Both the position numbers and the translations under genes were made by a program. A DNA stretch of 64,000 bases, taken from positions 9,096,001 through 9,160,000 of the forward strand of contig NZ_CP069396.1 in assembly GCF_016887565.1 (NCBI RefSeq). The letters are read 5' to 3'. The notes beneath the pieces are model-generated. The model searched no databases and was not told where the DNA came from. It saw only the letters and a list, made by a program, of their open reading frames with translations. This document shows positions 1 to 64,000 of the stretch, in pieces. Position 1 is the first letter of the stretch. Every line of letters begins with the position of its first letter. Source of the stretch: Archangium violaceum. GTDB lineage: Bacteria > Myxococcota > Myxococcia > Myxococcales > Myxococcaceae.

Positions 1-729
1 CTTGCGGCCCTCGTAGGCGGCACCGGAGGCGATCTCCTCCATGTAACGGAACTCGCCGCTCTCGTGGGCCAGCTGCGCGAGGAAGGCGGCCCGGCGCTTG
101 GAGGTGTTGATGCTGGCCTCGGCCATGGCCTTGTTGAGGTGAGGCAGGTACTGCCCGGCCTTGGCTTGCGAGAGGTTGGGCATGATCTTGCGCAGTTGCG
201 CGAGCGACACGCCGCCCTGGGTGCCGGGCACGGAGGGGCCGGGGCTGGTGGAGCCGCCGATCCTGGCACCGAGCTTCTTGAAGGCGGCGCGCGTCTTGGG
301 CCCGTAATAGCCAGTGGCGGGCACACCATGAGCGGCCTGGAACGCCTTGAGCGCCACCTCGGTCCTGGGACCGAAGGTGCCCGGGCCCGTGTTCATCTCC
401 GCTTGGGTGAGGTGGCCCGCCTTCACCAGGGCACGCTGGAGCAACTCGACGTCGTTGCCGCCAGCACCCTCCTTCAGGTCACCCGCGGGCAGGGTCAGTC
501 CCGCCATGAGGCCACTGCTCGCCGAGGGTGTGCTCGGGCGGCTGGTGGGACGGCCACCCGGTGAGGGGCGAGGCTTCTCGATGCTGTCGGGGACGGTCAG
601 CTTCTGCCCGACCGTGATGCGACTGGGGTCCTGGATGCCGTTGTCCCGGGCGAGCCTGGCAACGGTGGTGTGGAACTTCTTGGCGAGGGCCGACAAGGTG
701 TCCCCGCTGCGAACGGAGTAGGTGCTCAC
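1..729 (-). CDS. LysM / peptidoglycan-binding / GH19-like cell-wall enzyme (partial)
   Basis: The gene runs off the left edge; 243 N-terminal residues are visible. It starts at a GTG at 729, preceded by a GAGGAGG ribosome site. Residues 1-50 form a LysM module (YSVRSGDTLSALAKKF, then a GQKLTVP end). A Ser/Pro linker follows, then a PG_binding_1 repeat around residues 80-135 (VELLQRALVKAGHL ... FGPRTEVALKAFQ). The end resembles the start of a GH19 chitinase/lysozyme-like domain (AAFLAQLAHESGEFRYMEEI), whose Glu after His would be catalytic. No signal peptide is seen. It probably binds and cuts peptidoglycan or chitin-like glycans. The catalytic assignment is inferred because the domain is cut. 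Confidence 0.75.
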   Translation of the reverse strand, partial: MSTYSVRSGDTLSALAKKFHTTVARLARDNGIQDPSRITVGQKLTVPDSIEKPRPSPGGRPTSRPSTPSASSGLMAGLTLPAGDLKEGAGGNDVELLQRALVKAGHLTQAEMNTGPGTFGPRTEVALKAFQAAHGVPATGYYGPKTRAAFKKLGARIGGSTSPGPSVPGTQGGVSLAQLRKIMPNLSQAKAGQYLPHLNKAMAEASINTSKRRAAFLAQLAHESGEFRYMEEIASGAAYEGRK

Positions 730-929
730 GGTGGGCCTCCTCTGAGTCCAAAGAGTCCATGGAGAAGGAGGGCCCCTGGAGCGGATGTGACGTGCGCTCG
801 CCGTCCGTCTCCTCCCTCTCCGAGCGGATGTAGGACAAATCTGTACCCCCTTCGGAGTCGCCTCGGAGTGAACGGCCTGGGGCCCCGCGGCCCTTGAACG
901 GCCAGCGGATTTCCGGAACGGTGCGCCCC

Positions 930-2417
930 ATGCCCGCCACCGTCCTCATCGTCGATGACGAGAAGAACATCCTCCTGACCCTCCAGACGTCGCTGCAGCT
1001 GGCGGGCTACCGCACGGAGCTGGCGGCCAGCGGCCAGGTGGCCCTGGACGTGGTGTCCGCGCGCCCGGTGGACGTGGTGTTGATGGACGTGAAGATGCCG
1101 GACATGGACGGACTGACGGTCCTGGGCCGGCTGATGGAGAGCAAGCCGGAGCTGCCCGTCATCATGATGTCCGGGCACGGCACCATCGACACGGCGGTGA
1201 AGGCCACGCAGCTGGGGGCGCGGGACTTCCTGGAGAAGCCCATCGCCCGCGACCGGCTGCTGGTGGCGCTGCGCAACGCGCTCAAGCACCAGGCGGTCAT
1301 GGAGGAGCTGCGCGCGCTGCGCGCGGAGGTGGGCCGCTACGACATGGTGGGCAATGGCCCGGCCATGCAGCGCATCTTCTCGCTCATCCAGCGCACGGCG
1401 CCCTCCGAGGGCCGCGTGCTCATCACCGGCGAGAACGGCACCGGCAAGGAGCTCATCGCCCGGGCGCTGCACCAGAACTCGAAGCGCAAGAGCGGGCCCT
1501 TCGTGAAGCTCAACTGCGCGGCGGTGCCGCACGAGCTCATCGAGAGCGAGCTGTTCGGCCACGAGAAGGGGGCCTTCACCGGCGCGGTGAGCGTGCGCCG
1601 GGGCAAGTTCGAGCTGGCCCACGAGGGCACGCTCTTCCTGGACGAGATTGGCGACATGCCCCAGGCCATGCAGGCCAAGCTGCTGCGCGTGCTGCAGGAG
1701 GGCGAGCTGGAGCGGGTGGGCGGCACGGAGACGCTCAAGGTGGACGTGCGCGTCATCGCCGCGACGAACAAGAACCTGGAGAAGGAGATCGAAGCGGGGC
1801 GGTTCCGCGAGGACCTCTACTACCGCATCAACGTGGTGCAGATTCACTCGCCGCCCCTGCGCGAGCGGCGGGAGGACCTGCCCGCGCTGATCGACGCCTT
1901 CCTGAAGGAGGCCTGTGCGCGCAACGGGCGCCGGCCGCTGTCGCTGTCTCCGGAGGCGCTGGCGGTGATGGCCGCCTATGACTACCCGGGCAACGTACGG
2001 GAGCTGCGCAACCTGGTGGAGCGGCTGGCCATCCTCTGCGAGGGCCCCATCGTCGCCGGATACGAGGCCGCCGAGCTGTTGCCGCGCGGCAGGGGCACCG
2101 TGCCGGCACCGCCTCCCGCCGATGCCTCCGCGCCGCGAGCCCCTTCACCCGCGATTCCCGCCGCGGCTCCGGTGGCTCCCGCGCCGCCGGCCCCCGCCAC
2201 CGGCTTCCGGCCCCGGGTGGACCGTACCTTCCGCGAGCAGGTGGAGGACGCCGAGCGGGAGATCATCCTGCACACGCTCTCGCATACGCAGGACAACGTC
2301 ACCGAGGCAGCGCGGCTGCTCGATCTCGAGCGCGGCCACTTTTACAAGAAGATGAAGGCCCTGGGCATCCGCCGCGGCGCGGAGAAGGACTCGGCCTCCG
2401 GCGGGGGTGAATCATGA
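930..2417 (+). CDS. NtrC-family sigma-54-dependent response regulator
   Basis: This 495-residue transcription activator has three parts. A receiver domain (residues 3-120) carries acidic residues D9/D10, phospho-acceptor D53 in LMDVKMPDMDG, and a C-terminal KP. The AAA+ domain has Walker A GENGTGKE near residue 168 and GAFTGA at 214-219, the loop that contacts sigma-54. A Pro/Ala linker leads to a Fis-type helix-turn-helix at the end (TEAARLLDLERGHFYKKMKALGI). An in-frame TTG at 894 is possible, but the ATG at 930 gives the normal receiver N-terminus. No kinase gene adjoins it, so its partner is elsewhere. Its stop overlaps the start of the DoxX gene. Confidence 0.93.
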   Translation: MPATVLIVDDEKNILLTLQTSLQLAGYRTELAASGQVALDVVSARPVDVVLMDVKMPDMDGLTVLGRLMESKPELPVIMMSGHGTIDTAVKATQLGARDFLEKPIARDRLLVALRNALKHQAVMEELRALRAEVGRYDMVGNGPAMQRIFSLIQRTAPSEGRVLITGENGTGKELIARALHQNSKRKSGPFVKLNCAAVPHELIESELFGHEKGAFTGAVSVRRGKFELAHEGTLFLDEIGDMPQAMQAKLLRVLQEGELERVGGTETLKVDVRVIAATNKNLEKEIEAGRFREDLYYRINVVQIHSPPLRERREDLPALIDAFLKEACARNGRRPLSLSPEALAVMAAYDYPGNVRELRNLVERLAILCEGPIVAGYEAAELLPRGRGTVPAPPPADASAPRAPSPAIPAAAPVAPAPPAPATGFRPRVDRTFREQVEDAEREIILHTLSHTQDNVTEAARLLDLERGHFYKKMKALGIRRGAEKDSASGGGES

Positions 2418-2809
2418 TGGGCTCGCGAGGAGGCATGTTGGGCTGGACGGTGGTGCGGGTGGTGTTCGGCCTGACGCTGGCATTGCTCCATGGGCTTCCG
2501 AAGGTGACGGGAGGTGTGGAGCAGTTCGCCAGGGGCGTCGCGGCGCTCGGCTTCCCCTACCCCACCTTCTTCGCCTGGTGCGCGGCACTGGCGGAGCTGG
2601 TGGGCGGCCTGCTGGTGGCGGTGGGCCTCTTCACCCGGCCGGCGGCGGCCTTCGCGGGCTTCACCATGATGGTGGCGCTCTACCGCCACCGGGTGGATCC
2701 GTTCGCACGCATGGAGCTGGCGCTGCTCTACTTCTCGGTGATGCTCGCGGCCGTGCTCATCGGCGCGGGCCCCCTCAGCCTCGACGCGAAGGTGCGCCAC
2801 CGCGCCTGA
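2414..2809 (+). CDS. DoxX family membrane protein
   Basis: This 131-residue inner-membrane protein has about four hydrophobic helices (near 9-29, 50-75, 78-95 and 100-122) and the DoxX-like pattern LALLHGLPKVTGGVEQF. DoxX proteins are small quinone- or redox-associated membrane proteins whose chemistry varies. Its ATG shares bases with the TGA of the sigma-54 regulator, so the two are probably translationally coupled. Family assignment is good; the specific function is unknown. Confidence 0.85.
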   Translation: MMGSRGGMLGWTVVRVVFGLTLALLHGLPKVTGGVEQFARGVAALGFPYPTFFAWCAALAELVGGLLVAVGLFTRPAAAFAGFTMMVALYRHRVDPFARMELALLYFSVMLAAVLIGAGPLSLDAKVRHRA

Positions 2810-2957
2810 CGCCGCACCTTCTGCGTCCAGCCACACGCGGGCGTGCAGGATTTGCGGACGACGAGAGGCACCTCCCGGAGGAGCAGCAACTCGCACGCTT
2901 GCTGCATCACGGCGGCGGCGGTCGCAGATCGACCGTGACTCGCTGGGAGGTGCCCGC

Positions 2958-3923
2958 ATGCCGCCGGACCACCACTTCCGCCCTGCCCGACTCGCGCGGT
3001 CGTCGAGGTCTCACCGCTCCCACCGGGGAGAGATGACACCGGGTGACCGGGTGCTGCTCGATACCTGGCTGGCGGAGGTGAGGCGCCATCCCCTCCTGTC
3101 CCGGGAGGAGGAGACCGCGCTCGCCCGGCGGTTCCGGGAATACGGTGACACGAAGGCCCGGGCCCGGTTGGTGGCCTCGAACCTGCGGCTGGTGGTGAAG
3201 CTGGCGCGCGAGCACCACCGCCCGCCCCTGCTCCTGATGGACCTCATCCAGGAGGGCAACCTCGGCCTCGTCCTCGCCGTGGAGCGCTTCCAACCCGAGC
3301 GCGGCGTGCGGCTGTGCACCTATGCCGCCTGGTGGATCCGCGCCTACCTGCTGCGCTCCATCATCGAGAACTGGCGGCTGGTGAAGCTGGGGACCACGGA
3401 CGTGCAGCGCAAACTCTTCTTCCGGATGCGCGAGGAGGAAGGGCGCCTGCTCGCCTCGGGTCAGGAGGCGACCCCTCGATTGCTCGCCGCGCGGCTGGGC
3501 GTCACCGAGCAGGACGTCGTCGAGATGGATCAGCGGCTGCGCCAGGACGAGGTCCGGCTCGATGCCACCGCCGAGGATGACAAGGGCCGCCCGGTTCCGG
3601 GGCGGGCGTTGCCCTCGGGAGCGCCAACCGTGGACGAGGAGCTGGGGCAGCGGGAGCTCACGCGCTGGTTCCAGGAGAAGGCCCATGCCTTCGCCCGCGA
3701 GGTGCGCGACGAGCGAGAGCGCTACATCCTGGAGCACAGGTTGCTGGCCGAGGAGCCGGAGACGCTGAAGACCATCGGCGACCACTTCCGGGTCAGCCGC
3801 GAGCGGGCGCGACAGGTGGAGGCCGGGTTGCTCGCCAGCATGCGGGAGTACCTCCACGAGCGGATGCCGGACTTCGCGTGGCTGGGCCCGACCTCCGCGC
3901 CCGAGCTGCCAGCGCCGACCTGA
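2958..3923 (+). CDS. RNA polymerase sigma factor, RpoH-like sigma-70 family
   Basis: This 321-residue sigma factor shows region 2 (LVASNLRLVVKLAREH ... LLMDLIQEGNLGLVLAVERFQPERGVRLCTYAAWWIRAYL), a region 3 segment, and a region 4 helix-turn-helix at the C-terminus (TIGDHFRVSRERARQVEAGLL). Its length and lack of region 1.1 fit the RpoH/SigB-SigC group of myxobacteria, which serve stress or development. The ATG at 2958 has a GGGAGGTG site 5 bases upstream. The ATG at 3033 would give a more typical N-terminus (MTPGDRVLLDTWLAEV), so the first 25 residues are uncertain. No anti-sigma gene adjoins it. Confidence 0.9.
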   Translation: MPPDHHFRPARLARSSRSHRSHRGEMTPGDRVLLDTWLAEVRRHPLLSREEETALARRFREYGDTKARARLVASNLRLVVKLAREHHRPPLLLMDLIQEGNLGLVLAVERFQPERGVRLCTYAAWWIRAYLLRSIIENWRLVKLGTTDVQRKLFFRMREEEGRLLASGQEATPRLLAARLGVTEQDVVEMDQRLRQDEVRLDATAEDDKGRPVPGRALPSGAPTVDEELGQRELTRWFQEKAHAFAREVRDERERYILEHRLLAEEPETLKTIGDHFRVSRERARQVEAGLLASMREYLHERMPDFAWLGPTSAPELPAPT

Positions 3924-4008
3924 CGCCGGGGCGGCACGCAGGGGCATGGGCGTTGCACATGAGCAGCGAGGAGCGAACGGGGCACGTGCGGCCCCGAGGA
4001 GAGGTCGG

Positions 4009-4428
4009 ATGCGAATCAGCGAGCTGATGACGAAGGACCTGGAGACGATCGAAGCGGATGCACCGTTGCGCCTGGCGGCCGAGCGGATGCGCTCGTTCGG
4101 CATCGGTGCGCTGCCCGTCATGGACGGAGATCAGCTCGTGGGGATGCTGACGGACCGGGACATCACCGTGCGCGCGACGGCGGCGGGCAAGGACCCGAAC
4201 CGCACGCCCGTGCGCGAGGCGATGACCCATACCGTCATCACCTGCGACGCGGACGCTCCCCTCTCCGAGGCCGAGCACCTGATGGAGGAGAAGGCGGTGA
4301 GACGCCTGGTGGTGCTCGACACGTACAAGAAGCCGGTGGGCCTCATCAGCCTGGATGACCTGGCCACGGTGCCGGGCGAGGCGAAGCACACGGGCGAGGT
4401 GCTCCGGGAGCTCAACACCCCGCAGTAG
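4009..4428 (+). CDS. Tandem CBS-domain protein
   Basis: This 139-residue cytoplasmic protein is composed of two CBS motifs. The first spans about residues 7-60 (ISELMTKDLETIEADAPLRLAAERM ... GMLTDRDITVRA). The second spans about 72-125 (VREAMTHTVITCDADAPLSEAEHLM ... GLISLDDLA). CBS pairs bind adenine nucleotides and usually act as energy or redox sensors. The ATG at 4009 was chosen because a GAGGAGAGGT ribosome site sits just upstream. The gene end overlaps the end of the convergent Cys-cluster gene by 17 bases. The regulated target is unknown. Confidence 0.9.
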   Translation: MRISELMTKDLETIEADAPLRLAAERMRSFGIGALPVMDGDQLVGMLTDRDITVRATAAGKDPNRTPVREAMTHTVITCDADAPLSEAEHLMEEKAVRRLVVLDTYKKPVGLISLDDLATVPGEAKHTGEVLRELNTPQ

Positions 4429-4951
4429 GGTGGGCCTCGAACCACTCGAAGAGAGAGAGGGTGCCGCCACTGAGCCGCGCCAGGGTCTCCTCCAGGGAGT
4501 CCTGGTTGCCCCAGAGGATGTCTCCGTCCCCGTGCTGGTCGAGCAGCCCGCGGATGAGGTGGCACCAGTTGCCCGTGCCCCGGCTCAGGTAGAAGCCATA
4601 CGTGCGGCAGAGCAGGGGCCGGTGCGCGTACACCCGGCAACCCCCGGACTCGCGGTCGAGGAACGGGCAGGTGTAGGGACGCTCCGTGCCGGACAGCTCG
4701 GCCACACGGGCGCGGATCTCCGCCTGGGCTTCCGGTGACAGGGCCTGGAAGCCCTCCCAGAGGTACGTCCACTCCCACCGGGTGACGGTCAGCGGCGCCG
4801 CCAGGTGGCGGCAACAGTGATCGCAGCCCTTGCGGCAGGGCCACCAGGCATGGCTCCCCGTGGTGGACGAGACCCGCTCGTCGATGCGCCGGTAGAGGGC
4901 TTCCAGTGTCTCCCGTTGGTCACCTGTGAGTGGCTCCATGGTGGAAGGCAT
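4412..4951 (-). CDS. YkgJ-like zinc/iron-chelating Cys-cluster protein
   Basis: This protein of about 179 residues has the YkgJ-type pattern of spaced cysteines: CRKGCDHCC near residue 40, a Cys in YTCPFLD, a Cys in GGCRVYAHRPLLCRTYG, and a final Cys at the C-terminus. The family is thought to bind Fe-S or zinc, and the function is mostly undefined. The start is uncertain between ATGs at 4951 and 4939, neither with a strong ribosome site. It converges on the CBS gene. Confidence 0.75.
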   Translation of the reverse strand: MPSTMEPLTGDQRETLEALYRRIDERVSSTTGSHAWWPCRKGCDHCCRHLAAPLTVTRWEWTYLWEGFQALSPEAQAEIRARVAELSGTERPYTCPFLDRESGGCRVYAHRPLLCRTYGFYLSRGTGNWCHLIRGLLDQHGDGDILWGNQDSLEETLARLSGGTLSLFEWFEAHPTAGC

Positions 4952-5009
4952 TCTGCGGCCTGGTACTCGGAACGGGGTAGCGGTTCGAGCCCTGATAGAG
5001 TCCCGCCCC

Positions 5010-5888
5010 ATGTCCGAGGTCCTCCTCCGTACCCATGGGCTCACCCGTTCGTTCGACCAATTCAAGGCCGTGGATGGGGTGGACCTCGAGCTGCGGCGCG
5101 GCGAGGTCTACGGCTTCCTCGGCCGCAACGGCGCGGGGAAGACGACCACGCTGCGCATGTTGATGGGCATCCTCCGCCCGGACCGGGGGGAGATCGAGCT
5201 GATGGGCCAGCGCGTCCGCCGGGTGCGCGCGGCCCAGAAGCAGCGGCTCGGCTACGTGTCGCAGGAGCAGGTCTTCTATCCCTGGATGACGGCGCTGGAG
5301 CTCGGGCGGTTCGTCTCCGGCTTCTACCCGGACTGGGATGACGCGGCGTTCCGGCGGCTCCTCCGGGTGCTGGACGTACCCGAGGATCGCAAGGCCGCGC
5401 AGCTCTCCGGAGGAACGCGGATGAAGCTGGGGCTGGCGCTCGCCCTGGCGCACCGCCCGCCGCTGTTGATCCTCGACGAGCCCACCGCCGGGTTGGATCC
5501 GGTGGCGCGGCGCGAGTTCCTCGACATCCTCCGCGAGCAGGTCCGGCGCGAGGGACAGACCGCGCTCTTCTCGTCCCACCTCGTCGGCGAGCTGGAGGAG
5601 GTGGCGCACCGCATCGGTATCCTCCACGAGGGCCGGCTGCGCTATCAGGGGAGCCTCGACACGCTGCGCCAGTCGGTCCGGAGGGTGGTGCTGGAAGCGC
5701 CACCGGAGCAGCTCCCTCCGGGCCTCTCACTCGTGAGACGCGAGCTCCTGCCGGAAGGACGCGAGGCCCGGGTGCTCTTCGGCGAACCGGAGGCCTGGAC
5801 GGCCAGTGCCTTCGCCCCCGAGGCGGTGGAGTCCCTCTCGCTCGAGCACATCTTCCTCGCCTACGCGCGGCGGTCGGACGAGTCATGA
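5010..5888 (+). CDS. ABC transporter ATP-binding protein (ABC-2 exporter)
   Basis: This 292-residue ATPase has Walker A GRNGAGKT (38-45), signature LSGGT (132-136) and Walker B LLILDEP (152-158), followed by a switch His region (SSHLVGELEEVAHRIG). It is typical of ABC-2 type exporters of the NatA/YhaQ kind. It energises the two permeases that follow. Its TGA overlaps the ATG of the first permease (ATGA), indicating one operon with coupled translation. Confidence 0.93.
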   Translation: MSEVLLRTHGLTRSFDQFKAVDGVDLELRRGEVYGFLGRNGAGKTTTLRMLMGILRPDRGEIELMGQRVRRVRAAQKQRLGYVSQEQVFYPWMTALELGRFVSGFYPDWDDAAFRRLLRVLDVPEDRKAAQLSGGTRMKLGLALALAHRPPLLILDEPTAGLDPVARREFLDILREQVRREGQTALFSSHLVGELEEVAHRIGILHEGRLRYQGSLDTLRQSVRRVVLEAPPEQLPPGLSLVRRELLPEGREARVLFGEPEAWTASAFAPEAVESLSLEHIFLAYARRSDES

Positions 5889-7741
5889 CCTGGGCCCTCC
5901 TGCGCAAGGAGTGGCGCGAGCATCGGGGCTCGTGGCTCCTCCTCAACCTCTTCTTCGGGGCCCTGCTGGTCCTCTTCCTGGTGGGAGAGGCGCGCTACTC
6001 GAGGAGGGGCAGCCTGTTCGAGCTGCTCCGGATGTCCTCCATCCTCCTGGCCACCGTGGGAGCCCTCTTCGTGGCCCACCGTCTGGTGGTGCGCGAGTAC
6101 GGCCAGCGGACCCAGCTCTTCCTCGAGTCACTTCCGCTCTCGCGCACGCGGATCCTCGCCACCAAGCTGGTGCTCGGGGCGGCGGTGCTGCTGCTCCCGC
6201 TCGCATTGAACCTGCTCGTCCTCGGGAGCCGAGCGCGAGCGTACGAGGACGTCTCCCTCCGCTTCCTGCTCGTCCTGGTGATGCGGGCGGGGACCCCGGT
6301 GCTGCTGGGCTGGGTCTTCTTCGCGCTCGCCGGGCTGCTCGGCCGCTACCGCACGCCCCTCTTCATCTTCCTGACCATCGCCCTGTTCGCGGTGGACCAC
6401 CTCACCGAGTTCAATTTCTCCCAGGCGGGGCCCTTCGCGCTGCTCGGCGCGGACTTCGCCTTCGAGCGCCACCGCATCCCCTGGAACCATCTCGGTCCGT
6501 GCTGGGCCCTCACGGTGGTGATGGTGGCCCTCTGCTTCGCGCTGGTCCTCTACGAGGATGGGACGCTGGCCGAGCTGCTCTCCCAGCGGATGAGCCACCG
6601 GGAGAAGGTGTTCATCGCGTGTGTCTTCGTCGGGCTCTTCGCGGTCATCTCGATGATGGATGAGGAGAAGCAACGCAAGCCCTTCGCCCTGCACACGGCG
6701 GAGCAGGCCAGCGTGAAGGGCTCGGCCCTCCAGGTGGCGCCCGGGGTGGGGTTCTCGCGAGAGCAGGCGCGGAAGATGGCGGAGCGGCTCGCGGGAGACC
6801 TGTCCGCGCTGAGTGACTACCTCGGGCTCGAACAGCTTCCGGCCGTGGCGGTGATGCCCATCCGCGAGCTGGATGCCGACGTGTTCCAGCGCGCGAAGCT
6901 CGAGAAGGCCGATGGGGTGGTCGTCCGGGCCAACCTCGCGGACCCGGGCTTCGACCTGCGCGCCTTCGAGTCCTTCCTCTTCCGCGAGGTGCTCATCCGG
7001 GCCAGCGAGGGCACCGTGCTGCGAGAGGAGCGCCAGTGGTTGCTCGATGGCTTCACCACCTGGTGGGCGAACCGGGACGAGGAGGATCCACGGCTGTCGC
7101 CGAGGGCCGCGGTGGCCTCGCGAGAGGACTTCGACGCCCGGAGCTGGTTGAGCACACGGGAGCGCCTCGGGCCCTGTCTGGCGGGGGCGTTGGCCACCCG
7201 GGGCGTGCTGACGCTGCGTGGACAGTTGGGTGAGCCCGCCTTCCGGACGCTGATGCAACGCACCCTGGCTCGAGCGCCGGGAACGGGCCTCTGGGGGCTC
7301 TGGCAGGAGCCACGTCTGGACGCGCTGCTGCATGAGCTGGGCAAGACCTCCGAGGAGGAGTTGTCGAAGCGCTGGCGCGAGGCACTCCAGCGGGACCGGG
7401 AGGCGCGGGCGGACCTGGTGCGGAACCTGTCCCGGCTGCAGCCGTCCCTCACGCTGGTGAGGGAGTCGGAGGAGACCTTCCGGCTGGAGCACACGCTCTC
7501 GGAGGAGGGCCGGACGGAGCCCACCGGGAAATACGCGCTCCTCTACAGCGAGCTCGAGCCATTCGAGAACGAGGTGGCCCACCATGAGCTCTCCCGGCAG
7601 GACGCGGTGGGCTCCAGCCAGGCCGCGGTGCTACCGCACGGTCTGGTGAAGGGCGAGCGGTGGCTCTTCGTGCTTCAGGTGGAGTCCGAGCCGCTCGGGT
7701 GCCCCATCCGCCTGCTGGCGGAACGGAAGGAGATCCGATGA
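5885..7741 (+). CDS. ABC-2 permease fused to a degenerate peptidase-like domain
   Basis: This 618-residue protein has about seven hydrophobic segments (near 17-35, 52-69, 90-114, 125-152, 157-176, 203-225 and 241-258) and then a soluble domain of about 350 residues. An odd number of helices would place the soluble part in the periplasm if the N-terminus is inside (inference). That domain aligns by position with the gluzincin domain of the next gene, but its motif reads R367-E368-V-L-I371 where HExxH is expected, and WLLDG (385-389) where the third-ligand motif EGLAxY would lie. It is probably catalytically dead. It overlaps its neighbours by ATGA at both ends. Confidence 0.85.
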   Translation: MTWALLRKEWREHRGSWLLLNLFFGALLVLFLVGEARYSRRGSLFELLRMSSILLATVGALFVAHRLVVREYGQRTQLFLESLPLSRTRILATKLVLGAAVLLLPLALNLLVLGSRARAYEDVSLRFLLVLVMRAGTPVLLGWVFFALAGLLGRYRTPLFIFLTIALFAVDHLTEFNFSQAGPFALLGADFAFERHRIPWNHLGPCWALTVVMVALCFALVLYEDGTLAELLSQRMSHREKVFIACVFVGLFAVISMMDEEKQRKPFALHTAEQASVKGSALQVAPGVGFSREQARKMAERLAGDLSALSDYLGLEQLPAVAVMPIRELDADVFQRAKLEKADGVVVRANLADPGFDLRAFESFLFREVLIRASEGTVLREERQWLLDGFTTWWANRDEEDPRLSPRAAVASREDFDARSWLSTRERLGPCLAGALATRGVLTLRGQLGEPAFRTLMQRTLARAPGTGLWGLWQEPRLDALLHELGKTSEEELSKRWREALQRDREARADLVRNLSRLQPSLTLVRESEETFRLEHTLSEEGRTEPTGKYALLYSELEPFENEVAHHELSRQDAVGSSQAAVLPHGLVKGERWLFVLQVESEPLGCPIRLLAERKEIR

Positions 7742-9621
7742 TCCGCCCGCTCGTGTCCAAGGAGCTGCGCGATCAGCGGCCGTTCCTCTGGCTCGCCCTG
7801 TTCTTCCTGGCGCTCGACGTGCTCTCGACCCTGTGGACCGAGGCACTGGGGCTCTCGCCCTACGAGGCGACCTTCGACGTCCAGTTCAAGCTGGATGGCA
7901 ACCTGTCCATGCTGACGTTCATCCTCGCCTTCGCGCTGGGCAGTGGCCTGCTCGTGCGCGAGCAGGATGACCGGACGCTGGAGTTCCTGGATGCACTGCC
8001 CACTTCGCGGTGGAGCCTCTTCTGGGTGAAGCTGCTCGTCGCGCTCGCCACCGTGCTGGTGTACCCGCTCGGGACGAGCCTGTGGATGATCGGCCAGCAC
8101 GCGCTCTCCGCCACCTCGCTCGACCCGGGTCTGCACCTGGATGTGATGGCCGTGGGCACGGTGCTGCGGGTGGTACAGGCGCTCACGGTGCTCGCGCTCG
8201 CACTGGCCCTGGCACCGCTGCGGCGGCTCTGCTGGACGGCGCTGGCGGTGCTGATGTTGAGCCAGTCGCTCCTCGAGGAGCGGATGCCCTGGCTGTCCGC
8301 CCTCAACCCGTTGCGCCTCACGGAGCCACGATTCGAGGGTCTGTATTGGCGCTGGCCCGTGAAGGCGCTGGGCCTCCAGCTCTCCGTGGCCTGCGTGCTG
8401 CTCGCCCTGGCGCTGGCGCAGTTCCTCGGCATGGGGGAGCGGCTCGTCGCCTCCATCCTGCGGCGGCTCCAGGGCTCGTGGATGGGGACGCTGGCCACCG
8501 TGGCCACCATCGGATTGTTCCTCGCGACCTTCGCCTTCTGGGCCAGGGACGACGACCCGGAGGAAAGGAGCGGCGGAGAGAAACCCCGGGTACGGTTCCC
8601 CACCACCGCCACCGCGCAGGCGGCGACCCGGCACTACCAGTTCACCTACCCCGCCAGTCAGAGGAAGCGCACCGAGCCGCTCGTGGGCGGGGCGGATGGT
8701 GTCTTCGATCAGGTGCGCACCTTCCTGGGCGTGGAGGAGGGGGTGCCCATCCGAGCGGATCTCGGCGGGAGCACACGACACACCGCGGGCACCGCGTACT
8801 GGAACACGCTGAGGATGAACCTCACCGGGCTCTCGAGCCCCGAGGAGGCGCTCGCCGTGCTCGGACACGAGACGACGCATGTGCTCGCCCAGCGCATCAC
8901 CGGACCCGAGGCCGCCCCGCGTCTGTCGAGCATGAATCTGCTCAGCGAGGGATTGGCCGCCTATGTGGAGTACCGGCTCTTCCGAGCGCCTGGAGCGGAG
9001 GAGGAGTACCAGCTGATCGCCGCGGCGGCCCGAGCCCGGCGCGAGGTGAAGACCGAGGAGTTGCTCGAGCCGGAGAAGCTCGCGGCCGAGCGGGACGAGA
9101 ACCAAGTGTACCCGTTGGGGAGGGCCTTCATCGAAGTGCTCGTGCGGAGGCATGGAGACGGAGCGCCAGCGCGAGTCCTCGCGGCGCTCGGGAGGAAGGA
9201 CGCGCCCGAGAATCTCGACGGCACGCTGGCGTGGCAGGACGCCTTCCAGACGGCGGGCATCGACCTGTCCCAGGTGTTCGACGACTTCTTCGCCTACCTG
9301 GACGAGCAGGCGGAGCGACGACGCCAGGTCATCAACTCACTCCCGCGCCCGCGAGGGGCACTGGAGCGGGACGAAGAGGGACAGGTGGGCATCCGGGCCA
9401 TCGTGGACGGGACGCTCCCCGAGGGCTGGGAGGTGGTCTGCCGTTTCCGCCCGGAGGAGAAGGCCAACCACCACGCGTTCGATGGGCCCTACTCTGGAGT
9501 CGGCCCTCACTGGCGGGATGCCTCGGACATCTCGGGAGGTCAGCTCTGGTACCAGTTCGGGCTCAAGGGCCCGCGAGGGCTGGTGCTCTATGAGCCCTGG
9601 ACGATGGTGCGGGTGGAATAG
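7738..9621 (+). CDS. ABC-2 permease fused to a zinc metallopeptidase domain (HExxH)
   Basis: This 627-residue protein has about seven hydrophobic segments in the first 265 residues, then a soluble domain. The domain contains H377-E-T-T-H381 and, 23 residues on, E404 in LLSEGLAAYVEY, the pattern of M1/Peptidase_MA-like gluzincins. The ligands look complete, so it may be an active zinc protease. It is the partner of the preceding permease, which has the same layout with these residues lost. The ATG at 7738 overlaps the previous stop. The substrate is unknown; processing or sensing of exported peptides is a guess. Confidence 0.85.
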   Translation: MIRPLVSKELRDQRPFLWLALFFLALDVLSTLWTEALGLSPYEATFDVQFKLDGNLSMLTFILAFALGSGLLVREQDDRTLEFLDALPTSRWSLFWVKLLVALATVLVYPLGTSLWMIGQHALSATSLDPGLHLDVMAVGTVLRVVQALTVLALALALAPLRRLCWTALAVLMLSQSLLEERMPWLSALNPLRLTEPRFEGLYWRWPVKALGLQLSVACVLLALALAQFLGMGERLVASILRRLQGSWMGTLATVATIGLFLATFAFWARDDDPEERSGGEKPRVRFPTTATAQAATRHYQFTYPASQRKRTEPLVGGADGVFDQVRTFLGVEEGVPIRADLGGSTRHTAGTAYWNTLRMNLTGLSSPEEALAVLGHETTHVLAQRITGPEAAPRLSSMNLLSEGLAAYVEYRLFRAPGAEEEYQLIAAAARARREVKTEELLEPEKLAAERDENQVYPLGRAFIEVLVRRHGDGAPARVLAALGRKDAPENLDGTLAWQDAFQTAGIDLSQVFDDFFAYLDEQAERRRQVINSLPRPRGALERDEEGQVGIRAIVDGTLPEGWEVVCRFRPEEKANHHAFDGPYSGVGPHWRDASDISGGQLWYQFGLKGPRGLVLYEPWTMVRVE

Positions 9622-9670
9622 TGGAGTGTCCACGAGGTCAATTGGACAGGATCCGCGGGGCCGTGGATGT

Positions 9671-9705
9671 CCCCTCTCCCTCTGGGAGAGGGCTAGGGTG
9701 AGGGT
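9671..9705 (+). repeat. Intergenic palindromic repeat, copy A
   Basis: This unit has a CCCTCTCCC arm, a TCT loop, a GGGAGAGGG arm, and a tail ending GGGTGAGGGT. It lies between the convergent ABC permease and GMC oxidoreductase genes. Copies A and B of this 311-base gene-free stretch point towards each other. The hairpin could help end transcription, but it is not followed by a long T run. Confidence 0.85.
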
Positions 9706-9810
9706 CTTTTGCCTGGACTGTGTGGCTCCAGGGACCCCAGTACACAGGGCGACGATGAGACACCCACGTGCCGCGATATGAGTCGGGGGCGGGGAACACG
9801 CGGGTGAAAA

Positions 9811-9845
9811 CCCTCACCCCCCGCCCTCTCCCAGCAGGGAGAGGG
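9811..9845 (-). repeat. Intergenic palindromic repeat, copy B
   Basis: This is the same unit in inverted orientation (CCCTCACCC, then CCCTCTCCC, a short loop and GGGAGAGGGA), 105 bases after copy A. The pair together could form a larger cruciform, like composite REP elements. Confidence 0.85.
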
Positions 9846-9932
9846 AGCATGCGAAACCCGACCATGTCCACGAACTCCGTGGATGCTCCATCACACGAGG
9901 TCCCCCCACCAGCCATGCAACCCCGGTGAACC

Positions 9933-11576
9933 TCACGCCCCGAGCGCGACGGGCCGCGCGACCGCCTCCGTTGCTCGCGTCGTGTCGTCCACCTGCTGCC
10001 GGGCGGGGATGAAGGTCATGGCGCGCTCGGCCAGCGCGGTGATGGTGAGCGACGGGTTGACGCCCGGGTTGGCCGAGATGGCCGAGCCGTCGATGACGTA
10101 GAGGCCCTCGTAGCCGTAGAGCCGGTGCTGGGAGTCGATGACGCCCGTCTGCGGCGAGTCCCCCATGCAGCAGCCACCGAGGATGTGCGCCGTGGTGGGG
10201 ATGCCCATCAGCGTCTCGGTGGCCATGGCCATGGCCATGCCGTCCAGCTTCTCCGCCACCCGGTGGGCCAGCTCGGTGGCCTCGGGGATGTTGGCGGTGG
10301 GAGCGGGGCCTTCCTGCAGGCCCGTGGTGAGCGCCTTGCGCCCGCCAGTGAAGAGCCCTCGCCCACGCCTCATGCGCAGGTGCCCGTCCAGCGTGCGCAT
10401 GTAGAGGAGGATCATCGTCCGCCGCGCGAAATCACGGATGAAGAAGGAGCGCACCAGCTTGATGGGATGGCGCACGAAGAGGCCGGCCAGCTTCGCCAGC
10501 CGCGACAGCGCCGTGGCTCCTCCGACGTGGGGCGCCATGAGCGAGCGGAAGAAGTCCGAGCCCGCGCCATAGCGCACCGGCTCCAGGTGCGAGTGCGCGT
10601 CCGTGTGCAGGATGGAGCCGATCGCGATGCCTCGGGACAGGTCGTTCTGGCTCTGGCTCTTGCCGGCCACGACTCCGATGAGTGCCTCGGAGTTGGTGCG
10701 CACGCCGTCACCGAGCCGGTCCGACAGCCGGGGCAGCCCGTCCGGGCGCGCCTTCAGCTTGAGGAGCAGATCCACCGAGCCCAGCACTCCACCCGAGAAG
10801 ATGACCTGGCGCGCCGTGAAGCGCCGCTTGCGGCGGGAGAAGCGCGAGGTGCCCTCCAGCGCCTCCACCTCGTAGCCCCCCTCGGGCAACGGACGCACCC
10901 AGCTCACCTCCGTGTCCGCGTGAATGGTGAGGCCCCGCTTCTCCGCGAGGTAGAGGTAGTTCTTGTCCAGTGTGTTCTTCGCGCCGAAGCGGCACCCCGT
11001 CATGCAGGCGCCACAGAAGTTGCAGCCGGTGCGCTCCGGGCCCTCGCCACCGAAGAACGGGTCCGGCACCGTCTCCCCGGGCTTGCCGAAGTAGATGGCC
11101 ACCGTCGTGGGCTGGTGGTCCTCTCGCCCCATCTCCTTGCCCACCTGCTGGATGATCTCGTCCGGCAGCGTGCGCATCGGGTTCACCACCGCCCCGAGCA
11201 TCTTCCGCGCCGTGGCGTAGTGCGGCGCCAGCTCCGTCTTCCAGTCCGCCAGGTGTCCCCAGGAGCGCGCCTGGAAGAAGTCGTCCTTCGGGATGGGCAG
11301 CGTGTTCGCGTAGACCAGCGAGCCTCCCCCGACTCCCACTCCCGAGAGCACCGTGACGTGGCGGAAGAACGTCATCTTGAACAGGCCGCGCCACCCCATC
11401 TGCGGCATCCACAGCCACCGCTTCAGGTCCCAGTTCGTCTTGGGGAAGTCCTTCGCCTGCAGGCGCCGGCCCTTCTCCAGCATCACCACCCGGTAGCCCT
11501 TCTCCGTCAGGCGCAGCGCGCTCACGCTCCCGCCAAATCCCGAGCCGATGATCAGCCAGTCGCAGTCGAACTCCAT
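9933..11576 (-). CDS. GMC-family FAD oxidoreductase with Cys cluster
   Basis: This 547-residue flavoenzyme has an N-terminal dinucleotide fold IIGSGFGGS (9-17), a GVGGGSLVYAN motif, and a C-terminal FAD-binding block (YVIDGSAISANPGVNPSLTITALAERAM). It belongs to the GMC/cholesterol-oxidase-like superfamily that oxidises alcohols or sterols. Unusually, residues 185-195 form CNFCGACMTGC, a four-Cys ferredoxin-like motif that could hold an Fe-S cluster. A GGCC segment (HILGGCCMG) lies near the C-terminus. The ATG at 11576 has a GGAGAGGA site upstream. The substrate is unknown. It stands alone. Confidence 0.85.
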   Translation of the reverse strand: MEFDCDWLIIGSGFGGSVSALRLTEKGYRVVMLEKGRRLQAKDFPKTNWDLKRWLWMPQMGWRGLFKMTFFRHVTVLSGVGVGGGSLVYANTLPIPKDDFFQARSWGHLADWKTELAPHYATARKMLGAVVNPMRTLPDEIIQQVGKEMGREDHQPTTVAIYFGKPGETVPDPFFGGEGPERTGCNFCGACMTGCRFGAKNTLDKNYLYLAEKRGLTIHADTEVSWVRPLPEGGYEVEALEGTSRFSRRKRRFTARQVIFSGGVLGSVDLLLKLKARPDGLPRLSDRLGDGVRTNSEALIGVVAGKSQSQNDLSRGIAIGSILHTDAHSHLEPVRYGAGSDFFRSLMAPHVGGATALSRLAKLAGLFVRHPIKLVRSFFIRDFARRTMILLYMRTLDGHLRMRRGRGLFTGGRKALTTGLQEGPAPTANIPEATELAHRVAEKLDGMAMAMATETLMGIPTTAHILGGCCMGDSPQTGVIDSQHRLYGYEGLYVIDGSAISANPGVNPSLTITALAERAMTFIPARQQVDDTTRATEAVARPVALGA

Positions 11577-11690
11577 CTCGCGTCCTCTCCCTCTGTGGGG
11601 CTCCTGCACAGCGTATAAGGACCGCTCCAGATGCGCTCTTTGGCCCGGCTGGGGAGCACTCGGACGGCCGTGGATCCGTGAGCCACGATA

Positions 11691-11724
11691 CCCTCACCCC
11701 GTCCCTCTCCCGAAGGGAGAGGGG
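11691..11724 (-). repeat. Intergenic palindromic repeat, copy C
   Basis: CCCTCACCCC is followed by a CCCTCTCCC / GGGAGAGGG palindrome with a three-base loop. It lies just downstream of the acyl-CoA dehydrogenase-like gene and upstream of the GMC gene, both leftward. Confidence 0.85.
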
Positions 11725-11739
11725 AAGTGGGGGACGATG

Positions 11740-12669
11740 TCACTCGGGGGTGCTCAGTTTCTGGCGGGCCGCTTCCCGGCGCTTCGCTCGCACCTTGCCC
11801 GCGATGTTGAGCAGCAGCTTGTCTCTTTCCCAGCGCTCGAGCGTGGGCTCGTCCACTCGCTCCCAGAGCGGTCCCAGCTCCTCTACCCTTCTCCGGCACA
11901 GGTCGATCGCCCCGCCCAATGCCAGGTGCACCGCTGGTGAGGTCGGGTCCGATTGCGCGAGTCCTCGCATCGTCACCGCCAGGGCGAGCAGTTCTTCCCG
12001 CACCTCGTCCGCCCAGCCCGAGCGCCGCGCCACCTGCAGGAGCCAGCCGAGTACCGCCGCGAACACGTGGCAGTCCTCCACCGTGCGGAACGGTTTGACG
12101 TAGCGCGCATAGCCATCCCCGGGCAGCACGTCTTCGGGTGCCACCTCCACCTCGTGCAGCACCAGCTCGGCGTGGGGTACTTCCGGAACGAAGGGCGGTG
12201 GCGGCAGCTCGGTGAGCGTCACTCCCGGCCGGCGCGAGTCGAGCCGCACCAGCCGAAGCCGGTTGCGCCCCTGCTCGTCCTGTCCCTCGGTGGCCACCAC
12301 CAGCAGCACGTCCGCCGCGGTGCCCAGGGTGACGAAGGCCTTGGTCCCCTCCAGTCGCAGAGGCCCCGCTCCAGAGCCGGTGAGCCGGGTCTGCATGGCG
12401 GCGGGATGTCCGCCTCCAGCCTCGGTGACGCACAGCGCGTACCGGTGCTCGCGCGACAGTTGAGGGAACAAGGCGCGCAGCGCGGAGTGGTAGCCCGAGG
12501 CGAATGCGTAACCCAAACGGTCCGCCGCGAAGCCCCCGGCGAACGCCACGTCCACCGGAAGGGGGAAGCGCGAGGACAGGCTCAGGTGCCGCGCCCACCA
12601 GTCCTCGACGGACCCTAGCGGCGTGGGAGCGGGTGACTCGGTGAGGAGGAACCGCAGGAGCTCTTCCAT
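11740..12669 (-). CDS. Acyl-CoA dehydrogenase-like protein, short
   Basis: This 309-residue protein resembles the middle beta domain of acyl-CoA dehydrogenases: the CVTEAGGGHPAAMQTRL segment corresponds to the FAD-contacting T-E-x-x-x-G region, followed by LRLEGTKAFVTLGTAADVLLVVA. The N-terminal helical domain is abbreviated, the whole is about 70-80 residues shorter than usual, and the catalytic Glu region is not obvious. It may be a non-canonical or inactive member. No fatty-acid genes adjoin it. Confidence 0.65.
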   Translation of the reverse strand: MEELLRFLLTESPAPTPLGSVEDWWARHLSLSSRFPLPVDVAFAGGFAADRLGYAFASGYHSALRALFPQLSREHRYALCVTEAGGGHPAAMQTRLTGSGAGPLRLEGTKAFVTLGTAADVLLVVATEGQDEQGRNRLRLVRLDSRRPGVTLTELPPPPFVPEVPHAELVLHEVEVAPEDVLPGDGYARYVKPFRTVEDCHVFAAVLGWLLQVARRSGWADEVREELLALAVTMRGLAQSDPTSPAVHLALGGAIDLCRRRVEELGPLWERVDEPTLERWERDKLLLNIAGKVRAKRREAARQKLSTPE

Positions 12670-12748
12670 GGGGCGCCCACTCTAATCCGAAGCGCGGCTC
12701 CTGCCCGTCCCCATGTGTCCGCGCATGCGGCCCGGCCTGGTCCGATGG

Positions 12749-13249
12749 CTAACGGCTCCCGCGGGCCCGGCGGCTCGATGTGGAGCGCGCGGTCTTCCTG
12801 GCGGCCGTGGTCTTCTTCCGGGCCACCCTCGCGGCGGGCGTGTTGGCCACGAACTGCTTGCCCTTGCGCGAGCCCGCGCGCTTCTTCGTGTCGGTGGCGA
12901 GCTTCTCGCTCTCGCTCATCCGCGCCCAGGCCTTCTTGGGCAGGTAGCGCGTGGTGGTGCGGCCACGGCGCGCCCGGGTGCCTCCCTCGCGCGTCTGCCA
13001 CTCCTCCTTCGTCCAGGACTCGAGCGACTTCTGCTTCTCGTCCTTGCCGCCTCGGTAGCCGCCCCCGGCCTTCTTGTACTCCTGCGCGAGCAACTGGGAC
13101 TTGCGGGCACTCCACTCGCCCCGCTTGCCCCCCTTGTCGCTGGCCTGGAGCTTCTTCTTGAGCCGCTCACGCAGCTCGGGGCGCGTGTACTTGCTCGCGG
13201 ACGAGCGGGAACTCCGGGTACTGCTGCGAACACTCTTCCTGGCGGCCAT
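12749..13249 (-). CDS. Highly basic DUF5872-type protein
   Basis: This 166-residue Lys/Arg/Ser-rich protein has a basic, low-complexity N-terminus (SSTRSSRSSASKYTRPELRE). The central block (SWTKEEWQTREGG ... TRYLPKKAWARMSESEKLATD) resembles the DUF5872 domain, and a histone-like tail rich in RKK and TARS follows. The ATG at 13249 was chosen because GGGGGAGG lies 6 bases upstream. The charge pattern suggests nucleic-acid binding, which is inference. Confidence 0.7.
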   Translation of the reverse strand: MAARKSVRSSTRSSRSSASKYTRPELRERLKKKLQASDKGGKRGEWSARKSQLLAQEYKKAGGGYRGGKDEKQKSLESWTKEEWQTREGGTRARRGRTTTRYLPKKAWARMSESEKLATDTKKRAGSRKGKQFVANTPAARVARKKTTAARKTARSTSSRRARGSR

Positions 13250-13343
13250 GCTCATCCTCCCCCGCATCACGCGAGCGCAGAGGTGGGAATGGCCCCCCGG
13301 AACGGCAACCCGGGACACACACGGCCCGTGTACCCCAGGACAC

Positions 13344-14114
13344 TCAGTCCTTGAACTCGGCCCACACCGGCGCGTGGTCCGAGGGCTGCTTGCCCTTGCG
13401 CGCCTCGCGATCCACGTCCGCCGCCACCAGCCGCTTCGCCATCGGCTCCGTCGCGAAGATGTGGTCGATGCGCAGCCCCTTGTTCTTCGGGAACGCCAGC
13501 ATCCGGTAGTCCCACCAGCTGAACCGCTGCTCGTCCGGGTGCAGCTTGCGGAACGTGTCCGTCAGCCCGAACGCGCACAGCTCCTTGAGCGCGTTGCGCT
13601 CCTTCGTGGTGAAGAGCGTCTGCCCCTCCCACAGCGCCACGTCCCATACGTCGATGTTCTCCGGCGCCACGTTCCAGTCACCGCACAGCACCAGCGGCTC
13701 GCCCGGCTTATGCCGCGTGTCCAGGTAGCGCCGCAGCCGCCCGTACCACTGCAGCTTGTACTGGTACTGCTCCGAGTCCACCTCCTGCCCGTTCGGCGCG
13801 TACACGCTCAGCACCCGCACCCCGTTCACCGTCGCCGCGATCAGCCGCGAGTGCGTGTCGTCCACCCCGTCCGACAGGCCTCGCACCACGTCCGTCGGCT
13901 CCGTCTTCGCCAGGATGGCCACCCCGTTGTACGTCTTCTGCCCGTGCACCGCGGCGTGGTAGCCCGCCTCCCGCACGGCCTCCATCGGGAAGTCGGCTTC
14001 GGTGCACTTCAGCTCCTGCAGGCACACCACGTCCGGTTGCGCGCTCTTCAGCCAGTCCACCAGCCTGTCCAGGCGGGCACGCACCGAGTTCACGTTCCAG
14101 GCAGCGATCTTCAT
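13344..14114 (-). CDS. xth: Exodeoxyribonuclease III
   Basis: This 256-residue AP endonuclease/3'-exonuclease of base-excision repair begins MKIAAWNVNSVRARLDRL. It keeps the family motifs: catalytic Glu in LQELKC, LSVYAPNGQ, the catalytic D-x-N in CGDWNVAP, the WWDYR segment, RIDHI, and the final SDHAPV His-Asp. Its length is standard. The ATG at 14114 matches the family start; an upstream in-frame ATG at 14123 is less likely. It is divergent from the TPR lipoprotein gene across a 262-base gap. Confidence 0.95.
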   Translation of the reverse strand: MKIAAWNVNSVRARLDRLVDWLKSAQPDVVCLQELKCTEADFPMEAVREAGYHAAVHGQKTYNGVAILAKTEPTDVVRGLSDGVDDTHSRLIAATVNGVRVLSVYAPNGQEVDSEQYQYKLQWYGRLRRYLDTRHKPGEPLVLCGDWNVAPENIDVWDVALWEGQTLFTTKERNALKELCAFGLTDTFRKLHPDEQRFSWWDYRMLAFPKNKGLRIDHIFATEPMAKRLVAADVDREARKGKQPSDHAPVWAEFKD

Positions 14115-14296
14115 CCCGCCCAACGTCGCACGTCACTTCCTCCCCCGCCACGGTTTTTCCTTTTCCCCTCCGGTGTGTATCTCCCTGGGTCCTGTAGCGC
14201 ACTGTGGCACCTCGGCCCACGGGCTCTCTGGAGCCCCGGGTGTGGCCCTCGGGCCGCACCGCGCCCGCCCGGGGAGCGGGGAGCCGTCCTCCCAGA

Positions 14297-14329
14297 CCCT
14301 CACCCCGGCCCTCTCCCAGAGGGAGAGGG
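14297..14329 (-). repeat. Intergenic palindromic repeat, copy D
   Basis: This is the same element (CCCTCACCCC, CCCTCTCCC, AGA loop, GGGAGAGGG). This copy sits between two divergent genes, upstream of both, so termination cannot be its general role. Confidence 0.85.
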
Positions 14330-14376
14330 AGGCTGGCACGGGCATCGCAGTGGGCTCCTCCCGACAAGGAGTCACC

Positions 14377-15372
14377 ATGAAGAACCTCATCCTCTCCGCC
14401 TGCTTCGCCGCTCTCTCCCTCACCGCCTGTGATGCGAGCCCGTTCCGGCGTTCCCAGGGACTCCGCCCCTCTTCCACCCCGCACCTCGCGGCCACCTCGC
14501 TCCCCTCACAGCAGCCCCGCGAGGTCGTCTCCCGCCAGGAGCTGCCCCTCACCATCGAGGACGTCCCCCTGCCGGACGAGGTCCCCGAGGTGCCCGTCGA
14601 GGACCTCGCTCCCGCCGAGCCCGCGGACTCGGTCGCGCTCCCCCACGAGCAGCACCTCTATCCCGTGGACCACCTCGCCCGGGCCCGCGCGCTTCGCGAG
14701 GAGGGTGACCTCTCCGGTGCCCTCACCGAGGCCCGCCGCGCCGTTCACGACGCCGCCGACGACATCGAGGCCGCCGAGAATGCCCTCGACGCCCTCATCC
14801 GCCTCGCCCGCCTCACCGGCCAGAAGCAGCTCGCCGCCGACGCGTACGCGGAGCTCTCCCGCCTCTACCCCGACGGCCCCGAGCCCCTCGTCGAGCAGGC
14901 CCGCCTCCTCCTGGAGCTCGGTGACACCGAGGGCGCCCTCCACTCCGCCGAGGCCGCCATCGAGCTCGACCCCGAGTACCCGGAGACCTACCAGGTCCTC
15001 GGCCGCGCCCACCTGTCCGCCGGCCAGCTCACCGAGGCCATCGCCCGCTTCAAACAGGCCGTGCACCTCGACCCGTACCACGGGTACGCGCTCAACAACC
15101 TCGGGCTGGCCTACCTGCACTCCGGCCAGGACACCCTGGCCGCCGAGGCGCTCGCCCAGGCCGCCTACCTGCTGCCCCACGTAGGCTATGTTCACAACAA
15201 CCTGGGTCTGGCCTATGAGCGGCTCGGCCGCTACGAGGAGGCCCGTATGGCCTTCGACACCGCCACGCGCCTGTCGCCCAGGGACCTCAAGGCCCGCCTC
15301 AACCGGGACCGGCTCAACCACGAGACCGGGCGGGCGACCAGCCCCATTCCGGTTCCTCGCCCGCCGGTCTAA
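14377..15372 (+). CDS. TPR-repeat lipoprotein
   Basis: This 331-residue exported lipoprotein has a signal peptide with lipobox LTAC (Cys18). A Pro/Glu-rich linker (EDVPLPDEVPEVPVEDL) leads to about five or six TPR units from residue 105 on (for example AAIELDPEYPETYQVLGRAHL and AVHLDPYHGYALNNLGLAYL). TPRs bind partner proteins; it resembles NlpI/PilF-type envelope scaffolds. AAGGAG lies 5 bases before the ATG. Only 31 bases separate it from the penicillin-binding protein gene, so it probably belongs to that operon and may position the synthase. Confidence 0.88.
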   Translation: MKNLILSACFAALSLTACDASPFRRSQGLRPSSTPHLAATSLPSQQPREVVSRQELPLTIEDVPLPDEVPEVPVEDLAPAEPADSVALPHEQHLYPVDHLARARALREEGDLSGALTEARRAVHDAADDIEAAENALDALIRLARLTGQKQLAADAYAELSRLYPDGPEPLVEQARLLLELGDTEGALHSAEAAIELDPEYPETYQVLGRAHLSAGQLTEAIARFKQAVHLDPYHGYALNNLGLAYLHSGQDTLAAEALAQAAYLLPHVGYVHNNLGLAYERLGRYEEARMAFDTATRLSPRDLKARLNRDRLNHETGRATSPIPVPRPPV

Positions 15373-15403
15373 CGTCGTCCCTCCTTTGTTGTCCCCGCGT
15401 CCC

Positions 15404-18013
15404 ATGAACCCGGCCCGCGAGATGAGCTCCCAGCCCGAATCCCCGTCCCCCTCCTCCTCTCCGGTGCCCCCCTCGCCCCCGGCCCGTCCCGGCCTGGGGG
15501 CCCGGCTGTGGCGCTGGACGAAGCGGCTGCTCGTGCTGGGCGCCGTGGGCCTGGTGCTGCTCGCGCTCGTCCTCGTGGGCGCCTACCTCTACTTCAGCCG
15601 CGACCTGCCCTCGCCCGAGGCGCTGCGCACCTACGCCCTGCCCCAGGTCACCAAGGTGCGGTGCGCCGACGGCTCCGTGTGCGCCGAGTTCTTCATGCCC
15701 CAGGGGCGCCGCACCGTCGTGGACATCAAGAAGCTGCCGCCCCACGTGCGCAACGCCTTCCTCGCCGCCGAGGACGCCGACTTCTACAAGCACGAGGGCC
15801 TCGACTTCATCGGCATGTTCCGCGCCGGCGTGAAGAACCTCATCCCCGGCAGCCGCAAGTCCGGCGCCTCCACCATCACGCAGCAGGTGGTGAAGAACAT
15901 GCTCCTGTCTCCCGAGCGCAGCCTCTCGCGCAAGATTCGCGAGTGGATCCTCACCCCGCGCGTGGAGCAGACGCTCACCAAGGATCAGATCCTCGGCCTC
16001 TACATCAACCAGTCCTACTTCGGGCAGGGGCGCAGCGGCATCGAGGAGGCCGCGCTCTACTACTTCGGCAAGCACGCGGAGAACCTGAGCGTCGGCGAGG
16101 CCGCGGTGCTCGCGGGCACGGTGCAGTCGCCCAACCGCATCAACCCGGAGAAGAACATCGTCAAGGCCAAGCAGCGCCAGCGCTACGTGCTGGGGCAGAT
16201 GATGGCGCAGGGCATCCTGCCCAAGGAGAAGGTGGAGCCGGAGCTGGAGAAGCCCATCGTGCTCGCCCCGCGGCCGCCCCCCGAGGTGGGCCCCTACTAC
16301 GCCGAGGACATCCGCCGCACGCTCGTGGCCCGCTACGGTGAGGAGGCCGTGCTCACCGGCGGCCTGCGCGTGGACATCGCCATGCAGCCCAAGCTGCAGG
16401 CCATCGCCGACCTGGCGGTGCGCAACGGGCTGGAGGCGGTGGACCGGCGCCAGGGCTACCGGGGCGCCCTGGGCACGTTGGATCCCACGCGCTTCGCGCG
16501 CCTCGAGCCCCTCATCACCCGGCACATCGAGGAGGCGGGACGCCGTCAGAAGGAGGGCGCCTACGTGGCCGACCTCTCCACCCTGGTGCAATCCGGCGAG
16601 CAGCAGCCCGTGAAGCCGGCCGAGGAGCCGGTGGTGACCACCGTCGCCGAGGAGGAGGAGGAGGCCACGCTGTCCCCCGACGAGAAGCTCGCGCTGGACG
16701 TGCAGCTGCAGCCCCTCAAGGAGGGCCTGCGCGTGGCCGGATACGTCACCCAGGTGGATGACGCCGGCAAGAAGGCCCGCGTGAGCCTGGTGGGCCGCAC
16801 CGCGGAGATTCCCTTCTCCACCGTCACCTGGGCGCGCCAGAAGGGCAAGGGCGCCCCCTCGAAGATGTCGGACGTGATGAAGGTGGGAGACATCGTCCTG
16901 GTACGCGTGCTGCGCGTGACGCCTGCCCCCGCGGTGCTGGAGGCCGCGCTGGATCAGGTGCCGCTGGCCCAGGGCGGCCTCGTCGTCATCGACCCGCGCA
17001 ACCGCAACGTGGTGGCGCTGGTGGGCGGCTATGACTTCAAGCTCTCGCCCTTCAACCGCGCCACCCAGGCCCGGCGCCAGCCCGGCTCGTCCTTCAAGCC
17101 CTTCCTCTATGGCGCCGCGCTCGGCAGCGGGCGCTACACCCCCATCAGCACGGTGAACGACGCCCCCGAGGCCATCCGCGATCCGTACACCGGCAAGACG
17201 TGGAAGCCGCAGAACTACGACCGGACCTTCGAGGGCCCCATGACGCTGCGCGAGGCCCTCACCAAGTCCAAGAACACCGTCTCCGTGCGCCTCATCGAGG
17301 CGATTACACCCGCGGCCGCCATCGACTTCGCCCGCCGCGCGGGCATCCGCTCGCCGCTCCCGGAGAACCTCACCCTGGCCCTGGGCACCGGCGAGGTCTC
17401 CATCCTGGAGGCCGCCAACGCCTACGCGACGATCCAGGCCAACGGCCGCTACGCCGAGCCCCTCATGCTGCTGAAGGTGACGAACGCGCAGGGCAAGGTG
17501 CTGGAGGAGCACCAGCCGGCCTTCGAGGAGACGCTGCCCCCGGCGGTGGCCTACCTCACCACGTCGCTGATGCGCAGCGTGGTGGAGGAGGGCACGGCCC
17601 GCGCGGTGACGGAGCTCAACCGGCCCGCCGCCGGCAAGACGGGCACCGCCAGCGAGAACCGCGACGCCTGGTTCTCCGGCTTCACCGCGGACTGGGTCGC
17701 CAGCGCCTGGGTGGGCTTCGATGACCACTCGCCCCTGGGCAGCAGCGAGACGGGTGGCCGCGCGCCCCTCCCCATCTGGCTGGAGTTCATGCGCGCCGCC
17801 CACCAGGGCCTGCCCTCGCGCGAGTTCGAGGTGCCCCCGGGCGTGGTGCAGGTGCGCATCGATCCCGCCAGCGGCCTGCTCGCGGGCAACTCCGTGCCCG
17901 GCCGGCTCGAGTCCTTCCTCGACGGCACCCAGCCCACCGCCGAGGCGCCCCCGCCCGGCCACGTCAGCCCCAGCGACTTCTTCCTCCAGGAAGGTAGCCG
18001 GGGGGGTTTGTGA
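15404..18013 (+). CDS. Class A penicillin-binding protein (PBP1A type)
   Basis: This 869-residue bifunctional peptidoglycan synthase has a cytoplasmic Pro/Ser tail, one membrane helix (42-63), a GT51 glycosyltransferase domain (about 85-260; EDADFY with catalytic E123, and GASTITQQ), a long insertion/OB-like region (about 370-520, including an acidic EEEEEAT run), and a transpeptidase domain with S562-S-F-K565, S622-K-N624 and K745-T-G-T. It polymerises and cross-links glycan strands in the periplasm. The start could be ATG 15404 or 15422. Its TGA overlaps the next gene's GTG. Confidence 0.95.
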   Translation: MNPAREMSSQPESPSPSSSPVPPSPPARPGLGARLWRWTKRLLVLGAVGLVLLALVLVGAYLYFSRDLPSPEALRTYALPQVTKVRCADGSVCAEFFMPQGRRTVVDIKKLPPHVRNAFLAAEDADFYKHEGLDFIGMFRAGVKNLIPGSRKSGASTITQQVVKNMLLSPERSLSRKIREWILTPRVEQTLTKDQILGLYINQSYFGQGRSGIEEAALYYFGKHAENLSVGEAAVLAGTVQSPNRINPEKNIVKAKQRQRYVLGQMMAQGILPKEKVEPELEKPIVLAPRPPPEVGPYYAEDIRRTLVARYGEEAVLTGGLRVDIAMQPKLQAIADLAVRNGLEAVDRRQGYRGALGTLDPTRFARLEPLITRHIEEAGRRQKEGAYVADLSTLVQSGEQQPVKPAEEPVVTTVAEEEEEATLSPDEKLALDVQLQPLKEGLRVAGYVTQVDDAGKKARVSLVGRTAEIPFSTVTWARQKGKGAPSKMSDVMKVGDIVLVRVLRVTPAPAVLEAALDQVPLAQGGLVVIDPRNRNVVALVGGYDFKLSPFNRATQARRQPGSSFKPFLYGAALGSGRYTPISTVNDAPEAIRDPYTGKTWKPQNYDRTFEGPMTLREALTKSKNTVSVRLIEAITPAAAIDFARRAGIRSPLPENLTLALGTGEVSILEAANAYATIQANGRYAEPLMLLKVTNAQGKVLEEHQPAFEETLPPAVAYLTTSLMRSVVEEGTARAVTELNRPAAGKTGTASENRDAWFSGFTADWVASAWVGFDDHSPLGSSETGGRAPLPIWLEFMRAAHQGLPSREFEVPPGVVQVRIDPASGLLAGNSVPGRLESFLDGTQPTAEAPPPGHVSPSDFFLQEGSRGGL

Positions 18014-19383
18014 GCCGGGCCCTCGCCGCCGCGCTGCTGCTGGCCGCGCTCCCCGCTCCGGCCGCCAACCCCCTTCCTCCCCAGCTCGCTCCGGGCGCGC
18101 CCTCCACCCCGGCCGCCCCGGCGCTCGAGCGGCTCGCCCAGGCCGTGGCCGCGGACGTGCGCTCCGTGCGGCCCGAGCCGCCCGTGGCCCTGCACCTGTC
18201 CGGTGGCGCCCCCGAGCTGCGGCGCGCCTTCGAGACGCTGCTCGCCTCGCACCTCGCCTCCGCCCGACTCGGCCCGGTGGTGCTGGAGGCCCCCTCTCCC
18301 GAGGCCGCCGAGTCCCTCGCGCGTGAGCAGGGAGCCCGCGCCCTGGTGCGCATCACCCTGGGCGTGGAGGGCGGAGAGCTGCGCGCGCACGGCGACGTGT
18401 TCGGCACCTGGGTGAACTTCTGGTCCGGCCGCATGGCCACCCGAGCGCCCTCGCCCGGCGCGGCCATCGCCCAGTCCGTGGAGGCCGATGCCGCGGCCCT
18501 CGCGCTCGCCGCCGTGGAGCCTCCGCGCACGACGCCGCCGCTCCCCGAGGAGCCGCGCCCCCTGCGCCTGCTGGGCGCCGTGCTCGCGCGCCTGCCCTCC
18601 CCTCCCGCCGCGCTCGCCGCGGGGGACCTCGATGGGGATGGCAGGGACGAGGTGGCCGCGCTCACCGAGCGCTCCGTCTTCGTCTTCGCCGCGGATGGGC
18701 GCCTCGTCGCGGAGCGCTCGCTGGAGGCACTGCCCCCCGGCCCCGCTCCCACGCGCGAGCCCTTCGGTGCGCTGGCCATCCTCTCCGGGCCGCCGCGCCT
18801 CGCCGCCTTCTCCACCCGCTTCGCCCAGGGCGAGGTACTCGCGCTGGAGGGCGGTGCGCTGCACGCCGTGTCCCGGCTCGACGCGCCCCAGCTGAGCCCG
18901 GACGCGCGCGGCGGCTTCGTCCCGGGACAGACGGCCTTCGTCCCCGAGGTGCGGCTCGGCGGCACGGTGCTGCCCGGCGTGCCCGCGCGCTTCACCACCT
19001 TCAGCGCCGCCAACTCCCGCCTCCTCCTCATCCACCCGGACGGCTCGGCCTCCTTGTTCGCGCGGCTTCCGGGGGCGCCCCTGCCGCTCTCCGGACTCGG
19101 CGCTGGCAGCGCGCTCGGGGACCTGGACGGGGATGGGACGCCGGAGCTGCTCACCACCTCGCCCGAGCTCCAACCCTCGCCAGACACCCTGCGCGTCTTC
19201 AGGACCAACGGGAGCGACCCCACCACCCATGAGCCCCTCTGGCAGGGTGCCCTGCCCTCCGGCCGCGCCCTGCACGTGGTGACGGCCAACCTGGACGGGG
19301 ACAAGCGCCGCGAGGTGGTGGTGGGCCTCACCCGGCCGGACGGCACCGGCGAGCTCTTCCTCCTCCGCCAGGGTGCGCCATGA
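18010..19383 (+). CDS. Exported FG-GAP/VCBS-like repeat protein
   Basis: This 457-residue protein starts at a GTG that overlaps the PBP stop. A signal peptide (SRALAAALLLAALPAPAA) is followed by an Ala/Pro-rich segment, then a domain of about 150 residues, and several AxGDLDGDGRDEV-type motifs (residues around 205, 370 and 435), typical calcium-binding FG-GAP propeller blades. It is probably periplasmic and beta-propeller shaped. It is co-transcribed with the penicillin-binding protein and the binding-protein relative. The function is unknown. Confidence 0.75.
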   Translation: MSRALAAALLLAALPAPAANPLPPQLAPGAPSTPAAPALERLAQAVAADVRSVRPEPPVALHLSGGAPELRRAFETLLASHLASARLGPVVLEAPSPEAAESLAREQGARALVRITLGVEGGELRAHGDVFGTWVNFWSGRMATRAPSPGAAIAQSVEADAAALALAAVEPPRTTPPLPEEPRPLRLLGAVLARLPSPPAALAAGDLDGDGRDEVAALTERSVFVFAADGRLVAERSLEALPPGPAPTREPFGALAILSGPPRLAAFSTRFAQGEVLALEGGALHAVSRLDAPQLSPDARGGFVPGQTAFVPEVRLGGTVLPGVPARFTTFSAANSRLLLIHPDGSASLFARLPGAPLPLSGLGAGSALGDLDGDGTPELLTTSPELQPSPDTLRVFRTNGSDPTTHEPLWQGALPSGRALHVVTANLDGDKRREVVVGLTRPDGTGELFLLRQGAP

Positions 19384-20756
19384 CGCTCCGCCACGCCCTC
19401 GCCAGCCTCCTCCTGCTCGGCGCCGCGCCGTCGCTCGCCGCCGGTCGCGTCCCCTACGGAGGCGAGCTGCGCGTCGCCTACACCGCGCCCGCCGAGCCCC
19501 CGGAGCCGGCCCTCGCCGACACGCCCACCGAGGCCACCCTCCTCGGGCTGCTGTCCCGGCCCGCCTGCAATCTGACGCAGGATGGGCACGCCTCGCCCGC
19601 GCTTGCCCGCGAGGTGTCGCGCCCCTCGTCGCAGGTGGTGCGCCTCGTGCTGCCCTCGCCCGCGCAGGCCAGCGCGCTCACCCGCGCCTGGACGCGGCTC
19701 CTCGGCCCCGAGGCCGCCTCGCCCTACCGTGCCCTCCTCTTCCCGCTGCGAGGCGAGGGCCGGCAGCTCTCCGCCACCGGGGACACCCTGGAGCTGGCGC
19801 TCTCCTTCCCGTGGCCGGACCTGGAGCGCGCGCTGTGCCACCCCGCGCTCGCTCCACCGCGCACCGTCCCCGCCGCGCTCGGCCCCTTCTCCGCCGCCGG
19901 CCCCAACGCCGTGGAAGCGCGGCTCGCCTGGACCGGGGGCCGGCCGTACGTGGACAGGCTGCGCCTCACCCGCACCGACGAGCGCGGCCTCTCGCGCCTG
20001 TGGTCGACGCAGGAGGCCCAGGTGGTGCTCGGCGTCCTCCCCGACGCGGGCACACCCTCGGGCGCGGCGCTGTACGCCACCTACCTGGCCTGGTCGCCCC
20101 GACGCGTGCCGCCGGACTTCCGCCAGGCGGTGGAGAGCGCCATCGACCGGGAGGACCTCACGCGCCTCTTCGTGCGTGGGCCGGCGGTGCCCATGCCGAA
20201 CCTGCTGCCTCCGGCCCTCCTCCCGCAGGCGCAGGCGCCCCGCCCCTCGGCGCCGCCCCAGCCCCAGGCCGGCCGCAAGGTGACGCTCCTCTACGACACG
20301 ACGAGCGAGGACCAGCGCGCGGTGGCCGAGCGCCTCCAGGTGAGGCTGCACGACCGGGGTTACGCGGTGGCGCTGGAGCCCCTGCCGCGAGCCGAGCTGC
20401 GCGCCCGCTGGGCGAAGGGAGACTACGAGCTGATGCTGCACTCGCTGCTGCTGCCACCCGTGCCGGGCCCGGCCCTGGCCGTGGTACTGGACGCGGCGGG
20501 CCGCAAGGACCTGCTCGGGGTGGAGCTGCCGCGCATCGGCGCCCTGGCGGACCCGGTGGCGCGCGACACGAGGGCGCGTGAGCGGGCGCTGGCGCTCGCC
20601 CCCTCCGTGCCGCTGCTGCCCCTCTACACGCAGGGGCTGGCACTGCGCGCGGCGCCGGAGGTGGGGGGACTCACCTTCGATGCCCAGGGGCTGCCCCTGC
20701 TGGACGGCGCCTGGCTCCAGCCGGCTCCGGCGGGTGTTCCGGGAGCCCGGAGATGA
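19380..20756 (+). CDS. Solute-binding protein family 5-like exported protein
   Basis: This 458-residue protein has a signal peptide (LRHALASLLLLGAAPSLAAG) and then YGGELRVAYTAPAEPPEPA, the start seen in peptide/nickel-binding (SBP_bac_5) proteins. It also has a DFRQAVESAIDREDLTRL segment characteristic of that fold and a C-terminal PSVPLLPLYTQGLALR. It is shorter than usual for the family (about 500-550) and no permease or ATPase genes adjoin it. It may act as a periplasmic ligand sensor for the histidine kinase encoded next (inference). ATGA overlaps lie at both ends. Confidence 0.7.
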   Translation: MTLRHALASLLLLGAAPSLAAGRVPYGGELRVAYTAPAEPPEPALADTPTEATLLGLLSRPACNLTQDGHASPALAREVSRPSSQVVRLVLPSPAQASALTRAWTRLLGPEAASPYRALLFPLRGEGRQLSATGDTLELALSFPWPDLERALCHPALAPPRTVPAALGPFSAAGPNAVEARLAWTGGRPYVDRLRLTRTDERGLSRLWSTQEAQVVLGVLPDAGTPSGAALYATYLAWSPRRVPPDFRQAVESAIDREDLTRLFVRGPAVPMPNLLPPALLPQAQAPRPSAPPQPQAGRKVTLLYDTTSEDQRAVAERLQVRLHDRGYAVALEPLPRAELRARWAKGDYELMLHSLLLPPVPGPALAVVLDAAGRKDLLGVELPRIGALADPVARDTRARERALALAPSVPLLPLYTQGLALRAAPEVGGLTFDAQGLPLLDGAWLQPAPAGVPGARR

Positions 20757-22402
20757 GACTGAGGACACGGCTGGCGCTCGCCTTCGCCCTGCTGGCGCTG
20801 GTGCCGCTGGCGGTGATGGTGCCCTTCACCCTGACGCAACTGCGCGCCACCCTGTCGAAGGGACTGGACGCGCGCATGGATGGGGCCACCGCCTCGGCGC
20901 AGGAGGCCCTCGAGCGGGCCGCCGCCAACGCGCGCCGGGCGGTGGAGGAACTGGTGGAGAGCACCGCCATGGAGGACCTGGCGCGCGACGCCCGCGAGTC
21001 CCCCGCCCGAGCCATCCGCGCGGATACCGCGCAGGCGCTGATGAAGAGCCGGGGCCTCACGGTGCTGTCCCTCTTCGACCGGAAGGGCACCACGCTGTCC
21101 TCCGGGCACCTGCCGGCGCGCCGTGGAGACCCGGATCCGGTGCTCTTCGCCGCCACGCGGGAGAAGTCCCCCAAGCCGGTGCCGGTGAAGGTATCGGTGC
21201 GAGGAGACCAGGGCCTGAGCGAGATACCCGCGCTCGTCACGGCGAGACCGGTGGACTACGGGGATTCGCGGCTCTGGGTGGTGGGCGGGGTGCTGCTGGA
21301 CCAGGGGTTGGCGGCGCACCTGGCGCGGCTCACCGGGGCGGAGGTGTCGCTGCTGTCCGGTAAGGAGGTGGTGGCGAGGGCCGGGAGCGTCACACCGCCC
21401 ACGGTGGCACGGGTGCTGCCGCTGGGCGAGGCCGCCACGGTGAGGCTCGTCTTCAGCCGCGCGGCCGAGCGCGAGGCCACGTTGGGAGTGCTGCGCTCCT
21501 TCCTGTTGCTGGCGGGACTGGGTTTGAGCTTCGCGGTGCTGCTGGGCCTGCTGATGGCCCGGCGCATCACGCAGCCGGTGGAGGCACTGACCTCGGGCGC
21601 ACGGCGCGTGGGAGAAGGCGCGCTGGACGTACAGGTGCAGGTGCAGGCGACGGGCGAGGTGGGCGAGCTGGTGAAGACGTTCAACGACATGACGACGGAG
21701 CTGCGCTCGACCACGGAGCGGCTGGTGGCCAGCGAGCGCGTGGCCGCGTGGCAGGAGGTGGCGAGACGGCTGGCGCATGAGATCAAGAACCCACTGACGC
21801 CCATCCGCATGTCGCTGGAGACGTTGATGGCGGTGCAGGACGCGCAGGACGCGCGCTTCCCCGCCCTCTTCCGAGACAGCGCGGGAGTCATCCTGGAAGA
21901 AGTGGACCGGCTGAAGCGGATCGTCGACGAGTTCAGCCGCTTCGCGCGCCTACCCAAGCCGCAGTTGGAGCCGGTGGACCTGGGCGAGCTCGCGCAGAAC
22001 GTGCTGTCGCTCTACGCCTCACCGCCGCCGGGAATCCAGATCCACTCGGAGATGCAGCCGGGGGTGGTGGCGAAGGCGGACAGGGATCAGCTCACCCAGG
22101 TGCTGGTGAACCTGGTGAAGAACGCCGAGGAGGCGATGGCCAAGGGAGGCGGAGACCTGCGCGTGCGCGTGCGAGCCACCGACCGGGAGGCCGTAGTGGA
22201 AGTGCAGGACAGCGGCCCGGGGATTCCACCGGAGCACCGGGCCCGCATCTTCGAGCCCTACTTCACCACCAAGGACGGCGGCACGGGCCTGGGACTGGCG
22301 ATTGCGGCGCGCATCCTCCAGGAGCACGGCGGCAAGCTGGACGTCGGCGGCGAGCCCGGCCAGGGAGCCTGCTTCACCCTGTCCCTTCCTCGCGAGCACT
22401 GA
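20753..22402 (+). CDS. NtrY-like sensor histidine kinase
   Basis: This 549-residue membrane kinase has helix 1 (7-28), a periplasmic sensor region (about 30-245), helix 2 (about 248-270), HAMP (RRITQPVEALTSGARRVGEG), an HisKA domain with H342 in RRLAHEIKNPLTPIRMS, and an HATPase with NLVKNAEEAM, DSGPGIP and GGTGLGLAIA. The H-box and HAMP resemble NtrY. No response regulator adjoins it. Its position at the end of the PBP operon suggests it monitors cell-wall state or the ligand of the upstream binding-protein relative (inference). Confidence 0.92.
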   Translation: MRLRTRLALAFALLALVPLAVMVPFTLTQLRATLSKGLDARMDGATASAQEALERAAANARRAVEELVESTAMEDLARDARESPARAIRADTAQALMKSRGLTVLSLFDRKGTTLSSGHLPARRGDPDPVLFAATREKSPKPVPVKVSVRGDQGLSEIPALVTARPVDYGDSRLWVVGGVLLDQGLAAHLARLTGAEVSLLSGKEVVARAGSVTPPTVARVLPLGEAATVRLVFSRAAEREATLGVLRSFLLLAGLGLSFAVLLGLLMARRITQPVEALTSGARRVGEGALDVQVQVQATGEVGELVKTFNDMTTELRSTTERLVASERVAAWQEVARRLAHEIKNPLTPIRMSLETLMAVQDAQDARFPALFRDSAGVILEEVDRLKRIVDEFSRFARLPKPQLEPVDLGELAQNVLSLYASPPPGIQIHSEMQPGVVAKADRDQLTQVLVNLVKNAEEAMAKGGGDLRVRVRATDREAVVEVQDSGPGIPPEHRARIFEPYFTTKDGGTGLGLAIAARILQEHGGKLDVGGEPGQGACFTLSLPREH

Positions 22403-22677
22403 GCCGAATTGACGCAGAGCGTCTGCCAATTGAACAAGTCGGAACGCGTACTCAGGTCGCTGTCGTTTGTAGACGGGGTGGGCCGCGATTCCGGGGACAC
22501 TTTTAAGCCGTGGTGATGGAGCCCTGGGGTATCCGCGACAGAGAGGCTGGTCGTACAATCCTACCGCCCACGTAACCAGGGTGAGCCCAAATCCTCGCGT
22601 TGAGTCCGCCGTGACCCAACACCAAGGGCGTACAAGGCACTATTGATCATCAAGCGTGGCGTGAGTGATCGTTAACC

Positions 22678-24357
22678 ATGCGCATGGTTCCACCGGTCAT
22701 CTCCAACGGCACTCCGAGCAGTGCGGAGCGCGAGGTGTTCTCGCGGCTCGTAAGGACGGATTTTGGACCCAGCGCCCGGGCGCTGCACTCGCTCAACATC
22801 TCGGAGCACGACTACAAGAGGGTCGGCGAACTTGACTTCGTGATTGTTTGCGAGCGCGGTGTGCTCGTTCTTGAGGTGAAGGGCGGAGGCGTCGCGTGCG
22901 ACGAGGATGGGATTTGGACCTTCACCGACCGCTATGGAAACACCTTCCACAAATCGGAGGGCCCATTCCAGCAGGCGCGCTCTGGGATGTTCTCGCTGAA
23001 GCGCCGCCTCGGCGAGCTTCTCGGTAAGGAGAGAGTTGCTCCCGTCCTGTTTGGATTCGGGGTTCTGTTCCCCGACTGTGAGTTCCCAGAACGAGGCGTG
23101 GAGTGGCCATCCGAGGTCGTGTTCGACGCAAAGCAGGGCGCTCGAGGAGAGGACCTTCGTACCTACCTCAATAAGGCGTTCCAGTATTGGGAGTCGAAGG
23201 AGCGCGTCCCGTTCACGGTTTCCGGCGACCTTTTGAAAGAGATCGCCCAGGCGCTCCGACCGAGCTTTGATCGTGTTCCCTCCCTCCGCGTCAAGTCTCA
23301 CCGATTAACCCAAGCAATGGAGGAACTCACCGAGGAGCAATACTCCCAGTTGGATTGGATCGAAGAGAATCCCCGCAGCATATGCTCGGGAGGCGCTGGC
23401 ACGGGCAAGACCTTCCTTGCCGCTGAGCTCGCGCGTCGACAAGCCGCGCGGGGGAAGCGTGTACTGGTCGCCTGCGCGAGCCCAGTTCTCGCAGCTTACT
23501 TGGGGTCTCGACTGGGCGATTCCAAGATCACCGTGGCGTCTCTCGACCACCTGCGACGTGACACTGGCGGACCGCGCACAGCGCCACGTCCGAGGTTCGA
23601 TGCCCTTATAGCGGACGAAGGTCAGGACCTTCTCAACATGGATGCCCTCGGAACTCTTGAGGCGGAGCTCAAGGGTGGCCTCGCCAAAGGAGAGTGGTGC
23701 TTCCTGTTAGACACCAACCGGCAAACTGGCCTGTCCGGCTGCTACGAGCGGGAGGCGCACGACTACATCCTGGACCATCGGCCGGCTGCCGGAAGGTTGT
23801 CGCGCAACTGCCGAAACACTGAGCAGATCGTCATGCAAACCCGCCTTCTCACTGCGTCAGACCTCGGGAAACCCGTCGCCGGAGAGGGTCCTCCTGTGGA
23901 GTTCGGGTACTATGAATCCGACGAGCAACTCTCTCGTCTCATAGACGGCCATCTTGGGCGCCTTCGGGAGGAGGGCATCGCGCCATCCGAGATCACCATT
24001 CTCCTGGCTCGTCCGCTCGCTCGGTCCTCGATTCAACGCACTGAGGTTTGGCGCCGTCGGGCGATCACCGTCATTGATTCGGTGAACGCGGCGAACTGGC
24101 CCGCGCTGGGTTTAACGTGCGCGTGCGTCGCCGACTTCAAGGGTCTTGAGAACAAGTTCATCCTTCTCATCGACCTTGAGCTTGAGGGCCCCCCCGACTT
24201 GGTTACCAACCTGATGTACGTCGGCATGAGCCGGGCGCAGGTCGGCCTCTGGATGGCCGTGCCCATTTCCGCCAAGACCCGCCTCGCGGCGATGGCTCAC
24301 GAGAACGCCCCCAAGGTGACTCGGCCTACGCCGCGTCCCAAGCGCTCCATGCCCTAG
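22678..24357 (+). CDS. NERD nuclease-domain / superfamily 1 helicase
   Basis: This 559-residue protein opens the defence operon. The N-terminal NERD domain has GELD53 ... E66-V-K68, the PD-(D/E)xK-like acidic-lysine pattern. The helicase part has Walker A GGAGTGKT (238-245), DEGQD (313-317), SRNCRNTEQI, and a C-terminal GLENKFILLIDLE ... YVGMSRAQ block typical of UvrD/REP helicases. It probably unwinds and perhaps cuts foreign DNA. Base composition is less GC-rich than the flanking chromosome, suggesting transfer. The ATGs at 22678 and 22684 are alternative starts. A 15-base gap with AGGAGG separates it from the DrmA-like gene. Confidence 0.85.
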   Translation: MRMVPPVISNGTPSSAEREVFSRLVRTDFGPSARALHSLNISEHDYKRVGELDFVIVCERGVLVLEVKGGGVACDEDGIWTFTDRYGNTFHKSEGPFQQARSGMFSLKRRLGELLGKERVAPVLFGFGVLFPDCEFPERGVEWPSEVVFDAKQGARGEDLRTYLNKAFQYWESKERVPFTVSGDLLKEIAQALRPSFDRVPSLRVKSHRLTQAMEELTEEQYSQLDWIEENPRSICSGGAGTGKTFLAAELARRQAARGKRVLVACASPVLAAYLGSRLGDSKITVASLDHLRRDTGGPRTAPRPRFDALIADEGQDLLNMDALGTLEAELKGGLAKGEWCFLLDTNRQTGLSGCYEREAHDYILDHRPAAGRLSRNCRNTEQIVMQTRLLTASDLGKPVAGEGPPVEFGYYESDEQLSRLIDGHLGRLREEGIAPSEITILLARPLARSSIQRTEVWRRRAITVIDSVNAANWPALGLTCACVADFKGLENKFILLIDLELEGPPDLVTNLMYVGMSRAQVGLWMAVPISAKTRLAAMAHENAPKVTRPTPRPKRSMP

Positions 24358-24372
24358 ACAGGAGGATCCGCC

Positions 24373-27300
24373 ATGAACGACATCCGCACCCAAGTCGTCC
24401 ACTTCCTTCACGCGCACGCGGTAGGCCCCCTGAATGGAGCGAACGAGACCCTCCACGAGGCCCCTCACAAGCGCTACCTCATGGGGACGCTCTACCCCAC
24501 GAACGCTAGTAGCGGTGAGCTCCTCACCGAGGAGGTCGATGACACGACGGGCGGCTCGGTCGGCGAGGAGCTCGCCGATGACCCCGTTACATTGGCCAAC
24601 TCCTGGATGCCCAGCTCGATTGGCGTGAGCTTCTTTATCGTGGGCACACCCTCGCTCACATGCTGTGTGTGGGGCGCTCGCTACGAGGGAACACGCGTCA
24701 AGAAGAAAGAAGCCTTTCAACGCGAGCCCATCGCGGAGCGCTCCAATCCCGAGGTCGTCACCCTCGCGCGCCCGAAGGAAGGCCTTGAGGGCCACCTGCG
24801 GAGCCACGAGGAGGTGCTCGGGGGCCGTGCGCGCATTGAGGCACTCTGGCGACATGTGGGAGACGGGCATCTCGTCACCGTGACCTTACGCAACATCCAG
24901 AAGCAGGCGGACCCCGCCGTCGTGGAGTCATCCCTGTGCCTTCACCAAGTAGGCATTGAGTGCGTTCCCGTCGATGGGACAATTCGTGAGTACCCCTCGG
25001 TCGACTTCCTCAGTCGCGACCCGGAGGAAGCGGAGCTCCGCCTCCTGCACCGGCACGCCCGAGTCTTCGGGATTGGGCATGGTTGCGCGGCGGATTGGAC
25101 ACCCTCGGAGAACAAGCGGACCGCCATCAGCGTCCGAAGCGAGCTAATGCCCTCTTTCACGGTGCCCGATGTTGTCACTGGTGGTGCCGATGATGACATC
25201 CTTAGATTGTCAAAGCTCGCCGACACCTCTCTCGGAACAGCGGAGCTTAGCGCGGAGCTCGGCGCGTTCGCGGACAAGTACGGGAAGTGGATCGCTGACC
25301 TGAAGGCGGTTCACCTGGACATTCCCCCTTCGCTTCACGCCGCTCGGGATGCGCTCTTGGCGCGCCTCAAGGAGACGCTCGATCGAATCCGTCGTGGCAT
25401 CGAGGTACTGACGAGCGAGCCAGACACACTGCATGCGTTCCGGCTGGCGAATCAGGCGATGCTCATGCAGATGCGACACGGGAAGGAGGACCTCGCGGGC
25501 GAGCGAAGGCCGCGCGACCAAGTTCAACTCCCGGTCATCGATTACGCCGCGCTCAACTATAAGTGGCGTCCCTTCCAGCTCGCGTTTCAGTTGCTTGCCC
25601 TCCCCTCGGTCGTGGACCCCGCGGACAGGGACCGCGAACTCGTCGATCTGCTCTGGTTCCCCACAGGCGGTGGAAAGACCGAGGCCTACCTAGCGCTCGC
25701 CGCACTCTACATCTTCCATCGGCGACTCAAGAACGGCGACGCTGGCGGAGGGACTGCGGTGCTCACTCGCTACACCTTGCGCCTGCTCACCGCACAGCAA
25801 TTCCAGCGCGCTGCGGCGCTCATCTGTGCCTGCGAGATCTTACGACGCCAACAAAGCGCCGTGATGGGCCAGGACCCGATCTCGATCGGCTTGTGGGTGG
25901 GCGATGAGGTGGTGCCCAACCGTTATGAGAAGGCGGCACAGCGGTTCACGGAACTCTTCTCCGAGGAGTTCCCCTCCAATCCCTTCCAGCTAGAGCAGTG
26001 CCCCTGGTGTGGCACCAGTATCATTCCCGAACGCCGCAACGACGACGCCGAGAACTACGGTGTTCGAGCGGGGAATGCGTCCTTCGAGTTTTACTGTCCC
26101 ACCGCGAAGTGCCCGTTCCACACGAGGCTTCCCATAGCCGTCGTCGATGATGCCCTCTACGACAGCCCGCCGACGTTCCTCTTGGCGACAGTGGATAAGT
26201 TCGCACGGCTCGCCTGGGAGGAGCGCGCAGGCGTCTTCTTCGGCGGAAGCGGCCGATTGCCCCCTGGACTCATCATCCAGGACGAGATGCACCTGCTCTC
26301 CGGTCCCCTGGGCACCACCATCGGCGTCTACGAGGGCGCAGTGGAGGCGCTGATGAGCTATCACGGCGCTCGCCCGAAAATCATCGCGTCCACCGCGACG
26401 ATCCGGAATGCGACGGATCAGGTGCTGGGCCTATTCGGTCGGAAGGTTCAGCTCTTCCCTCCAGCGGGACTGACGGCGTCGGACTCGTACTTCGCGAAGA
26501 CCGACGAAAAGAAACCCGGGCGGCGCTACATCGGGCTGATGTCACAGAGCCACACCCCTCATACGACTATCGTCCATACGGCCGCGGCTCTGCTACAAGC
26601 GCCGGTGGAACTCGGATTCAGTGGACAGGCTCTCGACGCGTATTGGACCCTTGTTGCCTACCACAACAGCATTCGAGAGCTTGGGCGAACCGTGACCCTG
26701 GCGCGTGACGACGTGCCTGCCCGCGCGAAGGTCATCGCCAAGGACGAGGCTAAGACGCGCAAGCTCGAAGAGCACACCGTGGTGGAGCTCACCAGCAACG
26801 TGGGGGGAGGCGACCTTCCCAAAATCCTCGAACGGCTCAAGCAAACGCACGAAAAACAGGACTCGGTTTCCCTCCTCGCCACGACCAACATGCTCTCGGT
26901 GGGCGTCGACATCCCGCGGCTTGGGCTCATGATCATGAACGGGCAGCCCAAGACAACCGCCGAGTACATCCAGGCGAGCAGTCGCGTTGGCCGTGGCGGG
27001 GCCGCAGGCTTGGTCATCGCGTTGTACGTCTCCACCAAGCCCCGCGATCGCTCGCACTACGAAGGATTCATCCCCTACCACTCCGCGCTCTATCGGCACG
27101 TCGAGCCCACGAGCGTAACCCCTTTCTCTCTCCCCTCTCGGGAGCGCGCGCTCCACGCGGCGCTCACGATCCTCGTTCGCCATGGCGTCGGACTCACCGC
27201 GAACAGCGACGCGTCGCGCTTCCGCCTTGACGATCCCCAGGTTGAGCGTGCGATCCAAATTCTCGAGGAACGAGCGCGCGCTATCGACCCAGACGAGGCG

Positions 27301-27519
27301 AAGTCAACCTCCGAGCATCTGAGGGCGCTCGCCGCGGAATGGGCGGAGCTCGCCAAGGAGACAGCCGAGAACAACCGGAGCCTGTACTACCAGGCCAGTA
27401 AGCCCCATACGGGCTTGCTCCGCAACTTCGGAGCTCAAGGAAGCGGTTGGGCCACGCTGCACTCGATGCGCAATGTCGACCGCCAGTGTCGAGTGCTGGT
27501 GATTGGAGAGGAACGATGA
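24373..27519 (+). CDS. drmA: DrmA-like DISARM helicase
   Basis: This 1048-residue superfamily 2 helicase has Walker A WFPTGGGKT (428-436), DEMHLLSGPLG (637-647), motif V/VI segments MLSVGVDIPRLG and QASSRVGRGG, a zinc-knuckle-like set of cysteines (C543, C546, C575, C580) between motifs, and the C-terminal SMRNVDRQC. This combination is characteristic of DrmA, the helicase of the DISARM anti-phage system. DISARM needs DrmA, DrmB and DrmC as a core; here only A and B are evident. AGGAGG precedes the ATG. Its stop overlaps the drmB start. Confidence 0.88.
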   Translation: MNDIRTQVVHFLHAHAVGPLNGANETLHEAPHKRYLMGTLYPTNASSGELLTEEVDDTTGGSVGEELADDPVTLANSWMPSSIGVSFFIVGTPSLTCCVWGARYEGTRVKKKEAFQREPIAERSNPEVVTLARPKEGLEGHLRSHEEVLGGRARIEALWRHVGDGHLVTVTLRNIQKQADPAVVESSLCLHQVGIECVPVDGTIREYPSVDFLSRDPEEAELRLLHRHARVFGIGHGCAADWTPSENKRTAISVRSELMPSFTVPDVVTGGADDDILRLSKLADTSLGTAELSAELGAFADKYGKWIADLKAVHLDIPPSLHAARDALLARLKETLDRIRRGIEVLTSEPDTLHAFRLANQAMLMQMRHGKEDLAGERRPRDQVQLPVIDYAALNYKWRPFQLAFQLLALPSVVDPADRDRELVDLLWFPTGGGKTEAYLALAALYIFHRRLKNGDAGGGTAVLTRYTLRLLTAQQFQRAAALICACEILRRQQSAVMGQDPISIGLWVGDEVVPNRYEKAAQRFTELFSEEFPSNPFQLEQCPWCGTSIIPERRNDDAENYGVRAGNASFEFYCPTAKCPFHTRLPIAVVDDALYDSPPTFLLATVDKFARLAWEERAGVFFGGSGRLPPGLIIQDEMHLLSGPLGTTIGVYEGAVEALMSYHGARPKIIASTATIRNATDQVLGLFGRKVQLFPPAGLTASDSYFAKTDEKKPGRRYIGLMSQSHTPHTTIVHTAAALLQAPVELGFSGQALDAYWTLVAYHNSIRELGRTVTLARDDVPARAKVIAKDEAKTRKLEEHTVVELTSNVGGGDLPKILERLKQTHEKQDSVSLLATTNMLSVGVDIPRLGLMIMNGQPKTTAEYIQASSRVGRGGAAGLVIALYVSTKPRDRSHYEGFIPYHSALYRHVEPTSVTPFSLPSRERALHAALTILVRHGVGLTANSDASRFRLDDPQVERAIQILEERARAIDPDEAKSTSEHLRALAAEWAELAKETAENNRSLYYQASKPHTGLLRNFGAQGSGWATLHSMRNVDRQCRVLVIGEER

Positions 27520-29402
27520 GCAATCAACCGCCACGTGGAGTTCGGCTGTCGCAGACGCTTGCCCCTTTCGGAGTAGGGGCGATCTATGACCTACGAGGCG
27601 AGAGCCTGGTCGCGTGCGACATTTCCCGCTGGAAGAGCCAGGGCCAACCCATCCGGAGCAAGCGACTCGCCGAGGCACTTGGCGTGGAGGGTTTCCGCAG
27701 CGCTCCCGCGAGCACTTCGCTGTACGGGGATGGTGGTGCCCGCGTCCCGTATTTCCGGTTTCCTCAGTGGCTCTTCTGCCCTAACTGCCGAGCGATGGCG
27801 AAATGGACCACTTCCAAGGAGGTGAACGACGAACCGCCTCGCTGCGAGAACTGCAACCGGCGCCCCCAACTGGTTCCGATGCGCTTCGTCATGGCTTGCG
27901 AGAAGGGGCACCTGGGCGACGTTTCCTGGGATTATTGGGCTCACTTCGGGGCGAAGGAGCCTAAACAGAAGGGTTGTAAGGACCGTGACAACCTGCGGTT
28001 TATCGCCCTCGCTGGCTCTGGGGCTGGACTTCAGTCCCTGCGCATCGAATGCAAAACATGTGGAGTGTGGCGCACGCTCACGGGAATCACCAGCAGGGAC
28101 ACGGTCAAGGCGATGAACCTCCGTTGTCCCGGGAAGCAGCCCTGGGAGTACATCGACTACAGCAACAAGGTCACCCCACATTGCGACGAGAAACCGGTCA
28201 TCCTTCAGCGAGGGGCGAGTAACGTCTATTTCTCTAGCATACGGTCGGCGCTCGACATCCCTCCAGAATCGACGTACCAGGAGTTTGGCGAGCTAACCCT
28301 CGCGGTTACAAATCACGAACTCTGGGCGTTGATTCGGTCCGCGCCCAATGGACCGTTCGCCGGCCCCGCGATCGAATCAATTGCTCAAACGGTTGGCTGC
28401 TCGAAGGAACAGATCGAGCTCATCGTTCGCCAGGAGTTAGGCGATCAGAAGCCGCCGAAGCCGTCCAGTTCCGACGCCACAGACTTGGAAACGGATGAGT
28501 GGTTGGCCTTCATTACTCCGCAGGGGGAGCAATCAGAAAAGAGCACCTTCATCACCCGCCATGTCCCGCTCTTTGCCGAAGCCACCCATCCCGAGCCGAC
28601 CTCGGCCCTCGGTCTCTTGGCGCAACTCATCGACAAGGTTGTTCTCGCCACCAAACTACGAGAGGTGAGAGCCCTCGTGGGGTTTAGCCGTTACAACGCC
28701 GCGGGTCCATTGGTGAAGCCGGACCTCGGCCGCAACCTGAAATGGCTGCCCGCGATCGAGGTCTTCGGAGAGGGCATCTTCTTCTCGCTCAATGAAAAGC
28801 GCGTGCACGAGTGGGAAGCGGAAAACTCGGACGTCGCGGAGGTTGGACGAATCCTTGAACAGCGTCGCCAAAAACACTTCATAGGGAGCAGGTTGAAGCC
28901 CGCCACACCGCGCTTCGTACTCCTCCACACCCTCGCCCACGTCCTCATCCGGCAACTTTCGTTCCAGTGTGGATACTCCTCCGCATCACTACGAGAGCGT
29001 ATCTACGCGGGAAAGAACCCGGATGGTGAGCCGCAGGCCGGGATACTTATATACACGGCGGCGGGAGACGTTGAGGGGACGCTTGGCGGACTGGTTCGCC
29101 AGGGAACCCCGTCCCTTTTCGCCCACACGCTTCTGTCCGCCCTTGAGCGAGCCTCGTGGTGCTCATCCGACCCCATCTGCCGGGAAAGCCCGGGACAGGG
29201 TTTCGGGACACTCAATCTCGGGGCATGTCACGCTTGCGCATTGGTGTCGGAAACAAGTTGCGAAAACGCGAACGTCTTGCTCGATCGTGGACTTCTCGTG
29301 GGCACGCCGGGTGGAGTTACTGGCTTCTTCGCGGAGGTGCTCGCCGCCGCCCGTAGAGACAGCGCGCGCGCCACCGATGACGAAATGGAGGCAACCGCTT
29401 GA
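27516..29402 (+). CDS. drmB: DrmB-like DUF1998 protein
   Basis: This 628-residue protein has the DrmB layout. The N-terminus reads LSQTLAPFGVGAIYDLRGES; a zinc-binding set follows (C88/C91/C110/C113, then CEKGHLGD). The C-terminal DUF1998 domain (about 466-595) includes LLHTLAHVLIRQLSFQCGYSSASLRERIY and cysteines C549, C555, C571, C574 and C582. DrmB works with DrmA in DISARM, where the pair engages incoming DNA. It has ATGA overlap with drmA and TTGA overlap with the interrupted helicase. Confidence 0.88.
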   Translation: MSNQPPRGVRLSQTLAPFGVGAIYDLRGESLVACDISRWKSQGQPIRSKRLAEALGVEGFRSAPASTSLYGDGGARVPYFRFPQWLFCPNCRAMAKWTTSKEVNDEPPRCENCNRRPQLVPMRFVMACEKGHLGDVSWDYWAHFGAKEPKQKGCKDRDNLRFIALAGSGAGLQSLRIECKTCGVWRTLTGITSRDTVKAMNLRCPGKQPWEYIDYSNKVTPHCDEKPVILQRGASNVYFSSIRSALDIPPESTYQEFGELTLAVTNHELWALIRSAPNGPFAGPAIESIAQTVGCSKEQIELIVRQELGDQKPPKPSSSDATDLETDEWLAFITPQGEQSEKSTFITRHVPLFAEATHPEPTSALGLLAQLIDKVVLATKLREVRALVGFSRYNAAGPLVKPDLGRNLKWLPAIEVFGEGIFFSLNEKRVHEWEAENSDVAEVGRILEQRRQKHFIGSRLKPATPRFVLLHTLAHVLIRQLSFQCGYSSASLRERIYAGKNPDGEPQAGILIYTAAGDVEGTLGGLVRQGTPSLFAHTLLSALERASWCSSDPICRESPGQGFGTLNLGACHACALVSETSCENANVLLDRGLLVGTPGGVTGFFAEVLAAARRDSARATDDEMEATA

Positions 29403-29878
29403 GACTCCCCGCTTACCAGGAACTCTCCCGCGAACAGGACCGAGTGAACAACCTGCCCCTCGACGATTCCTATTTGGTCGTGGGGCCACCCGGAACTGGA
29501 AAGACAGTCATGGCCCTTTACAGGGCCAATATGCTTGACAAGAAGCGGGTCAACGTCTCCCTTCTGATGCTCTCGCGGCTCCTCTCCCAGTACACCGACG
29601 ATGCCGCTGAGAGCCTGGAGTTGGAGGCGGCAATCAGCACCTTCCACCGCTGGTTCTACGGCTTCTACTACTCAAGTTATGGACGTAAGTACCCGCAGGT
29701 AAGTAAGTTCAAGCCTGATTGGGCCGCGATCCTCAAACAAGTAGCGAAGAAGCCACCATCAGCGCACTCACTTCCTCATCTCATCGTCGATGAGGGCCAG
29801 GACTTCGCACCCGGTTTCTTCCCGCTTGCCCGCCATATCGCCCGAACAGTCACCATTTTCGCAGACGAAAACCAGCGC
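29399..29878 (+). pseudogene. SF1 (UvrD-like) helicase, 5' fragment, interrupted by IS21-family element
   Basis: The first 160 codons of a helicase are seen, from a TTG that overlaps the drmB stop. They contain GPPGTGKT (29-36), DEGQD (131-135) and end in FADENQR, where the insertion begins. Translation runs 14 further codons into the element before a stop. The 3' half resumes at 32635 in the same frame. Rejoined, the protein would have 365 residues. The intact gene would be the fourth of the operon. The truncated product keeps the ATP site but lacks the later helicase motifs. Confidence 0.9.
29872..29878. repeat. Target-site duplication, left
   Basis: CCAGCGC is repeated at 32628-32634. The adjacent A on both sides would allow 8 bases (ACCAGCGC), but a 7-base reading gives the element TG...CA ends. 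Confidence 0.85.
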
Positions 29879-29892
29879 TGCGCGCGTCGGCC

Positions 29893-29971
29893 CATCGTGA
29901 TCACCAGGATCGGAGCATCGTGATCAGCGAGATCGGAGCATCGTGATCACCGGGATCGGCCATCGTGCTCA
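29893..29971 (+). repeat. Left-end array of CATCGTGATCA motifs
   Basis: The 11-base motif CATCGTGATCA occurs at 29893, 29916 and 29939, with a one-base variant at 29961, at 22-23 base spacing. These are likely transposase-binding sites; IS21-family ends are known to carry repeated internal copies of terminal sequences. Confidence 0.8.
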
Positions 29972-30120
29972 GCGGGCCAAGGTGCCCGAGGACTACGCTG
30001 GAGGTCAGGTGGTTCGCCCTACGGGGCCCGTCGGCTGGTAGCAACCGGACGCGGGAGGGCGGGCGAGCCGAGCGAGCACGCTGGACGGCATTCGTCGACG
30101 GCCCTCCGCGAGGAGGGCCG

Positions 30121-31665
30121 ATGGCCACGGAGCGACTGTCCATGCGTCACATACGAGAAGTGCTACGGCAGAAGTGGGAGCAGAAGAGAAGCCACCGGGA
30201 GGTGGCCAGCAGCCTGGGAATCAGCGCGGGGGCGGTGGGGAGCGTGCTGGCGCGCGCTGCGGCGGCGAAGCTGAGCTGGGAGCAGGTGGAGCAGATGCGG
30301 GAGGAGGAGCTGGAGGAGCGGCTGTATGGCGCCGTGCCGAAGCCCACGGCCCAGAGGCCCCTGCCCGACCCGGTGTACATCCACACGGAGAGAAAGAAGC
30401 CCGGCGTCACGCTGGAGCTGTTGCACCTGGAGTACCTGGAGAAACACCCGGAGGGGTACCGCTACACGCAGTTCTGCGAGTACTACCGGCAGTGGTTGGC
30501 CAAACACCGGCTCACCATGAGGCAGGAGCACCGGGCGGGAGAAAAGCTCTTCGTCGACTACTCGGGAAACAAGCCGCACCTGGTGGACGAGACAACGGGC
30601 GAGCGCGTGGAGGTGGAGCTGTTCGTGGCGGTGCTGGGGGCCTCCAACTACACGTACGCGGAGGCCACGCGCACGCAGCGAGGGCCGGACTTCATCGCCA
30701 GTCACCAGCGCTGCTTCGTGTACCTCGGTGGCGTGCCGGGAGCGCTGGTGCCTGACCAGCTCAAGAGCGGGGTGACGCGCGCGTGCCGCTACGAGCCGGG
30801 AGTGCAGCGCACGTACGAGGAATTCGCGCGGCACTGCGGCACGGTGGTGCTGCCAGCGCGCCCGCGCTCGCCCCGGGACAAGGCGAAGGTGGAGGTGGGC
30901 GTGCTGGTGGTGCAGCGCTGGCTACTGGCGCGGCTGCGCCACCACACCTTCTTCTCGCTGGAGGCGCTCAACGAGCGCATTGGCGAGCTGCTGGAGGACC
31001 TCAATAACCGAAAAATGAGGCTGTACGACGCGAGCCGGAGAGAGCTCTTCGAGCGGCTGGACAAACCGGCGCTGCGGCCGCTACCGGCCGAGGCTTTCAC
31101 CTACGGCGAGTGGAAGCAGGTGCGAGTCAACATCGACTACCACGTGCAGGTGCACCATCACTTCTACTCGGTGCCGTACGCGCTGGTGCACCAGGTGCTG
31201 GAGGCGCGAGTGACGGCCACCACGGTGGAGCTGTACCAGCGCGGCGAGCGCGTGGCGAGTCACGTGCGTAGCGACGAGCGGGGCCGGCACACCACGCAGC
31301 CGGAGCACATGCCCAAGGCGCACCAGAAGCACCTGGAGTGGACGCCCTCGCGGCTGGTGCACTGGGCGGGCACCATCGGCCCCAACACCCAGAAGCTGGT
31401 GGAGAGCATCCTGCGCGAGCGTCCTCACCCGGAGCTGGGTTACCGCTCCTGCCTGGGGATACTGCGGCTGGCCAGGCGCTACGGCAACGAGCGGCTGGAG
31501 GCGGCGTGCACGCGAGCCCTGGCCGTGAGCGCCCGCTCCTTCCGGCACGTGGACTCCATTCTCCAGAATGGGCTGGACCGGCTCGCCCCACCAACGGACG
31601 AAGCGCAACCGGAGCTCGCCGCGCAGACGCACGAGAACGTGCGCGGCAGCGACTACTACCACTGA
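30121..31665 (+). CDS. istA: IS21-family transposase IstA
   Basis: This 514-residue DDE transposase has an N-terminal helix-turn-helix (SHREVASSLGISAGAVGSVL), an rve integrase core with FVDYSGNKP (first Asp), DQLKSGVT (second Asp), and KAKVEVGVLVVQRWL (Glu), and a C-terminal beta-rich part (VNIDYHVQVHHHFYSVPYAL) typical of IstA. The ATG at 30121 follows GAGGAGGG. It works with IstB for cut-and-paste transposition. Confidence 0.95.
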   Translation: MATERLSMRHIREVLRQKWEQKRSHREVASSLGISAGAVGSVLARAAAAKLSWEQVEQMREEELEERLYGAVPKPTAQRPLPDPVYIHTERKKPGVTLELLHLEYLEKHPEGYRYTQFCEYYRQWLAKHRLTMRQEHRAGEKLFVDYSGNKPHLVDETTGERVEVELFVAVLGASNYTYAEATRTQRGPDFIASHQRCFVYLGGVPGALVPDQLKSGVTRACRYEPGVQRTYEEFARHCGTVVLPARPRSPRDKAKVEVGVLVVQRWLLARLRHHTFFSLEALNERIGELLEDLNNRKMRLYDASRRELFERLDKPALRPLPAEAFTYGEWKQVRVNIDYHVQVHHHFYSVPYALVHQVLEARVTATTVELYQRGERVASHVRSDERGRHTTQPEHMPKAHQKHLEWTPSRLVHWAGTIGPNTQKLVESILRERPHPELGYRSCLGILRLARRYGNERLEAACTRALAVSARSFRHVDSILQNGLDRLAPPTDEAQPELAAQTHENVRGSDYYH

Positions 31666-31792
31666 CCCTCACGCTACCCACGAGCCTCGTGCGTGAGGGG
31701 CGCGCCGTCGCACTGCGTGCGCCGGCGCGCGACGACGAAGCTCTCCAACACCGCGGCACCCAAGCAGGTGCCACACACCCGAGGACAAGCAC

Positions 31793-32533
31793 ATGCTGAA
31801 CGAACCGACGATGCAGAAGCTGCACTCCCTGAAGCTCTCCGCCCTGGCGGCCGAGTGGGAACGGCAGCAGAAGGACCCCGAGCTGGCGAAGCTGTCCTTC
31901 GATGAGCGGCTGGGGATGTTGGTGGACGCCGAGTGGCTGCACCGGGAGAACGCGCGTACGGCGCGCTGCCTGCGCGAGGCGAAGCTGCGGCTGAGCAGCG
32001 CGAGCCTGGAGGACCTCGACTACGCGCCCAAGCGCGAGCTGGACAAGAGTCTGGTGCGCCAGCTGGGCTCGTGCCGCTGGGTGGCCGAGCACCAGAACGT
32101 GGTGATTACGGGAGCCACGGGGACCGGCAAGACGTACCTGGCCTGCGCACTGGCGGAGGCTGCGTGCCGCAAGGGCTACAAGGCGCTCTACCGCAGAGCG
32201 CCCCGGCTCTTCGACGAGCTGACGCTGGCACACGCGGATGGCTCGTACGCGCGGGTGCTGGCGCGTCTGGCCAAGGTGGACGTGCTGGTCATCGACGACT
32301 GGGGGCTGGCTCCACTCAAGGAGCAGGAGCGCCGGGACATGCTCGAGATTCTCGAGGACAGGTACGGCAACCGCAGCACCCTCATGACCAGCCAGCTGCC
32401 CACCACGAAGTGGCACGACCACCTGGGGGACCCGACGGTAGCCGACGCTATTTGCGACAGGGTGCTACATAACTCCCATCGGGTCGTGTTAAAGGGCCCC
32501 TCCCGCAGGAAGGAGGAGTCTGCGGAGAAGTAG
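31793..32533 (+). CDS. istB: IS21-family helper ATPase IstB
   Basis: This 246-residue AAA+ ATPase has Walker A GATGTGKT, Walker B VLVIDDWG, the sensor segment STLMTSQLPTTKWHD, and C-terminal LHNSHRVVLKG, all hallmarks of IstB/DnaC-like proteins. It remodels target DNA for IstA. It starts 127 bases after istA. Confidence 0.95.
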   Translation: MLNEPTMQKLHSLKLSALAAEWERQQKDPELAKLSFDERLGMLVDAEWLHRENARTARCLREAKLRLSSASLEDLDYAPKRELDKSLVRQLGSCRWVAEHQNVVITGATGTGKTYLACALAEAACRKGYKALYRRAPRLFDELTLAHADGSYARVLARLAKVDVLVIDDWGLAPLKEQERRDMLEILEDRYGNRSTLMTSQLPTTKWHDHLGDPTVADAICDRVLHNSHRVVLKGPSRRKEESAEK

Positions 32534-32558
32534 GTCCCCGGTCAGCGTCGCTTCGCTC

Positions 32559-32614
32559 CGATCACGATGACCGATCCACCTGATCACGATCGACCGATCT
32601 GGGTGATCACGATG
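32559..32614 (-). repeat. Right-end array of CATCGTGATCA motifs (inverted)
   Basis: Inverted copies or near-copies (TGATCACGATG and variants) lie at 32559, 32581 and 32604, again about 22-23 bases apart. They mirror the left-end array. Confidence 0.75.
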
Positions 32615-32627
32615 GCCGGAATACGCA

Positions 32628-32634
32628 CCAGCGC
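32628..32634. repeat. Target-site duplication, right
   Basis: CCAGCGC matches 29872-29878. Joining base 29878 to base 32635 gives GAA AAC CAG CGC ATC AAC GAG, an uninterrupted helicase frame. Confidence 0.85.
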
Positions 32635-33252
32635 ATCAACGAGGACAACTCCACCCTCGACACAATCCGCGCCTACACGAACATTCAGAAAGTCCACAAG
32701 CTCACCCGAAACTACCGAAACACGAAGGAAATCGCGGCGCTCGCCGCGTGCTTCTACACGGGCCTGGAAAGCGGCATCCCTGCCTCCCCGACCCGAAGTG
32801 GTGACTTGCCTGTGCTGCTCGGGCACTCGTCCGCCCAGAAAACCGCCGACTACATTCTCCGGTTCGAGCGCAATCATCCCGACCTGGAAATCGGGGTACT
32901 AGTACCCACCAAGCGAGTCCAGTCCCGGCTCTGGCACCTCCTTGATGGAAAGACACGAAACCCTATCGAGCGCTACGTGGGTGGGAAGGGAGCGAAAAGC
33001 GAGCCCTTGCGTTTCGGACGGCCAGGAATCAAGGTCATCTGCTACGCGAGCGCGAAAGGCCTCGAATTCGACGCGGTGTTCCTGCCTGAGCTCCAAGACT
33101 GCATGCAGGACATGGCCCGTCCAGAAGCCAGGATGATGTTTTATGTGCTCATCTCGCGGGCGAGAGATCAACTCTTCTTCTGTTATTCGGGCAAGGACGC
33201 TCCCAAAATCGTCGAGGCGTTCCCGAAGGAGCTTTTAGATTGGCGACCATGA
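32635..33252 (+). pseudogene. SF1 (UvrD-like) helicase, 3' fragment
   Basis: Reading resumes in frame as INEDNSTL and continues for 205 codons: TRNYRNTKEIAAL (motif IV), IGVLVPTKRVQSRL, ASAKGLEFDAVFLPEL (motif V) and YVLISRARDQLFF (motif VI). Without the 5' part there is no ATP-binding loop, so this fragment cannot be a helicase on its own. Its stop overlaps the ATG of the unknown gene that follows, confirming the original operon order. Confidence 0.9.
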
Positions 33253-35000
33253 CAGATGTCCCAGGAACCATGGAGTTGGCGATGAAGGCCAAGGTACCGG
33301 CGAGCATGGCGGTTCGTTCCCCCGTCTTCCTTGTAACCAACCGATACAACCTTCTCGATGTCCTTTCCTCAGGACTCATCGTCCCATACGAAGGTATCGA
33401 GAAGTACTACCCCGACCTCCTCGAACGCACCCCAGGGCGGCTTCTCCTCGTTGGGGCACCCTTCAACGAGGGGGTGCTCGCCTTGGCAAGTGACGAGACA
33501 GACCCGACGTCTTTCCCGGTGGCGATCGAGCTCGACTCCAATCGGCTCTCCGCAGGCAAGGTCCCAAGCTTGGGGGAGGATGGCCAATCCATCGAGCAGT
33601 CCATCGGTGCCCCCAGCGCGATTGCCTGGGCTCCCCTGGGAGCGATTCCTCTCTCGGCTATCAAATGCGTGCATTTCGCCTCCGATAAAGACCGCGAAGA
33701 GCATGAGGCGAGGAGATACGAGAACGTCCGAGTCGATGCTCTCCCGACTCGTACATCACCAGAGCTTTTCTCCGAGGCCACTGCCCGCATCACTCCAGAG
33801 GCGTTCCTGGCCTGGCTCTCGTCGCTTCCCACTTCCCAGGGAGTCGACGCACGGACATTTGACACTCTCGACCGTCACGCGGGCGCATGGGCTGTCCTCG
33901 CATCGGCGCTTCCCGCAAGCGCCAATACCCTCGGGGCATTCGCGACACTCCTCACGGAGGCCACATCAAGCCGTCCGACAAAAAAGGGAGCGAAGCGAAA
34001 GCCGAAGGCCGCAGCAAAGCGTTCTGGGGTCTTCCCAGGCTGGCTAGAATTGACCCCCGCAGGGACCCGACTGGACGACACGCCGCCCGCTCAAGCAGAT
34101 CTCGATACACGGCTCTTTCTCGCGGCATTGGGTGTGTTCCGGGCGAGCTCGCCACGGGAGCGGTGGCGTCCGTTGGATGTCCTGTCCAGCATCGAGGCGA
34201 GTGTCCGGGAGATGAGTCTGTCCGCGCAGGATGAAGCGGAACTATTGAGGAACCTCGAACCTATTCGAAGCATTCTCAGGAACGAGCGCGACTTCCGTCC
34301 GCTCAACACTGGCAAGGGGCTTCTCGTCGCGAAGGCACTGTTGCTGGTAATGCTAAGACCGGAGCCGCAGCGGCTTCTCGCCTGGGATCGCCAAGCGTCC
34401 GGTGCGAGCGACGCTATGATGATGACGGCGGCGGTCCTCTCCGGTCTGCTCTCCGGCCATAAGCGTCTCCCTATCTCACTTCGAAGCGAAGGACTGGACA
34501 CCTTCCTGGCCGAGCACACCGCAGGGCTCCTCTCGCCTGCGGAAGGAGTATGGACCACCCCATCTCGCCCCGACCAGAACTTGTCAGTCGAGGAGATCAC
34601 CAGTGAAAACGGCCCCACCTCGCTCGTAATCATGTGGCGTGGCCTTCCTCTCCTAAGCCGCACCAAGCCACCTCCGACGCTAGCGGAAACGATGCTCTCC
34701 ATGAGTTTGAGCGATCCCGCCAAGAACGAACTCGCACTTCGAATCGTCCGTGCACTCGATTGGTCGGACTGCGTCAGATCCGTGATTAGTCTGCCGGCTG
34801 GCGAGTACAGTTTGAAACGGGGCAAGGGCTCAAGTCTCATGCTGACGACCACCGGTTTTCCAACGGTCACCCACGCTCTGGATGAGGCTCGCTTCAATGA
34901 GCGCATCACCAAGGAGGGAGTTCCCCCGGACCGGGAAAAACAACTGTGGGAGATCGTAACTGGCGAGGCGCCCGCGCCCCACTCCCCAGCGATGCCATGA
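33249..35000 (+). CDS. Unknown protein, last gene of the DrmAB operon
   Basis: This 583-residue protein matches nothing I recognise. The N-terminal 150 residues begin FLVTNRYNLLDVLSSGLIVPY and continue GRLLLVGAPFNEGVLAL. A basic linker (PTKKGAKRKPKAAAKR, near 238-255) separates this from a C-terminal half of about 320 residues that is mostly helical with a late beta segment (PAGEYSLKRGKGSSLMLTTTG). No catalytic motif is obvious; the N-terminal xxILxSGLI-like turn is faintly reminiscent of ADP-ribosyltransferase-type folds, but this is weak. It has ATGA overlap with the helicase. Expression may now be reduced by the insertion upstream. Confidence 0.8.
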   Translation: MTDVPGTMELAMKAKVPASMAVRSPVFLVTNRYNLLDVLSSGLIVPYEGIEKYYPDLLERTPGRLLLVGAPFNEGVLALASDETDPTSFPVAIELDSNRLSAGKVPSLGEDGQSIEQSIGAPSAIAWAPLGAIPLSAIKCVHFASDKDREEHEARRYENVRVDALPTRTSPELFSEATARITPEAFLAWLSSLPTSQGVDARTFDTLDRHAGAWAVLASALPASANTLGAFATLLTEATSSRPTKKGAKRKPKAAAKRSGVFPGWLELTPAGTRLDDTPPAQADLDTRLFLAALGVFRASSPRERWRPLDVLSSIEASVREMSLSAQDEAELLRNLEPIRSILRNERDFRPLNTGKGLLVAKALLLVMLRPEPQRLLAWDRQASGASDAMMMTAAVLSGLLSGHKRLPISLRSEGLDTFLAEHTAGLLSPAEGVWTTPSRPDQNLSVEEITSENGPTSLVIMWRGLPLLSRTKPPPTLAETMLSMSLSDPAKNELALRIVRALDWSDCVRSVISLPAGEYSLKRGKGSSLMLTTTGFPTVTHALDEARFNERITKEGVPPDREKQLWEIVTGEAPAPHSPAMP

Positions 35001-35291
35001 TGACGCTAGCGGCACGACCGCGATATCAGGTGGGCTCGCCACAGGCCTGCATCAACCATTCGTGGCGAGGGACGGCAGAGCAGGGCTCCCTGTGATAGCT
35101 GTCCTCATCTCGAAAGGGTCAATCCCTTTCTCCGGGCGACTCAAACCAGATGGAGTGCATGCCCGGCGCATCAAGAGGCTCGCTAGCGCTCAGCATGGGC
35201 TGAGGGTGGGGCGGAGTGCCTCCGTGTTGGCGCGCGAACTGCTAGTGAGGGCCATTTGGAGCTGTCCGTGGAAGCTTACCCGCTCCTCTGA

Positions 35292-35966
35292 TCAGTCCTC
35301 GACGTCCTCGTCTTGCATGAAGACGGATGCATCATCCGGGAGGGGCGGCCGCTTCTTAACGCCCGGACGGTTGAGCTTCAGAAAGTCCTGGACGAGGGCC
35401 TCAGCCTCCTGAGGGGTGCGCGTCTTGTTCAGGTGCTTGGCCCAGGGTCGTCCCGGGTGCAGCGTGTCCCACCAACTCAACTTGCCCTCGTGGCGCCCCT
35501 TGCCCGGGTTGTGCAGGCCAAAGCCCTCCAGGGCCACGTTCCAGACTGGCCGATAGCGCTCGATGAGAAGTCGCTCGGCCATGGTTATCCAGAGTTCCTT
35601 CACCGCCAAGTAGCGACAGAGGAAGTCTTTCACCTTGAGGTTCGCAGCAGCATCAATGGACTCGCGGTGCTCCCCAAGACGCTTGAAAAGGGAGTTGGAC
35701 ATACCTGTGGCCGACTTAGTCCTCTCCCCCTTGCGAGCCCCCTTCGGCACCGCCTTGCCCACATAGATGGGCCAGCTCGCGTCCTTCAAACTGATGGGGC
35801 TATAAATATCAAAGCCCCCCTTGTAGTAGAGCGCATAGACGCCAGCGCCGGGAAAAGACTTGGGGAAGTCGAGTGGGACAGCGTCTCGACGCTCCAGTTC
35901 CTGTACACAGGTTCTGGCGAGATTGTCGTAGTCGAGCGGGTCGAATTCCCTGAAGTCAGTGGCCAC
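35292..35966 (-). CDS. Eco29kI-like GIY-YIG type II restriction endonuclease
   Basis: This 224-residue enzyme starts at a GTG that overlaps the methyltransferase end by 11 bases. The GIY-YIG motifs read GVYALYY (42-48) and PIYVGKA (66-72). R96 and H100 (KRLGEHRES), E131 (AERLLIERY) and N143 (PVWN) follow; R/H and E/N keep the spacings I recall for Eco29kI (R104/H108, E142/N154). Eco29kI cuts CCGCGG; the specificity here is inferred from similarity only. Confidence 0.88.
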   Translation of the reverse strand: MATDFREFDPLDYDNLARTCVQELERRDAVPLDFPKSFPGAGVYALYYKGGFDIYSPISLKDASWPIYVGKAVPKGARKGERTKSATGMSNSLFKRLGEHRESIDAAANLKVKDFLCRYLAVKELWITMAERLLIERYRPVWNVALEGFGLHNPGKGRHEGKLSWWDTLHPGRPWAKHLNKTRTPQEAEALVQDFLKLNRPGVKKRPPLPDDASVFMQDEDVED

Positions 35967-37134
35967 CAGAACTCCTCAGCTTCTCGGCCACGCTATTGGC
36001 AACAACCGCCGCGAGATCTACCGGCACAGCGTTCCCGAGCTGGCGCATTGCCTCGGACCAAGCCCCTTCGAAATGCCAGGAGTCAGGGAACGTCTGGAGC
36101 CGGGCAGCCTCGCGCACGGTGAAATAGCGCAGTCGGCCATCGGGTAGGGCCAGCATGTTCTCTCCTCCCGGAACGCCATGCACACCGGCCTTCAGCGTCT
36201 TGGCGGGCATGTCCAAGGGACTACCGGTGTGCCCTGGGTACGCCTTCGCACCAGGGTTGAGCTTGTGGTTCGAGAACTTGCCGCACTCGCGACCCACACG
36301 CGGCTCGGGCAGATCCACGATGGCATCACGCACGGTCTTCCACGGCTTCGTCGGGAAGGGCTCGTCCCGCTCTTCCAGATCACTCAGCTTCAGACCCAAT
36401 CGCGCGGGCTTGCTGGGAGGAGAGCGAACACCATGGCGCTTCCAGTAATCACCCGTGATGTACTGCTCCCAAACGAGGGCGTCGAGGCTATGGGTGGGCT
36501 CCGGGAAGTGCCATTTCAGGCCCGTATCATCCCGGAAGCCGACGAAGAACACGCGCTCACGCACCTGGGGCACACCATAATCGGCGGCGTTCAACAGCTC
36601 GGTGACGACGTTGTACCGCAGTCCCTTGTGACGCCCCTTCGTCTTCACCTCCTCCAATCGGTGGAGATGTGCGGTCCACTCCTCGTCGCGCTTCTTGGTG
36701 ACGGTGGGATAGGTGAGTTGGAGGCGGATGTACTCGAAGTAGTTGCGGAAGCTCTGCCGGGTCAGCCCCTTCACGTTCTCCAGGATGAAGGCGCGCGGTT
36801 GCAGCTCGCGCACCGCCCGCACGAACTCCGGAATCATGTTGCGGGAGTCATCCTGGGCCTGGTGCTTGCCGCCGAGGCTGAACGGTTGGCACGGAGCCCC
36901 GCCAGCCACCAAGTCCAGCATCCCTTGGCCGAAGATCGCGTAGGAATTTATCCGCACGTCGGCTTGGTGAACGCGCCACTCGCGAATGCCCGGAAGAGCC
37001 TCCGCGCGGGCGTTCTCGCGAAGCGTCTCGCAGGCGTCCTCATCCCACTCGTACAGGCCGAGATGATGGAAACCAGCGACATGCGTACCGAGGGCCAGCC
37101 CACCAGCACCGGTGAACAGCTCGATGGAGTCCAT
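35956..37134 (-). CDS. DNA C5-cytosine methyltransferase
   Basis: This 392-residue Dcm-type enzyme has motif I LFTGAGGLALG, the catalytic motif IV GGAPCQPFSLGGK, motif VI ENVKG, motif VIII VRERVFFVGF, a target-recognition region in the middle third, and motif X RQLGNAVPVDLA. It protects host DNA from the partner endonuclease encoded downstream. The ATG at 37134 was chosen to match the family start MDSIELFTGAGG; a GTG at 37155 is possible. C5-methyltransferases also occur in class 2 DISARM, but its opposite orientation and its endonuclease partner argue for a separate R-M unit. Confidence 0.92.
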   Translation of the reverse strand: MDSIELFTGAGGLALGTHVAGFHHLGLYEWDEDACETLRENARAEALPGIREWRVHQADVRINSYAIFGQGMLDLVAGGAPCQPFSLGGKHQAQDDSRNMIPEFVRAVRELQPRAFILENVKGLTRQSFRNYFEYIRLQLTYPTVTKKRDEEWTAHLHRLEEVKTKGRHKGLRYNVVTELLNAADYGVPQVRERVFFVGFRDDTGLKWHFPEPTHSLDALVWEQYITGDYWKRHGVRSPPSKPARLGLKLSDLEERDEPFPTKPWKTVRDAIVDLPEPRVGRECGKFSNHKLNPGAKAYPGHTGSPLDMPAKTLKAGVHGVPGGENMLALPDGRLRYFTVREAARLQTFPDSWHFEGAWSEAMRQLGNAVPVDLAAVVANSVAEKLRSSGGH

Positions 37135-37226
37135 GGTGCTCGATCCATGCAGCACCTCGCGTCATGTCGCAAGCTTCTGATGCACTACGGTTCACTTTCG
37201 GCCTGGTCCATGGGCGTGACCCCGGG

Positions 37227-37649
37227 TCAAGTCGCGGGGCCATCCAGGAAGAGGCGAAGGTCCTCGCGCAGGGACTCCTCGTCTCGTAGTTGGCACTCCC
37301 AGACCACGTGCACGTCCCACCCCAGCTCCTTCAGTTCCCGCTCCTTGCGTAGGTCCCTTGCCCTGTTGCCCTCGAGCTTCGGCAGCCAGAAATCGAGCCG
37401 CGATTTCGGTAAGCGCGCGAGCGGGCAGGCCGGGTCGGGATGGCGGTGCCAGAAGCAGCCGTGCACGAAGACGGCCTTGCTGCGACCCGGGAAGGCGAGA
37501 TCTGGATGCCCAGGAACCTTCTTGTAGTGGAGGCGGTAGCGGTACCCCATCGAGGACACGAGGCGTCGAACGCGCAGTTCCGGCGTGGTGTCCTTGTTGC
37601 GAACCCGGGCCATCCGTTCGCTGCGCGCCGCGGGAGTCAGGGTATCCAT
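37227..37649 (-). CDS. vsr: Very short patch repair endonuclease Vsr
   Basis: This 140-residue T:G mismatch endonuclease has the family start TLTPAARSERMARVRNKDT, PDLAFPGRSKAVFVHGCFWHRH (the catalytic Asp and His region plus zinc ligands), and the final GWDVHVVWECQL. Vsr corrects T:G mismatches arising when 5-methylcytosine deaminates, so it complements the adjacent methyltransferase. The ATG at 37649 matches the family N-terminus. It lies 92 bases upstream of the methyltransferase in the same direction. Confidence 0.92.
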   Translation of the reverse strand: MDTLTPAARSERMARVRNKDTTPELRVRRLVSSMGYRYRLHYKKVPGHPDLAFPGRSKAVFVHGCFWHRHPDPACPLARLPKSRLDFWLPKLEGNRARDLRKERELKELGWDVHVVWECQLRDEESLREDLRLFLDGPAT

Positions 37650-38086
37650 GCGGAAGATCTCGCTGTTCCAGGGGGACAACCGACTACAGAGGTGAGGCCG
37701 TCGGAGTTATCTTTCAAGTAGTCCGCTGATTCAAGAGTTCAGCGTGAACTCGACTGGCCGCAGTTCAGTGGCTCGCCTCCTCGTTCCCTCCTCGACCAGC
37801 CGAACGTTCCATGGAGTCTCGGGACATCTCATCGGATTCCAACGCCATTCCGCCGCGACATTTTCCGGATGCGCCTGACGAACCGGTCGAACCCGAGGGC
37901 TATCTCCCACCAACCGTTGGTGGTAAGCCGTCTCCACGCGTCGTGAACCGCGAGCAGCCGCCGAGTCCAACCTCGCCCGCGGTTCTCCCCACTACGCGAG
38001 GCAGGGACCACACTCGGACGGCTCATTCACTTTTTTCATCGGCCCTCCGTCAGGTTCCCTGGTGCCCCTACGTACTGTGCGGCTCG
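37650..38086. other. Gene-free stretch at the island's right side
   Basis: These 437 bases separate the R-M set from the lipoprotein gene. Open frames exist on both strands but show no domain, ribosome site or conserved pattern that I can support. No tRNA or clear attachment repeat is visible. It may contain the island boundary. Confidence 0.5.
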
Positions 38087-39421
38087 ATGACCCAGACCCG
38101 ACTGTTTTCCCTCTTCGTTCTGCTCCTCGTTGCGTGTCATCCCCCCAAGACCGTCGACCCGACTCCCGACGGAGGCGGAGGGCAGAACCCCCCTCCCGGC
38201 ACCCCGCCCACCTTCACCGTCCACATGTCGGACGAGATCAAGACCACCTTCCAGCTGTACAGCAGCGTCCACGTGCTGCTCGGTGATGGCAGCAGGTTCC
38301 GCGAGCGCCTCGACGACAGCGGCGTGGTGCGGTTCCATGACCCGGCCATCGCAGGTCCTCAGGACGTCAGTGTGGTGATGGTCCAATCCACCGGAGAGGT
38401 GAAGGTGAAGACCTACCTCGCGCTCGACGGGACCGAGGTCTGGTTACCCAGCTTCGTGGGATTCCTGTCGGCCCTCCCCTGGACGAAGCAGGGCACCGTG
38501 ACGGGCCGGGTGACGGGTGCGACCCATGTCGGCAATCTGTCCGTCACCGCGGTCGGCAAGGGGCTCTCCGGCGTCACGACGCTGGCCGAGGACGGCTCCT
38601 TCAGCATCGACGTTCGCGGTGACGAACCCGGCCAGGTGGACCTCTTCGCCCGGGAGACCGAGGGCCCCGATGGAAAGGTCCTCCGGGTCGGGCTCGCGCG
38701 GGGCATCGCCGTAAGCTCCGGCACCACAGTCAGCGGGCTGGAGCTCGCGCTCGATCATCCGGTGGACCAGTCGCTCAACGTGACGGTGGAGGGCAGCCGC
38801 TACCAGGGCAGCTCGGTGAGCGCCGAGCTCTGGTACATCCTGGGCGGCCAGCTCCTCTTCCGCACGAACGCCTCCGGCACGATACCCCTCTCGGTCCCGG
38901 CGATCGCTCGGACAGCCCCCTTCGACACCATCACCCCGATGCTCCACGTCACCTCGGGTGACACGACGAATCTCCAGGGTGGAGCGGTCCAGACGAACAT
39001 GCCCGTGAGCGACACCTCGTCCGCGGAGGTCTCGTTCCTGGCCCCCCTGAGCATCACCTCGCCGGCCGTGGGGACCTTGGAAGCCCCGGGCAGCGCCTCG
39101 CGCTCGGGCCTCGTCCTGCGCTGGAATCCCGATAGCTCCGCGCACCTGACGGAGGTGGAGCTCGCCGCGCTGGTCGGGCCGGGTTCCCTGGATTGGACCG
39201 TGGTGGCACCCGCTTCCATCACCTCGTTCACGCCCTTCCCGCTCCCCGCGGGCATCGCTCCGGTCACCACCTTCCCCGCGGGCTCCTACCGCGTGTGGGC
39301 GACCACCACCTGGCGGGCCAAGGCGAGCAGCTACGCGGACTTCTTCACCGGAAGCCCGACCCGCGACCCGTACGAGGAGACCCGGACGACCCGGCTCCTC
39401 ACCTACGTCGAGCTCCAGTAG
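38087..39421 (+). CDS. Secreted lipoprotein of unknown function
   Basis: This 444-residue protein begins with a signal peptide and lipobox LVAC (Cys17). A PTPDGGGGQNPPPGTPP linker of the kind common in myxobacterial lipoproteins follows. The rest is rich in beta strands, with a carboxypeptidase-regulatory-like segment (GTVTGRVTGATHVGNLSVTAVGKG ... FSIDV) around 143-185. No catalytic motif is seen. It is probably an outer-membrane or surface lipoprotein. It is monocistronic. Confidence 0.75.
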   Translation: MTQTRLFSLFVLLLVACHPPKTVDPTPDGGGGQNPPPGTPPTFTVHMSDEIKTTFQLYSSVHVLLGDGSRFRERLDDSGVVRFHDPAIAGPQDVSVVMVQSTGEVKVKTYLALDGTEVWLPSFVGFLSALPWTKQGTVTGRVTGATHVGNLSVTAVGKGLSGVTTLAEDGSFSIDVRGDEPGQVDLFARETEGPDGKVLRVGLARGIAVSSGTTVSGLELALDHPVDQSLNVTVEGSRYQGSSVSAELWYILGGQLLFRTNASGTIPLSVPAIARTAPFDTITPMLHVTSGDTTNLQGGAVQTNMPVSDTSSAEVSFLAPLSITSPAVGTLEAPGSASRSGLVLRWNPDSSAHLTEVELAALVGPGSLDWTVVAPASITSFTPFPLPAGIAPVTTFPAGSYRVWATTTWRAKASSYADFFTGSPTRDPYEETRTTRLLTYVELQ

Positions 39422-39533
39422 TCACCGGACGCCGGGCCCCAAAGAGGTTGGGAGTGGTAGCCGCGATAAGCTCTCGGGTGAATGGACCTCATTCCCTTCC
39501 TCCCTGCTTCGCGTCCACGCGCGGAACCGTGAA

Positions 39534-40343
39534 ATGACCACCCAGCGCAAGCGGGCTCGACCCGGAGACATCCTCGAGGTCAAAACACCTCGGGGGTTGG
39601 CGTATGTCCATTACACATACGTCTCCAAGGATCCGTATTGGGAGGTCCTCCGGATCCTTCCTGGATTCTTCACCACGCGTCCGGCGGACTTCACGGCCCT
39701 GGTCAACAATCCGGGTGCATACTTCGCCTTCTACCCAGCTCGTGCCGCTGTCTCACAAGGGTTGGTCGATGTCGTTGCCCATCAACCGGTGCAACCGGGG
39801 CAGGAGTTTCCCGCCAGCTACAGGCGAGCTGGAGCAAGGAGCCGGAATGGCAGGATCCTCGCATGGCTGATCCACGAAGGCACGAAAGAAACCCTGGTCC
39901 GGGAACTCACCAAGGAGCAGCGCCATCTGCCCATCGCCTCCTTCTGGATGCACGACGTACTGGTAACATCCCTCACGGAGGAATGGCGGCCCGAGCAGGA
40001 CATCGGCATTCCCCCGGAACCGGAGGGCACGGTTGCCTCGTCGGCTGAGCCAAAGTCAGAGGAGAGCCCTTCGGAAGACTCCAAGCCCCGGCATGTCAGG
40101 CACTACCTGTACTTCACCACCGCGAAGGTGGGCAAAGCGGTGGCCGCCCAGCTCACCACTCGCGGCTTCGAAGTAACGAGCCGCAAGAGCGCCGATGGGA
40201 AGAACTGGCTGGTGCTGGTCGAGCACTTCGTGAGCGATGGAGAGCAGTTCGACTCGGCGCGGGAATCCCTGGAGCACCTGGCACAGGAGCACTCCGGGCA
40301 ATACGACGGGTATGAGCTGGAAGTCGCCTCCAACCCGAAGTGA
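39534..40343 (+). CDS. RraB-like domain protein
   Basis: This 269-residue protein has an N-terminal part (residues 8-125; RARPGDILEVKTPRGLAYVHYTY) reminiscent of Imm26-type immunity folds. After a Glu/Ser-rich linker comes a C-terminal domain (about 185-266; HYLYFTTAKVGKAVAAQLTTRGFEV ... YDGYELEV) resembling RraB, the RNase E inhibitor. A role in RNA decay or toxin immunity is possible; neither is shown by the context. Confidence 0.55.
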   Translation: MTTQRKRARPGDILEVKTPRGLAYVHYTYVSKDPYWEVLRILPGFFTTRPADFTALVNNPGAYFAFYPARAAVSQGLVDVVAHQPVQPGQEFPASYRRAGARSRNGRILAWLIHEGTKETLVRELTKEQRHLPIASFWMHDVLVTSLTEEWRPEQDIGIPPEPEGTVASSAEPKSEESPSEDSKPRHVRHYLYFTTAKVGKAVAAQLTTRGFEVTSRKSADGKNWLVLVEHFVSDGEQFDSARESLEHLAQEHSGQYDGYELEVASNPK

Positions 40344-40378
40344 ACGAACCGGAGGAATCAACTGCTCGGGCGCGAGCG

Positions 40379-41653
40379 TCACTTCTCCGTCTGGCCCGAG
40401 CGTGAACCCTTTCCGTGCGTCCGCGCGTGCCGTCCCGGGGCCTGTCCCGGCTCCTTCTTGGACATACCGTGGTCCTTCTGCGGCGGGCCCGGGTCTCTCT
40501 GCGCGGCCTGGTGCCGCTCCCACTCCGCCTGGAACACGGGGTCCTCGCGCGGCACGGTCGCGCGGGGAATCCCCGCCCGCATGATCTTCTCGATGCGCTC
40601 GACCATCAGCCGGTCCTTCGCCGTGGCGAACGTCGAGGCCACGCCGCTCGCGGAGGCGCGCGCCGTACGGCCAATCCGGTGCACGTAGTCCTCCGGCGCG
40701 TGCGGCAGGTCGTAGTTGATGACGTGTCCCACGTCCTCCACGTCCAGCCCCCGCGCCGCGATGTCCGTGGCCACCAGGCACCGGTACGTCCCGTCCCGGA
40801 AGCCCTTCATCGCCTGGTTGCGCTGGTTCTGCGTCCGGTCCGCGTGCAACACCGTGCACCGGTACCCCGCCCGCTGCAGCGTCTGGTGCACCTTGTCCGC
40901 CCGCTCCTTCGTCCGCGTGAACACGAGCGCCGTCTCCTCGTCCCGCGCCAGCAGCGTGAGCAGCAGCGCCGACTTCTCCTCCGGCTTCACCACGTACAGC
41001 CGCTGCTCGGCGCGCTCGGCGGGCGTGCCACTGCGCGTCACCTCCACGCGCACCGGCCGGTACAGCTCCTCGCGGGCGAAGCGGCTCACGTCCGGCCCCA
41101 GCGTCGCGGAGAACAGCAGCGTCTGCCTCTTCCGGGGCAGCGCCGCGAGGATGCGCTCGAGCTGCGGCTGGAAGCCCATGTCCAGCATCCGGTCCGCCTC
41201 GTCCAGCACCAGGGCCTCCAGGTGCGGAAACGCCGCGGCGCGCGACTCCAGCAGATCCACCAGCCGCCCCGGCGTGGCCAGCACGAGCGTGGGCTTGCGC
41301 TTCAGCGCCTCCGCCTGCGCCCCCATGTCCTCGCCACCGATGACCACCACGTGCGAGACACCGCGCGACCCGCCGAAGAACTCCACCGGCTCGGAGATCT
41401 GCTGCACCAGCTCGCGGGTGGGCGCCAGCACCAGGCCCAGTGTCCCCTTGCGGCCCGCGAAGCGCTCCACCAGGGGCAGCACGTACGCGGCCGTCTTACC
41501 GGTACCGGTGGCCGCGCAGCCGATGATGTCCCGGCCCTCGAGCGCCGGGGGAATGGCCTGCGCCTGGATGGGGGTGGGCCGCGAGAAGCGCGCGCGGCGC
41601 AGGGCGTCGAGGGACTCGGGGGACAGGCCGAGCTGCTGGAAGGTATCGCTCAC
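40379..41653 (-). CDS. DEAD-box RNA helicase (RhlE type)
   Basis: This 424-residue ATP-dependent RNA helicase has a Q motif (FQQLGLSPE ... RPTPIQAQAIP), ATGTGKT (48-54), APTREL, VLDEADRML, SAT, and later ARGLDVEDVGHVINYD and HRIGRTARA. A basic, low-complexity tail (KKEPGQAPGRHARTHGKGS) probably binds RNA. The start is a GTG at 41653, giving the family start SDTFQQLGL. It is likely to help ribosome assembly or RNA decay. Confidence 0.93.
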   Translation of the reverse strand: MSDTFQQLGLSPESLDALRRARFSRPTPIQAQAIPPALEGRDIIGCAATGTGKTAAYVLPLVERFAGRKGTLGLVLAPTRELVQQISEPVEFFGGSRGVSHVVVIGGEDMGAQAEALKRKPTLVLATPGRLVDLLESRAAAFPHLEALVLDEADRMLDMGFQPQLERILAALPRKRQTLLFSATLGPDVSRFAREELYRPVRVEVTRSGTPAERAEQRLYVVKPEEKSALLLTLLARDEETALVFTRTKERADKVHQTLQRAGYRCTVLHADRTQNQRNQAMKGFRDGTYRCLVATDIAARGLDVEDVGHVINYDLPHAPEDYVHRIGRTARASASGVASTFATAKDRLMVERIEKIMRAGIPRATVPREDPVFQAEWERHQAAQRDPGPPQKDHGMSKKEPGQAPGRHARTHGKGSRSGQTEK

Positions 41654-41709
41654 GACATGGGGGTACCACGCCGCCCCCGCGAGGGCCATCCAGCCGGCGA
41701 GCCGTTCGC

Positions 41710-42381
41710 TCAGAAGCGGCCAGCCAGCACCAGCGCCTGATGGTTGGCGCCGAGCACGAGGACCGGCTGCACCTGGAGCCCCCGCGCCTTCTTCCGAGCG
41801 CTGGAGGACAGCTCGTATCCCAGCAGGGCGCCCACCACCGACAGGGGGATGGGCGCGGCCACGAGGAAGCTGGCGAACGGCTCGCGTGTGTCCTCCGCCA
41901 GGTTCCACAGCCCCACCGTGGAGAGCGCCCCCAGGGCGAAACCTCCGACCGTCAACAACAGGCTTCCGTCTCCCGCCATCAGCTCGCCGCCCCACCAGAC
42001 TCCCAGCGGAAAGCCGACGGCCATTCCCACGAGCGCGAAGGGAAGGACCCCCGGGCCGTCATCGCTCCCGAACAGCCGGAGGCCGCTCCCCATCATGTAC
42101 AGCCCCACGCCCACGAGCCCTCCCGCGAGGCCGGTCCCCAACCCCGCTCCCGTCTCGACGAGCAACCGAAACCCCAGGGGCTGCTCGAGGGGAGCCATCT
42201 GCACGACATCCGGGATGCGCCTCGGCGCGTCTCCCGCCGGCTCCTCCACGAGCCGCAACCGCCACCGGTTCTCTCCTCCCCGAGTGGGCGCGTCCCAGCT
42301 CCGCCCCTGCTCCGCCCGAGCCATCGCCGGGAGCAGGAACAGAAGCGCCAACACACACCGCAAGGCCACGCAGCTCGACAT
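41710..42381 (-). CDS. Exported membrane protein of unknown function
   Basis: This 223-residue protein has a signal peptide (CVALRCVLALLFLLPAMARA), a short soluble stretch, and then three or four Gly-rich hydrophobic segments (for example GAGLGTGLAGGLVGVGLYMMG and FALVGMAVGFPLGVWWGG). GGGAGG lies 7 bases before the ATG. No family is recognised. Confidence 0.7.
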   Translation of the reverse strand: MSSCVALRCVLALLFLLPAMARAEQGRSWDAPTRGGENRWRLRLVEEPAGDAPRRIPDVVQMAPLEQPLGFRLLVETGAGLGTGLAGGLVGVGLYMMGSGLRLFGSDDGPGVLPFALVGMAVGFPLGVWWGGELMAGDGSLLLTVGGFALGALSTVGLWNLAEDTREPFASFLVAAPIPLSVVGALLGYELSSSARKKARGLQVQPVLVLGANHQALVLAGRF

Positions 42382-42428
42382 GGGGAGCCTCCCACCGGCG
42401 TCGTTCACCCGTGGCCTTAGCACACGTG

Positions 42429-43364
42429 CTACTTGCCCGGCGCGGCCAGCCCCACGACAGCGAGCGGTACTTCATAGAAGTCACCCTGGCCATTGCCCGG
42501 CGCGGCCAGCCGCTCGGCGAACTCCTTCGTGGTCAACGCGCGCTCGGGCGGCGCGGTGGAGAAGAGCCGCCGTTGCGCGTAGACGAGTGTCCCCCGTGTG
42601 GCCACCACCGTGGGAGTGAAGGCTCCCTCGGTACGATTGACAGCGAGGCCGAGGTTGCGCGGGGCGCGCCACCCCTGCTCCTCGCGCTCACTGACGTACA
42701 GATCGAAGTCGCTCGAGCCCCCGGGCCGCTGCGAGGAGAAGACGAGGTAGCGCTCGTCCGGGTCCACGAAATGGTTGCCATCTCCCTTGCCGGAGTTGAT
42801 GGACTCCGGCAGCGGCTCGCCCTCGGCCCACCCGTTGCCCCGGGGTGCGTGCCGCACGATGCGCCGCGCGCCTCCCTTCGGCGAGCGCGTCACGTAGACG
42901 GCCCCCTCCCGCGTCACCGAGGTGTTCGTCTCGTCCTCCGGGGTGTTGAGCCCCTCGGCCAGCCGCGGCGCTCCCCAGCCCTTCTCCGTGCGCTCGACGA
43001 GCCAGATGTCGAAGTCCGGGTGCACCTTCTCCCCCTCGGACTGGGGGCGCACGGAGGCGAAGAAGAGCCGCCTGCCATCCGGAGTGAACGAGGGGTCGAT
43101 GTCCCGGTAGCGCCCGGAGAAGGGCAGCACCTCGGGAGCCGTCCAGCGGCCCTCCCGCCACTGCGAGACCATCAGCACCTGGAAGCCGAAGCGCGTGGGG
43201 TCCGCCCGGGTGAACACCACCGTGCGCCCATCCGGCGAGAACGTGGCGCCGAACTCCTCATTGCCCGTGGACACCACTCCCGGGGCGAAGACCGCTGGCT
43301 CGGCGGTAGCCGCGGGCGCCGCGTGCAGCAGCAACATCAAGGGAAGGGACAGGAGCGAGGACAT
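42429..43364 (-). CDS. Exported WD40-like (PD40/TolB) beta-propeller protein
   Basis: This 311-residue protein has a signal peptide (SLLSLPLMLLLHAAPAATA) followed by repeated PD40 motifs: ATFSPDGRTVVFTR, PSFTPDGRRLFFAS, and FVDPDERYLVFSSQRPGGSSDFDLYVS. These blades match the TolB C-terminal propeller and the related OmpA-associated proteins. It is probably periplasmic and protein-binding. It is leftward, 47 bases from the preceding membrane-protein gene start. Confidence 0.8.
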   Translation of the reverse strand: MSSLLSLPLMLLLHAAPAATAEPAVFAPGVVSTGNEEFGATFSPDGRTVVFTRADPTRFGFQVLMVSQWREGRWTAPEVLPFSGRYRDIDPSFTPDGRRLFFASVRPQSEGEKVHPDFDIWLVERTEKGWGAPRLAEGLNTPEDETNTSVTREGAVYVTRSPKGGARRIVRHAPRGNGWAEGEPLPESINSGKGDGNHFVDPDERYLVFSSQRPGGSSDFDLYVSEREEQGWRAPRNLGLAVNRTEGAFTPTVVATRGTLVYAQRRLFSTAPPERALTTKEFAERLAAPGNGQGDFYEVPLAVVGLAAPGK

Positions 43365-43463
43365 GACGATGCCTTTCCGCCCGGGAGCGAGCCCGGGCCA
43401 GTGGAGACGACGAAGAGCGTGAAGTGAAGACGCGCGGTGCTCGCGCCGAGGCGGGACGGAGCC

Positions 43464-44000
43464 TCAGGCGCGGCGCAGGACGAGCACGGGGGTGGAGACG
43501 AGTGCCAGACCGGCCACCAGCCCGAGCACCCCACTCAGGCCGTAGAGGATGCAGGCCAGGGAGCCGCAGAGCGAGGCGACCGTCCCCGAGGCCAGGATGA
43601 AACCCAAGCGGCCCTGCTCCATCCGAAGGGCCTCGCGTGAGAGGAGCGCGCCGGCGAGGAGTCCGCCGATCACGCAGGACGCGAAGCAGAAGGAGCGACA
43701 GCCACCGCCGAAGCAGACGTGTCCCGCCGCGAGCACCAGGAAGGGACCGAGCAACGGGATGAGGCCCGCGAGCAGTCCCGGCGTCACCGCCCTGCCCCAC
43801 TGCCTGCCCCGCCAGCCCAACCCGACGCACAGCAGCACCAGCGCGGCGCCCAGCGGCAGCGTGGCACGCGAGCCCAGCACCGCCGCCATCAGGGTCAGCC
43901 CCGCGGCGGGCAGCGCCCCGGGCACCGCGGCCCGCAGACGCCCCCACTCGTAGGCCAGGCGCGCGCGCCGCTGGAGGCGCACCGCTTCACTCGACACCAT
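43464..44000 (-). CDS. Cys-rich multi-helix membrane protein, possible anti-sigma partner
   Basis: This 178-residue protein has about five hydrophobic helices after a basic N-terminus. Between or within helices lies HVCFGGGCRSFCFASC, four cysteines in 14 residues, suited to metal or redox sensing. Its start overlaps the end of the ECF-like sigma factor gene by 14 bases, the arrangement typical of sigma/anti-sigma pairs. A ribosome site (GGAGG) precedes the ATG. The anti-sigma role is inferred from context. Confidence 0.7.
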   Translation of the reverse strand: MVSSEAVRLQRRARLAYEWGRLRAAVPGALPAAGLTLMAAVLGSRATLPLGAALVLLCVGLGWRGRQWGRAVTPGLLAGLIPLLGPFLVLAAGHVCFGGGCRSFCFASCVIGGLLAGALLSREALRMEQGRLGFILASGTVASLCGSLACILYGLSGVLGLVAGLALVSTPVLVLRRA

Positions 44001-44535
44001 GACGCATCCTCCATGCCTCGCGCAGCCTCCCGAGCGCACGCTCGAGCCGCTTGCGGAACGTGGCGCCGGGGATCGCGGGCCGCTCCCGCTCTCCCATGGC
44101 CGCCTCCAGGGTCTCCACATCCTCCGGCCTCAGCCCTCCCATCACCTCCGCCAGCGCGCGCCGCAAATCCTCCGCGAGCAACCGCGCCTCGGGCCCCTCC
44201 GCCCCATCCACCACCTCCACCTGCTCCTCCTCGGGCGCCTCGCGCCGGCGCATCCGCGCCTTGCGCACGGTGCGGCACTCCCAGGCCGCGATGCCCAGCA
44301 CCCACGGCAGCGCCTCGCGTGTCGCGTCGTACTCGGTGGCCCGGGCGAACACCTTCAGCAGCGCCGCCTGCGCCGCGTCCTCGGCGTCCTCGCGGCACGG
44401 CAGCAGCCGCGCGCAGAAGCCCTCCAGGAGCGGCTGGAGGCAAGCGAAGGCCGGCGTGAAGGCCTGTCGATCCCCCTCGGCGAGCCGCTCCAGCCATCGC
44501 CGCAGTTGCTGACGTTCGCTGTGGTCCAACCGCAT
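43987..44535 (-). CDS. ECF-type RNA polymerase sigma factor
   Basis: This 182-residue protein has sigma region 2 (FCARLLPCREDAEDAAQAALLKVFARATEYDATREALPWVLGIAAWE). A Glu/Val-rich linker and a C-terminal helical region (ATFRKRLERALGRLREAWRMR) follow, corresponding to a diverged region 4. It starts at the ATG at 44535. It is co-transcribed with the Cys-rich membrane protein. Confidence 0.75.
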   Translation of the reverse strand: MRLDHSERQQLRRWLERLAEGDRQAFTPAFACLQPLLEGFCARLLPCREDAEDAAQAALLKVFARATEYDATREALPWVLGIAAWECRTVRKARMRRREAPEEEQVEVVDGAEGPEARLLAEDLRRALAEVMGGLRPEDVETLEAAMGERERPAIPGATFRKRLERALGRLREAWRMRHGVE

Positions 44536-44701
44536 CGTGTCTCTTCTAGGCCGCTGCCCGGAAAGCGTGACACCCGACCAGCGCCTTCCCGACCGACCAG
44601 GTAGCGGGCGGAACTCCGAGCATGCTCCAATCCACACCCTCGGTCCCAGTCCCCCTCGGGTTGACGAGCGTCCGGAGCGGAGCTAGGTCTGGACTCAGGA
44701 A

Positions 44702-45325
44702 ATGAATCAAGCTTCAGTCAAAAAAGCGCCGGCGTCCCGGCTGCGCGCCCGCCTCCGGGAGGCGACCACGGACGCCATCCGGGCGGCGGCGGAGGAAGTG
44801 TTCGCCGAGCAGGGGTTCGGGGCCCGGATGGAGGACATCGCCGCGCGGGCGGGGGTGTCGGTGGGCACGCTGTACAACCACTTCGAGGACCGTGACGCGC
44901 TGCTGGTGGTGCTCATCCAGGCCCGGCGCGAGGCACTGCTGGCCCAGGTGGACCAGGTGCTCGCCGAGGTGGAGGGCCGCTCCTTCCGGGAGCAACTGCG
45001 CGCGCTGCTCGACAAGGTGTTCGGGCACTTCCACGAGCACTCCCGGTTCTTCGCCATCGTGGTGCAGTCGGAGGTCTTCCGCGGCCCTGGCTACCCCCAG
45101 CGCGCTGGCTCCCTGGTGGAGCTGACGAAGCGGGTGGAGCAGCTCATCCAACGCGGAGTCGCCGCGGGTGAGCTGCGCGGTGAGGGCTCGGAACTCTACG
45201 CGACGCTGCTGGTGGGCATGGTGCGAAGCGTGCTCATGCGGGTGGCGGAGACGAAGCGGGGCGAGGACCTGCGTCACGGCGCGGACACACTGATTCAAGT
45301 CTTCCTAAGGGGAAGCGAGGTCTGA
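44702..45325 (+). CDS. TetR-family transcriptional regulator
   Basis: This 207-residue repressor has an N-terminal helix-turn-helix (AAAEEVFAEQGFGARMEDIAARAGVSVGTLYNHFEDRDALL) and a ligand-binding C-terminal domain. TetR proteins commonly control efflux pumps. The sequence just downstream carries what looks like a scrap of an efflux adaptor gene, but no intact target is adjacent. Confidence 0.92.
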   Translation: MNQASVKKAPASRLRARLREATTDAIRAAAEEVFAEQGFGARMEDIAARAGVSVGTLYNHFEDRDALLVVLIQARREALLAQVDQVLAEVEGRSFREQLRALLDKVFGHFHEHSRFFAIVVQSEVFRGPGYPQRAGSLVELTKRVEQLIQRGVAAGELRGEGSELYATLLVGMVRSVLMRVAETKRGEDLRHGADTLIQVFLRGSEV

Positions 45326-45444
45326 CCCCAGGTCACTACGCCGCCCGGGTGAAGCAGGCGGAGGCGGAGCTCGAGTCGGCCCAGGCGCAGGCTCAGGCCG
45401 CCGACGCGCGGGCCTCTCCGCCGAGGTCACCGTGCACACGGGCG
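45326..45444 (+). pseudogene. Possible remnant of an HlyD/RND membrane-fusion protein gene
   Basis: Directly after the TetR gene, a reading without its own clear start gives HYAARVKQAEAELESAQAQAQAADARA. This resembles the coiled-coil hairpin of efflux adaptor proteins. The frame then degenerates into Pro/Arg-rich sequence. The rest of the 462-base gap to the EF-Tu gene holds only a terminator-like hairpin. Confidence 0.3.
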
Positions 45445-45701
45445 GCTGAGCCCCCCGGTACACGGGCTCCCCGAGCCCCACTTCTTCCGCGCCCCGGTGC
45501 CCCCGCGCCGGGGCGTGTCAGTTTTTTCGACCCCCCGCGTCCGTGCTCCCTGGATTCCTCTTTCCTTCGACGGCCATGACCTCCTTCGCGCCCACGTCAT
45601 CAGTCTCAGTCTCAGCGGCGAACCGCTCGTCGCGAGACCCGCGTGTGCGGCGCGAGGTGGCGCTCTGACCGGCTGAGTCCGTCAGCGCCTTCCCTGGCCG
45701 A

Positions 45702-45739
45702 CCCCTCGGGCCCGCGTGGTCCGAGGGGTTTTTCTTTTT
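45702..45739 (+). terminator. Rho-independent terminator-like hairpin upstream of tuf
   Basis: An 8-base perfect stem (CCCCTCGG / CCGAGGGG) with an 11-base loop is followed by a run of Ts. It lies about 49 bases before the EF-Tu start. It may end an upstream transcript or attenuate the EF-Tu gene. Confidence 0.75.
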
Positions 45740-45787
45740 CCAGCGCTTTCACCCGGGCCGGCCCGGCCCACAACCAGGAGCACTCCC

Positions 45788-46960
45788 ATGGGCACTCAGA
45801 AGACGCACGTCAACGTTGGCACCATCGGCCACGTGGACCACGGCAAGACGACCCTCACCGCCGCCCTCACCCAGGTGATGGCCGCGCTGCACGGCGGCAA
45901 GGGTCTGGGCTACGACCAGATCGACAGCGCGCCCGAGGAGAAGGCCCGCGGCATCACCATCAACATCACCCATGTCGAGTACGAGTCGGCCACGCGTCAC
46001 TACGCCCATATCGACTGCCCTGGTCACGCGGACTACGTGAAGAACATGATCACCGGCGCCTCGCAGATGGATGGCGCCATCCTGCTGGTGGACGGCTCGC
46101 AGGGGCCGCAGCCGCAGACGCGTGAGCACATCCTCCTGGCCCACCAGGTGGGCGTGGCGCACATGGTCGTGTTCATCAACAAGGTGGACGTGGCGGACCC
46201 GGAGCTGGTCACCCTGGTGGAGCTGGAGACGCAGGAGCTGCTGGCGGCTCACGGCTACACGGACGTGCCGATGGTGAAGGGCTCGGCCTTGAAGGCGCTC
46301 GAGGCCGTCACCGCCGGGCGGGTGGAGGATGAGGCCACGCGCTGCATCCGCGAGCTGGTGGACGCGCTCGACAGGCACATTCCGGATCCGGTGCGGGACT
46401 ACACCTCGCCGTTCCTGATGCCCATCGAGGACGTGTTCACCATCTCGGGGCGCGGCACGGTGGTGACGGGGCGCATCCAGCGCGGGGTGCTCACGGCGGG
46501 GGCGCAGGTGGAGCTGGTGGGGCTGGGAGGCCCGCGGGAGGTGGTGGTGACGAGCATCGAGTCCTTCCACCGTCAGTGCCCGGAGGCTCGGGCGGGTGAG
46601 AACGTGGGGTTGTTGCTCCGCGGGCTCAAGCGCGAGGAGGTGGCCCGTGGCCAGGTGCTCTGCGCGCCGGGCTCCATCCTCCCGCACGCCGCGGGTGAGG
46701 CCGAGCTGTACGTGCTGTCCGCCCACGAGGGGGGCCGCCACACGCCGTTCGGGACGGGTTACACGCCGCAGTTCTTCTTCGGGAGTACGGACGTGACGGG
46801 GACGGTGGAGGTGGTGGGCGAGGGGCTCGTCCAGCCGGGTGACAGGGCCCGGGTGGGCTTCCGCCTGCTGCGCCCCATCGGGGTCGAGCCGGGCATGCGC
46901 TTCGCCATCCGTGAGGGTGGGAAGACGATTGGCGCCGGCGTCGTCACGGCGGTGAGGTGA
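45788..46960 (+). CDS. tuf: Divergent elongation factor Tu
   Basis: This 390-residue GTPase has all EF-Tu signatures: GHVDHGKTT (14-22), RGITI, DCPGH, NKVD and SALKAL, then domains 2 and 3 ending [16 protein letters not shown]. It delivers aminoacyl-tRNA to the ribosome. Several normally conserved positions differ: the N-terminus is short ([13 protein letters not shown] without the usual basic leader), THVEYES follows GITI, and [11 protein letters not shown] replaces the usual VSAADGPMPQT. It may be a second, specialised copy. AGGAG lies 8 bases before the ATG. Confidence 0.93.
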
Positions 46961-46964
46961 CAAG

Positions 46965-47003
46965 GGAGCGCCGCTTCCGGCAACGGAGGCGGCGCTCCTT
47001 TTT
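46965..47003 (+). terminator. Rho-independent terminator after tuf
   Basis: A 10-base perfect stem (GGAGCGCCGC / GCGGCGCTCC) is followed by a T run, starting 5 bases after the EF-Tu stop. Confidence 0.93.
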
Positions 47004-47267
47004 CGCGTGCGTGTCAGGCCTCCACCCCGGGTGCGTCCCTGCCGCTGGGGAGGCCTCTCCAGCGCCCGCGGACATCGTCCGGGGGTGTCCTGCATCGGGG
47101 TCTCCCCTTCCTGGAAGCCTGTAAAGGCCGGGGTTCAACTCCCCAACGGCTGCTCCGGGGGCCAGCGTCCTCGGACGCACCGTGCGGAACGGCCATGCGG
47201 GTGGAGAACCCCCGCCGGTCCGCCGGGGCCCCCGGAGCGTGCGTCTTGTTCCGAAAGAGGTGCACCG
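47004..47267. other. Leader stretch before the SPFH gene
   Basis: These 264 bases contain no supported gene. A short T-arm-like segment near 47130 has no matching acceptor or D arm. The stretch probably contains the promoter of the SPFH gene, but I cannot place it. Confidence 0.4.
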
Positions 47268-48086
47268 GTGGACATGTTCAGACTCTTCCCGCTGGCGATG
47301 GTGGCGCTCGTCCTGGGCGTGGTGGCCTACAAGCTGCTCGTGCTGAAAGTGGTCGTCCCCGAGGGCTTCGTCACCCTGCTCTATCGGCAGGGGCGCTTCG
47401 CGCGCGTGTTGAAGCCGGGAGCCCATCGGGTGCCGCGCGCCGGGCGCGGCACGCAGCAGGTGGACGTGCGCCAGCGCTCCCTCACCGTGCCGGGCCAGGA
47501 CGTGCTCAGCCTGGAGCAGGTGGGGCTCAAGGTGAGCGTCGCGGTGCGCTTCGCCGTGGCGGACCCCGAGCAGGCCCTGCACCGCGTGCAGAACTTCGTG
47601 GAGGCGCTCTACATGGCCGTGCAGCTCGCGCTGCGCGAGGAGGTGGCCCGTCATCCGCTGGAGGAGCTGGTGTCGGGGCGGCTCGACCTGGGGCAGCGGA
47701 TGCGCGAGCGGGTGGCCAGCGAGGCGCGCGCCTTCGGGCTCTCCGTGGAGGCGGTGGAGGTGAAGGACGTGATGCTGCCCGCGGACCTGCGGCGCGCCTT
47801 CGCCGAGGCCCTCAAGGCGAAGAAGGAGGCACAGGCGCGGCTGGAGAAGGCACGCGGCGAGTCGGCGGCACTGCGCAACCTGGCCAACGCCGCGAGGATG
47901 GTGGAGCAGAACCCGTCCCTGCTCGAGCTGCGCGTGCTGCAGACGCTCGAGGGCGCGAGCGGCACGGCCGGTCACACCTTCGTCCTGGGCCTGGGCCCGG
48001 AGCTGACGCCGCTCGCACGCAGGCGCCGAGCCGGGAATGGCGCGCCGGTGCCCCCCGCCGAGGGCGAGGAGCCCGAGTCCACCTGA
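47268..48086 (+). CDS. SPFH-domain (slipin/prohibitin-like) protein
   Basis: This 272-residue protein has an N-terminal membrane helix (MFRLFPLAMVALVLGVVAYKLL) and then the SPFH/band-7 domain: VPEGFVTLLYRQGRFARVLKPGAHRV, VDVRQRSLTVPGQDVLSLEQVGLKVSVAVRFAV, and FGLSVEAVEVKDVMLPADL. A charged helical tail (ALKAKKEAQARLEKARGESAALRNL) is typical of oligomerising slipins. Such proteins organise membrane microdomains. The GTG at 47268 has AAAGAGGTG upstream; an ATG at 47274 is also possible. Confidence 0.88.
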   Translation: MDMFRLFPLAMVALVLGVVAYKLLVLKVVVPEGFVTLLYRQGRFARVLKPGAHRVPRAGRGTQQVDVRQRSLTVPGQDVLSLEQVGLKVSVAVRFAVADPEQALHRVQNFVEALYMAVQLALREEVARHPLEELVSGRLDLGQRMRERVASEARAFGLSVEAVEVKDVMLPADLRRAFAEALKAKKEAQARLEKARGESAALRNLANAARMVEQNPSLLELRVLQTLEGASGTAGHTFVLGLGPELTPLARRRRAGNGAPVPPAEGEEPEST

Positions 48087-48099
48087 GCCCCCTCGGGGC

Positions 48100-48996
48100 C
48101 TACTTCGAGCCGGGCTCGTCCAATCCGGCCCGCTCCGCCGCCAGCGCCCCGAGCGCCGCCCAGTCCTTGTCCCCCATGCCCCGGGCCACGCCTTCGAGGA
48201 AGTGGTCCCGCACGAGGCTCGCCAGCGGCATCGGCACCTCCGCCGCACCGGCGGCCTCCAGCACCAGCCGCACGTCCTTGAGACCCAGCCGCAGCTTGAA
48301 GCCCGCGGGCTCGTACTGCTCCCTGGCGATCAGCTCCGCGTAGCGCTCGAAGATGGGCGAGCGCGCGAACACCGACTGGAACAGGGACAGGAACACCTGC
48401 GGCTCGATGCCCGACTTGCGCGTCAGCGCGAACGCCTCCCCGAGTGCCTCCGTCATCGAGGCGATCAGGAAGTTGCCCGACAGCTTCACCACGTTCGCCG
48501 CGGACGGGCGCTCGCCGAGCACCGTGAGCCCGCGTCCCACCGCCTCCAGCAGCGGCCGGCACCGCTCCACGTCTTCCTTCGCGCCCGCGGCCAGCACCCA
48601 GAGCTGCTTCGCCTGTGCCGCCTCCGGCCTGCCGAACACCGGCGCCGACACGTACCGCTGTCCGGCCTTCCCGTGCGCCTCGGTCAGCCGCTCCGAGAGC
48701 GCCACCGAGATGGTGCTCGACGAGACGTGCAGCGCCCCCCGACCCAGCCCGACCAGCAAGCCCGTGTCTCCGAAGACGACCCCCTCCACCGCGCCGTCAT
48801 CCGCGAGCATGGAGAAGACGACCTCCGCCCCGCGCGCCGCGTCCGCCGGCGAGTCCGCGACCCGGGCGCCCTGCTGGCGCAACGGCTCGGCCTTCTCGCG
48901 CGAGCGGTTGTAGACGGCCAGCTCGTGCCCCGCGGCGCGCAGGTTGCTCGCCATGGGCTGGCCCATGTTCCCCAGTCCGATGAAGCCCACCTTCAT
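48100..48996 (-). CDS. NAD(P)-dependent 3-hydroxyisobutyrate dehydrogenase-family oxidoreductase
   Basis: This 298-residue enzyme starts with the NADP-binding motif VGFIGLGNMGQPMASNLRAAGHELAVYNRS. It has the substrate loop SSSTIS and the catalytic-Lys segment NVVKLSGNFLIASMTEALGEA. NRS after the second strand suggests NADP preference. It may be a succinic semialdehyde/glyoxylate reductase-type beta-hydroxyacid dehydrogenase; the substrate is unknown. It converges on the SPFH gene, with only 13 bases between. Confidence 0.9.
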   Translation of the reverse strand: MKVGFIGLGNMGQPMASNLRAAGHELAVYNRSREKAEPLRQQGARVADSPADAARGAEVVFSMLADDGAVEGVVFGDTGLLVGLGRGALHVSSSTISVALSERLTEAHGKAGQRYVSAPVFGRPEAAQAKQLWVLAAGAKEDVERCRPLLEAVGRGLTVLGERPSAANVVKLSGNFLIASMTEALGEAFALTRKSGIEPQVFLSLFQSVFARSPIFERYAELIAREQYEPAGFKLRLGLKDVRLVLEAAGAAEVPMPLASLVRDHFLEGVARGMGDKDWAALGALAAERAGLDEPGSK

Positions 48997-49035
48997 GTGC
49001 TCTCCCTCCGGAAGCGAGGCGCCAGAGCTACCAGG

Positions 49036-49077
49036 AAAAAGAAGAGGGCCCCAGGTCACGTGGACCTGGAGCCCTCT
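49036..49077 (-). terminator. Terminator of the FPFP-motif protein gene
   Basis: Read on the minus strand, an AGAGGG...CCAGGTC stem with a CACGTG centre pairs with ACCTGG...CCCTCT and is followed by TCTTTTT. It lies about 30 bases after the stop of the large membrane protein gene. Confidence 0.8.
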
Positions 49078-49107
49078 GAAGACGACAGTTCTCGTCCGCG
49101 CCGCGCG

Positions 49108-51120
49108 TCAGTCCTTGACGGGCGTGGCCTTGAGGGCGGCCTTGCCCTCCTTCACGTACACCTGGAAGCGCACCGTCTTGCAGGCGTACTTCTGGACGAG
49201 CTGCTCCTTGTTCTTGCGCAGCTTGGCCACGAACTTGTCGTAGGTCAGGCCATCGTTGGGCTCGCTGCACTGCTCACGCGTGGCCACGAACTCCCGGAAG
49301 ACGTCCTGGAAGTGCTGCTCCTCGGACCAGGCGATCGCGCCGCTGGGAGGAGGAGGCGGCGGCGGCATGGCCATGCCGGCCATCGGCGTGCCCATGACGG
49401 GCGTGGGCGCCAACGACGGAGCGGCCACTCCCGGGTGCCCGGGGCCGCGCTGGACGGGAATCTCGGTCGTCGCGGGACGGGCCGCGCGAGCCAGCAGCTC
49501 CTGAGGGATGGCCGCCACGCGGGTCCTCTCGGGAGGAGAGTCGTCGCCGCCGAAGTCCGAGGACGGCAGTCCGGCCTGTGCCGCGGCCGCCGCGAACGGA
49601 TCCGCCGCCTGCTGCAGCGTGTAGGCCGCCGTCGGCTGGTCCTCGAAGGCGAACGCACCCCGAGGGGCCGCCGCCGAGGCAACGCCCGGGGCCGGGGGAG
49701 CATCCGCCGAAGGGAACGGGAAGGCGTCCGCCCCGGGCCGCGCGGCGAACGGATCGTTCCCGGGCACCGTCTGCGACGCATACGGGTCCACGCCCGGAGC
49801 CGGGGGGAACGGGAAGGCGTCCGGGGCGGGCGCCTGGGCCGCGTACGGGTCCGCGCCGGGAGCCGGAGGCGGCGGGAACGGGAAGGCGTCTCCCGCCGGA
49901 GCAGCCTCCGCCTGCATGGGCCGCGCGGAGGCGGGGGCCGCCGGGAAGGGGAAGTCGTCCGGGCCGGGCACGGGCGGCTCCGGCGTGGCCTGAAGGGGGA
50001 GCGGCGCCGCGACGGGCGCGGGAGCCGGCTCACTGTCCTCCTCCTGACCCTTCTTGCCCTTCTTCTTCTTCTTTTCTTCCTTCTTGACGGGGGCGGCCCC
50101 GGCCGAGGCGCTCTGGCCCGAGCCCATCACCAGCGTCCACACCAGGGAGAAGCCCAGCAGGCCCGCGAGGCCGAAGAAAGCGGTCTGCTGGTAGTCCGCC
50201 AGCGCGCTCATGAAGGGCCGCACACTGGACACGGCCACGACCTCGTAGCCTCCGTCCAGCGCCTTGCGCGAACCCACCGCGAGCGGAGCCTCGCCGCCCT
50301 TGAAGTCATCCGCCTGCGTCAGCAGCGGCAGCTTCACCTGGGGAAGCTGGGCGATGAGCCCGCGCACGCCACCGCGCTGCACCACGTGGCCCACCTGGCC
50401 CACCTGCAATGTCTTGAGGGCCTCGTCGACGAGCGCCTTCTGCGCTCCAGCCGAGCCCACCACCTTGTCGCCCTTCACCACCGCGAGCGCGGCGACGCCG
50501 GACGACAGGGCCGCGGACTCCAGGGCCTTCTCTTCCACCCCCAGCGGCGCGCCCACCACCACGGTCGCCGCCACCTGCGAGCGGCCGCCCTCGGCGTTCC
50601 ACAGCACCGGCACGGAGAAGAAGACATGGGTCGCGTCGAACGCGTCCACCACCACGCCCTCGCTGCCCGCCTTGAGCAGCTCCTGCACGTTGAGCTTGTC
50701 ATCCGACGCGGGCTCACCGTCGGCGCGCGCGTACAGCGAGCCGTCGTTGGTGGAGAGCGCGAGGACGACGGAGCCCTTGAGCGCCTCGGGCACCAGCCCC
50801 TGGGCGGCGGAGCGCAGGCCGGCGAAACGCTCGTCCGCGGGCGGCTCCACGATGCGGATGCCCTTGCCCCTGGGCAGCGGCACCACCTGGGGCTGCACCG
50901 CGGAAGCAACGTCCGGACTCGCCGCCAGCTTGAGCGCCAGTCCCTGCACCACGAGCCGACGCGCCTCCAGCGCTCGGGACACCTCGGAGATGGCCGCCAG
51001 GGTTGGCGCCGAAGCGCCCTCCGTGGCCCGGACACTCAGCGGTCCCGACAGCAGGGGGAGATGAGCCAACCCCAGTCCGAGGACCAGGAGCGCGAAGAGG
51101 AAGAACTTGAAGCGGACCAT
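49108..51120 (-). CDS. Large membrane protein with FPFP motif array
   Basis: This 670-residue protein has four parts. A helix at 5-24 is followed by an extracytoplasmic region (about 25-310, with cache-like features such as GSVVLALSTNDGSLYARADG). A second helix lies near 314-333. A Lys-rich stretch (KKEEKKKKKGKKG) leads to a Pro/Ala-rich tail carrying four FPFP motifs (near 390, 413, 436 and 467) interspersed with DPYA/DPFA units. A conserved C-terminal domain (about 598-670) reads FREFVATREQCSE ... LTYDKFVAKLRKNKEQL and VRFQVYVKEGKAALKATPVKD. I tentatively place it among myxobacterial MXAN_5187-type proteins. The layout suggests a receptor-like adaptor with a cytoplasmic motif tail. Confidence 0.75.
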   Translation of the reverse strand: MVRFKFFLFALLVLGLGLAHLPLLSGPLSVRATEGASAPTLAAISEVSRALEARRLVVQGLALKLAASPDVASAVQPQVVPLPRGKGIRIVEPPADERFAGLRSAAQGLVPEALKGSVVLALSTNDGSLYARADGEPASDDKLNVQELLKAGSEGVVVDAFDATHVFFSVPVLWNAEGGRSQVAATVVVGAPLGVEEKALESAALSSGVAALAVVKGDKVVGSAGAQKALVDEALKTLQVGQVGHVVQRGGVRGLIAQLPQVKLPLLTQADDFKGGEAPLAVGSRKALDGGYEVVAVSSVRPFMSALADYQQTAFFGLAGLLGFSLVWTLVMGSGQSASAGAAPVKKEEKKKKKGKKGQEEDSEPAPAPVAAPLPLQATPEPPVPGPDDFPFPAAPASARPMQAEAAPAGDAFPFPPPPAPGADPYAAQAPAPDAFPFPPAPGVDPYASQTVPGNDPFAARPGADAFPFPSADAPPAPGVASAAAPRGAFAFEDQPTAAYTLQQAADPFAAAAAQAGLPSSDFGGDDSPPERTRVAAIPQELLARAARPATTEIPVQRGPGHPGVAAPSLAPTPVMGTPMAGMAMPPPPPPPSGAIAWSEEQHFQDVFREFVATREQCSEPNDGLTYDKFVAKLRKNKEQLVQKYACKTVRFQVYVKEGKAALKATPVKD

Positions 51121-51245
51121 CGCCGACCTTTAGCCCGGGGTGAAGAGTCCCGCTTATAGCTTCCACCGCTCGGGGCCAGCAAGAATCGGGGCAGGTCCGC
51201 CTGGGAGCCCGGACACCAACCAGGGGTCCGGGCTCCGCCCGCCCG

Positions 51246-51590
51246 CTAGAAGCGCACGTCGTCCGGCAGGCCCTGGCTGCTCGCCTCCCGTCGCTTCTCC
51301 ACGGTGCGTTTGACGGTCTTCTCCAGACGATCACGCGTCGCGTCGATCGCCTGGAACATGGTCTCCGCGGTCTCCGTGATGTGAATCCCCGAGAACCCAG
51401 GCATCCGCACCGTCACCCTGCACTCCTGGTCCACGCCCCCCTTGGGACCGTTGATGTCCACCAGGGCGATCTCGATCTCGGTCGCCTCGTCATCGATGTA
51501 CCTGGCGATGGGGTCCACCAGATGCTGGTTGGCGTAGTCCCGCAACGAGTCGGTCAAATCCAGATGGACTCCTCGCATCAACACCTTCAT
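51246..51590 (-). CDS. hpf: Ribosome hibernation-promoting factor, short form
   Basis: This 114-residue HPF/RaiA (YfiA) family protein reads MKVLMRGVHLDLTDSLRDYANQHL ... IEIALVDINGPKGGVDQECRVTVRMPGFSGIHI ... DRLEKTVKRTVEKRR. It lacks the C-terminal dimerisation extension of long HPF, so it is the short type that inactivates ribosomes in stationary phase. GGAGGTGA lies upstream of the ATG at 51590. Confidence 0.93.
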   Translation of the reverse strand: MKVLMRGVHLDLTDSLRDYANQHLVDPIARYIDDEATEIEIALVDINGPKGGVDQECRVTVRMPGFSGIHITETAETMFQAIDATRDRLEKTVKRTVEKRREASSQGLPDDVRF

Positions 51591-51742
51591 GCCGTCACCT
51601 CCCCTTGGGCCTTCAAAATGGTCAGCCCGGGAGCATTCGGTGAGCGGCTTTCGTACGAGCTCCCTCGCCCGCCCTCCTGACGAGGAGTGGAGCGCCGGTC
51701 GGTCGTGGACGATTTCACCCGCCACTGGGGTTGCTCAGTCGC

Positions 51743-52099
51743 ATGGGAGAGCGAATCAAGGTCTTGCTGGTCGAGGACGACGGCGACAGCCGGGAGCTCC
51801 TCGCGGAACTCCTCGAGGTGGACTTCGACGTCATCACGGCGCCGGATGGTGTCTCGGGGCTGAGGGCCTTCGAGGATGGTCACCCCGACGTGGTGGTCAC
51901 CGACGAGTCCCTGCCGGGGATGTGTGGCACGGAGCTCGCCCACGAGGTGAAGAACCGTCAGCCGAAGGCGGGCGTCATCCTCGTGTCCGGCTACACCAAC
52001 GTGGACTCCGAGTGCTGTGACGTGGTGCTGCGCAAGCCCATTGATGTCGAGCGCTTGTCAGCGGCGGTGGGAAGTCTGGGGGAAGCAGCCAGGCACTGA
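51743..52099 (+). CDS. Single-domain response regulator (CheY-like)
   Basis: This 118-residue receiver domain has acidic residues ED in LLVEDDGDSRELL, a phospho-acceptor Asp in VVVTDESLPGMCG, a Ser in LVSGYT and a Lys in LRKPID. There is no output domain. It has an unusual Cys pair (SECCD) before the last strand. The partner kinase is unknown. Confidence 0.92.
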   Translation: MGERIKVLLVEDDGDSRELLAELLEVDFDVITAPDGVSGLRAFEDGHPDVVVTDESLPGMCGTELAHEVKNRQPKAGVILVSGYTNVDSECCDVVLRKPIDVERLSAAVGSLGEAARH

Positions 52100-52158
52100 G
52101 GCGGTACGTGCTAAAATCGAGCCCGGTTGCCAGGGTGTGGTTCCTGGAGGGAGGCCCG

Positions 52159-52602
52159 ATGAAGTACTGCATGCAGTGCGGTTCGGAGTACCAGGACGGC
52201 GTGAAGGAGTGCGCCGACTGCCCCGGCAGCGCGCTGGTGGACGCGGAGACCATGCGCCAGCGCCACATCCCGCTGCCCAGCGAGGGAGACACCCGCAAGT
52301 TCGTCCGGGCGGCCACGGCGGAGGATCCTCTGACCGCGGAGGACTACGTCCGCCTGCTGGAGAGCAAGAACATCCCCGTCTTCGCCCGGCCGCGTCGCAC
52401 CGGCTCCGTGGACGTCCTCACCACCGGGGTGTTGGAGCCCTGGTGGGAGATCATGGTCGGCGAGGAGTTCCTGGAGCGCTCCGTCCAGTTGCTCTCGCTC
52501 GAGAAGGCCGAGTTGGACGCCACCGCCGACGAGGCCGCCCGCGCCGCCGAGGAGGAGGAGCTCGCGACGGAAGCCACCTCCCCTCCGCCCGGAGGCATCT
52601 GA
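52159..52602 (+). CDS. Zinc-ribbon protein with DUF2007-like domain
   Basis: This 147-residue protein begins with a zinc ribbon (C4/C7 and C18/C21). A region of about 50 residues (TAEDYVRLLESKNIPVFARPR ... WWEIMVGEEFLERSVQLL) resembles DUF2007-type putative signal-transducing domains. The Ala/Glu-rich tail is low complexity. GGAGGG precedes the ATG. It may share a transcript with the receiver gene 59 bases upstream. Confidence 0.75.
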   Translation: MKYCMQCGSEYQDGVKECADCPGSALVDAETMRQRHIPLPSEGDTRKFVRAATAEDPLTAEDYVRLLESKNIPVFARPRRTGSVDVLTTGVLEPWWEIMVGEEFLERSVQLLSLEKAELDATADEAARAAEEEELATEATSPPPGGI

Positions 52603-52621
52603 GCGACTCCTCGAGTGCACC

Positions 52622-52641
52622 ACTTCCAGTCGACTGGAAGT
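52622..52641. repeat. Perfect 20-base palindrome, first of a pair
   Basis: The half-site ACTTCCAGTC is followed directly by its inverse. Outside it, GTGCAC and GTGTAC extend an imperfect symmetry to about 34 bases. It lies between two convergent genes and may be a terminator hairpin or protein-binding site. Confidence 0.8.
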
Positions 52642-52662
52642 CGTGTACCCCCAAGACACACA

Positions 52663-52686
52663 TCGCTTGTAGACGTCTACAAGCGA
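52663..52686. repeat. Perfect 24-base palindrome, second of a pair
   Basis: The half-site TCGCTTGTAGAC is followed by its exact inverse, 21 bases after the first palindrome. No T run follows. It has the same convergent intergenic location. Confidence 0.85.
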
Positions 52687-52723
52687 GCGGCGGCTGAGGG
52701 CGCATGGGCGGCAAGTGATGCCG

Positions 52724-53647
52724 TCAGGGGGAGCTGACGAGCTCGCCGTTGCCCGAGTCGGGGTTGCGGGCCTCGTAGAGGCTCACGCCGGAGACCTTCC
52801 ACTTGTCGTACTTCGCGTTGCGCGCGAGGAAGGTCTCCAGGTCCTCGTCCACCACGCGGCCGTTGCCGTCGAGGCCGCGGCGCGCGTGGCGCAGCCAGGT
52901 GCGCTTGCCCTTCTGCACCACGAAGCCCAGGTGCGTCACCCGCGTGGCCTTCAGCGGCAGGTCCTCGCGCAGGACCACGAGGATGGTGCCCGAGGGCACC
53001 TGGCGCGCGTGCGCCATCACCTTGTCCAGCGGAATCATGTCCAGGCTGTAGGTGCCTCGCGGCTGGTGCGCCTTGTCCAGGCCCAGCGCCATGGAGGAGC
53101 GAGACGTCCAGGTGAGCGCGGTGAGCGCCTTCTGCACGCGCACCGTGTCCTCACCGCCGTAGCGCCGCGTCACGTCCGCCACGAAGCCCTTGCGCTGGTT
53201 GTTGGGCAGCCACTGGGCCTCCATCAGGTGGTTGCGGTCCTCGTAGGTGGGGGTGTTCGCGTACCGGAGGCGCTCGAGCAGCCTCGCCACCTCGGCATCG
53301 GCGCGGGCCATGCTCATGGCCATCGCCTGCTCCACGAAGGTGAGGCAGTCCACCGCGTCCAGCCGGAAGGTCGGGTCCGGATCCACCCCGCTCCCCTCCC
53401 CCAGCGGAGAGTGGACATAGGGTGTGCCCAGGAAGCGCTCGCTCACGCGCAGCAGCCGCTCCCGCAGCGGGAGGCGCGAGTCCTCGGAGATGAAGGCGGC
53501 GCGCTCCTGCTCACTGAGCGAGGCCCAGACCACCACCGGCGCCGTGGCGGGCTTGCGCGCCGGTGTACCGGGCGCGGCCGGAGCCGGGGAGGTTCCGGAG
53601 GCGGGCGCGTGTGCGAGCAACGCCCCGGCCAGGGCGAATGCCTTCAT
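52724..53647 (-). CDS. DUF1460 (amidase-like, NlpC/P60-type) exported protein
   Basis: This 307-residue protein has a signal peptide (KAFALAGALLAHAPASG) and the DUF1460 core: LRVSERFLGTPYVHSPLGEGSGVDPDPTFRLDAVDCLTFVEQAMAM with the candidate catalytic Cys, a downstream His segment (ATRVTHLGFVVQKG) and polar residues at the end. The family is an N-acetylmuramoyl-alanine amidase-like cysteine hydrolase. The ATG overlaps the stop of the HEAT-repeat gene (ATGA), indicating coupled translation. Confidence 0.85.
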   Translation of the reverse strand: MKAFALAGALLAHAPASGTSPAPAAPGTPARKPATAPVVVWASLSEQERAAFISEDSRLPLRERLLRVSERFLGTPYVHSPLGEGSGVDPDPTFRLDAVDCLTFVEQAMAMSMARADAEVARLLERLRYANTPTYEDRNHLMEAQWLPNNQRKGFVADVTRRYGGEDTVRVQKALTALTWTSRSSMALGLDKAHQPRGTYSLDMIPLDKVMAHARQVPSGTILVVLREDLPLKATRVTHLGFVVQKGKRTWLRHARRGLDGNGRVVDEDLETFLARNAKYDKWKVSGVSLYEARNPDSGNGELVSSP

Positions 53648-54630
53648 TTCACCACCCCTGCCTTGCGGAGGATGGCCTTGCGCTCGTCGTCCGCGAGCTG
53701 GAGCGTCTCCAGTTCCTTCTCGTAGGTGAGCTTCTCCTCGCCCTTGGCGTTCCACGAGGCGAGCACCAGCCACGCCATCATCGTCTTGTCGCCTCCCTGG
53801 TAGAGGATGCGGGCCGCGCCGGCCGCGAGCGTCCGGTCCTTGTCCTCCAGCAGCGGGCGGAGCGCGGGAGCGGACTGCTTCACCGGAATTCCCTCGTAGA
53901 GGGCCAGGCCCTGGCGGCGCACCAGCTTGTCCTCCGAGGCCAGCAGCTTGCGCGAGAAGTCGAAGCCCTCGGGGGCGCCCAGCAGGCACAGCCCGCGGGC
54001 GGCGGAGAAGCGGGTGCTCTCCGAGCTGTCGTCGAGGAAGGCCTTCAAGGCCGGCGCCTGCTTCTTGTCACCCGAGGCCCCCACCGCCTCCAGCAGCAGG
54101 ACGCGCGTCTGGGGATCCGTCTCCGCGCGCGCCGAGGTGAGGAGCGCCGCGCCCACCTTGGGGTTGCGCGTGGCCCCCAGGGCACGGGCCACCTCGCGGC
54201 GCACCCCGAGCGACTTGTCCTCCAGCAGGGGCAGCATCACGTCGGTGCGCTGGCTGCGCAGCCTGCCCAGGCCCTGGACGGCGTACATGCGCACCGCCCC
54301 GTCCTCGTGCCGGGCCAGTCCCACCAGGGTGGGCTCCGCCGTGCGCACCTCCAGCCCGGCCAGCACGGCCGTCACGTCCCGCAGCCGCCGGGGCTCCAGC
54401 ACCCGGGGGAGGGCCTGGGTGATCATCCCCGCCGCGTAGGGCTCCTCGCGCAGCAGACGCAGCCGGGAGATGGCGGTGGGCACGGCCAGCTTCCCCTCCA
54501 GCACCTGGAGGACGAGTTGCTCCGTCTCCGCGCGGCGCTCCACGCGCTTCTGCACGGAGGGCGGCGCGGCCAGGACGGACGAAGAGGTGAGTGCGAGGGC
54601 GAGCAGCAGGCAGGCGGGCAGGGTGCGCAC
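53644..54630 (-). CDS. Exported HEAT-repeat protein
   Basis: This 328-residue protein has a GTG start at 54630, a signal peptide (RTLPACLLLALALTSSSVLAA) and then about six HEAT-like helical repeats (for example TLVGLARHEDGAVRMYAVQGLGRL and ALKAFLDDSSESTRFSAARGLCLLG). HEAT repeats bind proteins. Coupled to the DUF1460 gene, it may be its periplasmic partner. The same frame stays open far upstream but antisense to other genes, so the start was set by the signal peptide. Confidence 0.8.
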   Translation of the reverse strand: MRTLPACLLLALALTSSSVLAAPPSVQKRVERRAETEQLVLQVLEGKLAVPTAISRLRLLREEPYAAGMITQALPRVLEPRRLRDVTAVLAGLEVRTAEPTLVGLARHEDGAVRMYAVQGLGRLRSQRTDVMLPLLEDKSLGVRREVARALGATRNPKVGAALLTSARAETDPQTRVLLLEAVGASGDKKQAPALKAFLDDSSESTRFSAARGLCLLGAPEGFDFSRKLLASEDKLVRRQGLALYEGIPVKQSAPALRPLLEDKDRTLAAGAARILYQGGDKTMMAWLVLASWNAKGEEKLTYEKELETLQLADDERKAILRKAGVVK

Positions 54631-54789
54631 GGCCGGCCACGATGACAAGCCCCGCGCCAGGCTGTCAAAACCCCGTCCCGGCCCGCTCCCTCCCTCGCGG
54701 ATGTGGGAGTGCCCGATTCTTGACCCTCCCCGAGGCGATTGATACGACCGGGGCCAGTGTCTTCCAGCCCTTATCCCGAGGCCCCTCCC

Positions 54790-55107
54790 ATGAAGCGACT
54801 CCTGGTACTGGTGGCTGCGGCGGGAGCCCTCGCCGGTTGTGGTCCCGTAAGGTCCACTTCGCACCTGCTGGACGCCGAGGTGCAGATCCAGGCCGCGCGC
54901 ACCGCTGGCGCCGAGAAGCTGGCCCCCTACGAGTGGACGGCCGCCAACCTCTACATCCACAAGGCTCGCGAGGAAGTCAGCTACTCCGACTACCAGGCGG
55001 GTGTGGACTTCGCAGAGAAGGCCGCCCGCTTCGCCGCCGAGGCCCGTCAGCGGGCCATGGCCAACGCCAACGGCGACGAACTTCCTCCTTCCAGCCCCAA
55101 CCCCTGA
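54790..55107 (+). CDS. DUF4398-type lipoprotein
   Basis: This 105-residue protein has a signal peptide and lipobox LAGC (Cys17). A helical region follows (LDAEVQIQAARTAGAEKLAPYEWTAANLYIHKAREEVSYSDYQAGVDFAEKAARFAAEA), matching the DUF4398 pattern. The next gene starts with a related domain. The pair probably acts at the outer membrane. Confidence 0.85.
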   Translation: MKRLLVLVAAAGALAGCGPVRSTSHLLDAEVQIQAARTAGAEKLAPYEWTAANLYIHKAREEVSYSDYQAGVDFAEKAARFAAEARQRAMANANGDELPPSSPNP

Positions 55108-55125
55108 CGCGAGAGCCCCCTCCCG

Positions 55126-56727
55126 ATGCGACGTCTCTTCGCCTCCTCGCTGCTCCTGCTCTCCGCGGCCTGCGTGAGTGGTAACAAGGTCCGCGCGGAC
55201 TCCGAGGTCATCCAGGCCGACATCGAGCGCGCGCGCCGCAGTGGCGCCATGCGCTGTGCCCCGGTGGACCTCGCCACCGCCGAGGCCCACCTCGACTTCG
55301 CCCGTGGCGAGCTGAGCCAGGGCACCAGCTACCGTGCCTCCGAGCACATCCGCACCGCCGAGACCGCCATCAAGAAGGCGCTCGAGTCCTCCCGGAGCTG
55401 CGCGCCCCAGAAGGTGCTGGTCAAGGAGAAGCCGGACACTCCCACCCAGCCCAACCAGACGCCCTCGCAGGTGGAGATCACCCCCAAGCCCTCGCAGCAG
55501 GTGGTGGTGCAGATCGAGGAGCGGGACTCCGACGGCGACGGCATCTTCGACAAGGACGATCCGTGCCCGGACCGCGCCGAGGATCGCGACGGCTTCGAGG
55601 ACTCGGACGGCTGCCCCGAGACGGACAACGACAAGGACGAGGTGCTGGACGGCAACGACAAGTGCCCGCTCACGCCCGGCCCGCTGTCCAACCAGGGCTG
55701 CCCGGAGGACGCGCCCAAGGACAGCGACGGCGACACCGTCTCCGACAACGTCGACAAGTGCCGCGACCAGCCCGAGGACAAGGACGGCTACCAGGACGAG
55801 GATGGCTGCCCGGATCCGGACAATGATCAGGACGGCCTCATCGACAGCTCGGACAAGTGCCCCGACGCCGCGGGCGCCATCCAGAACCTGGGCTGCCCCC
55901 GGACGGACAAGGACGGGGACGGTGCCGAGGACTCGCAGGACAAGTGCCCGGAGGAGCCCGAGGACAAGGACGGCTTCCAGGACGAGGACGGCTGCCCGGA
56001 CCTGGACAACGACGCCGACGGCATCCCCGATGGCATCGACCGCTGCCCGGTGACGTCCGGCCCGCTGGAGAACGGCGGCTGCCCGGATGACGACAAGGAC
56101 GGCGACGGCGTCGTGGACCGTCAGGACGTGTGCCCCGAGCAGGCCGGCACGAAGGAGCTGCGTGGCTGCCCGGATCCGGACAAGGACGGCGACGGCCTGG
56201 TGGACCGCATGGACGTGTGCCCGGAGCAGGCCGGCCCGAAGGAGATGCGCGGCTGCCCGGATCCGGACACCGACAAGGACGGCATCCCGGACCGCGTGGA
56301 CGTGTGCCCGGACGAGCCCGGCGTGAAGGACGAGCGCGGGTGCGCCAAGAAGTACAAGATGGTCGTGGTCAAGAAGGGCAAGATCGAGATCAAGAAGCAG
56401 ATCAAGTTCGCGTCCGGCTCGGCGAAGATCATCGGCAAGGAGAGCTTCAGCATCCTCGACGACGTGGCGCAGGTGCTGCGCGACATGCCGACCATCAAGA
56501 AGATCCGCATCGAGGGCCACACGGACTCGCTGGGCAAGGATCTGGCCAACCTGAAGCTGTCGCAGTCGCGGGCGGACGCGGTGATGGCACAGCTCATCAA
56601 GCGCGACATCGACCCGGGCCGGATGGAGGCCGTGGGCTACGGTGAGGAGAAGCCGATCGCCACCAACGGGACGGCGAAGGGCCGCGCGGAGAACCGCCGC
56701 ACCGAGTTCAACATCATCGAGCAGTAA
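55126..56727 (+). CDS. OmpA-family lipoprotein with thrombospondin type 3 repeats
   Basis: This 533-residue protein has lipobox SAAC (Cys16), a DUF4398-like helical domain (about 22-95), and a Pro/Gln linker. Roughly ten calcium-binding thrombospondin type 3 repeats (about 133-408; DSDGDGIFDKDDPCPD and similar, with paired cysteines) follow. The C-terminal OmpA domain (about 418-533) has IEGHTDSLGKDLANLKLSQSRADAV and ENRRTEFNI, which bind peptidoglycan. It links the outer membrane to the wall. It lies 18 bases after the small lipoprotein gene. Confidence 0.93.
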   Translation: MRRLFASSLLLLSAACVSGNKVRADSEVIQADIERARRSGAMRCAPVDLATAEAHLDFARGELSQGTSYRASEHIRTAETAIKKALESSRSCAPQKVLVKEKPDTPTQPNQTPSQVEITPKPSQQVVVQIEERDSDGDGIFDKDDPCPDRAEDRDGFEDSDGCPETDNDKDEVLDGNDKCPLTPGPLSNQGCPEDAPKDSDGDTVSDNVDKCRDQPEDKDGYQDEDGCPDPDNDQDGLIDSSDKCPDAAGAIQNLGCPRTDKDGDGAEDSQDKCPEEPEDKDGFQDEDGCPDLDNDADGIPDGIDRCPVTSGPLENGGCPDDDKDGDGVVDRQDVCPEQAGTKELRGCPDPDKDGDGLVDRMDVCPEQAGPKEMRGCPDPDTDKDGIPDRVDVCPDEPGVKDERGCAKKYKMVVVKKGKIEIKKQIKFASGSAKIIGKESFSILDDVAQVLRDMPTIKKIRIEGHTDSLGKDLANLKLSQSRADAVMAQLIKRDIDPGRMEAVGYGEEKPIATNGTAKGRAENRRTEFNIIEQ

Positions 56728-56728
56728 T

Positions 56729-56762
56729 CCCCTCTCCCCCGGGAGAGGGTCAGGGTGAGGGT
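56729..56762 (+). repeat. Intergenic palindromic repeat, copy E
   Basis: CCCTCTCCCC pairs with GGGAGAGGG and is followed by TCAGGGTGAGGGT. The tail overlaps the 3' end of the esterase gene on the other strand and supplies its last codons and TGA. It begins 2 bases after the OmpA gene stop. Confidence 0.88.
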
Positions 56763-58027
56763 GCCGTGACCTCCGGGCCGCGAGCACCCTCTTCCTTTTG
56801 CGGGGATGCCAGCTTCCGCAACACCCGTTCGAGGTGCTGCTGGAAGATGGGGTGCACGCGATCGGTCTGGATGCCACGCTGGATGGCGCGCGTGTAGCAC
56901 TCGAGCGCCGCATCCAGTTGGCCCGCGGCCTCCAGGGCCTCTCCCAGGCCGTCGTGGACGATGGGAGAGTCGCCGTGCAGCTCGACGTTGCGCCGGAAGA
57001 CGGTGATAGCGGCATCGACCCTGCCACTCTCCAGCAGCTGGTACCCCATGCGGCTGAGCAGTTCCTCGGGAGGATGGAGCTCGTAACCGAGCCGCTTCGT
57101 CACCCGGACGTAGTTGGCCTCCACCTTCTCCAGGTCGCCCGCGCGCATGAGCGGCTCGGAGATGCGCCAGTCCTCGAAGAGGGCCTCCAGTCCATCGTAG
57201 AGCGTCCGGAGGGGGGTGCTGCCGTGATGGTCGTTCGCGAGGAAGGAGTAGTGCCACACCAGCCGCTCCGGCCGGGCCTGCTCGAGCGTCCTCGCGAGCC
57301 GCTGGATGGGTTCCAGCATGTCGTCCCACTCGTCCCCCATGCTCATGTAGAGGAAGCGCTCCTGCGGGGGCAGGCGCTCGAGGGACCGCACCGCGCCGCT
57401 CACGAGCTCGCTCCCGTTCCACCAGAGGCTCGGGCTGATGGCGATGTAGGCGTGGAAGCTCCGCGGGTGGTTCATCAGCGTATGCACGGCGAAGAGTCCG
57501 CCCAACGAGTGCCCCACGAGGATTCGGTACGGCTGCGTGCGGTAGCGGGACTCGATGCGCGGAGCCAGCTCTTCCTCCAGGAAGCGCAGGAACCGCTCCG
57601 CGCCTCCGGCGGTGGGACGCAACTCCGCGACGGTCCGCTGGGAGGTGTCCCCAGGCCTCCGGAAGCCTTCCAACACCGGCGGGGTGAAATCCCTCGTGCG
57701 ATCCGTGTTCGATACCCCCACCACGATCATCCGGGGGATGCGATGGCTCTCCGCGAGGAACCGCACGACGCCGGTGGCGTGGTGGAAGTACGCATCGCCA
57801 TCCAGGAGGTAGAGAACGGGGTAGCGCTCCGAGGAGGTGTCGTACCCGGGCGGCAGGTAGACGAGGAAGCCACGCTCCTCCCCGAGGACGGTGGAGTGGA
57901 AGGTGTGCTTCACCCCGAGGGTGATGGGCGTTCCCTCCCGTGGAGAAGCTGCTCCCACGTGAGAGGGCCCGGACAGGCAGGAGGACAGCAGGAGCGCTGC
58001 ACCCAACGGTGGAAGGAGTCGGCGCAT
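56750..58027 (-). CDS. Esterase-family lipoprotein with TPR tail
   Basis: This 425-residue protein has lipobox LSSC (Cys17) and an alpha/beta hydrolase domain of the Esterase D/enterochelin-esterase type: FLVYLPPGYDTSSERYPVLYLLDG and nucleophile Ser174 in GHSLGG. ANDHHGS may carry the catalytic His. The C-terminal 110 residues form TPR-like helices (MGYQLLESGRVDAAITVFRRN). Its last three codons and stop come from repeat copy E. The substrate is unknown. Confidence 0.88.
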   Translation of the reverse strand: MRRLLPPLGAALLLSSCLSGPSHVGAASPREGTPITLGVKHTFHSTVLGEERGFLVYLPPGYDTSSERYPVLYLLDGDAYFHHATGVVRFLAESHRIPRMIVVGVSNTDRTRDFTPPVLEGFRRPGDTSQRTVAELRPTAGGAERFLRFLEEELAPRIESRYRTQPYRILVGHSLGGLFAVHTLMNHPRSFHAYIAISPSLWWNGSELVSGAVRSLERLPPQERFLYMSMGDEWDDMLEPIQRLARTLEQARPERLVWHYSFLANDHHGSTPLRTLYDGLEALFEDWRISEPLMRAGDLEKVEANYVRVTKRLGYELHPPEELLSRMGYQLLESGRVDAAITVFRRNVELHGDSPIVHDGLGEALEAAGQLDAALECYTRAIQRGIQTDRVHPIFQQHLERVLRKLASPQKEEGARGPEVTAPSP

Positions 58028-58088
58028 GCGCCGTACGATGCCACCACCCCACCACGGCGGTCATGAGCGAACGCCGGGGCGGGGGTCT

Positions 58089-59111
58089 TCACCCGTCCTT
58101 GAGCAGCTCGTGGAGGACTTCGGTGGCGTAGGAGCCCTTGGGCAGCTCGAAGGAGAGCACCACGTCCTCCCCTTCCACCTCGAGCGAGGGATTGGAGAGC
58201 CGCACCCGGTAGGGCCTGCGCCCGCCCTGGGTCTCGTCGCCTCCGCGCTTGAAGTCGTCCAGCGTCACACCCTCGTCGGCGAGCAGCTTCGCCTCGGCCT
58301 CGGCCACGGCGTGGGCGGCCGCCGTCATCTTCGGCCCGAAGAGGGGCCCGGCGGGGCTCACCTCCCAGGAGGCCGCGCGGGGCCCGTCCACCTCGGGCGA
58401 CTCGCAGACGAAGAGGCCACCCGTCTCCTCCTTGCGCAGCACGTCCCCGAGGAGCGCCGTGTCGAAGGTGCCCGCGCGCAGCCGGTCCACCAGGGCGCGG
58501 TTGAAGAGGCGGGACTGGAAGGCCGAGAGGTACAGCTTGCGCTGGAACTTGTCGGGACGGCGCGGCAGCCGCTGGCCCAGCACCAACAGGCGGCCGAAAT
58601 CCGCGTTGTCGCCCTCGCGCCCGAAGCGCTGCTCGCCGAAGTAGTTGGGAACGCCCCGGGCGCCCAGCCGGGAGAAGCTCTCGCGCGCCGCCCCCACGTC
58701 CCGCACGCCCCTCAGGCGCAGCCGGAAGCGGTTTCCCCGCAGGTGCCCGGTGCGCAGCTTGTTGCCATGGCGCCGGGTCCACAGGACGCGCACGCCCTCC
58801 AGCGAGAAGTCCGGGACACGCGGCTCGGCCTTCGCGGGCACGGAGAGCAGCTGCCGGGTGATGGCCTGCCGGTCCTTCATGCCGGCCACCCCTATCTCTC
58901 CCTCGTCCACGCCCAGCGCGGTGGCCAGGGCACGCACCAGCTCACGGGTGTCCCGGCCGCGCTTCTCCACCCAGAGGTAGAGGTGCTCCCCCTCCCCCGA
59001 GGGCTGGTAGGCGGGGAGCTCCTCCACCTCGAAGTCCTCGGGGACGAGCTTGAAGGCGCCACCGCACCCCGGCACGTCCTCCGTCAGCCGGGGGAGCCGA
59101 GCGTCGCTCAT
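58089..59111 (-). CDS. truD: tRNA pseudouridine(13) synthase TruD
   Basis: This 340-residue enzyme has the TruD signature GVAGMKDRQAITRQ with the catalytic Asp, and further family blocks (FKLVPEDFEVEEL near the start, GVPNYFGEQRFGREGDN, FQRKLYLSAFQSRLFN). It isomerises U13 of tRNA-Glu. Its ATG overlaps the stop of the DUF4388 gene upstream. Confidence 0.95.
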   Translation of the reverse strand: MSDARLPRLTEDVPGCGGAFKLVPEDFEVEELPAYQPSGEGEHLYLWVEKRGRDTRELVRALATALGVDEGEIGVAGMKDRQAITRQLLSVPAKAEPRVPDFSLEGVRVLWTRRHGNKLRTGHLRGNRFRLRLRGVRDVGAARESFSRLGARGVPNYFGEQRFGREGDNADFGRLLVLGQRLPRRPDKFQRKLYLSAFQSRLFNRALVDRLRAGTFDTALLGDVLRKEETGGLFVCESPEVDGPRAASWEVSPAGPLFGPKMTAAAHAVAEAEAKLLADEGVTLDDFKRGGDETQGGRRPYRVRLSNPSLEVEGEDVVLSFELPKGSYATEVLHELLKDG

Positions 59112-60514
59112 GACCCGCCGAGCGTGGCGAGCATGTCCTTCACGCGCCGGGCGAGGTCCTCGTCCGCGCGGGATTCGAGCAACTCACCCGCCTGGAAGAG
59201 GAGGAAGAACATGACGTCGCTGAGCGCCTGCCGGAAGGCGGCGAGTGGCTCCGGCCCCAGCGTGGCGCGGTAGCGCTCGTAGGACTCCACCAGCCGGGCG
59301 TCCTGCAGGCTTCCGTCCTGCGCGAAGGCCAGCCCCGCCAGCACGGGCGACGAGGACAGCGCCTGTCCCGAGAGCGCGGCGTTGGCCGAGGCGATGAACT
59401 CGCGCGCCAGGCCCTGCTTGGACACCTCGGAGGCGATCTCCCGGAAGATGCGGTTGAAGACGCGCACCACCTCGCGCACGTCCAGCACCGGCGTCTGGGT
59501 CGCCTGCTGGGTGATGGCGCGCAGCCCGGACTGCGACACCCGCACCGCCGGGATGCCGGTGGAGGATGGGCGCACCACGGGAATCCCCATGAAGGTCTTC
59601 GGGCGCACCGCGGGGATGCCGGACAGCGACTGCGCCGTGCCGCCCATGGGCTTGTCGGACAGCTGCACGAAGCCGCCCTCCAGCAGACCGTAGACGACCT
59701 TGGTGACGTCGAACTCGGACAGCCGGGAGGCCTGCCCCAGGTCCAACAGCGTGCGGCGGCCGTCCACCAGGGCCAGCACCTTGTCCTCGTCCGCGTCCAG
59801 CTTGGCGTTCATCTGCCCCTTGCGCAGCACGTAGAGGCGGCTGTGGGGGATGCGCTTGCGGAAGTGCGCCAGCTCGTCGATCTTCCGGATGCTGTCCATC
59901 AGCAGGCTCTGCGTGGACAGCTGGATGTTGTGGCCGAGCTTGTCCTCCACCGGCTGGTCCACGAGGAAGAAGCTGCCCTCGCGGCACAGGACGATGGCGT
60001 GGAAGATCTCGCTCACCTGGTGGGTGACGCACTTGAACAGGTCGTGCGCCTGGAGCAGGCCGCGCTCCACCAGGGTGCGGCCAATCTTCGAGGGGGGCTG
60101 CTCGCGCAGCACGGTCTCCAGCTGGGAACGCTCCACGTAGCCCAGCCGGACGAGCACCTCGCCGAGCCTGTCGGCCACCACATCCGAGGTGGCGCCGCGC
60201 ACCTCGCCCTCGCGCAGGATGACGGAGCGCTCGCCGCCGGGGGCCTGCACGCGGATGACGCCGCTCCAGCGCGACTGGCTGAGGAAGGCGATGAGGTCCG
60301 ACAGCGGGAAGCCGGCCGCGTCCCCGGACAGCACCACGCGCGGAGCGGCCAGCGCACCGCCCTCGGCCGGGGTGCGAGAGAAGACGAGCAGGTCCGGCGA
60401 GGTGGGCTGCAACACGTACGAGCCCGTACGGCCCGCCAGCGTGGCGGCCTGCTGCGTGCCCTGGCGCTCGTCGGGGACGAGCTGGGAGCCGTCGATGCGG
60501 AAGCGTTGGCTCAT
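59108..60514 (-). CDS. DUF4388-domain protein
   Basis: This 468-residue cytoplasmic protein has an N-terminal DUF4388/PATAN-like segment (FPLSDLIAFLSQSRWSGVIRVQAPGGERSVILREGEVRGATSD, about 70-115) and a second similar region (about 150-210). A three-fold GIPAVRP/GIPVVRP linker (about 292-325) precedes a C-terminal helical part. DUF4388 proteins are common in delta-proteobacteria and are linked to two-component and motility signalling. It lies 8 bases after the DsbA-like gene. Confidence 0.82.
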   Translation of the reverse strand: MSQRFRIDGSQLVPDERQGTQQAATLAGRTGSYVLQPTSPDLLVFSRTPAEGGALAAPRVVLSGDAAGFPLSDLIAFLSQSRWSGVIRVQAPGGERSVILREGEVRGATSDVVADRLGEVLVRLGYVERSQLETVLREQPPSKIGRTLVERGLLQAHDLFKCVTHQVSEIFHAIVLCREGSFFLVDQPVEDKLGHNIQLSTQSLLMDSIRKIDELAHFRKRIPHSRLYVLRKGQMNAKLDADEDKVLALVDGRRTLLDLGQASRLSEFDVTKVVYGLLEGGFVQLSDKPMGGTAQSLSGIPAVRPKTFMGIPVVRPSSTGIPAVRVSQSGLRAITQQATQTPVLDVREVVRVFNRIFREIASEVSKQGLAREFIASANAALSGQALSSSPVLAGLAFAQDGSLQDARLVESYERYRATLGPEPLAAFRQALSDVMFFLLFQAGELLESRADEDLARRVKDMLATLGGS

Positions 60515-60521
60515 GGCGCCA

Positions 60522-61502
60522 TCAGTCGGCGGCCCACGCGTTCTTGTTCGCGCGCCACTCGAGCTCGTCCTCCAGGGTGTGGGTGAGGGCGTCCTCGGTG
60601 AGGCCCATGTTGGCGTCGTAGGAGCGGCCGTTGAAGAAGAGGCTGGGCGTGCCGTGGATGTTGGCCGCCTGGCCCAGGTTCTTGTACTTCTCCACTTCCT
60701 TCGCGTAGGTGCCGGCCTGGAGCGTCTTCTGCAGGTCCGCGCCCTTGAGCCCCAGCTTGTTGGCGATCTCCACGATCCTCGCCGGCGACAGGTTCTGCGC
60801 GTTCTCGAACAGGGCGTCGTGCATCTCCCAGTACTTGCCCTGGTCGCGCGCCCACATGGCCGCCTGGCCGGCGGGAATGGCGTTGGGGTGCATGGGCAGG
60901 GGGAACGGGACGGCGCACATGCGCACCCGGCTGGCGTTCTTCTTCGCGAAGGCCTCCAGCAGCGGGCGGGCCTTGCCGCAGTAGGGGCACTCGAAGTCGA
61001 AGAACTCCACCAGCGTCACCTGCGCCTTGGGGTCGCCCTGGCACATGCGCGGGTCCACCTCGAGCGTCTTCCGGGGGGCGCGGAAGGAGGCGTAGTACTC
61101 GGAGAGCGCGACGATGATCTCCGTGGCCGGCACGCCGGCGGCGGCCTGCTTCGCGGCGAGCCGGGCCATGCGCTTGCCGTGCTGGCACGTGGTGTGCCCC
61201 TTCAGGCACTGGCCCAGGGTGTGGGGGCAGCCGCAGTAGCAGAACTCATCGGACAGGACGGTGGACAGCTCGCGCTTGGCGGCGGGCGGCAGCGCGGAGA
61301 AGTCCATGCCCGGAATCCCGGCGAGCATGTCGCCACCCGGGGAGGGAGCGGCGGCCGGGGGAGGCGCGCTCGGAGCGGGGGCGGCCGGCCTGGGCGCGGC
61401 GGCCTGGGGCGGCGCGGCCGCCTCGGAGTTCTTGGAACAGGCGGTGGCCATCAGCGCCACGGAGAGCGCCAGGAGGACTCGGTTGCAGCGAGCAGGGAGC
61501 AC
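60522..61502 (-). CDS. DsbA-like thioredoxin lipoprotein with extra Cys domain
   Basis: This 326-residue protein has a GTG start at 61502, lipobox TAC (Cys22) and a Pro/Ala linker. A small Cys domain (about 68-140; C88, C90, C92, C99, C106) resembles the CcmH/NrfF fold. The thioredoxin-fold domain has active site CPYC (172-175) and cis-Pro in GTPSLFFNG. It is likely to be a periplasmic disulfide oxidoreductase for cytochrome or envelope protein maturation. Confidence 0.85.
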   Translation of the reverse strand: MLPARCNRVLLALSVALMATACSKNSEAAAPPQAAAPRPAAPAPSAPPPAAAPSPGGDMLAGIPGMDFSALPPAAKRELSTVLSDEFCYCGCPHTLGQCLKGHTTCQHGKRMARLAAKQAAAGVPATEIIVALSEYYASFRAPRKTLEVDPRMCQGDPKAQVTLVEFFDFECPYCGKARPLLEAFAKKNASRVRMCAVPFPLPMHPNAIPAGQAAMWARDQGKYWEMHDALFENAQNLSPARIVEIANKLGLKGADLQKTLQAGTYAKEVEKYKNLGQAANIHGTPSLFFNGRSYDANMGLTEDALTHTLEDELEWRANKNAWAAD

Positions 61503-61572
61503 GCGCCGGTCTTAGCCATGCGCGCGGGGCTTGTAAAGCAACCCCGGCTCTGCGAGGGAGGGGCCCCGCGAT

Positions 61573-62619
61573 ATGCCCAGAATCCTCATGCTGCATACCG
61601 GCGGCACGCTGGGGATGGCCGGAGGCCGGCCGTCCGCCCTGCGGCCCGCCGCCTTCTTCAAGACGCTCGAGCGCCGCTGCCCCGAGCTCTTCCAGCTCGC
61701 CGACATCGAGCTGGAGCTCTTCTCCAACCTGGACAGCTCGGAGATGCAGCCCGAGCTGTGGAGCCGGCTCGCCGAGCACCTGCACCGCCGGCTGCCGGAG
61801 TTCGATGGCGCGGTGGTGACGCACGGCACGGACACGCTCGCCCACACCGCGAGCGCCCTGTCCTTCATGCTGCCCGGGCTGCCCAAACCGGTGGTGATGA
61901 CGGGCTCGCAGCGGCCCCTGGGAGAAATCCGCTCGGACGCGCGGCTCAACCTCATCGACGCGGTGCTCTCCGCCCTCCAGGGGCCTCCCGAGGTGAGCAT
62001 CTGCTTCGACTCCCACCTCTACCGCGGCAACCGCACCCGCAAGGTGAAGGTGTCCGAGTACGACGCCTTCGAGAGCCCCAACTGCCCCCTGCTGGGCATA
62101 CTGGGAGTGGATGCCACCTTCGCGCCGGGTCTGAGACAGAAGGGACCCTTCCGCCTGCGCGAGAAGCTGGAGCCTCGCGTCTTCCTGCTCAAGGTCTACC
62201 CGGGGTTGGACCCCGCCCTGCCCCTGGCCCTGCTGCCCCATGTGCGCGGCCTGGTCGTGGAGGCCTATGGCGCGGGCAATTTCCCCATCGATCCGTCGCT
62301 GGGGCGCTCGCTGCTGCCACTCTTCCGGCAGGCCCGTGAGCGCGAGGTGCCGGTGGTGGTGGTGAGTCAGGCGCACCGCAACGGGGTGGACCTCACGCTC
62401 TACGAGTCCGGGGCGGCGGCGCTGGCGGAGGGGGCCCTGAGCGGGGGGGACATGACGCCCTCGGCGGCGCTGGTGAAGCTGATGCAGGGGCTTGCCTACC
62501 ACCGGCGGGACAGGGAGGCGCTGGCCCGGTTCATCCAGACGCCAATTGTCGGGGAGATGACCGAGCGCCCTCCGGCCGTGCAGGAGAGCCCGGCCAAAAA
62601 CTCGAAACGCGCCCGTTAA
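61573..62619 (+). CDS. Type I L-asparaginase family protein
   Basis: This 348-residue hydrolase keeps both catalytic Thr motifs: LHTGGTLGM at the start and VVTHGTDTLAHTASAL around residue 80, plus TGSQRP. It deamidates asparagine, probably in the cytoplasm because no signal peptide is present. A Lys/Arg-ending tail extends it slightly. GAGGGAGGGG lies upstream. Confidence 0.92.
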   Translation: MPRILMLHTGGTLGMAGGRPSALRPAAFFKTLERRCPELFQLADIELELFSNLDSSEMQPELWSRLAEHLHRRLPEFDGAVVTHGTDTLAHTASALSFMLPGLPKPVVMTGSQRPLGEIRSDARLNLIDAVLSALQGPPEVSICFDSHLYRGNRTRKVKVSEYDAFESPNCPLLGILGVDATFAPGLRQKGPFRLREKLEPRVFLLKVYPGLDPALPLALLPHVRGLVVEAYGAGNFPIDPSLGRSLLPLFRQAREREVPVVVVSQAHRNGVDLTLYESGAAALAEGALSGGDMTPSAALVKLMQGLAYHRRDREALARFIQTPIVGEMTERPPAVQESPAKNSKRAR

Positions 62620-62695
62620 GAGCGACCATCCGTGTGCGTCCGGTCCGAGGCCTGCTTGCTGGTAATCATCTCCGGCCCATAAGATGGGGGGCACG

Positions 62696-63613
62696 ATGTC
62701 CGACGAGAAGACCGCCGTCCATTCGATTTCGGACCTGCTGGGCGCAGCGGCGCCACAGCAGCAGAGCGCGTATCTGATCGTCATCAGCACGAAGTCTCCG
62801 GCGGGCATCGGCCGGATGTTCAAGCTGGATCGATCGGAGACGGTGCTCGGCCGAAGCACGGAGGCGCAGTTCCAGGTCGAGGACGATGGCATCTCGCGCA
62901 AGCACGCGAAGGTGGTGTCGCTCGGGGATGGGCGCTTCCAGCTGGTGGATCTGGGCAGCACCAACGGCACGTTCCTCAACGGGCTGAAGGTGAGCGCCGC
63001 GCCGCTGTACGACGGCGACAAGATCCAGATCGGCTCCAACACGGTGCTGAAGTTCTCCATCCAGGATCAGCTGGAGGAGGCCTACCAGCGCAGCATCTAC
63101 GAGTCGGCCACGCGAGACGGGCTGACGCGCCTGTACAACAAGAAGTTCTTCCTCGACACGCTGCGCAAGGAGTTCGCGTACTGCCTGCGCCACCGGGTGG
63201 CCCTGTCCCTGGTGATGTTCGACGTGGATTACTTCAAGAAGATCAACGACGTGTACGGGCACCCGGCGGGCGACTACGTGCTGGCGCGCATCGCGCAGCG
63301 GGTGAGCGACACCATCCGGACGGAGGACCTGTTCGCGCGCTACGGAGGCGAGGAGTTCGCCCTGATGCTGCGCGAGTCCGGTGAGGAGCAGGCGCTGTCG
63401 TGCGCCGAGCGCTGCCGGGTGGCGGTGGACCGCACGGACTTCATCTTCGCGGGCACGCCCATCAAGGTGACGATCAGCCTGGGCGTGGCCACGCTGCACG
63501 ACTCTGACTTCGCGCAGGCGGAGGACATCATCGCCGCGGCGGACAAGTACCTCTACCGGGCCAAGCGAGCGGGACGGAACCGGGTGGACGGCAAGGCCAT
63601 CAGCGGTCCGTGA
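62696..63613 (+). CDS. FHA-GGDEF diguanylate cyclase
   Basis: This 305-residue protein has an FHA phosphothreonine-binding domain (about 48-115; VLGRS, SRKH and STNGTFLNG) and a GGDEF domain with active site GGEEF (217-221). RxxD (R208-D211), five residues before it, is the inhibitory site. It makes c-di-GMP and is subject to product inhibition. The FHA domain links activity to Ser/Thr kinases, abundant in myxobacteria. The ATG at 62696 follows GGGGGG; 62684 is an alternative. Confidence 0.92.
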   Translation: MSDEKTAVHSISDLLGAAAPQQQSAYLIVISTKSPAGIGRMFKLDRSETVLGRSTEAQFQVEDDGISRKHAKVVSLGDGRFQLVDLGSTNGTFLNGLKVSAAPLYDGDKIQIGSNTVLKFSIQDQLEEAYQRSIYESATRDGLTRLYNKKFFLDTLRKEFAYCLRHRVALSLVMFDVDYFKKINDVYGHPAGDYVLARIAQRVSDTIRTEDLFARYGGEEFALMLRESGEEQALSCAERCRVAVDRTDFIFAGTPIKVTISLGVATLHDSDFAQAEDIIAAADKYLYRAKRAGRNRVDGKAISGP

Positions 63614-63619
63614 GTCAGG

Positions 63620-63653
63620 CCCTCTCCCCCTGGGAGAGGGTCGGGGTGAGGGT
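63620..63653 (+). repeat. Intergenic palindromic repeat, copy F
   Basis: CCCTCTCCCC, GGGAGAGGG and a GGGGTGAGGGT tail lie between the convergent FHA-GGDEF gene and the partial gene at the right edge. Confidence 0.88.
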
Positions 63654-63657
63654 CGTC

Positions 63658-64000
63658 CTAAGTCCCCTCGATCTCCAATTCGAGTCCCGGCGTCTCCGCG
63701 AGCATCTCCACGCGGTTGCCGCCAGCGGACCGGGCCGACTCCAGCGAGCTCTGGGCCTGGCGGATGAGGTCGGAGAAGGACAGCTCCCGCCCGGGAGCGA
63801 GCGCGGCCAGTCCCACGGAGACGGTGGGGCGGATGACCTTGTCGTCGAAGGTGAGACTGGAACGGGCCACGCGCTCGCAGACGCGGCGGGCCACGGTGTG
63901 GGCTCCGGCCAGGTCCGTGTGGGGAAGCAGCAGCAGCACCCGGTCCGCCGAGTATTGCACCGGGTAGTCCGTGTCGCGCAGCGAGCGCCGGATGGCGAGC
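63658..64000 (-). CDS. Degenerate GGDEF-domain protein (partial)
   Basis: Only the C-terminal 113 residues are in the window. They read as the second half of a GGDEF domain. RDTD, an RxxD inhibitory site, is followed after five residues by SADRV where GG(D/E)EF should stand; later blocks (VSVGLAALAPG ... SDLIRQAQSSLESARSAGGNRVEML) match the family. The catalytic motif is lost but the c-di-GMP-binding site is kept, suggesting a receptor rather than a cyclase. Confidence 0.8.
   Translation of the reverse strand, partial: LAIRRSLRDTDYPVQYSADRVLLLLPHTDLAGAHTVARRVCERVARSSLTFDDKVIRPTVSVGLAALAPGRELSFSDLIRQAQSSLESARSAGGNRVEMLAETPGLELEIEGT

Follow-up and report, generated by a model that had tools for sequence, protein, structure and literature searches.

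The analysed window, a stretch of 64,000 nucleotides from the 13.2 Mb genome of Archangium violaceum, contains an operon of three genes whose stop and start codons overlap at both junctions: an ABC ATPase (P0001) and two permeases (P0002 and P0003), each of which continues into a soluble C-terminal domain. The sequence-only reading had located the ATPase and the two permeases at positions 5010-9621, limits that we recovered, and had described about seven helices followed by a soluble domain in both permeases, an arrangement that is seen in both predicted models with around 355 soluble residues each (Table 1). The soluble domain of P0003 has a complete zinc-peptidase site and that of P0002 has lost it; hereafter we call them the live and the dead domain. 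On the minus strand, a divergent frame at 4415-5065 encodes a CxxCxxCC putative metal-chelating protein (PF03692) and overlaps the region where the operon begins; in three other genomes of the Archangium group, a relative is found next to the operon.

Table 1. Genes and protein parts of the three-gene operon, in positions of the window.
Feature	Position	Strand	Description
ABC ATPase P0001	5010..5888	+	292 aa; PF00005 E 6.5e-31
First permease P0002	5885..7741	+	618 aa; seven helices, then C-terminal pseudo-peptidase (predicted)
ABC-2 transmembrane half of P0002, residues 1-262	5885..6670	+	NosY-like in the model; Pfam sub-threshold
Dead gluzincin-fold domain of P0002 (model), residues 263-618	6671..7738	+	ends in beta strands; C431, C606
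Second permease P0003	7738..9621	+	627 aa; seven helices, then C-terminal gluzincin with full site
ABC-2 transmembrane half of P0003, residues 1-270	7738..8547	+	PF12679 E 3.8e-07; NosY-like model
Gluzincin domain of P0003, about residues 291-545	8608..9372	+	H377, E378, H381, E404, Y458
C-terminal beta-rich part of P0003, about residues 546-627	9373..9618	+	model secondary structure

The comparison rests on a merged set of 21 operons, of which 19 lie in Myxococcota genomes and 2 in Verrucomicrobiia MAGs. They were collected from relatives, by scanning the genomes of named species for patterns and by searching 195 Myxococcota genomes with a profile. The pattern scan, whose two peptide patterns missed diverged members, gave 11 loci, all within genomes already in the set. 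All the expected ATPase motifs were present in P0001 (GRNGAGKT, LSGGTRMK, LLILDEP and SSHLV). An ATPase gene adjoined the permeases in 19 of the 21 operons; Walker A and Walker B were found in all 19 ATPases, while the signature and H-loop patterns were found in 18 and 16, respectively. The two operons without an adjoining ATPase comprised one that lies at a contig end and one in a MAG (G158), where a Ser/Thr protein kinase gene (L090:6891-8546) occupies the place expected for the ABC ATPase.

The membrane half of P0003 was above the cut-off for both PF12679 and PF12730, and that of P0002 fell under the ABC-2 Pfam cut-off (16.2 of 27.2 bits); at E up to 1, PF12679 and PF12730 were detected in 10 and 11 of 12 aligned P0002 members, respectively. 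In NCBIfam, P0003 gave a GldF match under threshold and nothing better, and P0002 gave no match. When the models were compared by VIA-align, which was restricted to Foldseek's own candidates and where a Z of 12-15 is close to the chance level that helical models can reach, the membrane halves of P0002 and P0003 aligned with NosY (7znq_y) at Z 13.5 (rmsd 4.3, 221 aligned) and Z 18.5 (rmsd 3.8, 219 aligned), respectively. NosY was the top structural match of the P0003 half and tied among the best for P0002, and the P0003 half was also near ABCG exporters (Z up to 16.9). A first-permease profile searched against solved structures gave 8 matches that were mostly apolipoprotein or chance, with NosY among them (E 0.27).

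Seven helices per permease fit both the hydropathy and the predicted models. The Lys+Arg value was higher for loops placed inside than for those placed outside, both in P0003 (9.7 vs 4.2) and in P0002 (8.8 vs 4.1), although the loop between helices 2 and 3 is acidic in P0003 and neutral in P0002. Because the N-terminus would lie inside and is followed by seven helices, the soluble domains are predicted to lie outside. An extracytoplasmic position of both C-terminal domains is thus supported by helix number, loop charge, the NosY-like fold of the models and a cysteine pair described below.

For P0003, the earlier reading had named H377-E-x-x-H381 and E404 as the kept site, and it proved correct to the residue (H377-E378-T-T-H381 and E404). 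The four site residues were complete at the aligned places of the second permease in 21/21 operons, and a tyrosine stood at the place of Y458 in all 20 readable copies, about 77 residues past HExxH, a spacing by which it would correspond to the M1 catalytic tyrosine. By chance alone, a domain of like size and composition would contain an HExxH with a probability of about 0.014, and the recurrence of HExxH with a third Glu at the same aligned place in 21/21 homologues is not chance. The domain therefore has the site that defines gluzincins (HExxH with a downstream Glu). GxMEN, the exopeptidase motif of M1 enzymes, was found in 0/21 live copies, and its absence argues against a classical M1 aminopeptidase. 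Likewise, Pfam Peptidase_M1 (PF01433) had no match in P0003 at E up to 10 or in any of 12 aligned live members at E up to 1. Those 12 members matched instead, a few at a time, SprT-like (3 members, best E 0.002), Peptidase_MA_2 (2, E 0.011), Peptidase_M48 (2, E 0.045) and Peptidase_M9 (1, E 0.0061). Since several peptidase families appear, each in few members, we dropped a one-family label for the live domain; the Peptidase_M48 label for P0003 itself was also rejected as sub-threshold (14.0 of 20.3 bits).

The structural comparison of the live domain points to the same broad clan. A live-domain profile searched against solved structures gave only weak aminopeptidase matches, at the zinc site (29 sequences, best E 0.012). 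The P0003 model, made from 12 sequences (mean pLDDT 75.3, pTM 0.55), gave 15 Foldseek matches at E 0.001 or better, led by M1 enzymes and an M60 domain (M1 match, E 1.6e-04). VIA-align returned M30 and M1 matches for the soluble domain at Z 13-14.8, that is, within the range given above as close to chance, and among them was 7bb8_A (Z 14.8, rmsd 4.2, 226 aligned).

In P0002, R367, I371 and D388 occupy the matching zinc-ligand places, as the sequence-only reading had noted; it had not mentioned that the window's dead copy still has the catalytic Glu (E368). The full H-E-H-E set was present in the first permease of 0/21 operons. The second His was missing in all 21, the first His and the catalytic Glu were kept in 8 and 9, respectively, and the third ligand place held Asp in 19, the row of one diverged genome (G074) resting on its membrane part and gene place. 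The first position varied by lineage (R, Q, H, S or G). Given the first His in 8/21 and the Asp in 19/21 copies, the dead domain may bind metal weakly. The full-length profile comparison placed no tyrosine of the dead copies at the position aligned with Y458. A HEELH string in one dead copy (G005, residue 498) was discounted as a site because it lies far from it.

Other parts of the dead domain were well kept. Among the 21 copies, E381 and W385 were conserved in 20, W394 in 19 and G389 in all, and a C-terminal domain of 329-370 residues was present in every first permease. In 20 of the 21 operons this domain has exactly two cysteines: C431 and C606 in 17, whereas in three C606 is accompanied by a cysteine aligned with residues 361-363, some 70 residues N-terminal to 431. 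The remaining copy has none. This joint shift of the pair suggests a disulfide between C431 and C606 and hence, as disulfides arise mainly outside the cytoplasm, a periplasmic site for the dead domain.

At the Pfam cut-offs the dead domain, like the live one, was not recognised as a peptidase. The P0002 model was also made from 12 sequences (mean pLDDT 79.1, pTM 0.61). Its dead domain had zero Foldseek matches at E 0.001 or better; the first five entries were helicases, the tricorn factor F3 (M1) was sixth (E 7.5e-03) and a TFIID chain stood at rank 25. By VIA-align, and with the same reservation on Z values, the region of about residues 264-600 matched chiefly M1 enzymes, along with two TFIID chains, at Z 11.5-13.5 among the matches listed (8sw0, Z 13.5, rmsd 3.7, 215 aligned; 7edx_B, Z 13.4, rmsd 3.7, 222 aligned; 6hqa_A, Z 12.2). 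Based on these models, we read the first domain as a pseudopeptidase with an M1/M30 gluzincin fold and lost zinc ligands, and we predict it to be inactive.

The two soluble domains resemble each other more in their models than in their profiles. In the models, strands and helices follow nearly the same order, R367 and H377 both fall at position ten of equivalent helices, and the long helix that follows contains D388 in one domain and E404 in the other. When the soluble parts alone were compared as profiles, the probability was 1.4% (E 0.037), with the EGLA and DGFT stretches aligned; the full-length comparison of the permeases (99%, E 5.7e-18) was driven by the membrane part. According to these middling-confidence models, both soluble domains have the M1/M30 gluzincin fold (clan MA).

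The pairing of one live and one dead domain was found in all 21 operons, always with the dead copy first and the live copy second. Neither an operon with both sites intact (0/21) nor a second permease with a lost site (0/21) was seen. Most of the operons had been found from the live side, so that both-dead pairs could be hidden, and we therefore searched the same 195 genomes with a dead-domain profile. It gave 18 matches, one copy each and all with a known live partner; the nineteenth Myxococcota operon (G074) has a first permease too diverged for this profile. The dead domain thus occurred only within these operons in the genomes searched, whereas the live domain has many permease-free relatives: its profile matched 93 of the 195 genomes, many matches being without a permease part. 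The ABC-2-fused form was present in at least 19 of the 195 genomes, a minimum for which 16 live-profile regions beyond the fused loci were inspected; 13 of these hold proteins with two or fewer predicted helices and three hold proteins with seven. A draw of 387 genomes from the phylum to which one Verrucomicrobiia MAG belongs yielded the fused form in that MAG alone, and two weak matches were short proteins; the cases in the two MAGs possibly arose through misbinning or transfer. The operon may also be spread beyond the Myxococcota and Verrucomicrobiia phyla. Of the earlier proposal of an unusual active/pseudo-enzyme pair, the pairing itself survived the comparison with random or both-active pairs, but its isolation did not, an ABC-2/M1 fusion being already in print.

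Since this split is kept across distant relatives, the dead half probably serves a function in its own right. Mirror-tree correlations were 0.96-0.99 (20 of the 21 operons, the incomplete G030 being left out), values that common descent predicts and that are thus no proof of contact. In four same-genus pairs, NG86 dN/dS was 0.27-0.43 for the dead domain, 0.17-0.25 for the live domain and 0.25-0.71 for the membrane halves, values that are likely inflated in these high-GC genomes, come from pairs that share genomes and serve to compare the parts with each other. The live domain had the lowest value in 4/4 pairs; the dead domain was below its own membrane half in 4/4 and above the membrane half of the other permease in 2/4. 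From its kept residues, dN/dS and cysteines, we conclude that the dead domain is under selection.

We compared the surroundings of the operon at 18 of the 21 loci and found that only the three operon genes recur across groups. Some flanking genes are common within Archangium and a genome of another genus (G123), and others within other groups; no regulator, sensor kinase, resistance or substrate gene recurred beside the operon across groups in these 18 loci. In another genome of the same genus (G003:C1:11968500-11976500, locus L128), matching of the flanks to the window ends at 4940 and resumes at 9932, and the 2.8 kb stretch in between has no match to the operon. The operon is missing between conserved flanks there, and the module is therefore accessory.

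The closest published arrangement is Q1D520 of Myxococcus xanthus (TC 3.A.1.145.1), according to a 2013 survey of transport proteins a 1200-residue ABC-2 exporter fused to a C-terminal M1 peptidase (PMC3924187). In both systems a C-terminal zinc peptidase domain of M1 type comes after an ABC-2 membrane part, but Q1D520, as described there, combines 13 helices and just one peptidase in one chain (PMC3924187), whereas here one live and one dead domain are borne by two permeases. P0002 and P0003 lie outside the definition of TC 3.A.1.145, as they are two chains and have no PF01433 match. The Archangium genome also encodes a protein that fits the TC 3.A.1.145.1 description (P0004, G000:C1:11602839-11606543; L095:1840-5544, minus strand): a 1235-residue ABC-2/M1 fusion (PF01433 E 6.3e-10) with two ABC-2 parts, then one peptidase domain with the site HEVAH. 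Profile comparison of the permeases with P0004 aligned no more than 66 columns, all within the membrane part (probability 37%, E 0.00035).

Likenesses to other systems are partial. NosDFY consists of the ATPase NosF, the permease NosY and the periplasmic NosD, and the operon resembles it in the alignment of both membrane halves with NosY and in its one ATPase gene; however, the match to NosY spans residues 1-234 only (six helices), whereas both permeases here, which are unlike each other, have a seventh helix that connects to a fused enzyme domain. M1 aminopeptidases and M30 enzymes (lugdulysin) share with the live domain the fold, HExxH with Glu and the downstream Tyr, but the live domain is without GxMEN and fused to a transporter. 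The TFIID chains among the best matches of the dead domain, which we take to be TAF2, a protein with a non-catalytic M1-like domain, belong to a eukaryotic transcription factor without a transporter. Finally, active/inactive M16 pairs such as the mitochondrial processing peptidase also combine a catalytic and a non-catalytic subunit, but in another protease family and with no ABC transporter. Our searches of open-licence papers brought up none on a live/dead peptidase pair on a transporter. The single-chain ABC-2/M1 fusion is thus already known; new here is the predicted heterodimeric live/dead pair, without GxMEN and with gluzincins of a more distant type.

In our view the operon most likely encodes an exporter or an envelope-processing machine powered by ATP, with the dead domain placing substrate for its live partner. 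Two different seven-helix permeases, driven by two copies of one ATPase, would form a heterodimeric transporter of NosY/ABCG type, and the C-terminal M1-like gluzincin domains, which we assume to be placed side by side, would stand in the periplasm. In the second permease, the domain would be an active zinc peptidase of a kind that lacks the motif of M1 aminopeptidases; the pseudopeptidase of the first would capture a polypeptide, place it for the live domain and keep the asymmetric dimer together. As ATP moves the permeases, the domain pair would open and close over the channel exit, so that a peptide, a lipopeptide or a membrane-anchored protein could be cut during export or extraction. Sequence and models support the anatomy well, in gene order, fold, site integrity and conserved asymmetry, and the chemistry, the substrate and the coupling are inferred from it. 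As a complete explanation, a heterodimeric ABC-2 transporter with a live/dead gluzincin pair acting as a periplasmic device is held tentatively, at a little under an even balance. The stricter version, an ATP-driven periplasmic protease with an obligate pair in which the dead domain is the substrate receptor and the ABC cycle feeds or gates substrate to the live one, we regard as rather doubtful. If it were true, three genes would make a small self-contained system in which point mutations could test directly both how ATP hydrolysis is coupled to proteolysis in the periplasm and what a pseudoenzyme retained next to its live sister does. Asymmetry is familiar in the ATPase domains of ABC transporters; here it sits in fused enzyme domains that would lie outside the membrane.

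Other readings give the same genes another task. ATP hydrolysis could move the periplasmic domains without any export and thereby start and stop the cleavage of envelope or lipid-anchored proteins, much as mechanotransmission by ATP hydrolysis has been proposed for NosDFY. We hold this to be somewhat unlikely: the rank of NosY among the matches of both membrane halves speaks for it, as does the absence of a recurrent substrate gene from the 18 loci compared, but the P0003 half is also near the ABCG exporters. The complex could also protect predatory soil bacteria by capturing and cutting antimicrobial or hostile peptides at their membrane. This is unlikely, because the patchy accessory spread (at least 19 of 195 Myxococcota genomes, with absence between conserved flanks in G003) that would suit it is compatible with many functions, and across groups the operon has no recurrent neighbour among regulators, sensor kinases or resistance genes.

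The remaining two readings question the domains themselves. Neither might be a protease, both serving as peptide-binding lids in which HExxH holds a structural zinc only; the lack of GxMEN in all live copies and of any peptidase family at cut-off in the window copy of P0003 would fit. We find this improbable, however: second permeases never vary at Tyr458 or at any of the four site positions, whereas first permeases have lost the site, and in 4/4 pairs the live domain has the lowest dN/dS. Lastly, the dead site might mark a decaying duplicate without function, in line with site residues that differ by lineage and with the strongly diverged copy of G074. Against such decay, the gene order is fixed, the other residues are kept in 19-21 of 21 copies, dN/dS is below 1, the C-terminal domain is retained throughout and no first permease ending after the helices was seen, which makes this account very improbable. 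The heterodimeric transporter with one live and one positioning domain is thus the reading that we prefer.

Relatives of the live domain also occur in other architectures. The three seven-helix proteins among the further live-profile regions (L113:1915-4269, L109:2295-4634 and L119:1135-3477, all on minus strands) have 780-785 residues, with seven predicted helices and then a HELAH site. TPR repeats and no ABC-2 match were found in the two that were scanned (L113 and L109), and the three represent another membrane-anchored peptidase architecture. Finally, a genome that also has the operon (G071) encodes a live-domain relative of 574 residues that has a single hydrophobic stretch at its N-terminus and the site HETAH (L093:5378-7099, minus strand).
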